A DNA stretch of 64,000 bases from Candidatus Methylacidithermus pantelleriae (lineage in GTDB: Bacteria; Verrucomicrobiota; Verrucomicrobiia; Methylacidiphilales; Methylacidiphilaceae): NCBI RefSeq assembly GCF_905250085.1, contig NZ_CAJNOB010000045.1:1-64000 (forward strand). Direction: 5' to 3'. Shown one piece after another: positions 1 to 64,000 of this stretch (positions are counted from its first letter, which is position 1; every line of letters begins with the position of its first letter). The notes under the pieces are model-generated. The model did not search any database and was not told where the DNA came from. It was given only the letters and a program-made list of their open reading frames with translations. The translations under genes were made by a program, and so were the position numbers.

Positions 1-1
1 G

Positions 2-445
2 CTCAAATACAACCTTTGGGGGAATGATGCCGGGAAGACGGCCGGAGCGATTCTTCCTTTTGTCCTTCTTCCCACTGGGGTGAGGACTGAGCCACAGCGG
101 AGTTACGCACTTGGCGTTTTGTTTCCTTGGGGTGGGGAGGTTGGGCCGGGTTGGGAGGTAGAGGCCATGACAGGTGTTTGGTTGGAAACGGGAGATCCGG
201 TCGTTTGGAGCTCTCTCCAAGTGGTTAATGTGGAGTGCGAACTTTCCTCTCAGACGGCCTGGTTTGGTGAGATGGCTTTTTTGGAAAGAGAAACTTCTCA
301 AAACTTTGAGTTCTCACCCATTTTGGGCACTGGGCTTTTGTATCTATTGCAGAAAAATAGCCAGCTGGACGTCGCACTTCATGTTAGCATACACGGGGGC
401 TTTCCTTCGGTTTCGGTAACGTTCGGTTGGAGCTTTCGGCAGTAA
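2..445 (+). CDS. Outer-membrane transporter-like protein, C-terminal part (PF13557-like)
   Basis: The reading frame is open from the window edge to a TAA at 443-445, so this is the 3' part of a gene that starts upstream. The translated fragment begins LKYNLWGNDAGKTAGAILPF and goes on with alternating polar/hydrophobic beta-strand segments, ending in an aromatic-rich strand (VSVTFGWSFRQ). The K-Y-N-L-W-G-N-D-x-G-K-T-A pattern followed by a PF-x-L-P-T strand is typical of the 'transporter, MetA-pathway of phenol degradation' family of outer-membrane beta-barrels. The substrate of this family is mostly unknown. A GTG at 80 gives a shorter frame, but the homology extends upstream of it. No terminator is visible downstream. 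Confidence 0.6.
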   Translation, partial: LKYNLWGNDAGKTAGAILPFVLLPTGVRTEPQRSYALGVLFPWGGEVGPGWEVEAMTGVWLETGDPVVWSSLQVVNVECELSSQTAWFGEMAFLERETSQNFEFSPILGTGLLYLLQKNSQLDVALHVSIHGGFPSVSVTFGWSFRQ

Positions 446-2040
446 GGCAGGCTTTGTCTTGGCTATTGGAAAAATTCGGCCGCCGAAGAAAAATCCCCTT
501 TTTTTCTTGTGGCTGGGGTATGGGGACAAAAACGTAAGCCGGCGGTGATTAGGGCGTTCTCTCTTTCCATAGATAGCCGCCTAACGACAAGAGGAGTTGT
601 CCACGGGTAGGGGAAAAGCCAGTCTCGTTTTCTATGAGTCAGTAGGAAAGACCTTTGTGCTAGCGGAAGGCGGTGGGAGAAATGGGGTGGCATAATCTGG
701 ATTAGGGAACTAAGCCAATGGCTTGTCGCTAAGGGTGGTGAGCAGGAGAGTTATGCGATCGATGGGAGCTCCAGGCCATGTGTCCATCGGAGAGCGAATC
801 GGAGCGGCTAGCTGGATGGGTCAAAGTGCGCCTCTGTCGCCCACGGCCATCGCCCCGTGGCCCGACAGGGACTTTGGGGGGAACATGGGCTTACGGTGAG
901 TGGGCAGAGGGTGAAATAACGACAACAGGGTTTTGGGTGGTGATGGCCGGACCATCGGAGCCGCAACATCCTTGGAGACCACACCACTGGTCGAATCGGT
1001 CCGCGATCGACTTCTGGCAGGAGACGGCCTAGGTCAGGCGACACTCGGTAGGTCCACGTCTTTGCATTGGCTCTGGGTTGTTCGCGTTTGCCCTCGGGCG
1101 CAGTTTCTCGCAAGGGGCGGGATCCAGCAGGGTTTTCCGGCCTCCAAGGGAGCCATTGTTTCTTTGCGAGCCACTACCCGGCTGGTTGTTGTGGCGCACG
1201 CCGACCCACTCCTTGGTCGTTGCATAGGACCCGATGGGTCAGCGGGTCTTTTTTTTGAGCGAGTGTCTCCTTGCCTTTGGCCGGGACTGGGATTGTCAGG
1301 CGTGGGCTTGCGCCTCTCATTGGAGTGGACTCAGGGGGAGGGCCAACCCGGGGTGCTCCGTCGACAGCACGCGCTGGTCGGGTGGTGGTTTGCAAGCTGG
1401 AGGGAGTATTGGTAGTCCGTTTCTTGCACTGGTAGTGGTCCGCATCCGTGGGTCGACCCGTCGGGGAAGAACCTCGGGCTGGCTTCCAGAGGGGGGCGAG
1501 TGAAGGTGCGCTCTCGCTGGCATCCGGCTGACGTTCCCGCGATCCAGAAGAAGATCGGATCCGGGTAGCAAGGACCGGAGCCTGTATGTACGCTAATACC
1601 TATGGCTGTGGAGCTGCGAGGAAAGTAACGGGGCGGAGATCCTTATACCCGTCGAAAAGGGGACATCGCCGTAAGCGTCGAAGCTGCCAAAGTTCGGTGC
1701 ATCCCACACGCGATGGCGCCTCATCCCAAGGATTGGTCTTTCTTCCGAAGGTAACCCAGGGGATCACATTGAAAGCTGATGTTGAGGTCACCCCACGGGC
1801 CAATGGCAGGAGTAAAAGCTTCTAATCACAATGATGCTTATACGCCACATTTGCTATGGCTCGAGGAGGCATGGCCCCATGGCAAAGCGACGGTTCCCAG
1901 AAAGCCTCCAAACAGCGATGCGAAGCTTTTGGGGGAGCTCAACCTTGTCAGCCCTCTCGAAGGACTTATGGCAGAGAAAGCTTTTATGAGAGGCAATTTT
2001 CTTAAAAAAGGGGGGTTGTGTCTCATACGTAATGTGATCT
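446..2040. other. Gene-free stretch, 1.6 kb
   Basis: Several overlapping open frames occur on both strands (largest about 160 codons at 933-1415, plus strand), but their translations are Arg/Gly/Trp/Pro-rich, have no domain I recognise and lack convincing ribosome binding sites. I see nothing that I can support as a gene. It may be decayed insertion-sequence DNA. Confidence 0.5.
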
Positions 2041-2490
2041 CTACTCCCGGAGGAAACGCATAAGAAACACCTTGATGGCGGAGCTTTCCACACATCGAAT
2101 TTCGGGGAGAAGCGGGCTGGGGGTCTGTCCTTTTTCGCTCCTCTCTGAGGGGAGCTCGACTAGCAAGTCCTCCAACACAGACAACCTCCCTTGACGACAG
2201 GTTTCCACAAGCTCAGCGAACGACACGGGCTTACCCAGAATCACCACCAGGGCTTGATCCAGCGCGGAGAGGTAAGCGGCCATATCCCCAAGACGCAAGT
2301 GCTCATCTGGGCTTGTCTCGATACGGGAAAGGCTCGCCTGACTTGTTCCCAATCGGGCTGCTAGCTGTCGTTGAGTGAGTCCGGCTTGGCGTCTCAAGAA
2401 GGAAAACGCTTTACCAATCCGGGTATTGGCTTTTTGGGTGCACCCGTTACGGGATCTGTCGGCTTTTTTTCTTGCCGGCTTCTTCTTCAT
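2041..2490 (-). CDS. XRE-family HTH transcriptional regulator
   Basis: A 149-residue protein. After a Lys/Arg-rich N-terminus (MKKKPARKKADRSR) comes a classic Cro/C1-type helix-turn-helix at about residues 26-80, with the signature AGLTQRQLAARLGTSQASLSRIE. The region after it is acidic/leucine-rich (residues 95-125) and is not a domain I recognise. Regulators of this size often act as antitoxins of HigBA-type pairs, and I looked for a RelE/HigB-like frame upstream (2500-2750, minus strand) but found only stop-interrupted frames. It therefore looks like a solitary regulator. The ATG at 2490 starts a Lys-rich leader; a start further in is possible. Target unknown. Confidence 0.75.
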   Translation of the reverse strand: MKKKPARKKADRSRNGCTQKANTRIGKAFSFLRRQAGLTQRQLAARLGTSQASLSRIETSPDEHLRLGDMAAYLSALDQALVVILGKPVSFAELVETCRQGRLSVLEDLLVELPSERSEKGQTPSPLLPEIRCVESSAIKVFLMRFLRE

Positions 2491-2746
2491 GAATTCGCCG
2501 CCATTTTACGGTGGTTTCGCTGAGCCTAGGAAAAGCCCCAAGGTTTTTGTCACCGCCACGGATCCAGCCAGCGGGCCGCCCGCTCATCGCGGAGCTTCCT
2601 TGTCCCACTGGCTGGTTTACGGCGTGGAGGTCACCCGTAAAGAGTCTTGGTCTCTTCCCTATCGTTTGAGGTTGTACCTATGGTCCATTCCGCTCAGAAA
2701 CCTTTTGCCTAGGTGCACACTTTACTTCTTCGACGAGGATCGCGGT

Positions 2747-4567
2747 TTATAAGCCTTTCTGGAGTGGCGTAAGAATGGCTAGCCATTGTTCCACGTGCGT
2801 AGGAAGTTTTCCCGACCCCACGAGTTTAAGGGTTTCCCTCAACCAGCCCTGCATAGGGACCGGGATCGTTAATACCCCTTGTCCTCCGAAACCGTTATAA
2901 GCTTGAATCTGGCTATCCTGAGTATCGGCCAATAGAACCTTTCCAGCGATCTCTAGCCGATCCAAGTCGACGACAGTAAGGGCGTTAGAAAATTTGCTAG
3001 CTACATAGGCATAATATCCTCCGCCTTTCTTAAAGCCGTACTCCACCCCGTGCACACCCGGCTCGGCCGGCAGCTGTTTGAGGACGCGATTGGTTTTTGT
3101 GTCGACGATCGTGATGGTTTGGCTCAAGGTGTTGGCGGTTACGACATACTTACCATCAGGGCTTACTGGCGTTTGAATGGGCAAAAGTCCGTAAGCGGGC
3201 CCGTTTACTTTTCCGGTTAGCGGGTCGTAGTCCGCAGCGAGGTCAATGTCTTCGACCTTTCTTTTCGCCTCCACATCAATGACAGACAAGGTGGAAACCT
3301 TCGGAGGAGTACCCAGAAAATTCGCGATATAGGCGCGTTTGCCATCGGGCGTCATTCCAACGGCAATTGGGATCACTGCTCCAATCGGGATCTCGGTAAC
3401 CTTCTCACTGTCCAGCTCAACGACGGATACGCTGCCCGCCAGGGCATTAGGGGTGATGAGCCACTTCCCGTCATCGCTAAGCCAGTGTCCGTGCGGGCCT
3501 GTGTGGGGACCGGTAGGGATGGCTCCCATAGGGCTGGGGTTGGCGCCAGGGGAAAGCTTCACAACCCTCTCTTCCCCATTGATGGCCACATACAGGGTGT
3601 CAGTCCCCGGTCTTGTCATAACGTGCGAGGGCGAATTACCAACGTGGATTACGCTGGTGATGTTACCCTTTTGCCGATCAAACACCTGCATTCGCTTGTC
3701 GAACCACTCGGTTTGGTAGATGTATTGGTAGGCTACATCCGTCCACATATTGTGAGGGTGATTCAGGTTGGTGGGGATCCCCTTGACCTTTTTCAGAATC
3801 TTCCAGGTAGTGGTGTCTAACTCCGTTGCCGAGCCAAACTTTGTCTTGCCTGAGATTTTCTCAAACTGGGTGTCGACCCAAACCTCCCCGACGCCTGGGA
3901 CAGGGGGTGAGAAAAGCTTGTTTGAGGCAGAAAAACTTAAGGTTCGTAGGGAGAACGTTTTTCCTCCAGCTCTGACCGGGATATCCGGAAGAGTAACGTC
4001 CCATGTCGGCTTCCGGTAGTCGCGCCAAAGGCTTGGTGTGGTGGCGACAAAAAAGGTGCGCAGGAGCTTTTTGGCTAGATCGCTTGTTACGGGAATCTTG
4101 GCGCCGGTCAGAAGCTCCCACTGGGAGCCTAGATCTAGACCGTCCGTGGCAGGGTCATCCACGATGACGGCACCAAACATGTAGGGATGAACCTTGCAGG
4201 TAAAAACGTAGAGGCCGGGTTCCGTTAGCTGAACCGTCACGCTACTGGAGGATGGCTTTTCCTGGTCTACTGGGACTCCTTTCGCTCCAACGGGCCAGAG
4301 CAGGCTGGTAATGGTGTGCTCGGTGTTTGTGTCGGTCATCTTGATAAGGACCGCTTCCCCTGGCTTTATAACTGCCAAGGCGTCGCCGCGAACCGGGTTT
4401 TTGAACCAAGTGCCAGGCTCGTCGGTCATTTCGAGGGTCGCTGTGGGAAGAATCCCTGCTTGGCTCAAGATGGCTTCTTCGCCTTGTTGGCCGGAGGAGC
4501 GGGCGAGCGGCAAAAAGAGCATCCAGGACAAGAATAAGGAAAATCGTGTGAAGGCAGATTTTTTCAT
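2747..4567 (-). CDS. Exported cupredoxin / YVTN beta-propeller protein
   Basis: A 606-residue exported protein. Residues 1-27 form a signal peptide (basic start, hydrophobic LFLSWMLFLPLA). Residues about 45-140 are a cupredoxin fold with a plausible type 1 copper site: His84 and a C-x2-H-x2-M loop (Cys124, His127, Met130). The rest is a beta-propeller of YVTN/cytochrome-d1-like repeats, with recurrent blades of the type SPDGKYVVTAN, TPDGKRAYIANF and VVDLDRLE. I see no haem-binding CxxCH. It lies 34 bp downstream of the multicopper oxidase gene on the same strand, so the two are probably co-transcribed, and an electron-carrier or scaffold role for the oxidase is a reasonable inference. The exact substrate is unknown. 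The ATG start fits the signal peptide. Confidence 0.8.
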   Translation of the reverse strand: MKKSAFTRFSLFLSWMLFLPLARSSGQQGEEAILSQAGILPTATLEMTDEPGTWFKNPVRGDALAVIKPGEAVLIKMTDTNTEHTITSLLWPVGAKGVPVDQEKPSSSSVTVQLTEPGLYVFTCKVHPYMFGAVIVDDPATDGLDLGSQWELLTGAKIPVTSDLAKKLLRTFFVATTPSLWRDYRKPTWDVTLPDIPVRAGGKTFSLRTLSFSASNKLFSPPVPGVGEVWVDTQFEKISGKTKFGSATELDTTTWKILKKVKGIPTNLNHPHNMWTDVAYQYIYQTEWFDKRMQVFDRQKGNITSVIHVGNSPSHVMTRPGTDTLYVAINGEERVVKLSPGANPSPMGAIPTGPHTGPHGHWLSDDGKWLITPNALAGSVSVVELDSEKVTEIPIGAVIPIAVGMTPDGKRAYIANFLGTPPKVSTLSVIDVEAKRKVEDIDLAADYDPLTGKVNGPAYGLLPIQTPVSPDGKYVVTANTLSQTITIVDTKTNRVLKQLPAEPGVHGVEYGFKKGGGYYAYVASKFSNALTVVDLDRLEIAGKVLLADTQDSQIQAYNGFGGQGVLTIPVPMQGWLRETLKLVGSGKLPTHVEQWLAILTPLQKGL

Positions 4568-4601
4568 GGTGGCTTCCTTTCGGTGGAGAATTAACGACGA
4601 A

Positions 4602-5558
4602 CTAAGGAATCACGCGGAATTTCCCCATCATTCCGCTTTGCATGTGTTGGACGACGTGGCAGTGGTAGTGCCAGTATCCTGGGCCTACACCTTCTCCAGC
4701 TTTCACCACGAAACTGGTACGACTCACCGGGCCAATGACGACGGTATCTACAATGGCTTGGGTGCCCGGATCCAGCCACCGGTGACCATGAAGGTGGAAG
4801 GTGTGGAACGCTGTTCCGAGGCCAAGGACGTGGAAACGGACAAGATCCCCTAGTTTAGCTCCAAACATGGGGTTGGTCCATAACGGGACTTCCCGGTGGA
4901 CAATATGATTTAACTCCTGGCCCCAAATCGTGGTTTCGTGCATCCATACGATGAACTCCCGCTTGATCTGGGAAAGATCCACTTGGGTAATTTGTCCATC
5001 GATCAAGGCAGCAATTTTGTTGCCTTTTGGATTGACGATAACGGTGCCAAAAAGGCCCTTATCCTCGGCTCCAACCATAGGGTCTCCAAATGCGTGATCG
5101 TGGTACGGCCAAGTCCCGGCAGTGCCGAGGGCAGCATCCCATTCATAGGTGTAAGGCTTCCCTGGGTAAGCGACTTGGTCTTGGACCCCGTTGAGCATTT
5201 TCGTTGTGCCGTCGCTGGGGAACTTATAGTGGACTCCATGAACGTGGATGCTGACTGGGTCATGGGAGCCCTCAATGCCGTGTTCCAGGGTGACCTCGGC
5301 TTTGTCGCCCTCCTGGAGGACAAGGGTGGGGCCGGGGATCGTGGGACCTTTGGCATAGAGGGAGGTTAGGTCACGAGTTTTGCCATTTTCTTCCATGAGG
5401 TGACGTTCCATCTGGTAAGCGAGTTGGCCGGAAGGCATTCGCGCCGCCTTGAGGGTAATGCGGTGGAAAGCTGCGAAGAGGGGTGGAGCGCCCCCCAGGC
5501 CACATAGCGTGATCCAAAGGAACCCTGCAAGGACGCAACGGAAGGGGATGGGCTTCAT
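4602..5558 (-). CDS. Two-domain multicopper oxidase (small-laccase type, T1 copper in domain 2)
   Basis: A 318-residue periplasmic protein with a signal peptide. It carries all four multicopper oxidase histidine motifs: H-V-H (His105/107), H-D-H (His153/155), H-x2-H-x-H (His252/255/257) and H-C-H-x3-H-x4-M (His299, Cys300, His301, His305, Met310). Domain 1 has no Cys in its copper motif (GTWPYHDHAFG), so the only type 1 copper is in domain 2, as in two-domain small laccases that trimerise; this distinguishes it from NirK nitrite reductase, where the T1 Cys is in domain 1. Expected activity: one-electron oxidation of a donor coupled to O2 reduction. I start at the ATG at 5558; a TTG at 5567 in the same frame is less likely. 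It heads an operon with the cupredoxin/propeller gene and is divergent from the SufR-like regulator. Confidence 0.82.
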   Translation of the reverse strand: MKPIPFRCVLAGFLWITLCGLGGAPPLFAAFHRITLKAARMPSGQLAYQMERHLMEENGKTRDLTSLYAKGPTIPGPTLVLQEGDKAEVTLEHGIEGSHDPVSIHVHGVHYKFPSDGTTKMLNGVQDQVAYPGKPYTYEWDAALGTAGTWPYHDHAFGDPMVGAEDKGLFGTVIVNPKGNKIAALIDGQITQVDLSQIKREFIVWMHETTIWGQELNHIVHREVPLWTNPMFGAKLGDLVRFHVLGLGTAFHTFHLHGHRWLDPGTQAIVDTVVIGPVSRTSFVVKAGEGVGPGYWHYHCHVVQHMQSGMMGKFRVIP

Positions 5559-5587
5559 GGTGGGCAAAGTGTTCTAAAAAAATGAAA

Positions 5588-5597
5588 CTTTGTAAAG
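5588..5597. promoter_or_regulatory. Near-palindrome in the divergent oxidase/regulator intergenic region
   Basis: The roughly 90 bp between the oxidase and the regulator is AT-rich and holds the near-palindrome CTTTGTAAAG, a possible operator or core-promoter element. It does not match the CAAC-N6-GTTG boxes described for SufR. This is a weak call based only on symmetry and position. Confidence 0.2.
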
Positions 5598-5648
5598 AAT
5601 AAAATTGATAAACTTGATTTTTTTCCGCCTCTGGAACCCAATCCATCT

Positions 5649-6305
5649 ATGGAAAACCTATTCGCCCTTCGAAGCCGCCAAGCTGGTATCCTCGGAAGGT
5701 TATTGCAAAAAAAAGGAGGTCTTACGATGGACCAGCTGGCCAGAGAACTAGGAATTTCCAAGGCGGCCGTGGGACAACACCTTATCGCCCTGGAACGAGA
5801 CGGGTTGGTCGCCCGCAGCGAGCTAGTCAAAACTCGGGGTAGACCTAGCCATCTCTACGTGCTAACCGAAAGTGGTCTCCATGTCTTCCCCAAGCATTAC
5901 GATTGGTTTGCTCGCCTGCTCCTAGAACACTACCTGAAGAGTTTTGGCTCCGAATCGACCCAAAAAATTCTCTACCAGCTGGGCCAGAAACTCGCCGAGA
6001 ATTTTTCTGCGCGCCTGGCAGGGAAAAAAGACAACGAGCGTCTCCAGGAAGTCGTGGCCATTATGAGCGAGCTAGGGTACGAAGCCGAGCTTGTGGCTGA
6101 TGCCGATCCCCCTTTTATCCGGGCTTTTAACTGCATTTATCATCATTTGGCAAAAGAGAACCCAGAGGTCTGCTTTCTAGACCTAGGTCTTCTGGATGCG
6201 CTCCTGGGCCGTGTGGAACATCGCGAGTGCATGGTGCGAGGCGGGCTGTGCTGCGCCTTTTGCCCTCTGGGATCGAATACCAGGCGAGCCTTTGGTTGCG
6301 CCTAG
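5649..6305 (+). CDS. SufR-like winged-HTH regulator with C-terminal cysteine cluster
   Basis: A 218-residue regulator. Residues about 12-75 form a winged helix-turn-helix of the DeoR/ArsR-like type found in SufR (MDQLARELGISKAAVGQHL, then a basic wing KTRGRPSHLYVLT). The C-terminal region has the cysteine pattern typical of SufR-type Fe-S sensors: NC-IYHHLA, E-V-C-F, R-E-C-M-V-R-G-G-L-C-C-A-F-C. Family knowledge suggests a 4Fe-4S cluster that responds to iron, oxidants or NO. It is transcribed divergently from the laccase-type oxidase operon, which makes that operon the obvious target, and there is no suf operon in the window. So the regulated process is likely copper/oxidative or nitrosative rather than Fe-S assembly. 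This is inference. Confidence 0.75.
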   Translation: MENLFALRSRQAGILGRLLQKKGGLTMDQLARELGISKAAVGQHLIALERDGLVARSELVKTRGRPSHLYVLTESGLHVFPKHYDWFARLLLEHYLKSFGSESTQKILYQLGQKLAENFSARLAGKKDNERLQEVVAIMSELGYEAELVADADPPFIRAFNCIYHHLAKENPEVCFLDLGLLDALLGRVEHRECMVRGGLCCAFCPLGSNTRRAFGCA

Positions 6306-7086
6306 CCGATGCTCAACGCCAGCAACGCTTTTCCCTAACGGCGGTGGACTTCCCTTGGTAAGGTTAGTCTCTGAGCTAGTTCTCGGCCCATAAGAGAGGG
6401 CTTTCTGGGTTGCAGGAGCACGTTGGGATGGGTTTTCCTTTGAGGCCACCACAGTGGCAGGACCGCAACTCTTTATGGCTCAGCCTCTGCCAAAGGGTAT
6501 CAGAGTTTGAAGAGCGAAGCGATGCCACGATGGCTTTCGTAAAATGAGCTAGCTTGTTAGCCCAAACTCCCCAGTCTTTCTTGGGACCTCACTCTCCGTT
6601 ACGAGGCAAGAATATGCAGCTTAGGCGATTTGAGAAACCTTACCATACTGCTTGGCCAGCTTGTCCTGGTAGAACGGTCCGGGCCAGCCTAGTGAACCGT
6701 TCCTAAAACCCTAGACAATCGTTCCCCTGTCAGGGAGGATGGTCCGGGACGCCGGCCGGACAGTGCTGCCGACGATTTGCGTGCTGGGATTCCGCTGGCA
6801 AAGCCCGGATAGCGCCCAGTCTCACGTTTTCGAGGAAAGAGGTGCGGGAGGTTGTCCATTGCCTGCCGACTGCTTATACGCTGCTTACGCCTCTTGAAGT
6901 CTTTTCCGAACCCCCGTTATAGACACGACCATGCATGCTTCTCCCATTGCTTGCGGCTAGGGCGAAGGTGACATGACCCCCATTGCGGAGTAGATACGAC
7001 TGTCTCTGGCACGGATTAGATGTTCAAAGAGACCGAATGGTTTCCGGGCGAGAGCACAAGACCGCGCTCTAGCTAGACCTTGTGGC
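6306..7086. other. Gene-free stretch, 0.8 kb
   Basis: Only short shadow frames on both strands. I see no RNA gene, no repeat and no protein I recognise. It separates the regulator from a decayed IS607-type element. Confidence 0.5.
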
Positions 7087-7169
7087 ATGATGGCGCGCGT
7101 AATTGACTGCGCCGATGAGAGACGTGTAGACCCAGTCGACTTCGATCATTTCGACTGCGGCAGCAAAAG

Positions 7170-8310
7170 AAGCCGACTTCACCATCGCGATCGCTTCAGC
7201 TCAGGCGAAGGAAGAGAGCGGGCGAGTCCGAACGGGATCCACCGACTCAAGCTCAAGCTTTTTCTTGCGCAAATCCCCTCGCTCGATGACAAGCGCCTTA
7301 CCCGATTGAGCATACCCCCGGGCAATTTCTTTCCACGCATCACCAAGGATCGCTTTCGTTTGCTCCTCGTTCTTGCCATAGAGATTCAATTGGATCCCGC
7401 GGATTCTCACGCGATTGCCCAAGCCGCCCGTTTGGGCCAAAGCGAGACGATACCTCGTTCGTGTCGATGCCGACCGCTCCGGCAAGGCGGCGAATCAGCA
7501 GGGAAACGGCTTCGCGCCTCGACGCTTGGCAAACACCCGCGACCCCTTGCGCTCCCGCACAAAGCCGTAGCTTTACCGCGGATCCCTCCCGCTTCCAGAC
7601 GAGTTTCCGAGGCTTGTTGTCCCGGTCACGATCCAGCTGGCAGTTAGTGCCTGGAGGATCGCCTCCTGGCCGTGGGCGAAGCGCATGCCCGTAAGAACCA
7701 GATATTGGCTCGCGCTCCCCCATCCATCCGGCAACCATAACTGCAGCCGAAGGCCGCCGTCCGAGGCGACTACGGCTTGGCAGGACTGGTTGCCGGCGGC
7801 CTCGTCCTTCGACCCCAGCACACAGAACGGGCTCCCTCGCTGCGCCTGCCAATCCCTCTTCCGGTCCGCATGGTTGACCTACCCGTTTTCTTCCCATGAA
7901 AACTTTTTACGGGAAGATGCGGCGGCAACCGAAACAGAGACCCACCGGATCGGCGAGGACCGCGTCAAGCTTGCTCGGAAGGATAGCCAGCCGCCGCTTT
8001 TTTGATCAAAACCGTTCGATCGCGCCCTTTTCTCCTCAAGGTCGCAGATGACCTCTTCCCAGTTTCCGAATTTCTTCCCTAGCTTTTCCATCAGAACTAG
8101 GACCGCCGTTCGCCAATCGAAGCGATCTTTCCTTCGAGCTTGGACGGGCAGGGTATAAAACTCTTGGACGGTAAGACTAAACCGCGGCAGCCAGGATCGC
8201 TTAATTTTCTTCCGTGAAACGCCAGCACGCATCTGCACGAAAGGGCTCTGCTGCGCTCCTGCTCGGGCGTCACCCGCAACTGCGTCGGGTTAGGGAAAAC
8301 AGCGAGCTTG
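7170..8310 (-). pseudogene. tnpB: TnpB-like IS605/IS607 accessory protein, decayed
   Basis: Fragments in three frames on the minus strand match successive parts of the TnpB-related accessory protein: an N-terminal coiled region (8238-7990), a middle part with the hallmark LGSKDEAAGNQSC and a following LVLTGMRFAHGQEAILQAL (7820-7640), the RuvC-I-like RLAGAVGIDTNE (about 7490), and a C-terminal piece with LNLYGKNEEQTKAILGDAW and KALVIERGDLRKKKLE (7390-7250). Several frameshifts separate them, so no functional nuclease can be made. TnpB homologues are RNA-guided nucleases related to the ancestors of Cas12. Confidence 0.65.
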
Positions 8311-8311
8311 C

Positions 8312-8880
8312 TCATGCGATGGTTTCGAGCGCCTTCTTGGCACGGCTCTGCGCGGATTTCTTCTCGTAAAGCCTGGCACACAATGAAACGATCACCTCCT
8401 GCAGGTCGCGCACGATATCGTCGGTCATCCCATTCGGCCCGCCACCAGGATCGATCGACTCTAGCCGGCCAATCCCGCTTACCGGTACTCGAAACCGATA
8501 CGGATCAGTTGGAGGCGGTGCTCGACCAGGACAGCGCCGACCTTCGGATGACAAACCTGCCCAACGAGCTCTTTGCGATCGCCGTTCATCCCCGAGCCGA
8601 CCACCTGACGGCCTTGACGATCCGCAGCCGTTTGCTTGAGAGTAAACTGAGAGAACCTAAACCAGCTTGCTGTCTCAATCCGCTTTTTTCACCGGCGCTT
8701 GCACACCCGCGCGTAGAAGGCCACCCCATCGGGTTGCGAAGAGTCCGCATGAACAATGAGCTTCCCAGTTGGCAACGATTCTCCGGGAACGGGCAAACGC
8801 CCCCCTTTACATCCGCCAAGCCGTCCTGCACCCAACACCCTGCCGCTTGGCCCACGTACTCACATTCAGAGAAATACTGC
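8312..8880 (-). pseudogene. tnpA: IS607-family serine recombinase TnpA, decayed
   Basis: At the 5' side, reading the minus strand from about 8880, the frame gives SLNVSTWAKRQGVGCRTAWRM and then a stop; this is the MerR-like N-terminus of IS607 TnpA (consensus WAKxxGVxYxTAxRW). The middle retains VLVEHRLQLIRIGFEYR (family motif VEHRDRLTRFGFEY), again followed by a stop, and the C-terminus reads MTDDIVRDLQEVIVSLCARLY with a basic tail, all typical of the family. Several frameshifts/stops make it non-functional. Confidence 0.7.
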
Positions 8881-9039
8881 CATGAACAACCTTAGGTGTC
8901 TTGTTTGGCTGTTAGCCACCCTAGAAGGAGCTTTCCTCAAAAGCCGGATCGATACGCGCGGCGACTTAAAAACGATGAAAAAACTCCCGCCTCCTCGGGG
9001 TCTTTGACGCGGCCACCCTGCAAGGTTTTAGAGGCTTTT

Positions 9040-12000
9040 CTACGGAGCACGCTGGCTCCAAGAGTTTTCTTGGGGGCTCTCGTCCGTTTCAACCCCAGCT
9101 AGAACGGGAGTGGTTGGTGGCTCCTGCGGGACTCGAGGCGGACCGGACCGATAGGCCCACCGGTAAAGAATCGGCACAAGAAAGAGACTCAGAACCGTTG
9201 CCGACAGAATCCCTCCGATCACAACAATCGCCAAAGGGCGTTGGACATCCGCCCCCGGGCCGTGGGAGATGGCCATCGGTACGAAACCTAAGCTGGCGAC
9301 AAGAGCAGCAATGGCAATCGGGCGAAATTGGGAAAAACAGGCTTCGCAAAGCGTTTCTCGAACCGGTTTGTGGGAAGACCAGATCTGTGTGTTAAAAGCC
9401 CGAACGAGAACAATGGCCCCTAAAACCGCGATTCCCGACACGGCGATGAAGCCGATTGCGGCTGAAATACTAAACGGGAGACCGCGTAATTTTAAAGCAA
9501 ATACCCCACCGGTAGCGGCGAAGGGGACTGAAGCAAGAACCAAGGTTGCCTGTCGAAAGCTACGAAACGCAGCATAGAGGAGGAGGTAGATCAGGATTAA
9601 AGCTAGAGGAACCGCAACACGCAACCGTTCCTTGGCAGCTTGCAAATTTTCAAACTGGCCCCCGAACGTAATCCGGTACCCCTCAGGGAGTGAGAGCTGG
9701 GCGCGCACCTTGGCTTCCGCTTCTCTGACGAAGCCTTCCAGGTCACGGCCTCGGATATTAACGAGTACTGCGCGACGTCGTTCCCAGTTTTCCCGGGCGA
9801 TCGATCTGGGACGGTCTTCGACTCGAGCCTGAGCAATCTGCCCCAGATGAAGCAGCCGCCCCTCCTCATTCCGAACGGGAAGGTCCCAGATCCATTTCCA
9901 ATGACTCCGGACTGAATCGGGCAAGCGCACCGCAACCCAGTATCGTCGCCATCCCTCGATCATGAGTCCTACGTCCTTTCCTAATAAACCAATGGTAACG
10001 GCGTCGTTAAGCTCTGAGGCGTGAACATGGTACTGCGCCATTGCCTTTCGGTCGGGCACAAACTCAAGGGTTGGGGACCAGCCAGCCGATTCGACCGCCA
10101 CGTCCGCTGCCCCTGGGACGGAGGAGACAATCTCTTGGATTCTTTTGGCTAGGCGTTCCAAAACATCATAGTCTGGACCAAAAATCTTAATGGAGACGTC
10201 CGCACGAATCCCCATGAGCATTTCATTGAACCGGTTTTCGATCGGTTGAGAAAAGAGGAACTTTTGGCCTGGAGCGTGTAGGGATAAAAGACGAAAGATC
10301 TCCAGTGATAATTCATCTTTGGAAATCGGTCTTCCGTTTTTCTTGCGCCATCGGTCTGGTGACTTAAGCATCACGTAGAGGTCGCTCTCGTTGGGGCTCG
10401 CAGGATCGGTGGGAGTGTCTGACATCCCGATCCGAGAATACACATAGTCCACTTCCGGAACTCTTTGTAACAGCAAGCGTTCTGCCCTTTCTTCCCAGTC
10501 TAAGGAGGAAGAGAGTGCCATGGTTCGGGTCCTATAAAACGAAACCACAAAAGAACCTTCATCGAGCTTTGGAACAAAATCCGCCCCTAATCCTCGAAAG
10601 ACATGGAAGCTCACTGCAAGGAGAGCCAGGGACACAACCAGAAGAATAGCACCGTGCCCGAGAGACCACGGGAGAGACTTTCTGTACAGAACCTCCATGA
10701 GACGCATCAAAGGAGGGGCGCTTTCCCTCAAGCGCCCAACAAAAACGTAGGATGCTGCTGCAGGGACGTAGGTAAAACTCAAAAGCAGAGAACCAACTAA
10801 AGCGAGAATCACTGTCGTTGCCATTGGACGAAACATTTTCCCTTCTACGCCTGTAAGGCTTAGGATGGGAAAATAGACCACCGTGATAATGATAACCGCG
10901 AAAAACACCGCTGGGGCAGCTTGAATGGAGGCTTTTTCAATAACGTGACGACGCTCATAAGCTTCAAGGGATCTTCCCCTATGGGACTGAAGGTGAACAA
11001 GCTCCCGCAAGATGGCCTCGACCATCACGACCGCTCCATCCACGATGAGCCCAAAGTCAAGGGCCCCTAAGCTCATGAGATTGCCGGATACTCCTAGAGG
11101 TCCCATGAGGGAGGTCGCAAACAAGAAGGCAAGCGGGATCACGGAGGCTACCAAAAGAGCAGCCCGGACATTCCCTAGGGTAAGGAAGAGCACAGCCGCC
11201 ACTAGCAGAGCCCCTTCCGTAAGGTTTTGTCGGACGGTTGCAATCGTTCGTTCTACGACTTGAGATCGGTCGTAGAGCAGGCGAATAACGACACCTTTCG
11301 GAAGAAGGGTTTTCTGGATTTCCTGAAGTTTCTCCCGAACCTGACGGGCAACCTCTCGGCCATTTTCGCCCATCAGCATAAGGACGGTCCCTAAAACGGC
11401 TTCTCGCCCATTTTCTGTCGCGGCCCCAGTTCGTACCCGTGCACCGATGCCGACTTTGCCGATATCCCGGACGAGAATGGTTCGTGCACCTGGTACGATC
11501 CGGATCGGCAGGTTTTCAATTTCCTGCACGTTGAGAACTTTTCCGAGCGAACGGACGACCACTTGTTCTCCGGCCTGTTCGAGAATCCCGCCGCCGGCAT
11601 TCTGCAAGTTTTCGCTCACCGCATCAGCGACTTCCTTAAGCGTGACTCCTGCTCGGAAAAGCTTAGGGGGATCCGGCTCGATCAGGAGGAGCTTTTCATA
11701 TCCGCCCGTGGTGTTGACGTCCGCGACACCTCGGACAGAACGAACTGCGGGTCGGACCAAGTATTGTTGAATGAGCTTTAGTTCCATGAGCTGTTCCAAG
11801 GGACTGGCAGGACGGTTGGGTGCATCCTCGGAAAAAGACAGAGAATAATAGACAATTTCGCCCAGTCCGGTGCTTATGGGTGCCATCTCGGGCGACAAAC
11901 CCTCAGGAAGAAAATCCTTCGCCGTAGCCAACCTTTCGTTTACGAGCTGGCGACAGCGGTAAATGTTGCTTTTATCTGTGAAAATCAGGGTAACCTGTGA

Positions 12001-12267
12001 AAGGCCGAACTTGGAAAGGGATCGCATCTCCACCAAATTCGGCAGACCGGCCATGGCAATTTCCATGGGAATCGTGACGAGCTTTTCGATTTCCTCTGGG
12101 CCAAGCGATGCAACCGGGGTGTTAATTTGGACTTGCACATTACTGATGTCTGGAACTGCATCAATCGGGAGAGAACCAAGACGCCACAGCCCTAGAGTAA
12201 GAAGTGCCGTGGCTCCGACCACGACAAAGAAGCGCTCTTGAATAGAAAAGCGAATCAGTCCAGCCAT
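9040..12267 (-). CDS. czcA: Heavy-metal efflux RND transporter (CzcA/CusA family)
   Basis: 1075 residues, full length for a heavy-metal efflux RND pump. It has the two-fold repeat: TM1 (residues about 12-30), a large periplasmic porter domain with VPDISNVQVQINT at about residues 38-50, and TM helices 2-6 with the HME signature DFGLIVDGAVVMVE, holding the proton-relay acids Asp404, Asp410 and Glu417. The second half is similar, with late TMs at about 870-1040. It pumps divalent or monovalent metal ions across the outer membrane by proton antiport, together with a membrane-fusion protein and an outer-membrane channel. No CusB or CusC partner lies next to it. The SRIGMSDTPTDPASPNESD segment is closer to CzcA than CusA, but the metal cannot be settled from this. 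Confidence 0.85.
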   Translation of the reverse strand: MAGLIRFSIQERFFVVVGATALLTLGLWRLGSLPIDAVPDISNVQVQINTPVASLGPEEIEKLVTIPMEIAMAGLPNLVEMRSLSKFGLSQVTLIFTDKSNIYRCRQLVNERLATAKDFLPEGLSPEMAPISTGLGEIVYYSLSFSEDAPNRPASPLEQLMELKLIQQYLVRPAVRSVRGVADVNTTGGYEKLLLIEPDPPKLFRAGVTLKEVADAVSENLQNAGGGILEQAGEQVVVRSLGKVLNVQEIENLPIRIVPGARTILVRDIGKVGIGARVRTGAATENGREAVLGTVLMLMGENGREVARQVREKLQEIQKTLLPKGVVIRLLYDRSQVVERTIATVRQNLTEGALLVAAVLFLTLGNVRAALLVASVIPLAFLFATSLMGPLGVSGNLMSLGALDFGLIVDGAVVMVEAILRELVHLQSHRGRSLEAYERRHVIEKASIQAAPAVFFAVIIITVVYFPILSLTGVEGKMFRPMATTVILALVGSLLLSFTYVPAAASYVFVGRLRESAPPLMRLMEVLYRKSLPWSLGHGAILLVVSLALLAVSFHVFRGLGADFVPKLDEGSFVVSFYRTRTMALSSSLDWEERAERLLLQRVPEVDYVYSRIGMSDTPTDPASPNESDLYVMLKSPDRWRKKNGRPISKDELSLEIFRLLSLHAPGQKFLFSQPIENRFNEMLMGIRADVSIKIFGPDYDVLERLAKRIQEIVSSVPGAADVAVESAGWSPTLEFVPDRKAMAQYHVHASELNDAVTIGLLGKDVGLMIEGWRRYWVAVRLPDSVRSHWKWIWDLPVRNEEGRLLHLGQIAQARVEDRPRSIARENWERRRAVLVNIRGRDLEGFVREAEAKVRAQLSLPEGYRITFGGQFENLQAAKERLRVAVPLALILIYLLLYAAFRSFRQATLVLASVPFAATGGVFALKLRGLPFSISAAIGFIAVSGIAVLGAIVLVRAFNTQIWSSHKPVRETLCEACFSQFRPIAIAALVASLGFVPMAISHGPGADVQRPLAIVVIGGILSATVLSLFLVPILYRWAYRSGPPRVPQEPPTTPVLAGVETDESPQENSWSQRAP

Positions 12268-12464
12268 CTTTCTCTACTTTGCTAGCTCAAAACTTTCTCC
12301 CAGTTAAGCGCTGCTGGCCACTCGGAGAGTCAGCTCCTTAGCGTAGTCACCTTCTGGTAGTAGTCTTTCCTGGCTCTTGGTTTGCTAGAGGCGTTACCGC
12401 AGAAGGTGCACACACGAAAAAGGGCCCCACCACGGGTTGCTTTTGCCCATCACAAAGGGAATGG

Positions 12465-12770
12465 CTACCACTGAGGTTTAGGTGGGGGTGCAGGTGGACT
12501 ATGGGACCAGCAATCGGGTAAAAGGCTATCCTGGTGGAAAAGCCAATCGAGAAAGTCCTCGTTCGACGGCGGGCTAACTAGGGCTAGCACATCCTCACTG
12601 ATGAAGGGAAGGGGAGACAACTGCGGTAAGTAAACCTCTTGTGCTTGGGAAGAGAGGTCTTCTGCCGTCCAATCGTCCCAACCGGACGAATTGGGGGAGT
12701 TTGACAGCCAAAGCAGAGCTAGGAGGACTGCGCAGAGAATTTTGGGAATCACCTTCACCGATTTCGACAA
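12465..12770 (-). CDS. Small exported hypothetical protein
   Basis: A 101-residue frame with a hydrophobic N-terminal segment (VIPKILCAVLLALLWLS) that looks like a signal peptide, and an acidic/proline-rich mature part ending PPAPPPKPQW. It begins with a TTG at 12770, or a GTG four codons in. It lies about 200 bp upstream of czcA on the same strand, so it may be a leader gene of that unit, but I recognise no family and coding potential is only moderate. Confidence is low because a frame this size could occur by chance in GC-rich DNA. Confidence 0.4.
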   Translation of the reverse strand: MSKSVKVIPKILCAVLLALLWLSNSPNSSGWDDWTAEDLSSQAQEVYLPQLSPLPFISEDVLALVSPPSNEDFLDWLFHQDSLLPDCWSHSPPAPPPKPQW

Positions 12771-14190
12771 CCTAACGTACGGTGCAGAGAAACGTCAACT
12801 GGTTTAAGGTTTGTATTGGGATCTTTTCGTTATCCTGTCCCGGCTTCTTTTTAGAAACACGGCGAGCCGAAACAAAGCTGGGATCCCTCTAATTTGTCTG
12901 CCTATCCACGAGCCCCATTAGAAATTCCTGTCGTTTCACCCTGCCATCATAATACAAAAGAGGACCTGGAAATCCACGTCCAACGCTCTCTCCAAGATCG
13001 CTTACCCTATCGCATGGTTAATCAAATCCCGCAGGCGTGTCCTGGTTTTTTCCTCTAAACGCGGCGCTCAGAGGAAGGGCTTACGCAACCTGAAGCGGGA
13101 TCACGGCGACGAGGGACTCGGTCTGGAGGTGATGCGGGATCATTTCCCTATCTTCCTACCCGTGCCGCCGGCATTACCCCAGCCATCATCCCTGAAGGTT
13201 CTATAGGGAGCCAGCGCACGGGGCTTGTTCACGGCGTTTCCGCATGTGTAGGGGTTCGCTCTGGGACGAGGAGCTCTGAATCTTTCCTCTTGCCTCGGGA
13301 CCACGGGAAAGGTCGTGCAGCGGTGGATCTAGACAAAGGGCGTGCTTCTGGCAGCGGCTTCCGGAGACGGCTCGGGCTTTTCCCTACTTGCGTCGTCCCA
13401 TCGAGGTGCTCCGTTGGTACGGGAAGAAGGTGCGGTCCAGGGGAAGCCGGCATCGAAAATAGGCCCACGCGCGTCGCGGCGGTTCCGCAGGTCGCGAACA
13501 GGGGAACGCCGCAAGTTTTAAGTACGTTCTGCCCATGGCCACAAAGCGTTTCATTCAAAAGCGCGCGCAGCGTGGTTCGAACGACGCGTCCATCGGTGAG
13601 CACAGTGGTATCCGCGATGAGAGGGACTACGGCGCCCGGATGAACCAATGGCTTCGTACCTGGTCATACTGGAAGATCATCCCCATGCTTTGGTACAAGG
13701 CCAGAGCTTTTGGCAATCGCCGTTGGGAATGATAGGGACAAGCAGTGCATCCCAAGCACTTGCCATGCCTGGGGAAAAGCTCCTGAAGCTAGCGGATCCA
13801 TCGGGGTCTTTTACCGCTGACCGCGGGACGTTCTCCGCGGTCTTGTGATTCCAGTTGGGACGCCCTGGGGTCCGTGAACCGAAGCGCGGGGTAGATCTTG
13901 TGCCCATCCGCTTGAGGATGCAACCGAATTCGTTCGGGAGGAGGACCTCACTGTGGGAGAAAGAGAATTGCCATCTAGTGCCTTTTATGTCTCAAAAAAG
14001 GGGGAGAGGCGAGCTCTCCAATGCTGAGTAGGCCTGGGTTCGCTAGGGCCATAGAGGGGGCTTCGAGCTTGGGATGATCCCGAGGGTCTATCTACCGAAA
14101 CCCGAGCGGTTCGTTGCGCTGGTTCAGAGCTTCCATGCTTTTTCCTTGAGGGACCGTCCCCATTGTATAGTTGAGTGAAAAGAGACCCGT
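12771..14190. other. Gene-free stretch, 1.4 kb
   Basis: The open frames here (for example 13229-13648 minus, 13290-13643 plus) are Arg/Pro/Thr-rich and I cannot place them in any family. A decayed mobile element is possible but not supported by a recognisable motif. The last part holds the proB promoter region; I see no clean consensus sequence. Confidence 0.45.
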
Positions 14191-14985
14191 ATGCGAAGGA
14201 CTTCTTCGGATCAGCCGCGGCTCCCCGGGAAACGCTGGGTGCTTAAGTTTGGGACAGGAATTCTTTCCGACCCTCAGGGTCGGTTAGATCCTGGCCGGAT
14301 TGCAGAGCTTGTCGCCCAAGTGGCAGAGCTCAAGCAGCAGGGAAAGGAGATCGTGATTGTCAGTTCGGGAGCTATTGGGGCTGGAATGTATGCTTTGGGG
14401 CTGAGCCGCAGGCCGAAGCAAATGGAAGAGCTCCAAGCGTGCGCAGCCATTGGCCAACCGAAGCTCATGCGCCACTATGAGGAGGCCTTTAACCGTTATG
14501 GCCTTCATGTGGCCCAGCTCCTCCTGACGTACTTGGATCTCGATAGCCGCACCCTGTATGGAAATGCTCAGCGTACAATCGAACGGCTTTTGGCGCTCAA
14601 AATATTTGTTCCTATTATCAATGAAAACGATGTTGTTTCGTTTGAGGAGATTAAATTTGGGGACAACGACCGGTTGTCGGCTCACGTGGCCATTATGGCC
14701 AAGGCCGACGCTCTGGTGATTCTTTCTACTGTTCGGGGCCTGTGGAAGGGCCGTGATGGGAGAGCCGGAATTGTCTCCCGTGTTGAGAAAATCGATGCCC
14801 GGGTTCGGGCGTGGGCTGGGGATAGCCGCAGCGAACGGTCCGTGGGCGGTATGATCACGAAATTGGAAGCCGCAGAAATCGCCGGTCAGGCTGGGATTCC
14901 GACCGTCGTGGCCGATGGTCGTGCCAAAAACATCCTTATTCGCCTTGCACAGGGTGAGGAGCTGGGTACCCTTTTTGCGCCATGA
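14191..14985 (+). CDS. proB: Glutamate 5-kinase
   Basis: A 264-residue amino-acid kinase that phosphorylates glutamate to gamma-glutamyl phosphate, the first step of proline synthesis. The kinase fold is complete: VLKFGTGIL near the start, VSSGAIGAGM (about residues 55-64), IINENDVVS, FGDNDRLSA and GGMITKLEAA. It lacks the C-terminal PUA domain of the E. coli enzyme (367 residues), which is common in other bacteria and correlates with altered proline feedback. It overlaps the next gene by ATGA, so the two are translationally coupled. Transcription most likely begins in the gene-free DNA upstream. Confidence 0.9.
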   Translation: MRRTSSDQPRLPGKRWVLKFGTGILSDPQGRLDPGRIAELVAQVAELKQQGKEIVIVSSGAIGAGMYALGLSRRPKQMEELQACAAIGQPKLMRHYEEAFNRYGLHVAQLLLTYLDLDSRTLYGNAQRTIERLLALKIFVPIINENDVVSFEEIKFGDNDRLSAHVAIMAKADALVILSTVRGLWKGRDGRAGIVSRVEKIDARVRAWAGDSRSERSVGGMITKLEAAEIAGQAGIPTVVADGRAKNILIRLAQGEELGTLFAP

Positions 14986-16253
14986 AGGATCTTTCAGAGC
15001 AAATGCAACTGGCAGAAGAGCTGGGAAGAAGGGCCCATGCAGCAAGCCAAAAGCTGGCTAAAAGTGGGGCAGAACACCTTAATGAGGCTTTGGGCTTGAT
15101 TGCTGCTGCTCTCCACAGCCGCCGTGACCAGATCTTGAAAGCGAATGAGGCGGACGTTTCTAGTGCAAAAAAAGAGGGACTTTCGAGCGCGCTTGTGGAT
15201 CGGCTGGTTCTCAACTCAGCTCGTTGGGATGGACTTCTTGAATCGGTCGGGAAGGTTGCTGCTTTGCCTTCGGTGCTGGGGACGGTTATTCGCGAGTGGA
15301 CTCGGCCCAATGGGCTTCGCATCCAGAAAGTTCGAGTCCCAATTGGAGTAATTGCCATTTTCTACGAGGCTCGGCCTAATGTAACCGTGGATGCGGCTGT
15401 GCTTTGCATTAAAGCCGGAAACGCCGTTATCCTTCGGGGGGGACGCGAGGCGTTTCGGACCAACACCGTGCTGGTTGAGGCGATTCGAGATGGGTTGGAT
15501 AAGGCCGGGTTGCCGTCGGATACGGTGCAACTGGTTCCTACCGTGGAACGGGAGATGGTTCCTCTTCTTTGTCGTTTGGACCGGTGGATCAACTTGGTCA
15601 TTCCGAGGGGAGGCAAGAGGCTCGTCGAAACGGTGGTTGAAAACGCGAGAATGGCAGTTCTCAAACATGCCGAGGGAATCTGTCACGTCTACGTCCACAA
15701 GGACGCTGACTTGGCCATGGCCCAAGAGATCCTTGTGAATGCTAAATGCCAGCGTCCCTCGGTTTGTAATGCCATGGAGACGCTTCTGGTAGACGAGGAG
15801 CTAGCGTGTGGAAAGCTTCGAGAGCTTTTGCAGCCTTTGCGGGAGGCAGGTGTAGAAATCCGAGGGGATCCCCTGGCGCTAAAATATGGAGGTCCTGGGA
15901 TCCTACCGGCCACAGAAGAAGACTGGTCGACAGAATATCTGGACCTTATCCTCTCTGTGCGGGTCGTCCCTGGGCTCGATGGCGCTATCGAACACATTGA
16001 GCAGTACGGCTCGCACCATTCTGATGCCATAGTCACGAACAATGCCGAGGCAGCAGAGAGGTTCCTTCGGGAGGTGGATTCAGCTGTGGTCTATTGGAAT
16101 GCCTCCACCCGGTTTACCGATGGTGGAGAGTTTGGGTTTGGCACAGAAATTGGAATTAGCACGGGCAAATTCCATGCCCGGGGACCCATGGGGCTCGAGG
16201 ATCTTTGTTCCTACAAGTACTGCGTCATTGGTAGGGGCACGGTTCGGACGTGA
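14982..16253 (+). CDS. proA: Gamma-glutamyl phosphate reductase
   Basis: 423 residues. It reduces gamma-glutamyl phosphate to glutamate-5-semialdehyde with NADPH, the second step of proline synthesis. The aldehyde-dehydrogenase fold shows the Rossmann motif around GVIAIFYEARPNVTVD and ILRGGREAFRTN, the catalytic-cysteine region NAKCQRPSVCNAMETL, and the C-terminal GGEFGFGTEIGIST. It starts on the ATGA overlap with proB, so the pair is a translationally coupled operon. Length agrees with the family. Confidence 0.93.
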   Translation: MKDLSEQMQLAEELGRRAHAASQKLAKSGAEHLNEALGLIAAALHSRRDQILKANEADVSSAKKEGLSSALVDRLVLNSARWDGLLESVGKVAALPSVLGTVIREWTRPNGLRIQKVRVPIGVIAIFYEARPNVTVDAAVLCIKAGNAVILRGGREAFRTNTVLVEAIRDGLDKAGLPSDTVQLVPTVEREMVPLLCRLDRWINLVIPRGGKRLVETVVENARMAVLKHAEGICHVYVHKDADLAMAQEILVNAKCQRPSVCNAMETLLVDEELACGKLRELLQPLREAGVEIRGDPLALKYGGPGILPATEEDWSTEYLDLILSVRVVPGLDGAIEHIEQYGSHHSDAIVTNNAEAAERFLREVDSAVVYWNASTRFTDGGEFGFGTEIGISTGKFHARGPMGLEDLCSYKYCVIGRGTVRT

Positions 16254-16320
16254 CTTTCCACTACCTTTGGAGGTGAGAAAAGCAAGCTTGTTCCGCGAGG
16301 GATGGCTTTTGGCAAGACGC

Positions 16321-16833
16321 TTAGGAAGTGGCCTCCTCGGATCCTTCCTCGTCCTCTTCAAAGAGGCCAAGGACTTCGTACTTGAGGACACAGGTCATAA
16401 GATCCTCAAAGTCCTCAAATTCCTTCCCGATTTCCAGCGTATCTTCTTCCAGCGCCCGATAGCTACGCGTCGGGAGGTGGTACGCGTAGAGGTAAAGATC
16501 GGAATGTCCGAGCACGAGATACTCGCGTAATTCTTCTGCCGCCTCTTGGTACTCAGCATTTTCCGCGAGCAATCCTGGAAGGAGCTGATCGGATTCGTCA
16601 TCCTGATCGATTGCGTAGAAAACCACTCCATTTTCTGCAAAACCATCGGCTCGTTGGAGAAACTCCACGTAGTCTTCCGGAAGCTCAAGCCCGAACTCCT
16701 CCCGGAGCCGGTCTCGATAAGCTCGGATTTTTTCGATGGGCTTTCCTTCAAACGGCGGAAAGCCGAATTCGGTTTGCAAGGCATTTAGCTTTTCGAAGTA
16801 CGGTAGGTACTTTGGTTGTCGGGATGGATTCAT
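16321..16833 (-). CDS. SUKH/SMI1-KNR4 (YrhA-like) immunity protein
   Basis: A 170-residue acidic protein with the SMI1/KNR4 (SUKH) fold pattern: IEKIRAYRDRLREEFGLELPEDYVEFL followed by RADGFAENGVVFYAID and, later, LVLGHSDLYLYAYHLPTRSYRAL. This superfamily supplies immunity proteins against nuclease and other polymorphic toxins. It follows the HNH-type protein at 16871-18130 by 37 bp on the same strand, in the usual toxin-then-immunity order. The C-terminus is a strongly acidic tail (GLFEEDEEGSEEATS), suited to binding a basic nuclease. YrhA-type housekeeping proteins exist, so the immunity role is inferred from the neighbour. Confidence 0.72.
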   Translation of the reverse strand: MNPSRQPKYLPYFEKLNALQTEFGFPPFEGKPIEKIRAYRDRLREEFGLELPEDYVEFLQRADGFAENGVVFYAIDQDDESDQLLPGLLAENAEYQEAAEELREYLVLGHSDLYLYAYHLPTRSYRALEEDTLEIGKEFEDFEDLMTCVLKYEVLGLFEEDEEGSEEATS

Positions 16834-16870
16834 GGGGTCTTTTCTTCCTTTCTTCTTTGTTGGTTTTCGG

Positions 16871-18130
16871 CTAGCGGTTCAGCTCCTTCCTTGTTCCAGG
16901 CTTCTTTTGTTTTCCAGCTGATCCTGGATGGCGAGGACTCCGACGATGCCGACCGCTACGGGTGTGTTCGCTGCCGGAGAGGGGTTCTAAGGGACCTCGG
17001 GTGGGTTCCGAAATTACTGCGAGAGGAGTTTTGTGCTCCTGGTCTTTGGGAACACACTTCCCTAGGACTTGTGCACCAGGTGGAAGCCATTGACAGGCCC
17101 AAGGAGCCCCAAGCTCCGCCGCGCGTTGCCGGCGCCTTTCTTCATCCTCCGGGTCGTGATCGGGGGAAAGATGGATTTCCTGAAACGCCCGAATCGCCTC
17201 GCGGCACTTTTCTGGTACCAGGGGTTCTCGATGACCAACTGCTTCGGAAAAAGCCACTAACCTCTGGGCCCAAGCACGGGGAAGTTTGGCATTGGGGTCA
17301 AGCTTCTGCAAGGCTTCCTGTACCTCTTCTACGGTGTGAAACGCCTGGCAAATGGGAGGGTAAATCGGGAAAAGCGGGCGCACGAAGTAGACGGTGGCCA
17401 GGCTTCCAGCTGCCAGGTGGGTTTGTGGGTGGAGAAAACCTGCGTGCCAATAATGATGCCAATTGCGCTGATTGTTTCCGCTCCGGAGGGTTTGAACGAC
17501 CACAAGATTGCAGGGATCGTTAACGCCAGTGGGGTCGTTCACAGATAGCGTGCTTTTTTGGACGATGTGATGGCACTGGTACCCTTCGGAGGACTGGCTT
17601 TTTTGGTCTTTCGCTGCGTGCGGCGGGTAGGATACCGGCTTTCCCCTCGCCGTTTTGAGGTTGTGGGGAAGGGGACCTAGGGGCCGATCTTTCGGAAAAA
17701 TGGGACCTCGGATGGGCAATCGTTCCCAAGTCTTTTTACTCCCAATCTTAACCATGGGCGGCGAACTGACCGTAACCCATGCGCCGGTCGGCCACTTGGG
17801 TAGCCTCCCTTGCTCCAAGGCTTCCACTCCTTCCTTGCCCAAGGCGATCAGTGCCAGGGATCGGCCCACCGGATGGGCAGCAAGGCCGCGTAAAAACTCT
17901 CCTCGCGTTCGCTGGTATTCCAAAACGTTCCTTTTGTACTCTGAGCCGTGGCGGTCCAGGATTCGAACTTTGGTCTTTTGTAGAACTACGCCCGGGGCCT
18001 CCCTTGGGCCGCGTCGAATGAGGGCGGGTCCTCCCATAGCTAAGAGCATCTGCAACATCCTGTCTACTTTTTTTACACCGCTCGCTAAGGCGTGCCGTTT
18101 CCTACGCGAGGTGGAGGAGATCGTTTTCAT
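16871..18130 (-). CDS. Putative HNH-type nuclease toxin
   Basis: A 419-residue basic protein with no recognised secretion domain. The core is an HNH/WHH-like nuclease module: YQCHHIVQKST (His187-His188), NDPCNLVVVQ (Asn208) and NWHHYWHAGFLHPQTH (His225, 226, 229, 234, 238), the layout H-H-I ... N-L ... H ... H of HNH/ENDO-VII-type polymorphic toxins. Residues 1-170 are basic and Pro-rich; residues about 355-419 are low-complexity, with many Arg/Lys/Pro, perhaps a nucleic-acid-binding tail. The SUKH gene directly downstream supports a toxin role. There is no T6SS, CDI or Tc gene nearby, so the delivery route is unknown. An alternative is a restriction-type or homing nuclease relative. Confidence 0.65.
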   Translation of the reverse strand: MKTISSTSRRKRHALASGVKKVDRMLQMLLAMGGPALIRRGPREAPGVVLQKTKVRILDRHGSEYKRNVLEYQRTRGEFLRGLAAHPVGRSLALIALGKEGVEALEQGRLPKWPTGAWVTVSSPPMVKIGSKKTWERLPIRGPIFPKDRPLGPLPHNLKTARGKPVSYPPHAAKDQKSQSSEGYQCHHIVQKSTLSVNDPTGVNDPCNLVVVQTLRSGNNQRNWHHYWHAGFLHPQTHLAAGSLATVYFVRPLFPIYPPICQAFHTVEEVQEALQKLDPNAKLPRAWAQRLVAFSEAVGHREPLVPEKCREAIRAFQEIHLSPDHDPEDEERRRQRAAELGAPWACQWLPPGAQVLGKCVPKDQEHKTPLAVISEPTRGPLEPLSGSEHTRSGRHRRSPRHPGSAGKQKKPGTRKELNR

Positions 18131-18308
18131 CCTGCCCCCAGAGTGGGTCGATCCCCTCGAGGGCAGTCGGAAGAAGGGAGCAGTATGGGCCGGGCCTGCC
18201 TTGTTAGGCAGCGTGGGAAGTCAAAAAGCAGCTGCTCGTCGCACCGGTTTCAGCGACAAAGAGAGGCCTCCCAGACGACTCAAACCGGAACGTCGTTCCA
18301 AAAGCAGG

Positions 18309-21287
18309 CTATGAGGCCGGTGGTTCGGAGGTCTTCTTTTCTTGGGGAGCGGCAGGATCTTTCTGCGTTTCCCGGTATCCCCCCAGGTGATTGGGTCCCG
18401 GGTCAGAGGGAACAGCGGCTTGGCCTGTCTCCAGAGGAGTGCACGGAGAACCTCTCGGAGAATCGAGAGTGGATTCGACCGCAGCAGGCCTGGCTTGGTT
18501 AGCGTCAGCATCCGACGCCAAAGAAGTTGGTTGTTTCCGTAAGAGCCTCCAGCGATCGAGCAAGCATAGAATTTGAGGAAGAACCCAGAGGCTTGTGACC
18601 AAACAGCTTCCGATACCAACAAGCATAAGAAGGCCGATACTGTAGAGTCCCCGATGCGTGCTGACCAAAAGCGAGCCAAATCCAATAAGGGCCGTGACGG
18701 CCGAAAGGAGGATGGCTTTGCCCGTGCTAGTAGAAAAGAGATTCATCCGGCCTTCCTCTTGGTAGCGATCCACCGCGTAAATGCCATAGGCAACCCCGAT
18801 CCCAAGTACCAGGGGGAGGGTAATGATATTGGCTGGATTGAACGGAATTTGCGCTAACCCCACGATTCCGAGCGCCCACAGGGAGCCCAGACCAAGGGGC
18901 AAAAGGGTCAAGAGAATGTACCCAGGGTGCAAAAAGTGGATCGCAACCAGAATTGCGACGACGATCAGTGCCCACCGGGCGGCATCGAGATAGGCCTTGC
19001 GCAAAAGTTCAATGTACTCGTAGTTTTCCACAGGCGTTCCGGTAACATTGGGATCAATCGTTCTTAAGTCTTTGACAAAACGGGCAAGACTCTGGTGGTC
19101 CCAAGGACTTTCCTTGGGAGAAATTTCGATCAGAATCCTGCCGCTGGGCGATCGATAGCGTTCCAATAACTCAACAGGAAGATCCTCCAGCCCGATAGGC
19201 CGATCCACCTTTTGACTGGCAAGCCACGCAAGATTTCGTTGCATCGCTCCAAACACTTCAATCTGGTAACGATTCAACCTGCGGCCCAATTCCTCCTGAG
19301 AGGTTTGTTCCATGGCCGCCAGAGCCCGTTCTAAGGGAGGGATAAGCTTGGAAAAGACCTCGACCGCGTCTCTGGCCTGTTGGGCAAAGGCGGTGTATTT
19401 CTTGGCCTCACGGTATCCTTCACGACTTTTCTCAAGTAGGGAAGCAAGGTCCCTGCGCACACGAGCGACATTAATCTGCGAACGAACATCCGTCTGGATC
19501 CGTGCACCTTTTAACCGCTGGACGATCCGCCGAATGAGGGCCTGCTTTTCAGAAATTTTTTCTGGAAAAAACTCCGTTAACGAATGAAGGTCTCTGACCG
19601 TTGGAAGTTTCTTGAACTGCTCCACTCGTTTCTTGGCCTCTTCCAGGTCATTGGCCACGGAAACGGCAACCACCACCGAGTTTGCGGGGGATTGGAGAAG
19701 GGAAAGCTCTTCCTGAACAGACTCAAGCTTGGGATTTTGTAAGTGGAGAAGGTTGTAATCAAACGTAACCTTCTGGGCATACTGCCAAGCCAGCCAGCTT
19801 GCCACGGCAGCGGCGGCTAGCACCCCCCAGGGAAAAGAGAAAAGGATGCGGTGGACAAAAGGACCGGCCGCCCAGTGCGATCGCGAAGCTTCCGTCTGAA
19901 GCTTGTGGGGCTCCCGTCCCCGATCCCGGAGAATGTACGCAGCTGGCAGGACAATCAGGTTGCCCACCAGGCAGAAAAGAACGCCAGCCCCCGCCACAGC
20001 CCCAAACTCGGCCAGACCAATAAAGTCATTAAAGCACATGCTAAAGAAAGCCACGGCTGTCGTGGCTCCTCCCGTGAGGATCGCAACCCCGGTGTGGCGC
20101 AGCGTGTTATCCAGGGCGTCCCGGAGGCTTCTTCCCAGTGCAAGCTCCTCCTCATAACGACTCATGATCTGGATGCCAAAGTCGATCCCAAGTCCTACTA
20201 CCATGGCAACGAAAGCCTCGGAAATGAGGTTGAGATGGCCGATCGCCAGGGTAGCAAACCCAAGAGACCCACAAAGCGCCAGCACCAGGACCACGATCGC
20301 GACCAAAGGGCGCCATAACTCGCCGTAGGCGACCACGTAAAGGAGGGCAACGAGCGCGAAGGCAATTCCCGTTGCTCGAATCGTATCTTGAGAGCTTGTC
20401 TCAAGCTCATCAGCTGCGAGCACCGGCTCCCCCGTGAGCCCGATGTGGACTTGTGGGTTTTGGGTCTGGATCGTCGCAAGAACTTGACGTAACCGATGGA
20501 CAATCCTTTGATTTTCGTCGGTTGCTTGAGCCCCGATCGGGGGGCTGGCCAGGACAAGAATAATGCGTCCTTGATCGAAGCTAATGAATTCGTTTTCGGT
20601 TTTGAGCCGCTGGAAGTCTTCTAGCTTTGCTTGAGCTACCTTGCTGGCTTTGCTCTCGGCAGGGCTGGCCACAGGAGTTCTTACCGTCACACGGCCCTCG
20701 ACCGTATCCGCCAGCCGGTTTAGCATGGCAATGAATTGGTCAATAAAAGGTTTAAACTCTTTCCAGTTTTCAGCCTTTCGCAGATAGGCTTCAGAGAAGC
20801 GGGCGTTGGCCTGGTCGAGCATGGAGTGAACGTTTAGGCGCACCTTCGGTTGCCGAAGCGCCTTGAGGTAGCCTTGGAGGTCTTTTTCGATCTGGCGCAG
20901 GTCATCCGTGTCGAGGAAAAGGAGAAACCGATCCTCGAGCCGGCTGAAATCCAGCCGATAAAGGACTCTTCGCAAGGGGGGGCTCATTTGTTTCAGCGCT
21001 TCCCCAATCTTTTGGGCAACCTCGCGGTTCTTTTCGGGATCGTTCGACCGGACAACCACAACATAATCTCCTTCCGCCTGGAATTCGTTTTTGTACTGGA
21101 GGTAGTTTCTGTGGATCGGCGAATCGGGTCGAATAATGGCATCGGTGTCGTTGATTACTCTCAGACGAGTTGCCGCGAGCCAGGCGGACGCACCAGCCAC
21201 TACAATGGAGCAAAGAACGATCGGGACTGGCAACGTCCAAACGAGGCTCGAAATGCCTCGGGCTAAAAATTCCAGTGTGCGTCGCAT
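18309..21287 (-). CDS. hpnN: MMPL/RND exporter, HpnN-like
   Basis: 992 residues with the two-fold RND architecture: a TM near residues 15-35, a long periplasmic region with coiled-coil-rich helices, a TM cluster at about 300-470 (LLYVVAYGELWRPLVAIVVL and GLGIDFGIQIMSRYEEELALG), then a second repeat with TMs at about 480-500 and 770-930 (GIGVAYGIYAVDRYQEEG). The first-repeat GLGIDFG motif and the periplasmic pattern DAIIRPDSP match the HpnN subfamily, which moves hopanoids to the outer membrane. No hopanoid synthesis genes (shc, hpnH and so on) occur in the window, so it could be a more general lipid exporter. The last 90 residues are a low-complexity tail rich in Pro and Ser. Confidence 0.72.
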   Translation of the reverse strand: MRRTLEFLARGISSLVWTLPVPIVLCSIVVAGASAWLAATRLRVINDTDAIIRPDSPIHRNYLQYKNEFQAEGDYVVVVRSNDPEKNREVAQKIGEALKQMSPPLRRVLYRLDFSRLEDRFLLFLDTDDLRQIEKDLQGYLKALRQPKVRLNVHSMLDQANARFSEAYLRKAENWKEFKPFIDQFIAMLNRLADTVEGRVTVRTPVASPAESKASKVAQAKLEDFQRLKTENEFISFDQGRIILVLASPPIGAQATDENQRIVHRLRQVLATIQTQNPQVHIGLTGEPVLAADELETSSQDTIRATGIAFALVALLYVVAYGELWRPLVAIVVLVLALCGSLGFATLAIGHLNLISEAFVAMVVGLGIDFGIQIMSRYEEELALGRSLRDALDNTLRHTGVAILTGGATTAVAFFSMCFNDFIGLAEFGAVAGAGVLFCLVGNLIVLPAAYILRDRGREPHKLQTEASRSHWAAGPFVHRILFSFPWGVLAAAAVASWLAWQYAQKVTFDYNLLHLQNPKLESVQEELSLLQSPANSVVVAVSVANDLEEAKKRVEQFKKLPTVRDLHSLTEFFPEKISEKQALIRRIVQRLKGARIQTDVRSQINVARVRRDLASLLEKSREGYREAKKYTAFAQQARDAVEVFSKLIPPLERALAAMEQTSQEELGRRLNRYQIEVFGAMQRNLAWLASQKVDRPIGLEDLPVELLERYRSPSGRILIEISPKESPWDHQSLARFVKDLRTIDPNVTGTPVENYEYIELLRKAYLDAARWALIVVAILVAIHFLHPGYILLTLLPLGLGSLWALGIVGLAQIPFNPANIITLPLVLGIGVAYGIYAVDRYQEEGRMNLFSTSTGKAILLSAVTALIGFGSLLVSTHRGLYSIGLLMLVGIGSCLVTSLWVLPQILCLLDRWRLLRKQPTSLASDADANQARPAAVESTLDSPRGSPCTPLETGQAAVPSDPGPNHLGGYRETQKDPAAPQEKKTSEPPAS

Positions 21288-21652
21288 CTTGTTTTTCGTG
21301 GGACGCCGGGGGGTACACTGCTATCCAAGGATACCCCGCCTGAAAAGGCCTTTTACACAAAAATAGAGAAGAAAAAAGACGAAAAAAGTCGCAATTGCGT
21401 TCGATGTGCCTCGCTTTTGGGGAAAGGAAGACCGGATATTGCTGGGAATCTTTTTAAAAAGACTCGTCCAACGGGCGGTTTGGACGTAAGAGAACAAACC
21501 CGGGCACATTTTTTGTATCCGATTTTTGCATTGACTAAAAGGGACCCACTGCCATAAGAGGTGCACTAGGTGCTTTAGGCAGCTTTGCGGGAAGCACAAA
21601 GAGGAGTGTGGGACTTCTGTTTCAATCCCTTTACGACAAGGAGGACAGAGAA
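21288..21652. other. Intergenic region between divergent genes
   Basis: AT-rich relative to the surroundings. Apart from a possible plus-strand promoter (separate entry) and the ribosome binding site AAGGAGG at 21638-21644, I see nothing here; the 92-codon minus-strand frame at 21321-21599 has no recognisable product. Confidence 0.4.
21531..21558 (+). promoter_or_regulatory. Candidate sigma70-type promoter for the OM beta-barrel gene
   Basis: TTGACT at 21531-21536 and CATAAG at 21553-21558 are separated by 16 bp. This would place transcription start near 21565 and leave a leader of about 90 nt before the GTG at 21653. Consensus match only. Confidence 0.3.
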
Positions 21653-22528
21653 GTGAAAGGAAAAAGATCTCTCTGCATCGCGTTGGTGGGGGTAGCTGGT
21701 TTAGGGTTGGGCATTCTTTCGGCTTGGGCGGGTGAGGAAACTGGCGGCAAAGAAGTAGTCGAAAAGCAGGTAACCCCCGAAGAAGGACAAGGGCTTCTCA
21801 AAGGGTTGTATATTGGGGTTGTCGGTGGGGGAGCGATTTCCGATAACGACCCAGCACGGGGGGATTTGGATGGGCCTCCGGGAGTACTCCCGACCGCTTT
21901 CGTTCAGGGTTCCTCAATTAGCCATGCTGGGGCGGTAGGTGGGTTAGCCGTTGGGAAGCTCTTTGATTGCGTTTTGTGGCAGAGCGGTGATGGAAAATTT
22001 AAGCTTTTGCCAGCCTTGGAGTTTGAAGGGGTATGGGTGGGACAAACCTATTCGACCAATGTAAATGGCTTTCTCAATCCCGTACCCTTTGCCCCGGGGG
22101 TTTTCAGCTTTCCGCTTCATTTTCGGGCGGATGCCGATGTGGGGCTTTTGACTCTCAATGCAAAGCTTCTCCTGGCGACCCCTTGGGGAGTCCTTCCGTA
22201 CGTAGGAGCCGGATTTGGAGGGGGGATTATTGAGTTATCGAACGCTTCCCTCGTTACACAGGCAGGGCCAGGAGCCTTTTTTCCCCCAGGCCTGAATCTT
22301 TTGACGAGTCATTCCGCTAGCGATGTTGCTCCAACCGCCCAGGGGATAGCAGGGCTCCTTTTCCCCATTGGCCCCCACTGGGCTTTGCTTGCACAGTACA
22401 ACTTCGTTTGGATCGGCAATACGAACTACGTATTTCAAAACATTTTACCCCCTGGGGATCCCTTCCATGTGCATGCAGGAGATTTGTTTGAGCACGTATT
22501 CGTCGGTGGAGTAGTGTATCGCTTCTAG
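21653..22528 (+). CDS. Outer-membrane beta-barrel protein
   Basis: About 291 residues from the GTG at 21653, chosen because AAGGAGG sits 8 nt before it and because it starts a clean signal peptide (basic start, then hydrophobic core and AWAG). The mature chain alternates hydrophobic strands and turns with Gly-rich loops (VVGGGAISDND, YVGAGFGGGIIELS, LLAQYNFVWIG) and ends with a C-terminal aromatic strand (VFVGGVVYRF), typical of OmpW/opacity-like porins of this size. No ligand can be inferred. It is divergent from the HpnN-like gene and is followed by a strong terminator, so it is a single-gene unit. Confidence 0.72.
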   Translation: MKGKRSLCIALVGVAGLGLGILSAWAGEETGGKEVVEKQVTPEEGQGLLKGLYIGVVGGGAISDNDPARGDLDGPPGVLPTAFVQGSSISHAGAVGGLAVGKLFDCVLWQSGDGKFKLLPALEFEGVWVGQTYSTNVNGFLNPVPFAPGVFSFPLHFRADADVGLLTLNAKLLLATPWGVLPYVGAGFGGGIIELSNASLVTQAGPGAFFPPGLNLLTSHSASDVAPTAQGIAGLLFPIGPHWALLAQYNFVWIGNTNYVFQNILPPGDPFHVHAGDLFEHVFVGGVVYRF

Positions 22529-22559
22529 CTTGCTTGCAAAAGATGGGCGCTTAAAAAGT

Positions 22560-22589
22560 AGGCCCCCCTTTGCGGGGGCCTGCTCTTTT
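22560..22589 (+). terminator. Rho-independent terminator after the OM protein gene
   Basis: An 8-bp GC-rich stem (AGGCCCCC paired with GGGGGCCT) and a 6-nt loop, followed by GCTCTTTTA. It lies about 30 bp after the stop codon at 22528. Confidence 0.85.
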
Positions 22590-22591
22590 AG

Positions 22592-23164
22592 GGACTGGTA
22601 GAAACTGCGTTAAAAAACGCTCTTTCGTAGTCCAACAGTTTGAGTCGTAGGTTGTTTTCCTACGATGCGAGCGATTGCTGCGTGGTCGTTACAAGGGGCG
22701 TGGGCGATAGCTGATTTTTTCCCGACTTCCTAACACTTGAGGCTTCGTTGGACTTTGATCGGCGTCAGAGTTCTCAACGGGAGAACTTCGTGGTTTTTCT
22801 TTTGCTTTGGTATTTTTTCCCATCGGGGGAGGGGACGGATAGAGAAATCTTAGGATGAATTCTTTTGGTTTTCGTTGCGGGTGAAGGCCGATTGAGGATC
22901 ATGCAGGGCAACGGAGTCCTTTTGAGTTGGATCGCCTCTTTGCGGCCGAAGGGAGAGATAACGGAATAGGTCTGTGACACTCGGCCGATAAAAACTAAGC
23001 CCATCCCGTACGCCAGTACGGCACCAAAGCAATCGCACTCGCTGTTTTCTTTGCAAAAGCTTTGTCGGCTTGGCTACAAAGGAAGTTTTTCCGGTAGATC
23101 GTGACACCTCCTTCCGGATTGTGAAAAAACTGAGGAGGTTGTAGCAAAAGGATGATTCCCTTCC
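22592..23164. other. Gene-free stretch, 0.6 kb
   Basis: Frames on the minus strand (for example 22774-23004) read as basic, Ser-rich shadow sequence with no recognisable product. Next to it is an IS607 tnpA remnant, and this part may be flanking debris. Confidence 0.4.
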
Positions 23165-23635
23165 CAGTTTGGCTGATTGAGGGTTAGGGGAACGCGGCCA
23201 ATGCCGATTCCCGGTACTCAAAGCCGAAACGCGTGAGCCGGTCGTGGTGCTCGACCAGGATGACGACAACCTTCGGATCACGCAGCCCACGAGCCCTCTG
23301 CGATGGCCGTTCCTCTCGGAGCCGAGCTCCCTAACGGCCTTGACGATCCGTAACGGCTTACTTAAAGAGCCAACTCGGAGAACCCAAGCCAATGGTCTGT
23401 CTCAATCCGCTTTTTTGATCGGCGCTAGAAACGCGCGCGTAGAAGGCCACCCCATTGGGTTGTGCCCCATCCGGATGCACGATTATCGACCCACTCGGCA
23501 ACTGCTCTGCGGGAAGAGACAGACGCTCCTCTTCCTCCTCCTACATCCGCGAAGCCCTCTTGTAGTCAACACCCTGCCGCTTGGCCCATCCACTGAACCT
23601 CATTCGGATATACTGCCATATACAGACCTGTGTGT
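23165..23635 (-). pseudogene. tnpA: IS607-family TnpA remnant, copy 2 (tnpA only)
   Basis: On the minus strand, at about 23635-23555, the sequence reads QYIRMRFSGWAKRQGVDYKR then ASRM and a stop, the best preserved N-terminal HTH of the three copies (family consensus WAKxxGVxYxTAxRW). Near its 3' end it reads VVVILVEHHDRLTRFGFEYR, the family signature motif before the C-terminal tail. The intervening part is frameshifted and no tnpB is found beside it, so this is a truncated, dead copy. It lies in the same orientation as copy 1. Confidence 0.7.
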
Positions 23636-24381
23636 CCCTATGTTGTTCGTAGCTCTTGGCGCCCCTTGCATTGAGATAAAAGTTTGCTTGGGGCGGACTG
23701 ACACAAGCAAACAAGGTAAACTTGCCCAGGAATAGGGGTTGGAAAAAAGTGCTTGGTCAAAGGACTCAAAGAAATGGCCTGGCTCCCTTGAGCCTGTTTG
23801 TAACCTCTCTTGGGCCTGCGCTTTCGTTGACCAAACCGTTCTGCGACACAACGAGAGGTGTCCGTCCGAGACCGATCGCACAAGTCTTGGGTGGATATGG
23901 ACTTCCGAGGCCCCTGTTTCTTTCTTCTCCTAGGTAGAGAGGATGATTTTTTACCGTTTCTGGGAGCCTCGTTAGGGGGAGAGGAATGACGGGTGCAGAG
24001 CTCCTTCTTTTTTCCTCTTCGCCAGTGTCTATGTCGGTTTCGGACGGGGTTCGCAGCTGATAATGGTTTTAGAGGAGATTGACCGGAGATAGGCTTTGCC
24101 ATAGCGGGGAAGCGAGCGGTCGAAGACTTGTCCTTGCCGGGAGTCGGGTGGAGACGACAAATGCCTCTGGACGGGACATAGACCTTACTTTTGAGTGACC
24201 AGTTTACGAGGAAAAGGGAGTCCGGTGGCATGAAACACCGGTGTCTTTACCCGGTAACGGGCGGATGGCCGGAAGCAACCCTTGTATCCTCTCGGCAACG
24301 GGGGTAAAGAACGAGGAAAAAAAGCTTTTTGTCATTAAGCTCGTTGTCACCCACTTAACGTTCGATGCGTCGCAAAAGCGT
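23636..24381. other. Gene-free stretch, 0.75 kb
   Basis: A 197-codon minus-strand frame (23638-24231) is very basic and has no recognisable fold. I would not annotate it. Nothing else is visible before the start of the small exported protein gene at 24382. Confidence 0.4.
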
Positions 24382-24678
24382 ATGAAGAAACTTCATGTTC
24401 TTTTGGTTGGGATAGTTCTTGGGGTCGGGGCGCTTCCCTCTTATGGGTTTGTGGTGGTGGCGACACCACCGCCTCCTCCCCCGGTAGTAGTGGTTCGGCC
24501 GGCCCCGCCAGGTCCGGGATGGGTATGGGTACCCGGTCACTGGGTTTGGAGGGGACGTTGGGTGTGGAAGCATGGGCACTGGGTTCGGCGCCCTTGGCCA
24601 GGGGCGGTGTGGGTTCCTGGGCATTGGGCGCGCCGGCCTGGAGGTTGGGTGTGGGTCCCAGGGCATTGGGCCCGGTAG
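24382..24678 (+). CDS. Small exported YXWGXW-like repeat protein
   Basis: 98 residues from the ATG at 24382, which begins a good signal peptide (MKKLHVLLVGIVLGVGALPS). The mature part is a proline run (residues 32-37) followed by four to five repeats of a W-V-P-G-H-W type unit (GWVWVPGHWVWRGRWVWK, AVWVPGHWARRPGGWVWVPGHWAR). Repeats of this type occur in small exported Trp/Gly-rich proteins (YXWGXW family); the function is unknown, perhaps in the cell envelope. A longer frame from 24241 exists, but it would prevent signal-peptide function. Confidence 0.65.
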   Translation: MKKLHVLLVGIVLGVGALPSYGFVVVATPPPPPPVVVVRPAPPGPGWVWVPGHWVWRGRWVWKHGHWVRRPWPGAVWVPGHWARRPGGWVWVPGHWAR

Positions 24679-24800
24679 AAGTCTACTCATAGAAGTCGTT
24701 GAGGAAGGCCAGAAATGGGAAATAAAGGAGGCTTGCCGTTCCCTAAAAGGTGAGGTTACCGTTTGCCCAAACAGGCGTCAGAACGTGCAGGGGGCGGCTT

Positions 24801-25109
24801 ATGCGGTTTCAAAAAGTGGCTAAAGTCTCTCAGATCCCTGAAGGTAGAGGTATCTGTATCGAGTGGCAAGGAGAACGGATTGCCATTTTTCGAATCGGAC
24901 AGGAGTTTTTTGCCATTGGAGACACGTGTACTCACGCGGGTGGTTCCTTAAGCGAGGGCTTTGTGGAGGGCTACGAAGTGGAGTGTCCGCTCCATGGGGC
25001 ACGATTCGAACTGGCAACGGGACGGGCTGTTTGTGGGCCGGCTTTTGAGGATGTCCCTTCCTACCGCACTCGGGTCGTGGGCGAGGACGTTGAAATAGAA
25101 GTTCCATGA
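24801..25109 (+). CDS. Rieske [2Fe-2S] ferredoxin-like protein (NirD-type)
   Basis: 102 residues from the ATG at 24801. It is a small, soluble Rieske protein: CTHAGGSLSEGF (C-x-H) and CPLHGARFEL (C-x2-H) provide the four ligands, and FEDVPSYRTRVVGEDVEIEVP closes the barrel. The size and the missing transmembrane segment fit NirD-type or biphenyl-dioxygenase-type ferredoxins. No nitrite reductase large subunit or dioxygenase is adjacent, so I assign no pathway. The gene lies about 120 bp after the small exported protein gene, and there is a gap of 320 bp before the MFS gene. The ORF has in-frame codons upstream to 24750, but homology begins at MRFQK. Confidence 0.82.
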   Translation: MRFQKVAKVSQIPEGRGICIEWQGERIAIFRIGQEFFAIGDTCTHAGGSLSEGFVEGYEVECPLHGARFELATGRAVCGPAFEDVPSYRTRVVGEDVEIEVP

Positions 25110-25432
25110 CAGCTGAAAGGGTTTCGCATTTTCGCTGCTTTGCAGGATGTGCGAGGCAATCTTTCGGGCCTTTTTTTCTCTATTAACAGTGCGGTTTGGT
25201 TTTGGAGAACGTGTATCCGGTCAGGGCGCTAATTTTCGTGCAGGAAACCCTGCAGTCTCGCTTGGGGTAGCGAAAATGGCGCCGGCTTTAGCCGTAGGCT
25301 AGTTGGGATCGCCGGTAGCTCTTCCTTTGGAGTCTTGCTTTTTGCTGGCGGTGGCAGCGATTTTGGCCGGGTAATGCTCGAGGAGGCTAGCCCCTTTTCG
25401 GAGGTAAACTGCGGCGAGGCTAGCCTGGGTGC
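25110..25432. other. Intergenic region, 323 bp
   Basis: No gene on either strand that I can support; only shadow frames. No clear terminator hairpin after the Rieske gene. Confidence 0.4.
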
Positions 25433-26647
25433 ATGGGTTTCCAGTTGGACCGGAGGATTCGTTACCTTTCGCTCTCCATGGCTGCGTATCGGCTCAGCCA
25501 AGGAGTTAGCTTCCCTTTTCTTTCCCTGCATCTTCACAATGAGGTTGGTCTTTCTTTGGGGGAGGTGGGTTTAGGAATCGGTCTTTTAGCTGGAGGAACC
25601 ATTTTTTCCAGTTTGGCCTCTGGCTGGATGGTGGACCGAATGGGAAGGAAACCGGTAATCATTGCATCCGTTCTAGGTCTTGCTGTTGCATCCAGTGGGT
25701 ATGCCAGTACATCGGATTTTCTCAGTTATCTTGGTTTTTGTCTGATTGGGGGGCTATTGGGTTCTGGGGCGTATGAGACCAGCCGCAATGCGATGGTGGC
25801 CGATTGGACACCAGTCGATCAACGAGGGCGAGCGTACGGGCTCTTGCGGATCGGAGGAAACGTTGGATGGAGCTTGGGTCCTCTTTTGGCGGCGTGGCTA
25901 CTGGGCAAGGGGTGGGTAACCTACCGAGACCTTTTCTTTTTAGGAGCTGCGATTCATGGAGCACATGCCCTTTGGCTTGCCTTGGTCCTTGAGGAATCTT
26001 TCCCCCGGGAGCTGCAGGCAGATCAAGAATCAAGGGTTGCAGGCAAGTTGGCTTTTGAAACCTTTGTCCGTTCTCCCAGCTTGAAACAACTTACGTATTT
26101 ATTTACCTATTCGGTCCTTCTGTACGTGGTGTTCACGCAAAATTGGCAGGCCGTTCCTGTGTATGCTCGGAACTTTTTGGGGATGCAGGATCGCGCAATT
26201 GGGATTCTTCTCAGCACCAACGGGACCATGGTGATTCTTTTGCAGGGCCCAATGGCGGCGTGGGTGGATCGGCAACAAAAGGCAAGGGTGCTAGCGATAG
26301 CGGCCGTTCTCTTTGCGGTTTCCGGCGCTATCCTTTTGGGCTGGCATGCAGGCTGGGCACTTTTTGTTTCCTTTACACTTTTCTTTACGCTGGGGGAAAT
26401 GCTCCTTGAGGTGGGAGGACCCGCACTGGCTGCGGAACTAGCGCCTCCGGAAATACGGGGACGAGTTCTTGGGGTTTACGGGAGTGCGTGGGCCATTTCG
26501 TACACGGTGAGCCCGCTTTTGGCTGGATTTCTTTTGGATGCCAGACGGCCCGATCTTTTGTGGCTTTCCCAGGTTATTCTTTCTGCCATGGCTTTTATCC
26601 TAGCGACAAAGCTTGGGAGAACCCGTCCGTTTTTCGCTTGCAGTTGA
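25433..26647 (+). CDS. MFS transporter (drug/metabolite permease)
   Basis: 404 residues with about 12 transmembrane segments. The MFS signature is present between TM2 and TM3 (ASGWMVDRMGRKPV, motif G-x-x-x-D-R-x-G-R-K). Homologues of this type are annotated as multidrug or uncharacterised efflux permeases, and the specificity here cannot be read from the sequence. Length is normal. The upstream context is a gap and the downstream context is gene-free, so it is a single-gene unit. The start at the ATG at 25433 puts a basic segment before TM1; MAAYRLSQ, 15 codons in, is a possible alternative. Confidence 0.8.
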   Translation: MGFQLDRRIRYLSLSMAAYRLSQGVSFPFLSLHLHNEVGLSLGEVGLGIGLLAGGTIFSSLASGWMVDRMGRKPVIIASVLGLAVASSGYASTSDFLSYLGFCLIGGLLGSGAYETSRNAMVADWTPVDQRGRAYGLLRIGGNVGWSLGPLLAAWLLGKGWVTYRDLFFLGAAIHGAHALWLALVLEESFPRELQADQESRVAGKLAFETFVRSPSLKQLTYLFTYSVLLYVVFTQNWQAVPVYARNFLGMQDRAIGILLSTNGTMVILLQGPMAAWVDRQQKARVLAIAAVLFAVSGAILLGWHAGWALFVSFTLFFTLGEMLLEVGGPALAAELAPPEIRGRVLGVYGSAWAISYTVSPLLAGFLLDARRPDLLWLSQVILSAMAFILATKLGRTRPFFACS

Positions 26648-29164
26648 GCGGCTCGGTTTCCTTCAAGCATCGGGCTCGTACGGGTAAGTCGCCTGGAAGT
26701 AAATGAGCAGTCAGAAGTTTTTCTTACTGTGGGATTGAATAAGGTTTGGCGGGATCGGTTCCTAAGGGACAGGTTACACCAGAGCTTGAGCATGCGCGGC
26801 AAGAGGGTCGTGTTTCACCGCACGGCAGCCACCCATCCGAGTTCTTTGCGATGCATTGTGCTTTTTTCCACGAGCCCAAGGAACCTTTTTGCGGATCAAA
26901 ATAGGTTTTTGGGTAAGCCTAGTGTCAAGGACTGCGCCCAGAAACCACAAGACCCGCCGACTGGTATCATAGTAGCGCGGGATGAGCCGTCCCTCCTTGG
27001 GGCGATGGGCAATGAGAGCACCCCATAGCCCGCAAGCGCGGCCATTTACCTTGGCGTTCCCCAATATAGGGGAAAAAGAGTAGTCCTGGAAATCGTCGAA
27101 ACCGTTCCCTTGGGGGTATCCTTGCCTCAGCAACGAGTTTTGCCGGTGGAGGAGCGTTGAGTTTTGGGGAATGGTCGGCCAAGCTTCCGGGATGTGTATT
27201 TTTTCGTATAACCTCCCTAAGGGAACCGGCGATCCCACTCGCGGGAGGAATTGCAGTTGGGTAAAGTGGAATATGGTGTGCATCCCTTGACGCGAGGCCG
27301 ATGTGGCTATAATCCGCCGATCGTTGCTGCAACCCGGCAGGCCGGGAGCCAAACGAAGCCGTGCACCAGTTTACGTTTCATAGCTCGCAGTGCTCATTGC
27401 GGCTGGCGAAGGCCGATAGTACAGGACCGGTAAGGTCTTCAGAGGACAAGCAGTTGTCGCTACGCGGCTTTTCGGGTAGGTGTTAGACTCTTCTTGGCTA
27501 AAGGGGGATCAGACCTTTCAGCCGTTTCCGCAAGTGGTGACGTGGCGACCCACGTTGAGGACGGAGCGACCTCTGTCTTGCATCGACCAAGCGTGGCATC
27601 TCGCGGTTTAGGCTGCTCGGATCATAAGGAAAAAGGGCTAGCACATATCGAGTGATGTAGGATGCGGTCATCAAGCGGAGAGGAGGCGAACCTGGTGCCG
27701 GTTCAGTGCTGAGAGTTTTTCTTGCAAGGGCTTTGCCTCCCGGAGGTGCATCTACCCGGAGTAGAGTCTGCGGAGGGGAGAAACTCACCGGAGTTACCGA
27801 AGAGTAACTTCCGCCTAAGGAACGACTGGCCGGAAACCTTAGCCTCTTCGACAAGCTGTGTGGCCCCTCTCTAGTCGGGCGTGGGGAGGGAGCCCGAGGG
27901 CGCGCGGGGACAGTCGTTTGGTCTGTCTTTTGCCCGTCTTTCCGCTGGGAACGCCATTCCTTCCCATCACCGCCGCCTCGTAGATCTCAAAGCCCGTCTA
28001 GGGATGCCGCACCCACTACCTCGACGAGGAGCGTATGTGCAGTTACTCGCTTAAGATCCCTCGTCCAATTCTGCGCGATTATGCACGACTCTCTAGGACG
28101 CTAAGAGAATCCAGTGATTCTATTCCCAGGTAAACTTTGTGTCCGGTACTGCGACCACTCATTGAAAGCTTCCACTGATTCAAGCTCTCGCTGGAGCTGG
28201 GACATAACGGTGGCGTCGAAGCTGCCGGCGGGCTTGATCCAGCACCATAGGGGGGTTTCATCCCGGCAGACACACGGAAGCCCCTGACCACTTGGGCCAC
28301 CTTTGCATAAGAAATTGGCGCGTTTACGGGCCAAGAACGTAACCTTATCGGTTTGCTTATCGTCGATTTAGAAGTAGACTGTGATTACGCCAAAGAAAAT
28401 CACGCCTGCTTCCAGGTTCACAAGGCTAACTAGGCTCCCCAAATCTCTCGCTGACTTTTCATTGCGTTCGAAAAAATCCGCGACACGCTAAAGTTCGTAG
28501 GCCTCCACCACAGGCTCTCCTTCGTTGGAAAGGTGCTTGCTCCAGCCAGTTCCTGAGGGAAAGCCTGGGGGATCCCACCGTGCTCCGGTTGCCCTCTCTT
28601 AAAAGCCAGGCGATGGGAACATAGTTACGGACCTTTGTTTCACCAGCCGCTGCAAGGCCTTCACTGTACCTACTCGCCTCGGAACCTCATCCAAAACGCA
28701 TCTCACGCTTGGCCAACGGACAGCCCAGGTACCGAACGGGCACTTTTCATTAGACCGTTCTGCAGGCGGATTCCCCTCGGCCCGTAGGCAAAAACCGGGC
28801 GAATCGACAGTCTCGGCGTCGATTTGGCCGACCAGGTTTACCGACTGTACCATATGCTAAACCGGGATAGCCCCGTCGTAAGGTCCTCAACGTTATGAGC
28901 GAGCCCGGCATATCGAACACCCATGAAGGGCGGCGCGGAGATAGACGATGCTTGCACGAGGACCCGATATCGCGTTCTGCCAATAGCTCAAGCTTTTCTA
29001 TGTCTGTTACCTCATACTTCTGCTTTTCTACGAAACATGGTTCCTACGGGAAAGATCAATCGTTGGAAGGGGAGACCGGTTTGGGCTGCTTCTATTACAA
29101 CGCTCACCGGAGGGACCATCGATAGGGAGACCCTTAAAAAAGATCTCTTGAACAAAACGGGAAA
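26648..29164. other. Gene-free stretch, 2.5 kb
   Basis: The longest gene-free stretch. Every frame is short or stop-rich; the best candidates (26774-27352, 27498-27854 and 28599-28983 on the minus strand) read as basic, Pro/Arg-rich chains without any family motif. I see no RNase P, SRP RNA or tmRNA signature. Remnants of mobile elements are plausible here but not demonstrated by any motif. Confidence 0.45.
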
Positions 29165-30361
29165 TTAATGCGATGGCAAAAAGATCGTTCTCAGCAGCGA
29201 AATGAGGATCCCAGCTGCAAGGGAGATGGACAAAAGAAGGTTCACATTAATTTTTACAAGCCATACCAACGTAGCAACCAGAAGGAAGATTGTTAAACTT
29301 ATGGGTCCGGCCAATGCGCTACGTGTTAAACTAACCGTGGCTGCGGTGATAATGGCAAAGGAGGCCGCCCGAATTCCTTCCAAAAAGTCGCATGCGATAT
29401 CGTTTTTTTCGATCAAATCCAAAAGTCGTCTTGTTGTCGCTACGTAAAGAAAGGAAGGCAAAAAGATGCCCGCCGTACCAAGCAGTGCTCCCGGCAGCCC
29501 GTTTAGTAAAAATCCTATAAAGGTAGCGGTGGTAAAAACAGGACCGGGCGTAATTTGTCCGACCGCGATGGCGTCTAAAAGGTGTCTCTCGGTTAGCCAG
29601 TGATGCCGGTGGACGAACTCCGTTTGCAAAAACCCTATGAGCACATATCCACTTCCAAAGGCGATGGCCCCGATTTTGAGGAAAAGAAAGAATAGTGTGC
29701 TTTTCGCAGGCTGGGCGAGTGGAAGCCAAGGCGTCTTTTGGAAGGCAAGTATCCAAACCCAAGGGCAAAAAAGATGCGCTTTCCGGTGAAAGGAGATTCT
29801 CTTTATAGCCACCGCTGCCAGGCCCGTACCCAAAAGAACCCATGGCTCTCCGGTTCCGAGGATTTCTGCACCAAAAGCAGCGGCGGCAAGAAGCAGTGTC
29901 GTCACTGTCGGACAAGCTTTCGGAGCCAGCTGTTCGATGGCTTGAACCAAGACAACCAGAACCGCAGGGCGGACCCAAAAAAGCCCGTCCTGCAAGAAGG
30001 GAAGCGTATGAGCGTGAACGTAGCTCCAAGCAAAGAACGTGACCAGAAGAGCGGACGGAAAAAGAAAGCAAACCCCGGCAACCACCAACCCTAAGATCCC
30101 AGCTCGCCTTGCCCCCAGATACATCGCCAGTTCTGTTGAGGTCGGGCCCGGCAGAAGGCTTGCGGCTCCCAAAAGTTGCAAAAATTCCTCCGCACTGACC
30201 CACTGAAATCGTTTGACCAGCCACTGTTCCATGAGGGCCACGTGGGCGAAGGGGCCACCAAAGGCAAGGCTTCCTAGTAGCAGAAAGGTCTGGGCAACCT
30301 CTCGGACCCGAGCGAAGGACCGTCCGATGGGTGGAGAAAGCGGCTGGCGGGGCACAGGCAA
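29165..30361 (-). CDS. chrA: Chromate transporter ChrA (CHR family, two-domain)
   Basis: 398 residues with 10-12 hydrophobic helices in two homologous halves. The first half has SLAFGGPFAHVALMEQ and the PGPTSTELAMYLG motif (about residues 60-80); the second half repeats it as IAFGSGYVLIGFLQTEFV and AVGQITPGPVFTTATFIGFLL. These are the conserved CHR motifs. ChrA expels chromate, probably with protons; some homologues have other roles. It starts with a TTG at 30361 (or GTG at 30355), because no good ATG precedes the family start; its neighbourhood has no chrB regulator. Confidence 0.85.
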   Translation of the reverse strand: MPVPRQPLSPPIGRSFARVREVAQTFLLLGSLAFGGPFAHVALMEQWLVKRFQWVSAEEFLQLLGAASLLPGPTSTELAMYLGARRAGILGLVVAGVCFLFPSALLVTFFAWSYVHAHTLPFLQDGLFWVRPAVLVVLVQAIEQLAPKACPTVTTLLLAAAAFGAEILGTGEPWVLLGTGLAAVAIKRISFHRKAHLFCPWVWILAFQKTPWLPLAQPAKSTLFFLFLKIGAIAFGSGYVLIGFLQTEFVHRHHWLTERHLLDAIAVGQITPGPVFTTATFIGFLLNGLPGALLGTAGIFLPSFLYVATTRRLLDLIEKNDIACDFLEGIRAASFAIITAATVSLTRSALAGPISLTIFLLVATLVWLVKINVNLLLSISLAAGILISLLRTIFLPSH

Positions 30362-31511
30362 ACAAGGGGAGATTTTTCATCCACAATCAACCTTTGCTTG
30401 CTGTGTGCTGCGAAAAGGGTGGATCGTCCGGTGGGTAGGAGCTTATCTCATCCGACAACGATTCCTCCGGCAGGAACCGCCCGGAGCGGCTGCCGGTGGG
30501 GTGGTAACGTGGGTGGTCGAAGCTTCGTAACGGAAAGGCCCGCAAAGAGGGATGCGGGTCGGCCGGCAGGTCCTAACGCAAGGGAACGCTCTGCCCAAGC
30601 CACCAAATCGCCAATGTGGGCACCAAGCTTTTTTCCTGAGGAACTCAAGGTCGAAGTCTTTCTGGGAAGGAGAATCATCGGTCCACTGGGGAGAGCCGCC
30701 GGGTATGGGATAAGGGCATGTCTACCAAGGGCAAGGCCGAGCAGAGGGACGCATGTGGCTGATAGCGCAAGTTCGTCCCGGATCGGCCAACGGCTGGCCC
30801 GTGGGGGTTGCCGCAAGACCGGGTGGGAGCCGGATAGGTCCATGCAAGCTAAAGAGCTAAGGTCAGAAAAAAGCCCGAGCTAGGGAAGGGGGCTTCGCCC
30901 AAAGGAAACGTCGAAAAGGGTGGGAGCGCGACGAAGAGTCTAGAGCTTCTTTGCTAGGCTTGGCAGCTCTGGAGGGCGTTGGAGGGATAGCGAACCCGGA
31001 TCGGAAAAGCTACCCTGGGCATGCTCTTGCGCCAGGGTTGTGCAAAAACCAAATGCAGGAGACCCACGCATTCGGTCGGATCGACCGGGGCATTGAAATG
31101 AGCGACGCAAAGAAAGACTGGATGCATGGCCATACCGAAAAGGGTAAGTCCCCGCTAGGGCTCTCCTCCTTCGAACTGGGTCATTCGTCGACTCTATATG
31201 GTTGGGAGTCAAGGAATGGTAGCGGAGCGAGTTTTGCTAGTTTCGTTCTCCCTAGATGATCGAGTAAACCCGCTGGAAAAAAAAGGAATACCCAGGTCCC
31301 GTTTGAGGAGAAGTTCGTTGGGTTCTTGGGCTCTTTCGGTACGCATTCGCTGCAAAAATTTGCCCTTGGAGATGGGCCGGGCTACATAAATCGGCACAAA
31401 CCCAGGTAAGGCCACCAAGCTTCCCCGATTCCGCTTTCGAACGGCCGAATCGGGCTTCACGGTCTTTTCGGGCAAAGCACAAGAGTTCCAGGAAAAGACG
31501 ACGGGATTACG
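30362..31511. other. Gene-free stretch, 1.15 kb
   Basis: Only low-complexity frames (for example 30398-30883 plus strand and 30448-30843 minus strand), Arg/Pro/Gly-rich, with no recognisable fold. It lies between chrA and the tRNA gene. Nothing I can support. Confidence 0.4.
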
Positions 31512-31587
31512 TGGCTGCCGCGCTAGGATTCGAACCTAGAACACCCAGATCCAGAGTCTGGTGTGCTACCAATTGCACCACGCGGCA
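31512..31587 (-). tRNA. trnQ: tRNA-Gln (anticodon CUG)
   Basis: A 76-nt cloverleaf on the minus strand. The acceptor stem is TGCCGCG paired with CGCGGCA, with the T1-A72 pair typical of tRNA-Gln. The D arm is GTGC...GCAC, the anticodon stem is CCAGA/TCTGG with loop CTCTGGA (anticodon CTG), and the T loop is TTCGAAT. The CCA end is encoded (31512-31514). This decodes CAG. A second glutamine tRNA (UUG) is at 57793-57866. Confidence 0.95.
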
Positions 31588-32006
31588 GTGGAAGGGCGAT
31601 ACGTACTATAGGCAGGTATTTCCCGGAAACAAGGTTTTCAAAGCCTCAAGGGAACTGGGGGTAAAACCCACACAGCGGAAACAAGCTTCGAGGCGTTTGG
31701 GCTTGTCCTGGGTCTTCGGGGATAAGAGTGGGGGTAACGACCGCTTTCGCCAGGAGGGTTTTCAACGGCGATCGTTCCGAGGAACCAGCGCGCGGTTGTT
31801 GACCGCGTTGCTCGGAAGGTTCTCAAAGAGCCGGACGCTGCTCAAAGAGAAGTCTTTCAGAAAAAGGTTCAGCATGGCGGGATTGACGCTCTGTCTTTTT
31901 GTGGGTGTCTCTCGGACAGGGGGAAACGACTTTCTGAGAAAGGTGAGCTTTTGATGGGGAGATTCTTGACCCGCGTGGCGTTCCACCCATAGCATACGGG
32001 CTAGCT
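31588..32006. other. Gene-free stretch, 0.4 kb
   Basis: Between the tRNA gene and bamD. Frames on both strands are shadows (the longest, 31511-31954, includes the tRNA itself read as protein). No further feature is visible. Confidence 0.4.
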
Positions 32007-33068
32007 ATGTGGCCTCCCTTTCGGTTTGCGATCTGGATACTGGCTTTGGAGATCTGGCTGGCTTGGCTTCCCTGGGTCCAAGGGGCTCTTGTGTGGCGGC
32101 CGGGAGAAGGGTGGATGGACGAAAGCACAGGGGCGGGCCTTTCGGCTTCCTCGTCACGGGATCAACTCGAAATTGTGCATAAGTTGGAGGCCCAAGGGGA
32201 TTACGAGGGGGCGCTTCAGGCCAGTAGGATTCTTGTGAGAAAATGGCCGTTTTCCTTTTTTGCTCCGGAAGCTCAGTTCAAGATTGGGCTGTACTTGGAG
32301 CGGCGGGGCGAGTTCTGGGAGGCGAATAAGGCTTACGATAAGATGGTGGAAAAATATCCCAATAGCCCGTTTTTCGATGAAGCATTGGAACACAAATTTA
32401 AGATTGGAAACCTCTACCTTTCCGGGGAGCCCAAAAGGCTGTGGCGGATCCCGGTTGGTTCCGCAATGGATCGTGCGGTCCAGATATTCGAAAGCATTGT
32501 TAAAGCTGCTCCTTACGGTCGGCTCGCCCCTGAGGCCCAGTTTCGATTAGGCTTGGCCAAAGAAAAACAGAAGAAGTTTGCTGAGGCTGTTACGGAATAC
32601 AACAAGGTGCTGGAGAGGTACGCCAATAGTCCGGTGGCGAGTGAGGCGCAGTACCAAATTGGCTATGCATGGATGCAGGCGTCCAGGGAACCAGAATATG
32701 ATCAAACGGCGGCTCAAAAGGCGATCGAGGCTTTTCAGGATTTCCTGGTTCGTTATCCGGATAGCGAGAAGGTAGAGGCAGCCAAGGGGCACATCGCCCG
32801 GTTGCAAGCCAAGGAAAGGGAGGGGACCTTTGCGATTGCGAAATTCTATGAGGAGCAGCATAACCTCAAGGCTGCTTTCATTTATTACAGCGATGTTGTC
32901 CGCCAGGATCCGGATTCCGAAGAGGGAAGGCTTGCCAAGAAAAAGGTGGAAGAGTTGCGACCCCGAGTAGAAAAGGACTTGGGCCTTCCTGAGGAGCGGT
33001 CGAAGTCGGTGGAAAACGACAAGCAGGCCAACGCCAAAACTTCGGATCGAGCAAATTTGCCTCAATAG
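32007..33068 (+). CDS. bamD: Outer membrane assembly factor BamD-like TPR protein
   Basis: 353 residues with a hydrophobic export segment at the N-terminus (FAIWILALEIWLAWLPWVQG) and a series of TPR-type helix pairs: LEAQGDYEGALQASRILVRKWPFS, AQFKIGLYLERRGEFWEANKAYDKMVEKYPNS, FRLGLAKEKQKKFAEAVTEYNKVLERYANS, AIEAFQDFLVRYPDS. The last third is charged. There is no lipobox Cys at the usual place, unlike E. coli BamD. In the Bam complex BamD helps fold outer-membrane proteins. The next gene, an LptE-like lipoprotein, supports an envelope-assembly operon. It could also be a YbgF/CpoB-like protein. Confidence 0.75.
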   Translation: MWPPFRFAIWILALEIWLAWLPWVQGALVWRPGEGWMDESTGAGLSASSSRDQLEIVHKLEAQGDYEGALQASRILVRKWPFSFFAPEAQFKIGLYLERRGEFWEANKAYDKMVEKYPNSPFFDEALEHKFKIGNLYLSGEPKRLWRIPVGSAMDRAVQIFESIVKAAPYGRLAPEAQFRLGLAKEKQKKFAEAVTEYNKVLERYANSPVASEAQYQIGYAWMQASREPEYDQTAAQKAIEAFQDFLVRYPDSEKVEAAKGHIARLQAKEREGTFAIAKFYEEQHNLKAAFIYYSDVVRQDPDSEEGRLAKKKVEELRPRVEKDLGLPEERSKSVENDKQANAKTSDRANLPQ

Positions 33069-33120
33069 TCATCGGCAGGGACCAGAAGTCTTGGGGTCGG
33101 TGAACGCACCGGCGAGCACC

Positions 33121-33651
33121 GTGAACTGGAAGGTGAGTACGAGGATTTCTGTGGCAGCTATGGCCCTTTTGGGTTGGCTCTTTGGGGGGTGTGCCGGGTA
33201 CCGTTTGGGCAATATTGGAGGAGAGGCGGTTCAAGGGGTCCGGAGCATCTACGTTCCCATGGTGAAAAACGAGTCCTATGCTCCGGACTTGCAAGTGGTG
33301 GTAACCAATGCCATCCAGCGGCGATTTGATACCGATGGCACGCTCCGAACCACCGACTCAGACCATGCCGATGCAGAGCTCGAAGTGGTCGTTCGGAGGA
33401 TCTACCGAGAAGCCCTCCGGCCGGAAGTTCTCGATCCTTTGGCGACCGCTCAGTATCGAGTCCATATCGAAGCCCAGGCAACACTCATCAATCGCAGGCT
33501 TGGACGGAAAACCCTCGACCATGTCAACGTTGACGGGGCGACCACCTACTTCACCCAAAAGGACATGGTAGAGGCAGAGCGGCAGGCTCTTCCGTTGGCT
33601 GCGGAGGATCTAGCGAAAAATCTGGTTTCTTTGGTCGTGGAAGGATGGTAG
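33121..33651 (+). CDS. lptE: LptE-like LPS-assembly lipoprotein
   Basis: About 176 residues from the GTG at 33121, chosen because it gives a normal lipoprotein signal peptide with lipobox LGWLFGGC (Cys24). Starts at 33100 or 33091 (TTG) are also open, so the start is uncertain. After Cys the chain carries the typical LptE beginning GYRLG and then VPMVKNESYAPDLQVVVTNAIQRRF. The family helps LptD insert LPS into the outer membrane. The end of the gene overlaps the next frame: the TAG at 33649-33651 is close to the kdsD start, indicating coupling in an envelope operon with bamD. Confidence 0.75.
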   Translation: MNWKVSTRISVAAMALLGWLFGGCAGYRLGNIGGEAVQGVRSIYVPMVKNESYAPDLQVVVTNAIQRRFDTDGTLRTTDSDHADAELEVVVRRIYREALRPEVLDPLATAQYRVHIEAQATLINRRLGRKTLDHVNVDGATTYFTQKDMVEAERQALPLAAEDLAKNLVSLVVEGW

Positions 33652-33653
33652 CC

Positions 33654-34703
33654 ATGACGGTCTCAGAAGTTTCTGGTCATCGGCAAGCTTCGGTTCACCG
33701 ACGACCTTTTCGGAACGACCAGATGGCGACTTTGGATGTCGTGGATGAGGCAAAAAAGGTTATCGCGATTGAAATCGAAGCCCTCCAGTTTGTTTCCCAA
33801 AAATTGGGTCCTTCCTTTGTCAAGGCAGTTGACCTTTTGCTTGTGACCGTTCGCAAGGGGCGAAAGATCATTGTTACGGGGATTGGCAAATCCGGTCACA
33901 TTGGAACGAAAATCGCAGCCACCCTCACCAGCACGGGAGCTCCTAGCGTTGTATTGGATACGGTTAACGCTGCGCATGGGGATCTTGGAATCGTTTCTCG
34001 AGGAGATGCCGTTTTGGCCCTGAGTTACAGTGGCGAAACGGAGGAGCTGGTTCGGATTGTGCCCTATTTCAAGCGGATGCAGGCGCGTGTGATTGCCATC
34101 ACCGGTAATCCCTCTTCCACCCTTGGCCAGAATGCTGAAGTCGTTCTTGACGTTTGCGTGCCCAAGGAAGCTTGTCCCCTTAATCTAGCTCCTACCTCGA
34201 GCACCATGGCTATGTTGGCTGTGGGGGATGCTCTGGCCATGGTCCTTTTGCAAAGGAGAGGTTTTCGGAGGGAGGACTTTGCCCGGTTTCATCCGGGAGG
34301 CAATATTGGGCGTAATCTTTTGTTGCGGGTGCAGGATATCATGCGACCTTTGGAGCGCGTGCCGGTACTCCCGCAAGAGGCTTCCGTTAAGGAGGCGCTT
34401 AGGGACTGGAACGCGAAACGAGCAGGGGCCGCTGTGGTGGTGGATGACAAGGGGAAGGTGATCGGGATTTTTACGCATGGGGATTTCGTCCGGGGCTACG
34501 AGCTTGACCCGGGAATTGGGGAGCTTCCCCTGGGCAAAGTGATGACACGCAACCCTGTAACGGTTCGCGTGGACAAACTGGCGGTGGAGGTGCTGCATCT
34601 GTTTCAAACCCATCGGGTGGATGACCTTATCGTTGTCGACGGTAAGCGTTTTCCCGTGGGTATGGTTGACACTCAGGACTTAACCAGGCATCGATTGCTA
34701 TAG
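33654..34703 (+). CDS. kdsD: Arabinose-5-phosphate isomerase (KpsF/GutQ family)
   Basis: About 349 residues from the ATG at 33654 (there is AAGGA about 8 nt upstream; an ATG at 33645 overlaps the previous stop). The SIS domain has TGIGKSGHIGTKIAATL and ALSYSGETEELVRI, with the active-site HGD (NAAHGDLGIV), followed by two CBS domains (about residues 225-345; VTVRVDKLAVEV and HRVDDLIVVDG). It interconverts ribulose-5-P and arabinose-5-P, the first step of Kdo synthesis. With the LptE-like gene next door, an LPS role is well supported. Confidence 0.88.
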   Translation: MTVSEVSGHRQASVHRRPFRNDQMATLDVVDEAKKVIAIEIEALQFVSQKLGPSFVKAVDLLLVTVRKGRKIIVTGIGKSGHIGTKIAATLTSTGAPSVVLDTVNAAHGDLGIVSRGDAVLALSYSGETEELVRIVPYFKRMQARVIAITGNPSSTLGQNAEVVLDVCVPKEACPLNLAPTSSTMAMLAVGDALAMVLLQRRGFRREDFARFHPGGNIGRNLLLRVQDIMRPLERVPVLPQEASVKEALRDWNAKRAGAAVVVDDKGKVIGIFTHGDFVRGYELDPGIGELPLGKVMTRNPVTVRVDKLAVEVLHLFQTHRVDDLIVVDGKRFPVGMVDTQDLTRHRLL

Positions 34704-34715
34704 GAGGTGGGAGAG

Positions 34716-35273
34716 GTGGTCACGGCCAGCAACGTCACTCGAGGTCAAGTGATTCTTTACCAGGAGGCACCGTGTCTGGTGATGGAAACGATGCACCGAA
34801 CGCCGGGCAATCTGCGAGGGTTCGTTCAGATGACGCTCCGCAATTTGAAAACAGGCCGGTCTTTGTCCGTGCGCTTTGCCTCCACTGATAAGCTTGAGGT
34901 TGTACCGCTGAGGCGCAGGAAGTACGAGTTTAGCTACCGGGACGGCACGACGTATCATTTCATTGATCCGGAGACCTTTGACACGGTGGAGCTGCCGGAA
35001 TCCATGGTGACCCATGCCAAAGACTATCTTTCCGAGAACCAGCCAGTAGATCTTGTCTTTATGGAAGAAACTGTGGTAGCCCTGGAGTTGCCACCTTCGG
35101 TGGCCTTGAGGGTAACCGAGGCTCCTGAATGGGTGCGAGGAGATTCGGCCACAAACGTTATGAAACCGGCAACGGTGGAGACGGGGCTAGTCGTACAAGT
35201 TCCCCTTTTTATTAAGGAAGGGGAACGAATTCGAGTGAGCACCGAAGACGGGAGATACCTGGGTCGTGCTTAG
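34716..35273 (+). CDS. efp: Elongation factor P
   Basis: 185 residues from the GTG at 34716, favoured because AGGAGG (34702-34707) lies 8 nt upstream; a GTG at 34707 overlaps that site. All three beta-barrel domains of EF-P are present: KOW-like N domain ([20 protein letters not shown]), middle domain ([21 protein letters not shown]) and C-terminal domain ([19 protein letters not shown]). It eases translation at polyproline stretches. The loop that carries the modified Lys34 in E. coli reads PGNLRGF here, with Asn32 at that position and Arg34 two residues on, which I associate with verrucomicrobia. The gene follows kdsD by about 12 bp. Confidence 0.88.
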
Positions 35274-35489
35274 GCCAATTACGCCGGGAAGCCGGTGGCA
35301 AGATGTTGAGGGCCTGGCGCGGTCCAGGGGTGAGGGAAAAACAGGAAAAACAGCGGGGCAAAACTTTGTGAGTTGCCGTGGGACCTTTCCCAAAGGAATT
35401 GGGGTTGCTGTAGGGTGGTGGAACTTTGAGCTAAGAATGGTCTTTTACCGTGGCCTAGTGCAAAACGGTTGCCGCAACGGGCAGAAGTA

Positions 35490-36452
35490 ATGGAAGATCC
35501 TCATCCCCTCCAAATTTTTACGGGCAATTCAAATCGGGTATTGGCGCAAAGAATCGCCGATTACGTCGGCATTCCGCTTGGGGCTGCCTCGGTGAGCTCT
35601 TTTCCCGATGGAGAAACCTTTGTCAAAATCAACGAAAATGTTCGGGGACGCGACGTGTTTATCGTCCAGCCGACGTGCCCGCCAACGAATCATAACTTGA
35701 TGGAGCTTTTGATTCTCATCGATGCGGCACGAAGAGCCAGTGCCCATCGGATCACAGCCGTTCTTCCGTACTACGGATACGCACGGCAGGATCGCAAGGA
35801 CCAGCCCAGGGTTGCCATTACCGCCAAGCTAGTGGCTAACCTGCTAGTTGCCGCTGGAGCGAATCGGATTTTGACCATGGATCTTCATGCGCAGCAGATC
35901 CAGGGATTTTTTGATATCCCTGTGGATCATCTGTATGCGGCACCGGTACTTTATCACTATCTTCGCAAGAAGGATTTAAAGGAATTGGTCGTGGTTTCAC
36001 CTGATGTGGGTGGCATCAAATTAGCATCCTCGTATGCGGCACTTTTGGAGGCCGGGCTTGCTTTAGTTGTCAAGCGCCGGATCGATCCTACCTCAACAGA
36101 AGCCCTTTTTGTCGTGGGAGATGTAGAGGGTAAGGATGTCCTCATTGTCGATGATATTGTGGAAACGGCTGGAACGCTTGTCTCAGCAGCTGCGATTCTA
36201 AAGCGCAAAGGGGCAGCCCGCATTTTTGCTGGGGTTAGCCATGCAGTTCTCAACGAGATTGCGATTCAGCGGCTACAGCAATCTGCGATTGAGGAACTCA
36301 TTACGACCAATTCTGTTCCGGTGCGAGAGGTTGAAGGGGTACCGATTACGGTGCTGGATATTGCTCCGTTATTGGGCGAAGCAATCCGACGGATCCATAA
36401 TGAGCAATCGGTCTCATCTCTTTTTCAAATCGACGGGAAGGTGATCACGTGA
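35490..36452 (+). CDS. prs: Ribose-phosphate pyrophosphokinase
   Basis: 320 residues from the ATG at 35490; a TTG at 35469 is open but less likely. Makes PRPP from ribose-5-phosphate and ATP for nucleotide, His and Trp synthesis. Conserved segments: FPDGETFVKINENVRGRDVF, the ATP/ribose-binding YYGYARQDRK, the Mg/ATP site TMDLHAQQIQGFF, and the PRPP loop VLIVDDIVETAGTL. The end overlaps the Lrp gene by GTGA, so the pair is translationally coupled. Upstream is an intergenic region of about 215 bp without a clear terminator after efp. Confidence 0.93.
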   Translation: MEDPHPLQIFTGNSNRVLAQRIADYVGIPLGAASVSSFPDGETFVKINENVRGRDVFIVQPTCPPTNHNLMELLILIDAARRASAHRITAVLPYYGYARQDRKDQPRVAITAKLVANLLVAAGANRILTMDLHAQQIQGFFDIPVDHLYAAPVLYHYLRKKDLKELVVVSPDVGGIKLASSYAALLEAGLALVVKRRIDPTSTEALFVVGDVEGKDVLIVDDIVETAGTLVSAAAILKRKGAARIFAGVSHAVLNEIAIQRLQQSAIEELITTNSVPVREVEGVPITVLDIAPLLGEAIRRIHNEQSVSSLFQIDGKVIT

Positions 36453-36952
36453 AACAAACGAAATCCCTTTTTACCGAAAGTCTTCTCAAACTATTGGAAG
36501 AAAACGCGCTTCGTTCGCTGGACACCTTAGCAAAGCTTTTGGGCCGCTCGCCGGAAGAAGTAGCTCAAGAGATTCGGAGGTTGGAGCAACAGAAGGTGAT
36601 CCTTGCCTATAAGGTGATCCTGGACCAAGAAAAGCTCCAACGTCATGTCGTTCAGGCAGTGATTGAGGTTAAAATTACCCCCGAGCGGGGAGGCGGGTTT
36701 GACCGGCTGGCCTCCCGGATTGCCCATTATCCGGAGGTCCGTTCCTGTTTCCTCATGAGTGGCTCCTATGACCTACTGGTGTTTGTCGAAGGGCGCAGCC
36801 TGCGTGAAGTAGCGACCTTTGTCTCCGAAAAACTCGCCACCCTTAAAGGTGTGCTTTCAACCGCTACTCACTTTCTCTTAAAGACGTACAAGGAGCAGGG
36901 GGTTCTAGTAGGCGAGCCCGAAGAAGGAGACAGACTAGCCATTTCGCCGTAA
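36449..36952 (+). CDS. Lrp/AsnC-family transcriptional regulator
   Basis: 167 residues. N-terminal winged HTH (SLDTLAKLLGRSPEEVAQEIRRLEQQKVILAYKVI) followed by a RAM/ACT-like domain (VQAVIEVKITPERGGGFDRLASRIAHYPEVRSCFLMSGSYDLLVFVEGRSL) as in Lrp/AsnC. These regulators respond to amino acids and often control aminotransferases, such as the gene 30 bp downstream. It starts with GTG at 36449, overlapping the prs stop. Likely part of a prs-lrp-aminotransferase operon, so a role in amino-acid metabolism is inferred. Confidence 0.85.
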   Translation: MKQTKSLFTESLLKLLEENALRSLDTLAKLLGRSPEEVAQEIRRLEQQKVILAYKVILDQEKLQRHVVQAVIEVKITPERGGGFDRLASRIAHYPEVRSCFLMSGSYDLLVFVEGRSLREVATFVSEKLATLKGVLSTATHFLLKTYKEQGVLVGEPEEGDRLAISP

Positions 36953-36982
36953 GATTGGGGGCGGCGCGTCTCCAAGCTGACC

Positions 36983-38197
36983 ATGGGAATGAAACATCGA
37001 CCGAGGGAAGCGGGGGAATTCATCGCCCGCCATGTGCGTTCGGTTCCACGTTCTGGGATTCGCGATTTTTTCGAGCTGGTTCAAGGTGTACCAGATGTGG
37101 TTTCGCTCGGGATCGGAGAGCCCGGGTTTGCTACGCCGTGGCATATTCGGGAGGCAGCCATCTATGCTTTGGAAAAGGGCAAGACCGGCTATACCTCCAA
37201 CTTGGGTCTATGGTCTTTACGAGAATCGATCGCCCAACGCCTGGAGGAGCGCTACGGGGTTCAGTACGATCCGGCCAGCGAAATTTTGATAACGGTGGGA
37301 GTTTCGGAAGGGCTTGACATTGCCCTGCGCTCCGTACTGGAACCTGGAGACGAAGTGCTCTACCACGAGCCTAGCTATGTATCCTATGCCCCCACCGTTG
37401 CTCTTGCCCACGCAAAGCCGGTCCCCATTCCTTCTTCCTTTAGTACGGGATTTCGATTGGACTTCGATCGATTGCAAACTAGCCTGAGTCCTCGTTCCAA
37501 GGTGCTCATCCTTAATTTTCCCACCAATCCGACAGGAGCTATGCTCTCTCGTGACGAGCTGGAAGAAGTCGCACGGTTAGCCCAGCAATGGGATCTTTTG
37601 GTCATAAGTGACGAGATCTATTCGGAAATTACCTACGAGGAACCGCATTTTTCCATCGCGGCGCTTCCCGGGATGAAAGAACGTACGATTCTTTTGGATG
37701 GCTTTTCGAAAAGCTTTGCGATGACCGGATTCCGGATTGGTTATGTTTGTGCGCCCGCTCCCTTGATTGAAGCGATGATGAAAATTCATCAATATACGGC
37801 TCTCTGTGCTTCGATTATCAGTCAGGAGGCAGCGATTGAGGCGCTGGAAGCCGGAGAGATGGATATCGAGCGGACTCGCCATGAATACCGGTTGCGACGG
37901 AATTTCCTGTGGGAATCCTTTCAGGCCATGGGACTCCCCAGTCATAAACCTAGGGCGACTTTTTATCTCTTCGCTTCCATCCGGGACACGGGTCTTTCTT
38001 CCCGGCAGTTTGCGCTCGAGCTTCTGAAAAACCAAAAGGTAGCAGTGGTCCCCGGTGATGCTTTTGGACCTTCCGGTGAGGGGTTTATCCGGTGCAGTTT
38101 TGCGGCGAGGATGGAAGTGTTGGAAGAGGCTGTGAAACGAATGGAACAGTTTCTCCATCGACCCTCCGCAAAGAAACCCGCGATTTCCATTGCGTGA
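36983..38197 (+). CDS. Class I/II PLP-dependent aminotransferase
   Basis: 404 residues, fold type I. Conserved: SLGIGEPGFATPWHIREAA at the N-terminus, LNFPTNPTGAML, LLVISDEIYSEITYEE, LDGFSKSFAMTGFRIGYVC with the PLP-binding Lys in the SKSFAMTG motif, and RCSFAA near the end for the substrate carboxylate Arg. This subgroup (aspartate/aromatic or MalY/PatB-like) is often next to an Lrp gene. The final eight or nine codons and the stop at 38195-38197 lie inside DNA that is shared with the left end of an IS605-type element copy at 58.76 kb, so the original 3' end was replaced. The core is complete, so activity is likely retained. Confidence 0.85.
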   Translation: MGMKHRPREAGEFIARHVRSVPRSGIRDFFELVQGVPDVVSLGIGEPGFATPWHIREAAIYALEKGKTGYTSNLGLWSLRESIAQRLEERYGVQYDPASEILITVGVSEGLDIALRSVLEPGDEVLYHEPSYVSYAPTVALAHAKPVPIPSSFSTGFRLDFDRLQTSLSPRSKVLILNFPTNPTGAMLSRDELEEVARLAQQWDLLVISDEIYSEITYEEPHFSIAALPGMKERTILLDGFSKSFAMTGFRIGYVCAPAPLIEAMMKIHQYTALCASIISQEAAIEALEAGEMDIERTRHEYRLRRNFLWESFQAMGLPSHKPRATFYLFASIRDTGLSSRQFALELLKNQKVAVVPGDAFGPSGEGFIRCSFAARMEVLEEAVKRMEQFLHRPSAKKPAISIA

Positions 38198-38204
38198 GGA
38201 GTGG

Positions 38205-38660
38205 CGGATGTGCGGAGCGCGCCATGGGGCATCGAATGTGGTGGATGATCGAGATTTTCATCAACCGGAATGACGTCGATCCAAAGGTCTACCAAGGGAT
38301 ATGGTGTTCGAAGGATTAGTGCGACGCGTCTTGACCGGAACCGTGGCTAAGCGAACGGCAGCACTACTGGATGCGATCTGCGCCGAACGTAGCTAGCCGG
38401 TAATCTCTGAGGAGATCTGGCCGGATCATCTTGACCTCTTTGTTGTCATTTCGCCTGCCATCGCCCTGGACGATTGCCCTCAAGGTGCTTAAGGGCGTCA
38501 GGGCAAGGCGGCGGTTCCAGCATTTCTCCGAGCTACAGAAGCGTCTGTAGGACGGTCAACTGTCCTCGCCGTGGTACTCCGTCGGTACGGCGCGGGCAAT
38601 ATCGGCGCCCGAGACCCTCTCCCGCCTCCTCGAGGGCTCTTAGGATGTTACCCGAAGGCA
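38205..38660 (+). pseudogene. tnpA: IS200/IS605 Y1-transposase TnpA, decayed
   Basis: Translations in several frames match a degraded TnpA (HUH) transposase: pieces that correspond to the VLTGAVA, HPxDHxHL and G-x-W-x-x-Y-F/S-V segments. The homologous part in copy B reads more clearly (for example NVSAEIVCPSL and WCPKDWCDVLTGAVA). Many stops and frameshifts, so it is a pseudogene. Confidence 0.5.
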
Positions 38661-38667
38661 ATGAGCC

Positions 38668-39830
38668 ATGATACGCACGCTGTCGATCCAACGCGACGTT
38701 ACGGCGCGGCAAGCAAGATCGCTTACTAGACCTGCTGGGTCTACGGCGACGTTGGCAACTGGCTCGTTCCCATCTCCCATCGTGCGCGAGTACTTCGTCT
38801 GGAACAAGGGTAGCCCTGTATCAGCACGCCTAACCCCATGCTGCACTAGCCAACGCTGTTAGGCGCCCAGATGTGCTGCAACACCATTTTTACGGTCTGC
38901 AAGGCATACAAGGCAGAGAAGAGGTGGGGATAGATCAGCAAGGAAGCGCCCGTTCCGGGGTATCCGCTTTGCGTATGTCGGTGTGCGTTTCGACAAGCGC
39001 GCCTACGCCTTTGAGGATAAAACCGTCATGCTCTACAGGATCGATGGAGGCATTACCGTCTCGCTGCGTCTGGACGACTACCCAAAGCGCATCGTTACTT
39101 CCGGTCGGCCGAAGGGACCGGACGGGGTCTTTCGCGAAAGGATGTGGTGTCCCTAACTCCTCGTCGAAAGGGAGGATAGGCAGGCTCGGGCATCCGGCAC
39201 CGTCTTGGGCGCAGATGTCGGGCGAAAGAATTTCGCCGCCATAAGCACAGGCAAAACTTTTGGCGGCGGAAAAGGTGGCCGACAAGCGCGACTACTCTCT
39301 TGCCCTTGGGGTGTCGTCGTCTTCTGTCCAACGGCAGCCAGCGCGCTAGACGGAAGCTCCGGCAGGTCTCCGGCAAAAGGCAAAAGGATCCGGCGCGTTC
39401 GGCACACGAGCCGCGAAACCGAGTCGAGCTATCGCCGAGGGCGCCACCAAGGCGCGGATCGCCAGGACCGGGATGGGAGACCTCACGCTCATCCGCGACC
39501 GGATCAAAGCCGGCAAACGCCTGCGTGCTTGTAGGCATCGCTGGGCGTGGCGGCAGCTGCCGTTCTTCGTCGAGTACAAGGAAAGCGCGGTGCGCATCGC
39601 GGTCGACTACGTCGATCCACCCTCCACTAGCCAGAGCGATTTGTGTTGGAGAGCTCTAGGGAAACCCTTGTGACATGGTTTGGAGTTTGCTGGCTGTGGT
39701 CTCCGGGGCGCATAGCGACTTGGGGGAAAACCGGAAACCTCGCGCCGACTGACGAGGCCGCGGCTTCGCCAAGGGCGCCAGGAAACACACCTGACGTTGG
39801 GAGCGTGGGGAAGGTCAGCCATCTGTGGGC
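38668..39830 (+). pseudogene. tnpB: TnpB (IS605 RNA-guided nuclease family), decayed
   Basis: The N-terminus reads MIRTLSIQRDVTARQARSLTR from 38668, matching the canonical TnpB start. Further on are LRLDDYPKRIVTSGRPKG, the RuvC-I segment VLGADVGRKNFAAISTGKTF (about 39190-39260), LTLIRDRIKAGKRLRACRHR, and YVDPPSTSQSDLC (about 39610), which corresponds to the zinc-ribbon region YVDPAYTSQTCSxCG. Frameshifts and stops separate the pieces. TnpB proteins are compact RNA-guided DNA nucleases, the family from which Cas12 arose. The RuvC-II acidic residues could not be placed. Confidence 0.6.
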
Positions 39831-39987
39831 TTTACAAGAAAGGGCGCGATTTCAGTCGCGGGTTCTTTACGTCCTACCCAAGGCAGCCTTAGCCTTGCGG
39901 AACGTAAAAGCGAACTTATCGTCGGCTGGATTAACCTGCGGGAAAGTTTGACAGGAAAGCTCTGTCGGGCTCTCTGTACTAGATAGA

Positions 39988-40449
39988 GTGTCTCGATCGA
40001 CGATCCAACGCGCGGAAGAGCAAAAGCTTCGCCAGTTCTCTGTTTTCATGGAGAATAAGGCGGGCCGGCTCTTAGAATTGGTTCGCTTGTTTGCTGATAA
40101 AAACGTTCATATTGTCGCTCTGACGATCCTGGACACAGCCGATTCCGCAACGGTACGCTTCATGGTGGACGATCCGTGGGCGGCTCGGGAACTCCTTCAA
40201 AAGCATCACATCCCTTTTACGGAAGCGGTCATGGTAGGGGTAGAACTTCCCCATGGGGCTGAGGATCTTCCGATCGTTTTGGCAGTCCTTCTTCAAGCCG
40301 AAATCAATATTTCTTTTACCTATCCGCTCCTGGTTCGGCCGTATGGCAAGGCGGTTCTTGCTATGCATTTAGAAGACGATGAGTTGGCTTCGCAGGTTTT
40401 GATTCGGAACGGATTCCGGGTGCTGACCCAGCTAGATATTAGTCGCTAG
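39988..40449 (+). CDS. Tandem ACT-domain protein
   Basis: 153 residues from GTG 39988. After a short basic start come two ACT domains: the first FSVFMENKAGRLLELVRLFADKNVHIVALTILDTADSATVRFMV (about residues 16-65), the second AVLLQAEINISFTYPLLVRPYGKAVLAMHLEDDELASQVLIRNGF (about 98-145). Such proteins bind amino acids and are usually small regulators of amino-acid enzymes. The gene is close to the aminotransferase operon, from which it is separated only by the IS605 element, so the two may once have been neighbours. Exact ligand not known. Confidence 0.78.
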   Translation: MSRSTIQRAEEQKLRQFSVFMENKAGRLLELVRLFADKNVHIVALTILDTADSATVRFMVDDPWAARELLQKHHIPFTEAVMVGVELPHGAEDLPIVLAVLLQAEINISFTYPLLVRPYGKAVLAMHLEDDELASQVLIRNGFRVLTQLDISR

Positions 40450-41139
40450 CCGCTTTCTCTCGGCTGTACTCCCAAGTCGGGTAAGAAGTTCTGGGACGTT
40501 TAGTGGTTCGTGGTCAAAAAATCGGCGTAACACCAACGGAAAGAGCAAAGGAGGTATGCCGCCATTCCGCATGAGCCAAAAAGAATCAAGTTGCGTTGGG
40601 TTGATAGGAGGGCATGGCTGATCGTCTTTTTGAAAGAGGAGGCAAGGGCGGGAGCGACCTGTTGGATCCGGGACGCCATTGAAGGAAAAGGGGGGAGAAA
40701 GGCGCTGGATCGGCGGTTTGTTCATCTTTAGGATGAGCGAGATTGGTGTCCGCTGGGATGGCGAGTGATGGATATCTTTTTGAAAGCGGGAGATTCGAAA
40801 AGATGTTGGTCCTGTGGGATGGAAGGTTTCTAAGAAGAGGAGGTAGCTGTGTTACAAGGGATGGATCCCCAAGGCAAGATACGTTGCGCCGGCGGGTGGA
40901 TGGGATGGAGTAAGCGAGCTTTGGGTCCGTTCGGCTCAGGGGTCAATTGCGACAGGTGCAGAACTTTCCCTTTCTACCCAAGGTAATGAAGGAGCTGACA
41001 CTCCGAGATGACATCGAAGTTCTAGCACCCACGGGCTAAGCGCGGCAGGGAGGCTGCCTGCCCAAGATCACGACTGTTCACACAGTTCAATGTGCGACGA
41101 TAACAAGAGTGGAGCCCCTTTTTCTTTTTTCTCCTTACG
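40450..41139. other. Gene-free stretch, 0.7 kb
   Basis: Only short frames with no recognisable product; nothing convincing on either strand. No clear terminator hairpin after the ACT-domain gene or after the ArsR gene. Confidence 0.4.
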
Positions 41140-42123
41140 CTAGGCCTGACCAGGGGAACAGGATTGGGGTTTGAAGCCAAAAACCAAGAGCGGTTGGAAA
41201 CGAGGGGGTCGATCTTCCGGCTCCAGTAATTGGACTCCTACATTTTGTAATCCTGCGCTATCGAACCAGGCAACGAGATCCATCTCATGAAATCCGAGCC
41301 ATAAATCGCCGTAGAGTGTGCGCGCGGCTTCGAAATGATGACGCCGTAAGTCGAGGACAAGGAGCCGTCCTCCCGGTCGGAGAATTTGCGTCGCTGCCAG
41401 GATCGCCTTGGGAGGGTCCGGGGCGTGGTGGAGTGATTGACTCAGGATGGCAATGTCGACAGTCTCCGGTTCGATGGGCGGATCGGTAAGATCGCCCAAT
41501 CGATATTCCACATTCTGGATCCCCTTGCGTTGCAGTTCTCGCCGGGCAAATGCGACCATTTTCGGGGACAAGTCAACCGCAATGACTTTCCGGGCTCTTT
41601 GTGCAAGAAGTTGGGCAAGCCATCCTTCCCCGGCTCCTAGATCGGCCACGACGGCTTCGGGTACAAGCTGGGCCAAAAGAGGTCCGACCGCAGCCCAACC
41701 CCGTCCAGGGCAGCCGGCTTCCGAAAGTCGTCCTGCCACTTTGTTAAAGTGTTTTTGGGCTTGAAGCCGTCTTTTGGCAAGGACCAGAGATAGTGACTTC
41801 TGATCCTGGGCCAGCTGGGGTGTCCCTTCCAAAAGGCTCCAAGCGGCTTCGACAATGCGAAGAGTCGACGGCGGCAACGTGCGCTCCAAGCGGTAAAAGG
41901 TTCTTTGCCCCTCTTTTCTCCCGACGACCAAACCGAGGTTTTTTAAGACAGAAAGGTGATGGGAAATCGCAGGCTGGCTGAGTCTTAAGCTCTGTTCCAA
42001 TTCGGCGACCGATAATTCTTGATGCCGGAGAAGAGAGAGGATTCGGAGCCGGCGGAAATCCGAAAGGGAACTCCACAGGCGGATTCGGTCTGATTCTTGA
42101 TTAGCCGAAGAGGGGCTTTCCAT
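41140..42123 (-). CDS. SahR-like ArsR-family regulator fused to SAM-methyltransferase-type domain
   Basis: 327 residues from the ATG at 42123; the frame is open 39 codons further, but that would overlap metK, which starts at 42193. The N-terminal ArsR HTH (about residues 18-90) has LSVAELEQSLRLSQPAISHHLSVLKNLGLVVGRKEGQR. The C-terminal domain is a class I methyltransferase fold: VVADLGAGEGWLAQLLA (motif I), VIAVDLSPKMVAFARREL, VDIAILSQSLHHAPDPP, GRLLVLDLRRH. The same HTH-plus-methyltransferase architecture is known for SahR, which senses S-adenosylhomocysteine and controls metK, ahcY and methionine genes. It is divergent from metK, and ahcY is next, so the family identity and the target set fit well. 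Confidence 0.75.
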   Translation of the reverse strand: MESPSSANQESDRIRLWSSLSDFRRLRILSLLRHQELSVAELEQSLRLSQPAISHHLSVLKNLGLVVGRKEGQRTFYRLERTLPPSTLRIVEAAWSLLEGTPQLAQDQKSLSLVLAKRRLQAQKHFNKVAGRLSEAGCPGRGWAAVGPLLAQLVPEAVVADLGAGEGWLAQLLAQRARKVIAVDLSPKMVAFARRELQRKGIQNVEYRLGDLTDPPIEPETVDIAILSQSLHHAPDPPKAILAATQILRPGGRLLVLDLRRHHFEAARTLYGDLWLGFHEMDLVAWFDSAGLQNVGVQLLEPEDRPPRFQPLLVFGFKPQSCSPGQA

Positions 42124-42155
42124 CAATGTATTTGGATAGCTTAATTCTTTTCCAT

Positions 42156-42178
42156 TGCCAAGGCTTCTCCCTTTGGCA
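42156..42178. promoter_or_regulatory. Inverted repeat upstream of metK (candidate SahR-type operator)
   Basis: TGCCAA at 42156-42161 and TTGGCA at 42173-42178 form a perfect 6-bp inverted repeat with an 11-nt spacer, and extend with a bulge to TGCCAAGG/CCTTTGGCA. It lies 14 bp upstream of the metK ATG, in the 69-bp gap between the divergent regulator and metK. This is a natural position for an operator but is not a proof. No copy is evident before ahcY. Confidence 0.3.
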
Positions 42179-42192
42179 TAGAGTAAAAACGT

Positions 42193-43368
42193 ATGGCTAA
42201 AAGGTTTATTTTCGCCTCCGAATCGGTTACTGAAGGCCATCCGGACAAGGTTTGCGATGGGATTTCCGACGCTATTTTAGATGCTTGTCTCGCTCAAGAT
42301 CCTGGGAGCCGGGTTGCGTGCGAGGCCTTCGCGAAAGGGAATCTTGTGGTGGTCGGTGGAGAGATTTCGACACGGGCCGACGTCGACCTCGTTCGCATGG
42401 TTCGAGAAACGGTGCGGAAGATCGGATATACCTATTCGGATTGTCTCTTTCATGCTGACCGGCTCTATGTGCTCAATGCGGTCAGTCGGCAAAGTCCGGA
42501 CATTGCCCGAGGAGTGGATCCCTCGGCGGAAGATGGGAGCCAGAAGGACCAAGGGGCTGGCGACCAGGGACTCATGTTTGGTTTTGCTTGCCGCGAGACC
42601 CAGGAACTGATGCCCGCCCCGATCACATTTGCCCACCGTTTGGGAAGACGGCTGGCCGAAGTCCGAAAAACGGGCAAGGTTGGCTGGTTGCGTCCGGATG
42701 GCAAGACCCAGGTTTCTGTGGAGTACGAAGGGCGAAAGCCGCTGCGCGTCGATGCGGTTGTGGTTTCTGCCCAGCACGCGCCCGAGGTAAGCCAAAAGGA
42801 GGTTGAAGAGTTTATCCTTGAGGAGGTAGTGAGAAAGAGCCTGCCGCCGGAGTTTCTCGATAAAAAGACCCGGTATTTCGTCAATCCGACCGGCCGCTTT
42901 GTCCTTGGAGGCCCGGAGGCGGATGCGGGACTGACTGGACGGAAAGTGATCGTGGATAGCTATGGGGGAATGGCGCGTCATGGTGGGGGGGCGTTCAGCG
43001 GGAAGGATCCTTCGAAGGTGGATCGGAGCGGAGCCTACATGGGCCGGTATGTTGCCAAGAACATTGTGGCGGCGGGGTTGGCGGAGCGGGTAGAAGTCCA
43101 GTTTGCGTATGTGATTGGTAAGGCAGAGCCGGTTTCGATTGCTGTAGACACCTTTGGAACGGGAGTGGTGCCAGACGAGAAACTGGAACAAGCTGTCCGG
43201 GAAGTGTTTGATCTTCGACCCGCGGCGATCATTTCCCAGTTACGACTCTTACGTCCCATCTATCACAAGACCACCTTCTACGGGCACTTTGGCCGCACAG
43301 AGGATCTTGAGAGCATCACCTGGGAGCGGACGGATCAGGTGGAAAACCTTATCCGGGCGCTGGGATAA
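42193..43368 (+). CDS. metK: S-adenosylmethionine synthase
   Basis: 391 residues. Makes SAM from methionine and ATP. The conserved start [20 protein letters not shown], the signature [16 protein letters not shown], the P-loop-like [21 protein letters not shown], and [17 protein letters not shown] are all present. Full family length. It is divergent from the SahR-like gene, and a palindrome is found in the intervening 69 bp. ahcY follows at a distance of about 107 bp; the two may be in one operon or have separate promoters. Confidence 0.95.
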
Positions 43369-43475
43369 AAGAAAAAGCCTAGCATCCACTAAAGTTTGGG
43401 ATCCTGCAGAGTGGTTGTGAGAGGGTCGGAATCCAAACGGAACGAACATACCATCAAAACGAAAGGGAGCTTGCC

Positions 43476-44783
43476 ATGGGAGAGGACTATCGCGTCAAAG
43501 ACCTGAAACTAGCGGATTGGGGCCGGAAGGAGATTAGAGTCGCCGAGGGGGAGATGCCCGGTCTTATGACGCTCCGCAAGGAGTACGGAAGCAGCCGGCC
43601 GCTTCTTGGAGCCCGTATCGCGGGTTGCCTTCATATGACGGTGGAGACCGCTGTGCTCATCGAAACTTTGGTTACCTTGGGGGCAGAGGTGCGGTGGGCC
43701 TCCTGCAACATCTTTTCCACGCAGGATCATGCTGCAGCGGCCATAGCGGCTTGCGGGATTCCGGTCTTTGCGTGGAAAGGGGAGACGGAGGAGGAATATG
43801 TCTGGTGTATCGAACAAACCCTAAAGTGGCCGGATGGGGGTGGGCCCAATCTTTTATTAGACGACGGGGGGGATCTCACCGAATTGGTACACGAGCGGCA
43901 TCCGGAACTTCTTTCTCACATTGTGGGCGTGTCCGAAGAAACCACGACAGGGGTCCGGCGATTGATGCAACGGGCTCGCCAGGGAAAACTAGGAATAGTT
44001 GCTTTTAATGTCAACGACTCCTGTACCAAAAGTAAATTTGATAACCTCTATGGGTGTCGGGAGAGCTTTCTCGATGGACTTAAGCGGGCTACCGACGTGA
44101 TGGTAGCGGGGAAACTCGTGGTGGTCTGCGGGTTCGGGGACGTGGGTAAAGGGTGTGCCCAGGCAGCCCGCGGGATGGGAGCTCGGGTGGTGGTCACGGA
44201 AATTGATCCCATCTGTGCTCTTCAAGCAGCAATGGCTGGATTCGACGTTTTGACCTTAGAGGAGGTTGTCGAAAAAGGGGACATCTTTGTGACCGCCACC
44301 GGTTGCATTGGGGTGATTCGTCGCGAACACCTGGACCGGATGAAGTCCGGAGCGATCGTTTGTAACATTGGCCACTTTGATAGTGAAATCGAAGTGCGTT
44401 CCCTTTATGAGGATCGCTCCTTACAGAGGATTACGATCAAACCCCAGGTGGACGAGTTCACATGGCCAAACGGGAAAAAGTTGTACGTGCTGGCGGAGGG
44501 AAGGCTTGTCAATCTGGGATGTGCGACGGGCCATCCGAGCTTTGTCATGAGCGCAAGTTTTACCAACCAGGTCCTAGCCCAAATCGAGCTTTGGAGCCAG
44601 CGGTCGACAGGTAAGTACCAGAGAGGCAAAATCTACGTGCTTCCAAAGATTTTGGATGAGAAAGTTGCCCGTCTCCACCTGGATCGATTGGGGGTTCGCC
44701 TGACTCAGCTTCGACCTGAGCAGGCAGAATACCTTGGGGTTCCGGTGGAAGGACCCTACAAACCGGAGCATTACCGTTACTGA
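43476..44783 (+). CDS. ahcY: Adenosylhomocysteinase
   Basis: 435 residues. Hydrolyses S-adenosylhomocysteine to homocysteine and adenosine, recycling the product of methylations. Family motifs: [45 protein letters not shown] (NAD Rossmann loop), [31 protein letters not shown], and the C-terminal KPEHYRY. Preceded by GGGAG about 6 nt before the ATG. It lies downstream of metK, and together with the SahR-like regulator forms a SAM-cycle unit. Confidence 0.95.
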
Positions 44784-45312
44784 AATCCCCCGTACCAAAA
44801 GGACCCAAGCTAAGACACAGGGGTCAGGGCTATGGACGCAAGCCAAGCACGATTGTGGCAATCCAATGGCCAGATGTAACGGTCTTTAGGGGAAAGCCTT
44901 CTTTTCGGGGTCAGACAGGATGGCCTTCGGGCTTACTATCCGGGGGCCCGGTTATTTCCAAGGCGTCTCGGGGATCGGGGTGGAAGAGGAGTATCCCATA
45001 CGGCGGAGCCAAGGGATGTCCCAGGAGGGGAAACCAAAGACTTCGGCCATAAGAAAGGCGAAGCCGACGAGAGGGGCCGAGATCGAAAGGAGCAGACCAG
45101 GGGCTTGATCTTTACCCCAAAAGCTTGTCATAAAGAAACGCGAGAACTTTTTTGAGGATAAAGCGACAAGGAGGAAAAAACTACCATTGGTTCGTACGGC
45201 CGCTTTCGCTAGTCAGGTGGCATAAGTTATGCTTCTCTGGCTTCCATTGACCGTTCGTTTCGAAAAGTCATTTTCCATTCGTGAGTCTCGCTTTTGACTT
45301 GCATCTTCTCGC
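44784..45312. other. Intergenic stretch, 0.5 kb
   Basis: Frames are shadows with no recognisable family. I see no clear terminator after ahcY and no clear ribosome binding site directly before the APC permease gene. Confidence 0.4.
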
Positions 45313-47172
45313 ATGAAGGCGTCAACCGGTGGTGTGGCCGTGGGTCCATCCACCGTTCCCGTGGCTTTGGAGACCCGGCGCCCGCGCAACGTGGACGCTA
45401 AGCGAGCCGCTGCTCTTCTCTACGGGGATTGGGGGACAAGCAAAGCCTATGTGATTGGACTTGCGCTTGCGGCGGCTGGCTACGGAGCCTTCTGGCTTCT
45501 TTTGCCGATGAGCCTCCTCACTGCGCTGGTAGGGATTAATTACATCGCCATTTGCCGGCTTTATCCCGATGGGGGAGGGGTGTACGCCAGCGTCCGTCAT
45601 CGCTCCCGGGTCATCGCTTTTGTGGGTGCCTTTCTTTTAATCGCGGATTACCTCGTTACGGCTGCCTTAAGCGCTCTCTCCGCCTTTGACTATCTGGGAG
45701 TGTCTCATCCGGAAGGGTGGGCTGCGATTGCGATTCTGTTTGTTGGGATCCTCAACTATTTCGGACCGAAACACAGTGGGGGTCTTGCCTTTTTTGTCTC
45801 CCTTCCTGTGGTTTGTGCCGTGGTGATCCTGGGTTTAGTGAGTATCCCCCACATTCCGGCTGCGATCGCTCATCTACGGCCTCCGCCGGGAGGTCCTTTG
45901 GATACGTGGAAAGCATTTGTTAGCACGATCCTGGCTCTCTCCGGGGTAGAAGCCGTTGCCAACGCTACGCAAGTCATGCCGCTAGACGACCCTTCCCCAG
46001 GCGCGCGCCCTTGTGTGTCGCGGACGGCCACCCCAGCCATTCTAGCCGTTATGACTGAGGTATGTTTTTTTACGGCCTTCTTAGGCTTGGCTGCCCACGC
46101 TTTGGAGAATCTTCGCTTTGTGGGAGGCAACGTAGATGCTCCAGGACACCCCGGGGTTCGGGATTACATGCTCCGATATATGGGGGAAATTTTTGTGGGA
46201 AACATCCTCGGCCCCCAGATAGGACAGATGTTTGGCTGGTTTGTGAGCCTTACCTATGGGGTCTTACTCCTTTCAGCGGTCAACACTGCCGTCGTAGGCT
46301 TAGTTTCGATCCAGTACGTGATGTCCCATGACGGAGAAATGCCCCGTTTCATGCAGAAACTCAACCGTTTCGGGGTGCCTGTCATCCCACTGGTTATTGC
46401 TACTCTGGTGCCGGCCATCCTCGTGGCAACGGTAAGGGATATGGCAGCACTGGCCGACCTCTATGCGGTAGGGGTGGTTGGTGCGATCGCTACGAACCTG
46501 GGGGCAACCGCAACGGATGTAAAGGCAGAGCTCAAACGGTGGGAACGAGGTCTTATGCTTTTCACCTTCCTGGTCATGGGGGTGATCGAACTAACTGTCT
46601 TGGTGGATAAGCCTCACGCGCGGGTTTTTGCCGTCACTCTCTTGGCCATTGGGCTTGCGCTGCGGGGATTAGCTCAGGAATGGAGGGATCGAAGAGCCCT
46701 GGAGGAAAAACCCGCAAAGGAGGCATTTGTCCCAGCTTTTTCTCCTGAAGAGTCCGGTGGAGATTTTTCGGGTCCTCCCATTTTGTGCGCTGTGCGAGAC
46801 ACGGGTAAAACGCTTGATTTTGCGATTAAGGAGGCTCAGGCAACCAAACGGCCCCTATACGTTCTTTTTGTTCGTTTGCAAAAGGTGGTAACCGAGAGGG
46901 ATCGAAGACGAGTTTGGCAGGAGGACCCTGATGCAAAAAGGATCTTCGGCTATGCATTGTCACGGCTCCCTAAAGGATGGGTGACACCTTGTTATGTGGT
47001 GAGCGAATCCGTGCCCGAGGCGATTGTGCAGGCTGCAGCGCAGCTGGGTGCGAGCCGCGTTATTCTAGGATTCCCGCGCGAGGCTTTTGTCATTGAATTT
47101 TTACGAGGCAACTTCGTTCGGGAAGTTGCCCGAAGACTGCCTGAAAATGTGGAGCTCGTCATCGTTTCGTAG
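45313..47172 (+). CDS. APC-superfamily permease with C-terminal USP-like domain
   Basis: 619 residues. About 12 membrane helices in residues 40-455 with an APC-type pattern: the first helix LLYGDWGTSKAYVIGLALAAAGYG and PDGGGVYASVRHRSR. After residue 475 comes a soluble domain with the pattern PPILCAVRDTGKTLDFAIKEAQATKRPLYVLFV and LGASRVILGFPREAFVIEFLRGNFVREVARRLPENVELVIVS, the universal stress protein layout. APC permeases with USP tails are known in several phyla; the cargo may be an amino acid, but it cannot be read off. It is a single-gene unit on the plus strand. Confidence 0.78.
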   Translation: MKASTGGVAVGPSTVPVALETRRPRNVDAKRAAALLYGDWGTSKAYVIGLALAAAGYGAFWLLLPMSLLTALVGINYIAICRLYPDGGGVYASVRHRSRVIAFVGAFLLIADYLVTAALSALSAFDYLGVSHPEGWAAIAILFVGILNYFGPKHSGGLAFFVSLPVVCAVVILGLVSIPHIPAAIAHLRPPPGGPLDTWKAFVSTILALSGVEAVANATQVMPLDDPSPGARPCVSRTATPAILAVMTEVCFFTAFLGLAAHALENLRFVGGNVDAPGHPGVRDYMLRYMGEIFVGNILGPQIGQMFGWFVSLTYGVLLLSAVNTAVVGLVSIQYVMSHDGEMPRFMQKLNRFGVPVIPLVIATLVPAILVATVRDMAALADLYAVGVVGAIATNLGATATDVKAELKRWERGLMLFTFLVMGVIELTVLVDKPHARVFAVTLLAIGLALRGLAQEWRDRRALEEKPAKEAFVPAFSPEESGGDFSGPPILCAVRDTGKTLDFAIKEAQATKRPLYVLFVRLQKVVTERDRRRVWQEDPDAKRIFGYALSRLPKGWVTPCYVVSESVPEAIVQAAAQLGASRVILGFPREAFVIEFLRGNFVREVARRLPENVELVIVS

Positions 47173-47395
47173 AGAAGCCTCCCTAAGCGTGCGAGGGGAG
47201 TTGCAGGGAACGAGAAAGACTGGAGAAAGGAGAGGAAAAGACCCGAAGGCTCTGTGGGTTCTCTTTTCTCCGGGCGCGCGGCCAAGGCAGAAAATCCCCT
47301 GGTTCTTTTTTGACCCCGTGTGACGTACAATCTCCCGGAAGGGAGAACCTCCTTTTTTGGGCGATCTTGTTTGTGCCGGATACCGCGATCTTCCC

Positions 47396-48751
47396 TTAAA
47401 GGGGCTCTCCCCAAAAATCGTATCCGCGGATTCCCACAAGACGAGCCCAGACAAACTCCCCGGGTGGGGCTTTCCTCGTTAAACAGATTCGCGTGTCCAC
47501 TTCCGGAGCGTCTCCCTCGGAACGGGCCCACCGGCCATCCTCGACTAGAACCCGGAGAGTCGCTCCGAGCATTCGGGTTTGGATCTGCCGATACGTTTCC
47601 TGCTGGGCGGCTAGGAGCTTGGAGCGACGCTTGCGTTTGACGGGCTCGGGGATCTGGTCAGGGAGTTTGGCAGCGCGAGTACCCTCTTCGGCAGAATAAC
47701 GAAAGACTCCTAGCCGTTCAAACCGGGCCTCGCGAATAAACTCGAGAAGCTTTTCGAAATCCTCCTCTGTTTCCCCAGGAAACCCCACGATGAAAGTCGT
47801 CCGGAGCACTATCCCGGGAAGCGCCGTCCGGATTTTTTGGAGAAGTTCCCGTAGATAGGACTCCGAAGTTCCCCGCTGCATTCTTTGGAGAACGGGATCG
47901 GAAATGTGTTGGAAAGGGATGTCGGCGTATCGAGCGATTTTGGGGCATCGGGCCAGAGTGTCAATGAGCCTGTCGCTCCAGTGTGCTGGATGAGTGTAGA
48001 GAAGTCGCACCCAGAAATCTCCGGGTATTTGACTCAGGGCCTCAAGGAGGTCCGCCAAGCTTTCAGAAAATCCTTCCTGCCGCCGATCTTGCCCAAAATA
48101 GGTTGTGTCCTGGGAGATCAAATTGAGTTCCCGAACCCCTTGGGCCACCAGGTTCCGGGCTTCGGTAACGATCGAAGCGATCGTTCGGCTGCGATAGCGG
48201 CCACGTACTTGGGGCAGGATGCAGAAAGTGCAGGGATGGTTACAGCCCTCGGCAATCTTGACGTACGCGTAGTGTTTGGGAGTTAGGCGGAAACGAGGAG
48301 CGTCAAAATCGGGAACATACCGGGAACGGGGACTCACCCAGTTCATCGGGGGGGTGCTAGGGGATTTTTCTCTCTCGAGAAGCTCAGCAACGCGGTCTGC
48401 GATGCGGGGCACCTCGTCTAGTCCAATAAAGGCGTCGATTTCCGGCAAAAGGGCGGGGAGTTCTTGCGGAAAGCGCTGGGAGAGACAGCCGGCAACAACG
48501 ATCTTTTGAGGATTTCCACCCTGGGTCGATCGGGCCTGGTGAGCTTGAAGGATCGTTTCAATGCTTTCTTCCTTGGCTTCGTCCACAAAGCAGCACGTGT
48601 TAATGATAAGAACGTCCGCGGATTTAGGGTCCTCGACCAGGCAGGCTCCCTGGTCAAGAAGGGTCCCCATCATCACTTCGGAGTCCACAAGATTCTTGGC
48701 ACACCCCAGGGAGAGGAGGGAAAAAGAAACACCACAAAGCCTCGGGGTCAT
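47396..48751 (-). CDS. rimO: Ribosomal protein S12 methylthiotransferase
   Basis: 451 residues. Adds a methylthio group to an Asp of ribosomal protein S12 with radical SAM chemistry. UPF0004 N-terminal domain with three cluster cysteines (SLGCAKNLVDSE, INTCCFVDEAKEES, VVAGCLSQRF), then the radical SAM motif EGCNHPCTFCILPQVRGRYRSR, and a C-terminal TRAM domain. The S12-specific family pattern (CAKNLVDSE) distinguishes it from MiaB. It follows rodZ (49792-48896) by about 145 bp on the same strand, so it may be in one transcription unit with ftsK-rodZ. Confidence 0.93.
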   Translation of the reverse strand: MTPRLCGVSFSLLSLGCAKNLVDSEVMMGTLLDQGACLVEDPKSADVLIINTCCFVDEAKEESIETILQAHQARSTQGGNPQKIVVAGCLSQRFPQELPALLPEIDAFIGLDEVPRIADRVAELLEREKSPSTPPMNWVSPRSRYVPDFDAPRFRLTPKHYAYVKIAEGCNHPCTFCILPQVRGRYRSRTIASIVTEARNLVAQGVRELNLISQDTTYFGQDRRQEGFSESLADLLEALSQIPGDFWVRLLYTHPAHWSDRLIDTLARCPKIARYADIPFQHISDPVLQRMQRGTSESYLRELLQKIRTALPGIVLRTTFIVGFPGETEEDFEKLLEFIREARFERLGVFRYSAEEGTRAAKLPDQIPEPVKRKRRSKLLAAQQETYRQIQTRMLGATLRVLVEDGRWARSEGDAPEVDTRICLTRKAPPGEFVWARLVGIRGYDFWGEPL

Positions 48752-48895
48752 GCTTTTATTGTCCTTCCCCTTTGCTTCTTGGGCAAGCCGCCTTCCGCTG
48801 CCGCAGGAGCATCCAATAGACTGGATCCTTCGGAGGCCGCAAATCTAGGCTCCCGGTACTCGCCTCACCAACTCCTTTCGGCCTCTAGCCCTGTT

Positions 48896-49792
48896 CTAAG
48901 GAGTTGGCAGAGTAATCTCCTCCGGGTTGCGGTTGGTGGCTACCAACGGGACGGTTTGACCATTGATACTAATCTCTAAAGAGGCCGGATTGGCTACCCG
49001 CAAGCGAAATTTTTGGCCGGAAAACGTGCGACGTTCCCCCGCCGCAAGTTTTCCCGCAAAAACTTGATGGGTCGCACCATTTTCAACCACGCTCACCTGA
49101 ACCCAACAGCTTCCTTTGGCCCGGATGGCAAGCTCGTAGGAAGTGTTAACCTCGGGTCGATGGTCTTCCGGGTGGACTGGCTCGGCTCTTCGGACTTCTG
49201 GCGCCAGAGCTGTCTGGGATGGCGATCCCGCTGGTTGGGCCGGTAGCGCAGGAACTGCCTCCTCTTCACCGGGAAGAACCGGAATCGCTCGGCGGACCTC
49301 TTCCTGTAGGACTGGCGCAGAAGCTGGCGAAGACTCTTTAACTGCAGGGAGCACCCCTGTAGGGGAGTGGTAGGTCACTTGATAAATTTTGTAGCCGACA
49401 ATGGAACAAACCAAAAGAAAAAGGGAACTGACAAGCCCTAGACTAAACGTGCGAGGTCTCACATCCCGGTACTCCACGATCGGTTTGGCTGATTCCAGGA
49501 AGCGAACAGGATGAGGCGCTAGAGAGAACGTTTCTTCCCATTCTTGTAACTCTTTTTCTAACTGGGGCAAAAGGTCTTTTTCGTCGAGGCCCAGCGTTCG
49601 TGCGTAGGTCCGCACAAAACCTTTTACGTACGCATAACTCGGGAAGGATCCAAACTTTCCTTCCTCTAAATACACCAGCTGCTCCTTTCGGATCTTGCTC
49701 GCCTTGGCTGCCGCCTCGAGACTCCATCCGCGCTTTTCTCGAGCTTCTCGTAAGATGGACCCTATCGTCTTTGTGCTTTCCATCTCCTCCAT
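48896..49792 (-). CDS. rodZ: RodZ-like cell-shape protein (HTH + TM + DUF4115)
   Basis: 298 residues. N-terminal HTH (TIGSILREAREKRGWSLEAAAKASKIRKEQLVYLEEG, about residues 8-48), then a RodZ-typical linker, one TM segment (FSLGLVSSLFLLVCSIVGYKIYQ, about residues 117-139), a Pro/Glu-rich periplasmic linker, and a C-terminal beta domain of DUF4115 type (KGSCWVQVSVVENGATHQVFAGKLAAGERRTFSG). RodZ links MreB to the cell wall. It lies between ftsK and rimO, all on the minus strand. Confidence 0.85.
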   Translation of the reverse strand: MEEMESTKTIGSILREAREKRGWSLEAAAKASKIRKEQLVYLEEGKFGSFPSYAYVKGFVRTYARTLGLDEKDLLPQLEKELQEWEETFSLAPHPVRFLESAKPIVEYRDVRPRTFSLGLVSSLFLLVCSIVGYKIYQVTYHSPTGVLPAVKESSPASAPVLQEEVRRAIPVLPGEEEAVPALPAQPAGSPSQTALAPEVRRAEPVHPEDHRPEVNTSYELAIRAKGSCWVQVSVVENGATHQVFAGKLAAGERRTFSGQKFRLRVANPASLEISINGQTVPLVATNRNPEEITLPTP

Positions 49793-49840
49793 GGCTTTTC
49801 CTTACCACCATCATACATCATCTTAACGGTAGTCCCAACC

Positions 49841-52222
49841 TCAGATTTTTGGCGGAGGCCCATCTAGGTCCAGGAGTACTTCTCGTGGTCGAGCCCCGTT
49901 CTCCGGTCCCACAATTCCCTTTCGTTCCAGCCAGTCGATCACCCAGGCGGCCCGGTTGTACCCCAGTCGAAGTCGCCGTTGCAAAAGGGAGGTGGACGCT
50001 TTGCGTTCCTGCCAGATAACTTCCAGGCACTTGTTAATGAGCTCTTGGTCTTCCGCTTCTAGCGCATCTTCCGTTTCTGCCCGGCAGAGGGCCTGATGAA
50101 TAGTCGGCTCAAACCCAGCTCCTCCCTGCTTGACCCAATGGTCGACCACTCGCCGTACTTCTTCTTCGGAGACGTATGCTCCTTGACCTCGAACCCACCT
50201 GCTAGATCCGGGAGGGAGATAGAGAAAGTCTCCCCGGCCCAAAAGGTTCTCTGCCCCACCCTCATCCAAGATCACGCGAGAATCCACCCCGCTGGCCACC
50301 TGGAAAGCGATGCGGCACGGAATGTTGGCTTTGATCACTCCCGTCACCACCTCTCTTCGAGGTGTCTGTGTTGCCAACACAAGGTGGATACCCGCAGCCC
50401 TTGCCTTGGCGCACAGGCGAGCAATGGCCGTTTCTACCTCCGCCGGTGTGGCCTGCATGAGGTCGGCCAATTCATCGATCACAAGAACAATGTAAGGAAG
50501 TTCCGAGGGCCATTCCTCCCCGCTGGAAGGCTCGCTCTTTTCTCGTTCGGCAGATTTGGTGCTCTCACCCTCCTTGCAAAACGTGCTCGCCGAGGACGAC
50601 TTTATGGGCTCCCCAGATTTTTGTCGTTGGTTATAGGAGACGATATTCCGCAGACCACTTTGGGCCAGCAGCCGATAGCGCCGATCCATTTCTTCGGTCA
50701 ACCACCGCAGCGCGACGAGCACCCGTTTGGGTTCCACTACCACAGGAACCACCAAATGAGGGAGACCCTCAAAAAGCAAAAGCTCAACTTGCTTGGGATC
50801 CACGAGCACAAGTCGCAGCTCCCTGGGATTAAAACGGTAAAGGAGACTCACCAAAAGAGCGTTAAGAAAGACCGACTTGCCGGATCCCGTTGCACCGGCA
50901 ATCAAAAGATGGGGCATGTCCGCAAGATCGGCCACGAGCGTTTTCCCATAGACATCTTTCCCTAAGGGGATGGGAATCCGCGCTTGCGTGCTTGTCCAGG
51001 CAGCATCTTCCAATAGGTCACGCAGTACCACTGGGATCTTTTGGTCGTTGGGTACCTCAATCCCCACACTATCCTTACCGGGAATGGGAGCTAAGATATG
51101 GATCCGCTCAGCTTTGAGAGCCCGGGCCAGGTCGCGTTCCAAACTACGAATTCGGTCCACGCGCACCCCGGCCGCAGGGTAAATTTCAAATCGCGTAATG
51201 GTCGGGCCTCGGGTCACAGTTCCCGGAGTGGCTTCAATTCCGAAGGTGGCAAGGGTGCGGAGGAGAATCTGGGCTTTTTCCCGAAGCTCCGTTTCCGGTA
51301 AAACGGGCGATCCGCCCAGGGGAGCCCTTGTCAATAATTCCAGGTCTGGATAGACAAAGGAACGAGGGAGGCTTTCTTTTTGGGGAGGACCTCCGCAGGA
51401 CAAAGACGTCCGGTCGGCAGGAGCCGGTTTGCCTTTCTCTCTTGGCTCTCCGAGTTCTCTACGAGGACGTGCTAGCTGGGCGGCGTCCACAATGGGCAGA
51501 TCAAGAAGGCGCTCTGGAGAACCATTCTCCTCCTTGCGGGAAACCTTCTCTTTCGCAAGTCTCTTTTCCAGTTGGCGTTTCTCCTTGAGCAAGCGTCGCT
51601 CGGCCAGAACCAGTTTCCCCGCAAGGCCCGCCTGGGTAAGCCGTTTTTCTTCCCACGTTTCCCATTGGTTCCGCACCCAAGCAACCGCGGACAACGCCCA
51701 ACGAATCGGGTGAAGCTCATAAAGAAGAAGGAGGGAAACAAAAAGGGTAAAAATCGACACAAGCTCCCCTCCCAGAGGTCCCAAAACCGGTAACAGAAGC
51801 TCTTGATGGACATTTTCTCCAACGAAGCCTCCTGGGCTTGAAACGTTGGCCCAGCGGGCCCAGCTCTCGCCCATTTCACGAAAAACATCCAGAAGGCAAC
51901 TGCCCGACACAAGAGCCAGGAGGAACCACCCCAGTTTTTCCCATCGAAAGACATTGTGCCCAACGGCCCATGCGACCGCTGCGCTCCCGAGAAAAACGGG
52001 AATTCCGAAGGCTGCCAGGCCGAAGACCTCGGCTAAAACATGGGCGATCCTTGCCCCGAGTGGGCCTGCAACATTGTGAGTGTGGAGGTTGGGTTGCGAT
52101 ACGTTAAAGGCACTATCTTTTGGGTCGAGGGAAAGAAGGCTAAGGGCAATCAACAGGGATAAGCCCAGTAAAGCAATGGCGAGTGCTTCCCGATAGTGAA
52201 CGCCTTGGGTCCCTTTTGCCAT
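49841..52222 (-). CDS. ftsK: DNA translocase FtsK
   Basis: 793 residues. Four TM helices in the first 170 residues, a short linker (about 190-310), then the motor: Walker A LLIAGATGSGKSVFLNALLVSLL (about residues 437-450), Walker B LVIDELADLM, and ATQTPRREVVTGVIKANIP. The C-terminal gamma winged helix (SLLQRRLRLGYNRAAWVIDWLERKG) recognises KOPS. FtsK pumps DNA and activates XerCD at the septum. There is 48 bp to rodZ. Confidence 0.93.
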   Translation of the reverse strand: MAKGTQGVHYREALAIALLGLSLLIALSLLSLDPKDSAFNVSQPNLHTHNVAGPLGARIAHVLAEVFGLAAFGIPVFLGSAAVAWAVGHNVFRWEKLGWFLLALVSGSCLLDVFREMGESWARWANVSSPGGFVGENVHQELLLPVLGPLGGELVSIFTLFVSLLLLYELHPIRWALSAVAWVRNQWETWEEKRLTQAGLAGKLVLAERRLLKEKRQLEKRLAKEKVSRKEENGSPERLLDLPIVDAAQLARPRRELGEPREKGKPAPADRTSLSCGGPPQKESLPRSFVYPDLELLTRAPLGGSPVLPETELREKAQILLRTLATFGIEATPGTVTRGPTITRFEIYPAAGVRVDRIRSLERDLARALKAERIHILAPIPGKDSVGIEVPNDQKIPVVLRDLLEDAAWTSTQARIPIPLGKDVYGKTLVADLADMPHLLIAGATGSGKSVFLNALLVSLLYRFNPRELRLVLVDPKQVELLLFEGLPHLVVPVVVEPKRVLVALRWLTEEMDRRYRLLAQSGLRNIVSYNQRQKSGEPIKSSSASTFCKEGESTKSAEREKSEPSSGEEWPSELPYIVLVIDELADLMQATPAEVETAIARLCAKARAAGIHLVLATQTPRREVVTGVIKANIPCRIAFQVASGVDSRVILDEGGAENLLGRGDFLYLPPGSSRWVRGQGAYVSEEEVRRVVDHWVKQGGAGFEPTIHQALCRAETEDALEAEDQELINKCLEVIWQERKASTSLLQRRLRLGYNRAAWVIDWLERKGIVGPENGARPREVLLDLDGPPPKI

Positions 52223-52536
52223 GAGTAGATTCAGCTGCGAGCGCTACTTCCCATTGGAGATAGTGTGCAAGGGACCGGTTTGCTTTGTCAATCGTCTGGG
52301 AAAAGGCAAGCGCAGGCTCCTTGTCACGAAGCGCACCGGGGCTGCAAAAGAAAAACAAGTCGGATGGTAGAAAAAGCTCTCCCGAAGATACTTGCCATGG
52401 GAAGAGGCTTTTGTTACCAAGGAAACAACAAAAGCTTTGTCGCAGTGAATGTTAGCGCCTGTTGCCTGCAAAGCTTGGGCTTCGTCCAGAGAGGTGGAAG
52501 AAGCTGATCCCAATCAAAAAAAAGGAGGAAGAAACG
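52223..52536. other. Intergenic region between divergent ftsK and sod
   Basis: 314 bp. No gene; sod has an AAAGGAGG ribosome binding site at 52521-52528. I see no clear promoter consensus. Confidence 0.4.
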
Positions 52537-53151
52537 ATGGCTCACACGTTGCCCGAGTTACCCTATCCTTATGATGCCCTGGAACCCTACATTGATGCAC
52601 AAACGATGGAAATCCACCATACTCGGCATCATAAAGCCTATGTGGATAATCTCAATAAGGCGATCGAGGGTCGTCCTCAGCTTGAGGCCCAATCTGCAGA
52701 GGAACTGATTCGAAATCTTTCCTCAGTGCCCGAGGAAATTCGGACGGCAGTGAGGAATAACGGCGGGGGACACGTTAATCACAGCTTCTTCTGGCAAATT
52801 TTGGCGCCTCCTAGGGAAAGCGGGAAGCCGGAAGGGAAACTGGCGCGCGAGATCGAAGCGGCTTTTGGGGGATTAGAAGCTTTTAAGGAAAAGTTCCGAG
52901 CTGCGGGGCTGGCTCGGTTCGGGAGCGGCTGGGTGTGGCTGGTGGTAGATCGGGCCGGAAAGCTGCAAATTATCTCTACTCCGAACCAGGATAGTCCTCT
53001 GATGGACGGTCTGGTGCCCATTTTGGGCTGTGATGTCTGGGAACATGCTTACTACCTTAAGTATCAAAATCGGCGGGGAGACTACCTTAAAGCGTTCTGG
53101 AACGTGGTGCGCTGGCCGGCGGTGTGTGAAAACTATGAGCGTGTTGCCTAG
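52537..53151 (+). CDS. sodA: Superoxide dismutase, Mn-type
   Basis: 204 residues from the ATG at 52537, selected because AAAGGAGG precedes it by about 8 nt; an upstream frame reaches 52462. It disproportionates superoxide in the cytosol. Conserved metal-ligand segments: [14 protein letters not shown] (His), HVNHSFFW (His), [19 protein letters not shown] (Asp and His). The Gly in [12 protein letters not shown] and the Gln in TPNQDSPLM occupy the positions that favour manganese over iron (Gly77/Gln146 in E. coli SodA numbering), though a cambialistic enzyme is possible. Length is standard. It stands alone. Confidence 0.92.
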
Positions 53152-53335
53152 CGTGTGGAAATACCTTTCGACTGCAACCTGTCCTCATGACTCTTTTGCG
53201 AGCCCTTGCTCGTTCTGACCCATAGTTTTGACCGGTAGAGGAGAGGGCGCAGATTTTTCCATTCTCATTTTTTTTGGGGCGAAACGGGTTGCCAATAGCG
53301 AAAGAATAGAGCGACACATAAGGCTGTTCATGGCC

Positions 53336-53909
53336 GGATGTCCAAAGGAAGTTGCGTGGGTGGGGCAAGCGGCAGGACGCCAGCTACAAGAGGGCTTGGC
53401 GGATGTGACAGGAGCACTCTTTGCCTCTTCTCGCAGAGCGGCTGCCGACCGGGATGGTAACGGTGCATGTGGAGGGGTAGCACCCGATGGCGTACCCCCC
53501 ACGCGTGGGTGTGCAAGCGCCGATGAAAAAAGCGGATTGAGGCAGGGAGTTGGATTGGGTTTTCCGAGTTTACTCTCAAGCAAACGGCTGCGGATCGTCA
53601 AGGCTCCTCAAGGAGGGCGGCTCCGGGGTGAACGGCGATCGCAGAGGGCTCAATTGGGCAGCTCTGTGATCCGAAGGCCGGCGTCATCGTGGTCGAGCAT
53701 CCCCGCCGGCTGATGCGCTTCGGCTTCGAGTACCGGGAAGCGGCATGGGGCGCGCAGAGTTGAGCCATCCTGGTAGTGGATCCGAATGGGATGACCGACC
53801 ATATTGTGGGCGACCCGCATGAGGAGGTCGATTCTTTGTGTGCCAGGCTTTACAAAAAAAATCCGCGCAAAAGCGTGCCCAAGAAGGCGCTCGAAGCGAT
53901 CGGATGAAT
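53336..53909 (+). pseudogene. tnpA: IS607-family serine recombinase TnpA, decayed
   Basis: One frame at about 53340-53400 reads WPDVQRKLRGWGKRQDASYKRAWRM-stop, the degraded N-terminal HTH. Near the 3' end there is VIVVEHPRRLMRFGFEYREA (family motif VEHRDRLTRFGFEY), and after a stop SLCARLYKKNPRKSVPKKALEAIG before a TGA. The middle portion is frameshifted. It is a dead copy. Confidence 0.68.
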
Positions 53910-55085
53910 AAGCTCTCTGTTTTCCCTTGCCAGACGCGGTTTGGGGGTGACGCCCGAGCAGGGGTCATTGCGTAACACCTATGCGCCGCTCTACGGGCGC
54001 GCGCAGCGGAGGGTCTTGGCCCCGATGCAGGTTGGCGTTTGGCTCAAACGAGGGCAATCGATCCTTCCTACCGCGGTTTGGCTTCACCACCCAACAGTTC
54101 CATGTGATCCAGGTCCCAAGCTCGAAGGAAAGAGCGCTTCGATGGGGGAAAGGCGGTCCAAGCTCATTGAGGAAACTAAGGAGAGATCCGGAGAGCGGAA
54201 AAGGTGATCCGCGAGCTCGAGGAAAAGGTGCCAGGATCAAACGTTTTGCATCAAAAAAGGCGGCGGCTGACCATCCTGCGGACCAGGCTTGACGCGCTTC
54301 TGGCCGATAAGGACTCCGGACGGGTGCGTCTCTCTTTCGGTTGACGCCGCCTCTTCCCGTAAAGAGTTTTCCTTGGAAGAAAACCGATGCGCTAACCACG
54401 CGGACTGGAAGAGGGATTGGCAAGTGGAGCGGAAAAGCCGGTCCTATGTGTTCGGGTCGAAGGAGTAGACCGCAGGCAACCAGTCCTGTCCATGCGTGGT
54501 CACCCCGGACGGGAGGCTATCGGACTTGCGGTTGCGGCTGCCGGACGGATTGAGGAGCCCGACCCGAGAGCTGGTTCTTGAGGGCGTGTGCTTCGTCTAC
54601 GGCCAAGAGGCGATCCTACAGGGCCTCTCCGCGAGCTGGATCATGACCGGTCCAACCAAGAGGGGAAAACTCGTCCGGAAGCAGGAGGAATCCGAGGTAA
54701 GGTACCGCTTGGTGCGGGACCGGAAGCGGTAGCGGGTATTGGCGAGCGTCGAAACACGGCCCCCTTTTGCCTGGTGACACGCCGCCTTGCCGGAGCGGTC
54801 GGCATCGACCCGAACGAGGATCATCTCGGCTTGGCCGCAACGGACCCCTTTGGGCATTTAGGAAGAATGCGCCGGACCCGACTGAATTTTTATGGGAAAA
54901 AGCACCCAAAAGGGTCCAAGCGGTTTTTTCCTCGTGCGTGCGAAGGGTGGCCGAGGTCTTGGGCCGAATCGCACAGGACTCTTGCGATCGGACGATTGGA
55001 TTTTCGTAAGAAGAAGGCTCGAGCCGGAGTCAGTGGATCCCGTTTGGGCTCGCTTTGCTCTTTTTGTTCGTTTCCTCTAAGACGA
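53909..55085 (+). pseudogene. tnpB: TnpB-like IS605/IS607 accessory protein, decayed
   Basis: Pieces in order: RVIRELEEKVPGSNVLHQ-type coiled region (about 54200-54340), YVFGSKE-stop-TAGNQSCP (about 54450), LRLRLPDGLRSPTRELVLEG and CFVYGQEAILQGLSASWIMT (54530-54660), RRLAGAVGIDPNEDHLGLAAT (54780-54840), LNFYGKKHPKG (54890) and KKARAGVSGS (about 55010-55040). Stops and frame changes lie between the pieces. Homologous pieces in the same order occur in copy 1. Confidence 0.62.
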
Positions 55086-56119
55086 TCGCGGTTGCTCATG
55101 GCGGCTTTTTTCGCTCCGGAGTCGAGATGATCGAAGTCGGGCCCCGCCTACACGTCCGTGATCGGAGCGGTGGAACACGCGCGTCGTCATGGCACAAGTT
55201 CTAGCTAGGGCGGGGCCTTGTGCCGTCACCAGAGGGGACTAGGTCTTTCCAAATCCCGATTCGTGTGAGAGGCAATCGTGCCTACTCGGAATGGCGCTTG
55301 TGTCACCGTCGCCCCCTATCTGCAAGCGATCAGACGAAGCATATATGGAGCATATATGGTCGTTTCTACGGCGGGGGGTTGGGGGAGACTCAGAGCGGCG
55401 CATGCGCGGTCGGAAGGCAATCGACTGCGCGCCTCTGTCAGCGAAAACGCGGGCCTGGGCGCAATCGGGGCTTTGCCAGAGGAATGGCGGCGCGCACTTC
55501 GTCGGCAGCGCTGTTCGGCCGGTGTCCCGGACGCTCTTCCTGGTAAGGGAATGATTGTCTAGGGTGTTACGAACGGTATTTGGGAAGCTCTCCGGTTCTC
55601 TTGGGCTTTACCAAGACCCGGAGAAGTGCTAGGGATTTCCCTTGTGGTATGCCGGAAGGTCTCCCAAAGCCGGCTAAGAGGCTACTGGACGGCTCGGAGA
55701 AACGAGGGATTGATTTTGGGTGGATGGGGGCCTTGGCCCATTGTCCTTGAGTGGGTTTCCGTTACGATCTTTTTCTTCTAGGAGCCAAGGGCGGCTCTTT
55801 TTTTAAAGCGGGCCCTGATTACAGCGGGGCAGCCCAGAGGGAAAAAAGTTTTCACGTTGGCGGGGCGACTGTTTCTATGGCGTTCCCGCGTAGCGGGCCA
55901 TCTATGTGAATACCGCATCGGGGATCCCTGGCTAACGGGAATAGCCCGCAGGCATGCCTCTCTGCGCCGAAACGGTTTGAAGGCTCTTCTTGCGGGTCTT
56001 TCATTGATCCAGGAGGAACTAACCGGTGAGGGAACCTGTCTTGAACGATGGGCGAAAGATAGCTAGCTACGAGCCACGGAACGGATTCCAGGGGAAAAAG
56101 GATGAGCGGTTGAAGCACT
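55086..56119. other. Gene-free stretch, 1.0 kb
   Basis: No recognisable gene. A plus-strand terminator-like hairpin is present at 55782-55804 without an intact gene before it. All frames are short or low-complexity. Confidence 0.4.
55782..55804 (+). terminator. Orphan Rho-independent terminator
   Basis: GAGCC and GGCTC form a 5-bp stem with a 6-nt loop, followed directly by seven T residues. It is a convincing terminator shape, but there is no intact plus-strand gene upstream, so it may belong to a decayed gene or to an unrecognised transcript. Confidence 0.55.
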
Positions 56120-56896
56120 CTAATCCAGACAGATGGGAATGGGACGGTGACGGTCAAAGGCGACGACAGTTCGAATATTGAGCCGGGTGAGCAGGTCTGC
56201 CAGCCGGTCGTAGTTTTCTCCTACCTGGTGTTCGGAGTGCGCGTCTGAGGCAATCGTAAAAGGGATACCCAGCTCCCGAGCTCGCTCCAGGATTCGTTCC
56301 GACGGATACACTTCTCCGACGGGTTTTCGCCAGCCAGCCGTGCTAATTTCCAGGGCTAACCCGGAATCCCGAATGGCTTGGAGAACAGGATCGAAATAGT
56401 GGAGAATGTCACCCTCGGGCCGGTATCCGAAGATCTTGATAAGATCCAGGTGCGCTAGACAATCGATCGGATAGGAACGAATGAGATTCAAAAGTTCTCT
56501 GCAGTAGGCTTCGTAAACCTTGTGAATATCTCTTCGCTTGAATTCCTCCCGATGATCGGGATGATCAAAAGGCCAGTCCTCTAGGAAATGGACCGAGCCG
56601 AGCACAAAATCCAATTTTCCCCAGTTGCGTTGGACCCAGGCACGTCCTTCGGCACCTGTTTCGGGGTCATTGTCTAGTTCGATCCCGCATCGGATGGTAA
56701 GATCTGGGTTGGCCTCGCGCCATTGTTCCACGACATCAAACCGAACCCCTGGGTGGTAGCGGTCGTGGTCCGTAATCGCAAAATCTCGAATCCCCTTTTT
56801 GCGGCAGGCTTCGGACCAGCGGGCGAGATTGGCTAGCGTGTACGGTTGCAACCGGTGGCCCTGGGGATGCATGTGATAATCAAGAAAAACGTTCAC
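56120..56896 (-). CDS. PHP-domain phosphoesterase (histidinol-phosphatase-like)
   Basis: 258 residues from the GTG at 56896; GGAGG sits 6 nt upstream, and the frame has a 4-nt GTGA overlap with the end of the DUF192 gene. The N-terminal metal motif DYHMHPQGH, then FAITDHDRYHPG, CGIELDN, FVLGSVHFLED, CLAHLDLIKIFGY and FTIASDAHSEHQVGENYD are the PHP metal-site elements. It is close to HisK-type histidinol-phosphatases, but other substrates are common in this family. Confidence 0.8.
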   Translation of the reverse strand: MNVFLDYHMHPQGHRLQPYTLANLARWSEACRKKGIRDFAITDHDRYHPGVRFDVVEQWREANPDLTIRCGIELDNDPETGAEGRAWVQRNWGKLDFVLGSVHFLEDWPFDHPDHREEFKRRDIHKVYEAYCRELLNLIRSYPIDCLAHLDLIKIFGYRPEGDILHYFDPVLQAIRDSGLALEISTAGWRKPVGEVYPSERILERARELGIPFTIASDAHSEHQVGENYDRLADLLTRLNIRTVVAFDRHRPIPICLD

Positions 56897-57420
56897 GGTG
56901 AACCTCCGATACGCGCAAGGCATTCTTCCCAAGTCTCGCCCACAGGTTCGACGTGGTCCCCCTCGTGAATCCCATGGCTTTGAAACCATCCTTGCGAGAC
57001 TTCCAAGGCCATGCGGACGCGAGAGGAGCTGGACCAGACTAGATGCATGTCGAGAGGTTTCATCGTTCGAATTTCCAAGATGCTACCCGTGGCATCCAGA
57101 AAAGCAAGGGAGAGAGGTAAAACTGTCCGGTACATCCAAAAACTAACCCGTCCTTCTCGCGGAAAAAGAAAGAGCATCCCTGTATCGGGATCCAAAGAAA
57201 AGCGCCCCTGGAGGCCGTGCGACCGTTCTTCTGGTGTTACTGCCAGTTCCACACGGAGGCGATACGATCCAAGAGCTAGAACAAGGAAACGCGGCGTAGC
57301 CGGAGCTAGACAAAGTGCGGGCAAAGAAAAAAGACAAACCAAAATCGCTGCCCCCAACGTTAGGTTGCGGGACCAAAGAGGCCTCTTTTTCCATCGGGGA
57401 GACAAAATCGGTTGCTTCAC
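56893..57420 (-). CDS. DUF192 exported protein
   Basis: 175 residues. N-terminal hydrophobic segment (LTLGAAILVCLFSLPALCLA) suggests export or membrane anchor. The following domain is DUF192: LRVELAVTPEERSHGLQGRFSLDPDTGMLFLFPREGRVSFWMYRTVLPLSLAFLDATGSILEIRTMKPL, all the conserved elements of the family. The function of this family is not established. It is coupled to the PHP gene by a GTGA overlap. Confidence 0.85.
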   Translation of the reverse strand: MKQPILSPRWKKRPLWSRNLTLGAAILVCLFSLPALCLAPATPRFLVLALGSYRLRVELAVTPEERSHGLQGRFSLDPDTGMLFLFPREGRVSFWMYRTVLPLSLAFLDATGSILEIRTMKPLDMHLVWSSSSRVRMALEVSQGWFQSHGIHEGDHVEPVGETWEECLARIGGSP

Positions 57421-57792
57421 TGTGCGCTGCGCCGTTTGGCTCTACATTCTATTCAAAGCCTGGAGAGAAGACACAATTTTCCTCCCTCTCCGGGTCGGGC
57501 GCTGCCCGCCTCCACAAGATCTTCGGGGAAAAGTTGCTCCGCCGACATGAAAAAAAAATGGCACCGGGAATGCCCAGCTTTTTTGGGGGATAACAATGGA
57601 AACGGCAACGGCATATCGGCCTGCTCTTTGCCTTGACCTTCCTCGATGGAGCAAAAGGTCAACACATCCAAGGCGGGGTTAGTAGGGAGGCCAGCCGGGA
57701 AAAAGCGTCATTGCGCTTCTCTCCAAAGGCTACTTGATGTAGTAGAAGAATTATCTAGGTAGTAGGGTTATTGTCTCTTTACCGGTGGCCAC
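57421..57792. other. Gene-free stretch, 0.37 kb
   Basis: Between the DUF192 gene and the tRNA. Short frames only; nothing supported. Confidence 0.4.
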
Positions 57793-57866
57793 TGCCCGGT
57801 GGTGCAATGGTAGCACAGGGGCCTTTGGAGCCTCTGATCATGGTTCGAATCCATGCCGGGCAGCCA
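57793..57866 (+). tRNA. trnQ: tRNA-Gln (anticodon UUG)
   Basis: A 74-nt cloverleaf on the plus strand. Acceptor TGCCCGG/CCGGGCA with the T1-A72 pair typical for glutamine, D arm GTGC...GCAC, anticodon stem GGGGC/GCCTC with loop CTTTGGA (anticodon TTG), T loop TTCGAAT, encoded CCA. With the CUG isoacceptor at 31.5 kb the window holds both glutamine tRNAs. It lies just downstream of the nth gene's 3' end (opposite strand). Confidence 0.95.
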
Positions 57867-57910
57867 AACGCTTCCATGAATCCTTACGGTTACAAGAGCT
57901 CGGCAGAGCG

Positions 57911-58576
57911 TTACGTTCCTCGTGGTCCGGGACGGGTCTTATGAGGATACGGGCACAAACTTTCAATCACGCAATCGGGGCAGCGCGGTTTCTTTGCCAG
58001 ACAGACCCGTCGCCCGTGGAACTGTAAGAGGTGACAGAAACGAACGCGATCAGCCTCGGGGACCAGTTGGAGAAGGTCCTGCTCGATTTTGTCGGGGTCG
58101 GTTTCCCGGGTCAAACCTAGCCTTTGGGAAAGTCTTGCCACATGTGTGTCTACCCCAATAGTAGGTTGTCCGAAGGCGTTTCCTAGCAGGATATTCGCGG
58201 TCTTTCGGCCGACACCGGGCAAGGTAAGAAGTGCCTCGAGAGAGTTCGGAACTTCTCCCTGGAAGCGTTCCACCAGTGCCTGGCACACTTCCCGGATGGC
58301 TTGGGCCTTTTTCCTGTAGAAATTGATTTGGGATAGCTCTCGCTCGAGCTTTTCTTGAGGCTGGCTTGCCCAATCTTGGGCAGTGCGGTAGCGGGCAAAT
58401 AGCTCTCGGGTGACAGAATTGACCAGGGTGTCGCGAGCCTGAGCCGCCAAAATAAGGGCAATTAAAAGCTCGAGCGGGTTGGAAAATTCCAGTTCCAGCC
58501 GGGCGTCCGGATAAACAGAGGCAAGTTTCTCGATGATCCGCGCAACTCGCGTACGCTTTTGGGCGAGTGTTTCCAT
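57911..58576 (-). CDS. nth: Endonuclease III
   Basis: 221 residues from the ATG at 58576 (MET-LAQKRTRVARI), the family start; the frame is open 42 codons further upstream but that part does not look like the family. A DNA glycosylase/AP lyase that removes oxidised pyrimidines. HhH motif LPGVGRKTANILLGNAFGQ with the catalytic Lys, followed by the catalytic Asp in GVDTHVARLSQRLGL, then a 4Fe-4S motif C-x6-C-x2-C-x5-C (CLAKKPRCPDCVIESLC). Base excision repair. Confidence 0.93.
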   Translation of the reverse strand: METLAQKRTRVARIIEKLASVYPDARLELEFSNPLELLIALILAAQARDTLVNSVTRELFARYRTAQDWASQPQEKLERELSQINFYRKKAQAIREVCQALVERFQGEVPNSLEALLTLPGVGRKTANILLGNAFGQPTIGVDTHVARLSQRLGLTRETDPDKIEQDLLQLVPEADRVRFCHLLQFHGRRVCLAKKPRCPDCVIESLCPYPHKTRPGPRGT

Positions 58577-58794
58577 GGTAACCCTGTTGGGATTTTTATG
58601 TCTTCGTTCACGGGCAAGCGAGGAATTTTCAAACCGTAGACTCTTTTGGACTTTGATCCGAGGAAGTAACTGGGCTTTGGAACTATGCTCGGGAAGCTGC
58701 ATCTAGTTCTCGAAGAGCTGTGTAGTCCTTCCCCAATGGCTTTCATAGGCGCTTTCCCAAGAAACCGCGATTTCCATTCCAGAAGGAGTTGCGG

Positions 58795-59250
58795 ATGCTC
58801 CGGCACACCATGCGGTAGAGAACGTGGGGGATGATCGGGATGGTGACCCACCGCAATGGCATCGATCCAATGGTCTAGCAAGGGATCTGGTGTCCAAAGG
58901 ATTGGTGCGATGTGTTGACCGGAGCCGTGGCTACGCCGACGGGAACGATAGTGGATGCGATGTGCGCCGAACGTGACTAGCCGGAGCTCTCCCAGGACAT
59001 CCAGCCGGATGACATTGACTTCTTTTGTTGTCGGCATCCGGGATGCCATCGCCGTGGCCCGATGCTGTCAAGGTGCTCAAAGACGTCACGGCGAGGCGGT
59101 GGGTCCAGCGTATCCGCGAGCGAAACAAGCGGCACTTGGGTGGTCAGCTGTGCTGGCCGCCGTACTCGGTCAGCACGGGGGCAACGTCAGCGCCGAGATC
59201 GTCTGTCCTTCTCTCGAGGGCTCTAGCATGTTACCCGTAGGCAAGAGCCA
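58795..59250 (+). pseudogene. tnpA: IS200/IS605 Y1-transposase TnpA, decayed
   Basis: Segments of the family are recognisable in changing frames: the initial RMLRHTM, then WCPKDWCDVLTGAVA (about 58880-58935), AVKVLKDVTARRWVQRIRERNKR (about 59060-59130) and NVSAEIVC (about 59180-59200). Stops and frameshifts show that it is not functional. The catalytic Tyr could not be placed. Confidence 0.55.
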
Positions 59251-59277
59251 TAATGCCCATGGCGTTGATCCAAGGGG

Positions 59278-59690
59278 ATGTTAGGGGAGGGTAAGCGAGA
59301 TCGCTCTTACGGTGTTCTTCTCGGCCTACGCCGACGCTTGCAACTGGCTTGTACCCGTCATGTGCGAGTACCGCGTCTGGAAGAGGTGGCCCTGCACGTG
59401 TTTACGCGCCCACTCCATGCTGCGCTACCCAACGCCGTCGGCCGTCCAGGTGGGCTGCAATGTCATAATGTCATTTTTGCGGTCTGCAAGGCCTACGGAG
59501 CAGAGAAGACAATGGGGAATGCATGAGAAAGGACGCGCTCCTTTTTGCAGCTGTCGGGGCATCGTTTTTGAGTGTCCTCACTGCCGCCTCCCGGCGCACA
59601 GCGACGTGAACACGATTCGGAAGATTGCCCGGATAGGTGAGACCGCGTCTTGCCCTAGGGTGGCAGGAAACGCCCCGTGAGGTCGGGGGC
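59278..59690 (+). pseudogene. tnpB: TnpB remnant, internal deletion
   Basis: Begins with a part of the N-terminal region (ADACNWLVPVMCEYRVWKRW..., cf. the family pattern AACNWIAxxAFxxRVWNKVxLHHLVYR) and then, after PTEQRRQ, reads VFECPHCRLPAHSDVNTIRKIARIG, the C-terminal zinc-ribbon and ADVNAARNIA motif. The RuvC core between them is missing. It is a pseudogene. Confidence 0.6.
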
Positions 59691-59781
59691 GTCGGGAGAG
59701 GGGCAGCCATGTTTGCGCCCTATTAGTAGGGCCTACGAATTCAGTCGTGGGTGATTTACGTGCCAGGTACCCCGGTGCAAC

Positions 59782-60705
59782 TTACGATTGATTCCCTTGG
59801 CAAGCTCGTTTGATGTCCTCCCGGATCGCTTGCACCAGTTCTTCGGCTGAGCTGAAAGCCCTTTCTTCTCTCAGGAAACGGAAATCGCCCACTTGTACGC
59901 GCTTGCCGTAAAGGTTCCCTTCAAAGCCAATGAGATGGACCTCCCACAAGGGTTTGCCCTCCCTTTCAAAGGTAGGGCGTCTTCCGTAGTTTGCCACCGC
60001 CCGCCATTGGGAACCGTCCGGGAGGCGGACCAAGCATGCGTACACGCCAGGAGGAGGGGTGAGTTGTTGGATCTCTGTGAGGTTGGCCGTATGGATGCCC
60101 AAAAGTGTTCCCCTGTGGGCTCCAGGGACCACAACCCCTTCGATGAAGTAAGGCCGCCCTAGGAGCCTTTCTGCCAGGCCAAAATCGCGTTCGGCAATCG
60201 CCTGGCGAATGCGGGTGCTATTGATGGGTGCCCCCTCGCAATGGACTGGCTCCACAGGGCAGACGCAGAACCTGTAACGTTTAGAGAATTCTAATAAAAA
60301 AGCCATATTGCCTTCCGCTCCTTTTCCAAAACGCCAGTCGGGTCCTACCACAAGAAAGGAAAGGTTGGGGAAAATACGGTGCAGTTCTTCCATAAAGGTG
60401 AGAGGGGAGGTTTCCCGAAGCTCAGAATCAAAAAGGATTACCCAAACGTTGGGGATTCCCAGTTTTCGAATCAACGTGATCTTTTGGTCCTCGGTGGTGA
60501 GGCGCGGAGGGGCCTTGGGTGGGTCAATCACCGCCAAAGGATGAGGTTCGAAAGTGATGACGGCTGCCTGGGCTGGATCGGATGCTAGGGATCGGGTCTT
60601 GCACAGAACGGCCTGATGGCCCAGGTGCACGCCATCAAATACCCCAAGGGTCAGGCTGCGGATGTTGGGGTGCGGCGAGAGTTCTTTCAGTTTGTACCTT
60701 GGCAT
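59782..60705 (-). CDS. ribF: Bifunctional riboflavin kinase / FAD synthetase
   Basis: 307 residues. The N-terminal nucleotidyltransferase domain has the LTLGVFDGVHLGHQAVL motif; the C-terminal riboflavin kinase has the GAHRGTLLGIHTANL, PPPGVYACLVRLPDG, YGRRPTFEREGKPLWEVHLIGFEGNLYGK and RFLREERAFSSAEELVQAIREDIKRA motifs. Converts riboflavin to FMN and FAD. It follows truB by 6 bp, so it is translationally linked to that operon. Confidence 0.93.
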   Translation of the reverse strand: MPRYKLKELSPHPNIRSLTLGVFDGVHLGHQAVLCKTRSLASDPAQAAVITFEPHPLAVIDPPKAPPRLTTEDQKITLIRKLGIPNVWVILFDSELRETSPLTFMEELHRIFPNLSFLVVGPDWRFGKGAEGNMAFLLEFSKRYRFCVCPVEPVHCEGAPINSTRIRQAIAERDFGLAERLLGRPYFIEGVVVPGAHRGTLLGIHTANLTEIQQLTPPPGVYACLVRLPDGSQWRAVANYGRRPTFEREGKPLWEVHLIGFEGNLYGKRVQVGDFRFLREERAFSSAEELVQAIREDIKRACQGNQS

Positions 60706-60711
60706 GAAGAT

Positions 60712-61458
60712 TTACCGGCGGCGGAGCCGGGAGACTTCAGGGAGGGGGAGAACATGTTGGAGCAGTTGGGATGGGCTATCGAGAGCTTGCAACGTTTCCC
60801 AAGAGATTGCTTGATCGAGAGTAAAATTGCCCGAGCGCAAACGTGTTAGCTCCACAAGATGCGCCCCGCATCCCAAAGCAAGGCCGATATCATGGCAATA
60901 CGTGCGCACGTAGAACCCCTTGCTGCAGCCGATCTCAAAGTCAATATGTTGAGAATCTCTTCCGAGAATCTTGTAATAATACAAGTGAACGATCCGGGGT
61001 TTACGTTCTACGTTTTTTCCCGCACGGGCCAGTTTGTACAAGGGAATTCCTTTATACTTTACGGCTGAAATCATAGGTGGTGTCTGGTAGAAATCTCCCG
61101 TGAACCGCTCAAAGGCTTCTTGGATTTCGGCATCCGAATACTGCGGGACTGGTCGCTCCTCCAGGATGACTCCATCGGCATCTTGGGTGTCTGTGATTTG
61201 GCCAAGTCGCATGCGTCCTCGGTAGACTTTGTCTTCGGACATGAGAAGATCCTGGATTTTGGTAGCCTTTCCCAAGACCAGGATGAGAAGTCCCGTAGCA
61301 ATCGGATCGAGCGTGCCGCAGTGACCGACCTTTTTTACGTGAAATTTTCGCCGGATGAAGGCTACCATATCATGCGACGTGTATCCTTTGGGCTTGTTGA
61401 TGAGGAGAACACCATCGATTTCCATGCTTTTCTCAGAAGCTAGCTTGTCGCGCGGCAT
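60712..61458 (-). CDS. truB: tRNA pseudouridine(55) synthase
   Basis: 248 residues. Isomerises U55 to pseudouridine in the T loop of tRNAs. Motifs: LLINKPKGYTSHDMV, KVGHCGTLDPIATGLLILVLGKATK with the catalytic Asp in GTLDPIATG, VYRGRMRLGQITDTQDADG, and CSKGFYVRTYCHDIGLALGCGAHLVELTRLRSG. The C-terminal PUA-like extension is absent or short. Between nrnA and ribF in a minus-strand operon. Confidence 0.92.
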   Translation of the reverse strand: MPRDKLASEKSMEIDGVLLINKPKGYTSHDMVAFIRRKFHVKKVGHCGTLDPIATGLLILVLGKATKIQDLLMSEDKVYRGRMRLGQITDTQDADGVILEERPVPQYSDAEIQEAFERFTGDFYQTPPMISAVKYKGIPLYKLARAGKNVERKPRIVHLYYYKILGRDSQHIDFEIGCSKGFYVRTYCHDIGLALGCGAHLVELTRLRSGNFTLDQAISWETLQALDSPSQLLQHVLPLPEVSRLRRR

Positions 61459-61488
61459 GACGTGATCTTGTATGCGGCGATCGCCAAA

Positions 61489-62472
61489 CTATTGGAGCAC
61501 CTGCCGGATTTCTTCCAAAAGAAGCTTTTCCATCTCGGCCATTGGGATGCGGGCGCGGATCCCGCTGGCGCGGGGGTGACCGCCTCCACCAAACCGCTGG
61601 GCAATCTGGCAGACGTCGATAGGAGCCCGGGAGCGCAGGCTGACACGGGTGAGGTTAGGCTCGAGCTCTTCTAACATGAAGGCGACCTGAACGGTCGATA
61701 CTTTCTGAAGATAGGTGAGAAAATTTTCTACTTCCGTGTTCTCGGCCCCGGTTTGTTTCAGGAGAGCCGGTGTGAGGCGGTAGTAGGCGACCCGATTTTC
61801 CCATGCGAAGACCGTCTGGGCAAGGATCTCACGGAGGAGATGGAACTGGCCAATGGAGTAGTTCCGGTAGGCTCCTTCCGACAGCGAAAGAGGATCGGCG
61901 CCTTGTTCCACAAGCTCGGCGGCCATACGGAAGACGTCTGGTGAAAGGGGGCAGAATCGAAACGCGTTGGTGTCGGTCAAAAGCCCCACATAGAAGCAAC
62001 TGGCAGCTTCCTTTGGACAGGTCCAGCCGAGGGCTTGGAGAAGTTTGTAGCAGACGAGCGCGCTAGCCGGTGCTAATGGGTCAATGAGGTTCCAGGTTCC
62101 GTAGCAGGTATTGCTTGCGTGGTGATCCAAGTTGATGTCCACCTTCCGATTCCAAAGAGCGAACGTCGGGCCGAGGCGTTCTTGGGTTGAGGTGTCCACG
62201 GCAATCACGATATCACATCCTTGAGGGGCGGTCTTAGGGGTGGAAACGACTTCTTCCGATCCGGGTAGAAACCGGTAGCTTCTGGCCATCCCGTCCTCGT
62301 TACAGACCAAAACTTCTTTCCCTAGGGCACGCAAGGTCCAAGCCAACCCAAGGCTGCTTCCGTAGGCATCTCCGTCGGGGCGTACGTGGGAGAGGATGAC
62401 GATAGAACGTGCGTTTTTGAAAAGCTGGCCAATCTCGTCCCAGGATTCGTTCATAAAAAGTATCGGTGCCAA
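61489..62472 (-). CDS. nrnA: DHH/DHHA1 oligoribonuclease (NrnA family)
   Basis: 327 residues. DHH-family motifs: ILSHVRPDGDAYGSSLGLAW, the Asp in VIAVDTSTQERLG, NLDHHASNTCYG (DHH), and the C-terminal DHHA1 motif GGGGHPRASGIRA. NrnA enzymes degrade short RNA (nanoRNA) and hydrolyse pAp. The start at the ATG at 62472 fits the family. It is 30 bp upstream of truB, as in the common rbfA-nrnA-truB-ribF order; rbfA is not present here. Confidence 0.9.
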   Translation of the reverse strand: MAPILFMNESWDEIGQLFKNARSIVILSHVRPDGDAYGSSLGLAWTLRALGKEVLVCNEDGMARSYRFLPGSEEVVSTPKTAPQGCDIVIAVDTSTQERLGPTFALWNRKVDINLDHHASNTCYGTWNLIDPLAPASALVCYKLLQALGWTCPKEAASCFYVGLLTDTNAFRFCPLSPDVFRMAAELVEQGADPLSLSEGAYRNYSIGQFHLLREILAQTVFAWENRVAYYRLTPALLKQTGAENTEVENFLTYLQKVSTVQVAFMLEELEPNLTRVSLRSRAPIDVCQIAQRFGGGGHPRASGIRARIPMAEMEKLLLEEIRQVLQ

Positions 62473-62560
62473 GCTACTGGTAAGGGTTTTCTTTGAAAAG
62501 GGGAATTGCTTGCTCTGGGCAAGACGGGCTCGGAAAAAGGGGAATTTTTTCTAACGAGTT

Positions 62561-63796
62561 CTAAAGATAGGGTCCGTGGAGGGTCCAAAGATCCTTCCAG
62601 GAAGGAGGCACCGGAAGTAGGACCAGTCCGGCCAACGCCCAAAGAAGATATCCGAGAAGCGTGCGAAGCCAACCGGGGGAAGCGAGCTCATTTTGTACGG
62701 GTCGGCAAGGTCCAAGATGCAGCAGGGAAAGGAAGAGGACCCAACTCAAGAGGGCGGGCCAAAAAAAGAGGCAGAAAAGGAAAAGGAAAAGGACGGTGCT
62801 TAGGCTAATCCTCCGCAGAGCACGAATGCCCCAGAGTGCATGGGCGAGCCATCCTCCATTTAGCCCGGAAACGGGCAAAAGGTTGAGCGTGGTTACAAGA
62901 AGCCCCACCCATCCCCCAAAAGCCAACGGGTCCAGCACAGCCCGCTGCTCGAGGGTTACCTTATCCCCGTGTGCCAATTGCGAAAATACCCAAAAAAACA
63001 CTGAGGATCGGAGAGGAACTCCTGGTGCAAAGGGCAGGGGGGAACCGGAAACAAAACTTGAGTTTTTCAGGCCGAACCAGAGGCAGGGAAGTGCCACGGC
63101 CAATCCTGCGATGACACCGAAGGCTGCGGAATCGTACAGCCCGCGGCGCTCCACGCCGCTGTGTCGAACCGGCAGCACGGAGCCGAAGGTTCCCAAAGCC
63201 AAAGGGGCTGGCAACCAGTACGGGGGACCCAGGCGGATTCCGTGGAGGAAGGCGATGGCATAGCGGGTAACGTCTTGAGCCAAAAGCGTCGCCCAAATGG
63301 GCCAAGCCCCCTGAAAGGCCAGCAGGGCCTTGGAGGGTTCCAAAGGGAGGGTGATGCCATGGTGAAAACCTCCGGCCCAGGCCGTCGTTGCCAGCGTAAG
63401 GAAAAACAGAATGGAGGGGAGGAGCTTGGGGGATGGAGGTTGGGGTGGGTGAGAGCGCTGGAACGTGAGCCGGACTTGAGCTTCTTCCTCTCCGAGAAAG
63501 TATACGTCAATCTGGGTATCGGCCAGTCGCTTCCGGACGGTATCGAAGGCCTCGGATGCAGCGATTCCCGTGAGGGATCCAACAAGCTCCAGCGTTCCCT
63601 GTGGCCCCTCTCCCTGCCACCGGGTGTGAATAACTCCCTCAAGAGCCTTTTCGATGATGGGTCCTTCCGTTTCCCAGGAAAGCGCTGGAACGTCATCCTC
63701 CCGCTCGTTCCTCTCCTTCTTAGGGAAGGCCAGCACGTAGCCGATCCATGCATAGCCAGCACAAAAGAGAACGAAAACGATCCAGAGGGTATTCAT
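62561..63796 (-). CDS. M50 site-2-protease-like membrane protein lacking the metal ligands
   Basis: 411 residues, N-terminal TM, a soluble part (residues about 30-120), and about six membrane segments after residue 130. The segment LLAQDVTRYAIAFLHGIRLGPPYWLPAPLALGTFGSVLPVR and the later NLLPVSGLNGGWLAHALWG clearly match the EGY-type M50 family, in which these regions read HELGHY-x... and NLLPVGQLDGGH. Here the zinc motif HExxH is replaced by Gln174-Asp175-Val-Thr-Arg178, and the LDGGH motif by Leu-Asn313-Gly-Gly-Trp316. All of the usual metal ligands are therefore changed, which points to a pseudoprotease. It lies upstream of nrnA, in the same orientation. Confidence 0.75.
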   Translation of the reverse strand: MNTLWIVFVLFCAGYAWIGYVLAFPKKERNEREDDVPALSWETEGPIIEKALEGVIHTRWQGEGPQGTLELVGSLTGIAASEAFDTVRKRLADTQIDVYFLGEEEAQVRLTFQRSHPPQPPSPKLLPSILFFLTLATTAWAGGFHHGITLPLEPSKALLAFQGAWPIWATLLAQDVTRYAIAFLHGIRLGPPYWLPAPLALGTFGSVLPVRHSGVERRGLYDSAAFGVIAGLAVALPCLWFGLKNSSFVSGSPLPFAPGVPLRSSVFFWVFSQLAHGDKVTLEQRAVLDPLAFGGWVGLLVTTLNLLPVSGLNGGWLAHALWGIRALRRISLSTVLFLFLFCLFFWPALLSWVLFLSLLHLGPCRPVQNELASPGWLRTLLGYLLWALAGLVLLPVPPSWKDLWTLHGPYL

Positions 63797-64000
63797 TCAA
63801 AGGTTCTCTATGGGACCCAGGGCTAGATTGTACGCAATGACCGCCGGGGTGTGCGGGAAAGGGGCTATTTGCTTTGTCACACAGGAGGAGCTTGACGAGC
63901 CTGGGAGTGTTCGTAGAGAAGGAATGGTACATGGGCCGGCCACGAAAGGCAAGAGGAGCTTGTGAGAACCCTTCCCCCAAGTTTGCTTCCTATTGGCCGC

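Follow-up and report, generated by a model that had tools for sequence, protein, structure and literature searches.

A multicopper oxidase and a cupredoxin-propeller protein of microbes with copper membrane monooxygenase as a candidate periplasmic oxidase of nitrogen intermediates

The trinuclear copper site of two-domain laccases lies at a subunit interface, where domain 1 of one chain meets domain 2 of its neighbor. The small laccases of solved structure (PDB 4n8u, 3tas, and 3cg8) have two cupredoxin domains, with the type 1 (T1) copper in domain 2 and trinuclear ligands coming from both. Ammonia-oxidizing bacteria (AOB) use HAO. The reaction of mHAO was concluded to end at NO (PMC9600857), and the NO oxidase of ammonia oxidizers is unassigned (PMC6967387). 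Here, we describe a locus in the window, that is, the whole stretch of 64,000 nt of Candidatus Methylacidithermus pantelleriae DNA that was analyzed, encoding a 321-aa multicopper oxidase (MCO), a 606-aa cupredoxin-propeller protein (CPP), and a divergent regulator of 218 aa. The host genome (2.46 Mb) carries a match to subunit B of copper membrane monooxygenase (CuMMO; PF04744, 351 bits), and the host is thus a CuMMO organism.

The three genes, which correspond to three ORFs of the ORF list (Table 1), are confirmed. The same gene order with close homologs is found in many genomes, which puts the observation of the trio far beyond chance. MCO starts at a TTG codon at 5567, with an in-frame alternative ATG at 5558, and has a signal peptide and intact T1 and trinuclear-site ligands. 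An earlier note, made from the letters of this DNA, had described it as a two-domain laccase with T1 copper in domain 2. This is confirmed by matches to Cu-oxidase_3 (54.3 bits, cut-off 21) and Cu-oxidase_2 (49.5 bits, cut-off 20.4) and by the ligand positions, all 12 of which are intact among those checked (H108, H110, H156, and H158 in domain 1; H255, H258, H260, H302, C303, H304, H308, and M313 in domain 2). The best solved relatives are the two-domain small laccases, whose layout MCO shares: the T1 site (H, C, H, M) is in domain 2 only and the trinuclear His come from both domains, as in type-B enzymes.

Table 1. Features of the locus, in positions of the window.
Feature	Position	Strand	Basis
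CPP, 606 aa: signal peptide, N-terminal T1-copper cupredoxin, seven-bladed YVTN propeller	2747..4567	-	domains, model
CPP propeller His H272, H315, H359, H361, H506 (candidate metal site)	3050..3754	-	alignment and model
CPP T1 copper loop C124-x2-H127-x2-M130	4178..4198	-	alignment
MCO, 321 aa: type-B two-domain multicopper oxidase	4602..5567	-	domains, solved relatives, ligand alignment
MCO copper-ligand span	4629..5246	-	residues numbered from TTG start
Divergent intergenic region	5568..5648		comparison with relatives
Divergent SufR-like winged-helix regulator, 218 aa	5649..6305	+	domain matches, alignment
Regulator Cys cluster C162-x12-C175-x18-C194-x7-C202	6132..6254	+	alignment

CPP had been read as a T1 copper cupredoxin joined to a YVTN propeller, and both its domain matches (YncE/YVTN propeller and pseudoazurin/amicyanin-like cupredoxin) and its H84/C124/H127/M130 motif bear this out, with H84 encoded at 4316-4318 (-) and the copper loop invariant in 58 sequences. 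The solved folds nearest to the AlphaFold model of CPP (pLDDT 89, pTM 0.88) include YVTN, NirN/NirF/NirS-type, and hydrazine synthase beta propellers. Five propeller His vary little or not at all (57-58 of the 58 rows of the CPP alignment), are conserved along with Q465 and Q563, and in the model lie at or next to the points where innermost strands begin in four blades. Unrelated YVTN propellers, too, can have individual His at blade starts, but the complete set of five is absent from them. The five His are kept in the Chloroflexota relatives, a Chloroflexota relative keeps the T1 ligands too, and H361 and Q563 are missing from a weak archaeal relative of 719 aa. From the alignment and the model, we infer that these five His may hold a metal.

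CPP loci were scanned in one genome per species, giving 60 loci, almost all in named methanotrophs or ammonia oxidizers. The joint conservation of the genes, which the earlier note had left to genome neighborhoods to decide, holds for the pair: in almost every locus of methanotrophs and AOB, CPP is directly preceded by MCO, and the pair is kept across gamma and alpha methanotrophs and the verrucomicrobium of the window. Most Nitrosomonadaceae and some ammonia-oxidizing archaea have fused or split forms. The three-gene composition as first noticed does recur, as several gamma methanotrophs have a SufR-like gene facing away from MCO, but the exact trio is limited to gamma methanotrophs and the window. 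The place of the SufR-like gene is taken in Methylocystis by two upstream genes, one for a sigma-70-family factor and one for a protein of 88 aa that has a His/Cys motif and is presumably an anti-sigma factor, and in AOB by a response regulator, assigned from sequence, with a LuxR/NarL-type C terminus.

The neighborhoods of several relatives also contain NO genes. Four Methylocystis loci share the order sigma factor, 88-aa protein, MCO, CPP, folE, norB, SirB2, NnrS, where the norB product combines a NorB domain with COX1; two M. rosea plasmids have the same order in their annotated parts, the norB interval being blank in the gene table. Genes norB and nnrS stand beside MCO-CPP in Methylocystis and in one gamma methanotroph. 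The order is NnrS, CPP-MCO, SufR-like, NorB in genome G127, and SufR-like, CPP without MCO, NorB, and a second SufR-like gene adjoining NorB in genome G210. The stand-alone CPPs of AOB have no adjoining MCO, and no common partner was recognized among their neighbors.

Phylogenetically, the CPP of the window is nested in a group of Methylothermaceae (SH-aLRT 98 in the tree), and no full-length CPP was found in the searched relatives of the window genome's family, making a horizontal gain of the locus from a gammaproteobacterial methanotroph likely. Carriage by viruses was also considered and rejected, as no relative was found among viral contigs.

Four architectures were observed. Methanotrophs have a separate, complete MCO plus CPP; five archaeal loci encode a complete MCO fused to CPP; AOB and some archaea have a free MCO-A plus an MCO-B-CPP fusion; and AOB and some archaea also have stand-alone CPP. 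Wherever both A and B are encoded (34 loci, no exception), MCO-A retains its four His of domain 1 but none of the T1 and trinuclear ligands of domain 2, and MCO-B retains the domain-2 ligands and has lost those of domain 1, whereas the single free MCO of methanotrophs keeps both sets (18/18 loci). As the trinuclear site of two-domain laccases is interdomain, MCO-A and MCO-B should function only together, and the split ligands of AOB appear to agree with a type-B homotrimer with interdomain trinuclear copper. The fusions and the complementary ligand loss in 34/34 loci indicate that MCO and CPP are coupled, and at the sequence level they argue strongly for CPP as a member of the MCO complex. That electrons pass from the cupredoxin protein to the oxidase, as had been suggested at the outset, is supported by the same two observations. 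An ordinary laccase beside a structural YVTN protein of unrelated function, adjoining by chance or as cargo, is scarcely credible and already contradicted by these fusions and losses and by the conservation of the pair across phyla, common as YVTN propellers are and horizontally acquired as the locus looks.

The distribution of full-length CPP, defined as a match over about 290 bits (the next class reaches at most 91 bits), was then compared with that of CuMMO. In the order of M. buryatense, about 25 of the 201 genomes have full-length CPP; the cultured strain Methylotuvimicrobium buryatense 5G has MCO-CPP. Full-length CPP is also present in 82/120 Nitrosomonadaceae, in 24/200 Nitrososphaeria at the threshold used (five of these being weak matches), and in 2/251 Chloroflexota, one of which also has CuMMO. 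It is found in 0/396 Pseudomonadota, with the center genome and one AOB set aside. One set of 36 CPP genomes, many of them draft MAGs, yielded CuMMO subunit B in 23 cases, and a second set of 47 yielded it in 42; CuMMO was present in all 20 chromosome-level CPP genomes checked and in none of 14 control genomes. CPP presence implies CuMMO, but the converse fails: some methanotrophs and four CuMMO-positive Nitrosomonadaceae (G272, G273, G274, and G293) have no CPP, so CPP belongs to the accessory equipment of CuMMO organisms, not to the core. A strict requirement of CPP for ammonia oxidation is ruled out by these CuMMO-positive, CPP-negative genomes. The association with CuMMO was absent from the earlier note.

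The divergent regulator had been noticed as SufR-like, with a Cys cluster typical of Fe-S/NO-sensing SufR proteins. It has a SufR-like winged helix and four Cys that are invariant across the homologs aligned. Its score against SufR_cyano (TIGR02702) is 78.5 bits, below the equivalog cut-off of 178.8, and we therefore call it SufR-like and not SufR. A -35-like element, TTGACAAA(G), stands upstream of MCO in several relatives and is matched here by TTTACAAA at 5589-5596 (-). No palindromic operator common to the regulator intergenic regions was found, only the TTGACAAA(G) element. A SufR-like gene adjoins norB in locus L114, and the presence of the same family beside norB in other methanotrophs, together with the invariant Cys, makes sensing of NO or redox state by the regulator plausible.

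Based on these observations, we propose that MCO and CPP together make up a single copper oxidase in the periplasm of microbes that carry CuMMO. CPP would oxidize a small substrate, the most likely place being a metal held by the five propeller His, and electrons would pass from this site to the T1 copper of CPP, to the T1 copper of MCO, and to the trinuclear site, where O2 would be reduced. The most likely substrate would be a reactive nitrogen compound that arises as an intermediate when CuMMO drives ammonia oxidation, in the first place NO, giving nitrite, and the SufR-like regulator may switch the pair on via a cysteine-bound Fe-S or redox center. We give this reading, in which O2 receives the electrons taken from a nitrogen intermediate such as, above all, NO, a probability of about 0.4. 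Consistent with it, multicopper oxidases encoded on a plasmid of Methylocystis SC2, which may differ from MCO/CPP, rise at high NH4+, and that plasmid also has norB and nosZ (PMC9600857). Against a role in NO chemistry, NO genes adjoin MCO-CPP in only a few lineages, and the NorB-domain match of the window genome is below the Pfam cut-off. A broader formulation, in which an undescribed complex of a His-ligated propeller metal and an MCO that is split in some lineages oxidizes NO or hydroxylamine to nitrite, is tentative and somewhat unlikely.

Oxidation of NO is our best guess at a single function, and two alternatives remain serious, each of them rather improbable. CPP may instead oxidize the NH2OH made by CuMMO, with MCO as the electron outlet, replacing or working beside heme HAO. 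The window genome has CuMMO and gave no HAO-family match, HAO is present in four members of its family, the searched family relatives have no full-length CPP, and ammonia-oxidizing archaea have no known HAO (PMC9038741); however, AOB, which do use HAO, also carry CPP, only a minority of the sampled Nitrososphaeria have it in full length, and the neighbors found are norB and nnrS. The second alternative is copper handling, with MCO as a Cu(I) oxidase, while its partner CPP would bind copper to protect the copper-hungry CuMMO cell or to supply it. The strict association with CuMMO would fit this, as would the membership of CueO/CopA in the multicopper oxidase superfamily, the CusA/CzcA-type efflux genes within some 20 kb of the M. 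rosea locus, and an AcrB-family RND gene in the window (9040-12267). Methanotrophs without CPP, T1 ligands of CPP that resemble an electron-transfer site, the NO genes near the locus in relatives, and regulators that are not of the CueR/CsoR type all speak against it.

It is very unlikely that CPP is an N2O reductase-like enzyme, in which a propeller copper cluster fed by the T1 cupredoxin would act after NorB. The combination of propeller and cupredoxin parallels NosZ, norB is a neighbor in relatives, archaea reduce N2O by unidentified means (PMC11408285), and L-NosZ (clade III, lactonase-type, NF052460), which likewise has a propeller and a cupredoxin, shows weak propeller similarity to CPP. 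This match reaches 57 bits against a cut-off of 700, none of six genomes exceeds that cut-off, and CPP matches the N-terminal part of NF052460 with its propeller, so that the domain order appears reversed; CPP was rejected as L-NosZ. It was also rejected as canonical NosZ, having a single-Cys T1 loop in place of CuA ligands and five invariant propeller His, not seven. Moreover, no nos accessory genes were seen near CPP, and the partner MCO looks O2-reducing.

In summary, the earlier note stands in part: the conserved pair and its coupling hold up and NO or redox sensing is plausible, but the trio is narrow in range. The component families were already known; the pair, its restriction to CuMMO organisms, and the split MCO are apparently new, as no description of them was found in a literature search covering few subscription journals and preprints, and searches combining YVTN with methanotroph and multicopper oxidase, or with Nitrosomonas, gave no papers. 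If NO oxidation is correct, MCO-CPP would be a candidate for the missing NO-oxidizing step of nitrification in lineages carrying the pair; the amounts of NO and N2O that escape from nitrifiers and methanotrophs are relevant to climate. Because the pair tracks CuMMO across bacteria and archaea, has NO-gene neighbors in some methanotrophs, and is present in the cultured M. buryatense 5G, the question of NO conversion to nitrite is directly testable.

Compared with known systems, MCO differs from the small laccases in being paired with or fused to CPP, and AOB and some soil archaea divide the trinuclear ligands between two polypeptides; half the copper ligands per polypeptide would be an unusual route to an obligate hetero-oligomeric oxidase. 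The closest solved propellers to CPP by sequence, also among the closest by fold, are the hydrazine synthase beta subunit (5c2v) and an archaeal YVTN surface-layer protein (1l0q), which have no cupredoxin and have different partners, and we know of no such His set in either. The regulator shares a winged helix and a C-terminal Cys-rich domain with SufR (TIGR02702) and MsvR but is below the equivalog cut-offs of both, and in the loci read its family borders MCO-CPP or norB and not suf genes. Finally, nitrosocyanin, the candidate NO oxidase of AOB, is like CPP a copper protein proposed for NO oxidation, but it is reported from AOB genomes only (PMC6967387), whereas CPP spans AOB, archaea, and methanotrophs.

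In the window, the locus is flanked on one side by a transporter and on the other by a small HTH_3 protein (table), and no recognisable genes were found in the long stretches 1-2000 and 6300-9000.

Features around the locus and its relatives
Sequence	Position	Feature
Window	9040-12267	AcrB/CusA-family RND transporter
Window	2041-2490	small HTH_3 protein
L114 (G210)	16004-16684	second SufR-like regulator, adjoining norB
L023 (Methylocystis)	486-1616	YncE-like propeller gene upstream of MCO-CPP
L097 (G479)	2451-3653	archaeal stand-alone CPP adjoining a Rieske/NAD-binding oxidoreductase
L108 (G469)	3168-5324	archaeal CPP-like protein, 719 aa

The pair of two-domain multicopper oxidase (MCO) and cupredoxin-propeller protein (CPP) is carried by the mobilizable Methylocystis rosea plasmids NZ_CP044330.1 and NZ_CP034088.1 (L111, L112), whose annotation gives CPP no name beyond "hypothetical protein", with NnrS close by on both and CusA/CzcA efflux genes nearby on NZ_CP044330.1. 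The YncE-like propeller of L023, found likewise in its relatives, also has blade starts with His (HNH, PRH, MPH, GSHG). In L114, about 5 kb separate the second regulator from a SufR-like/CPP pair without MCO.

L027, in a MAG named Methyloversatilis universalis, has neighbour genes identical in kind to those of Methylocaldum L026; its contig is probably misbinned. The Chloroflexota genome G799 (L102/L103) encodes a copper membrane monooxygenase alongside two CPPs, one directly followed downstream by an MCO+cupredoxin gene. The L108 protein, with an NHL propeller gene downstream, lacks H361 and Q563, two of the conserved propeller residues of the window CPP.
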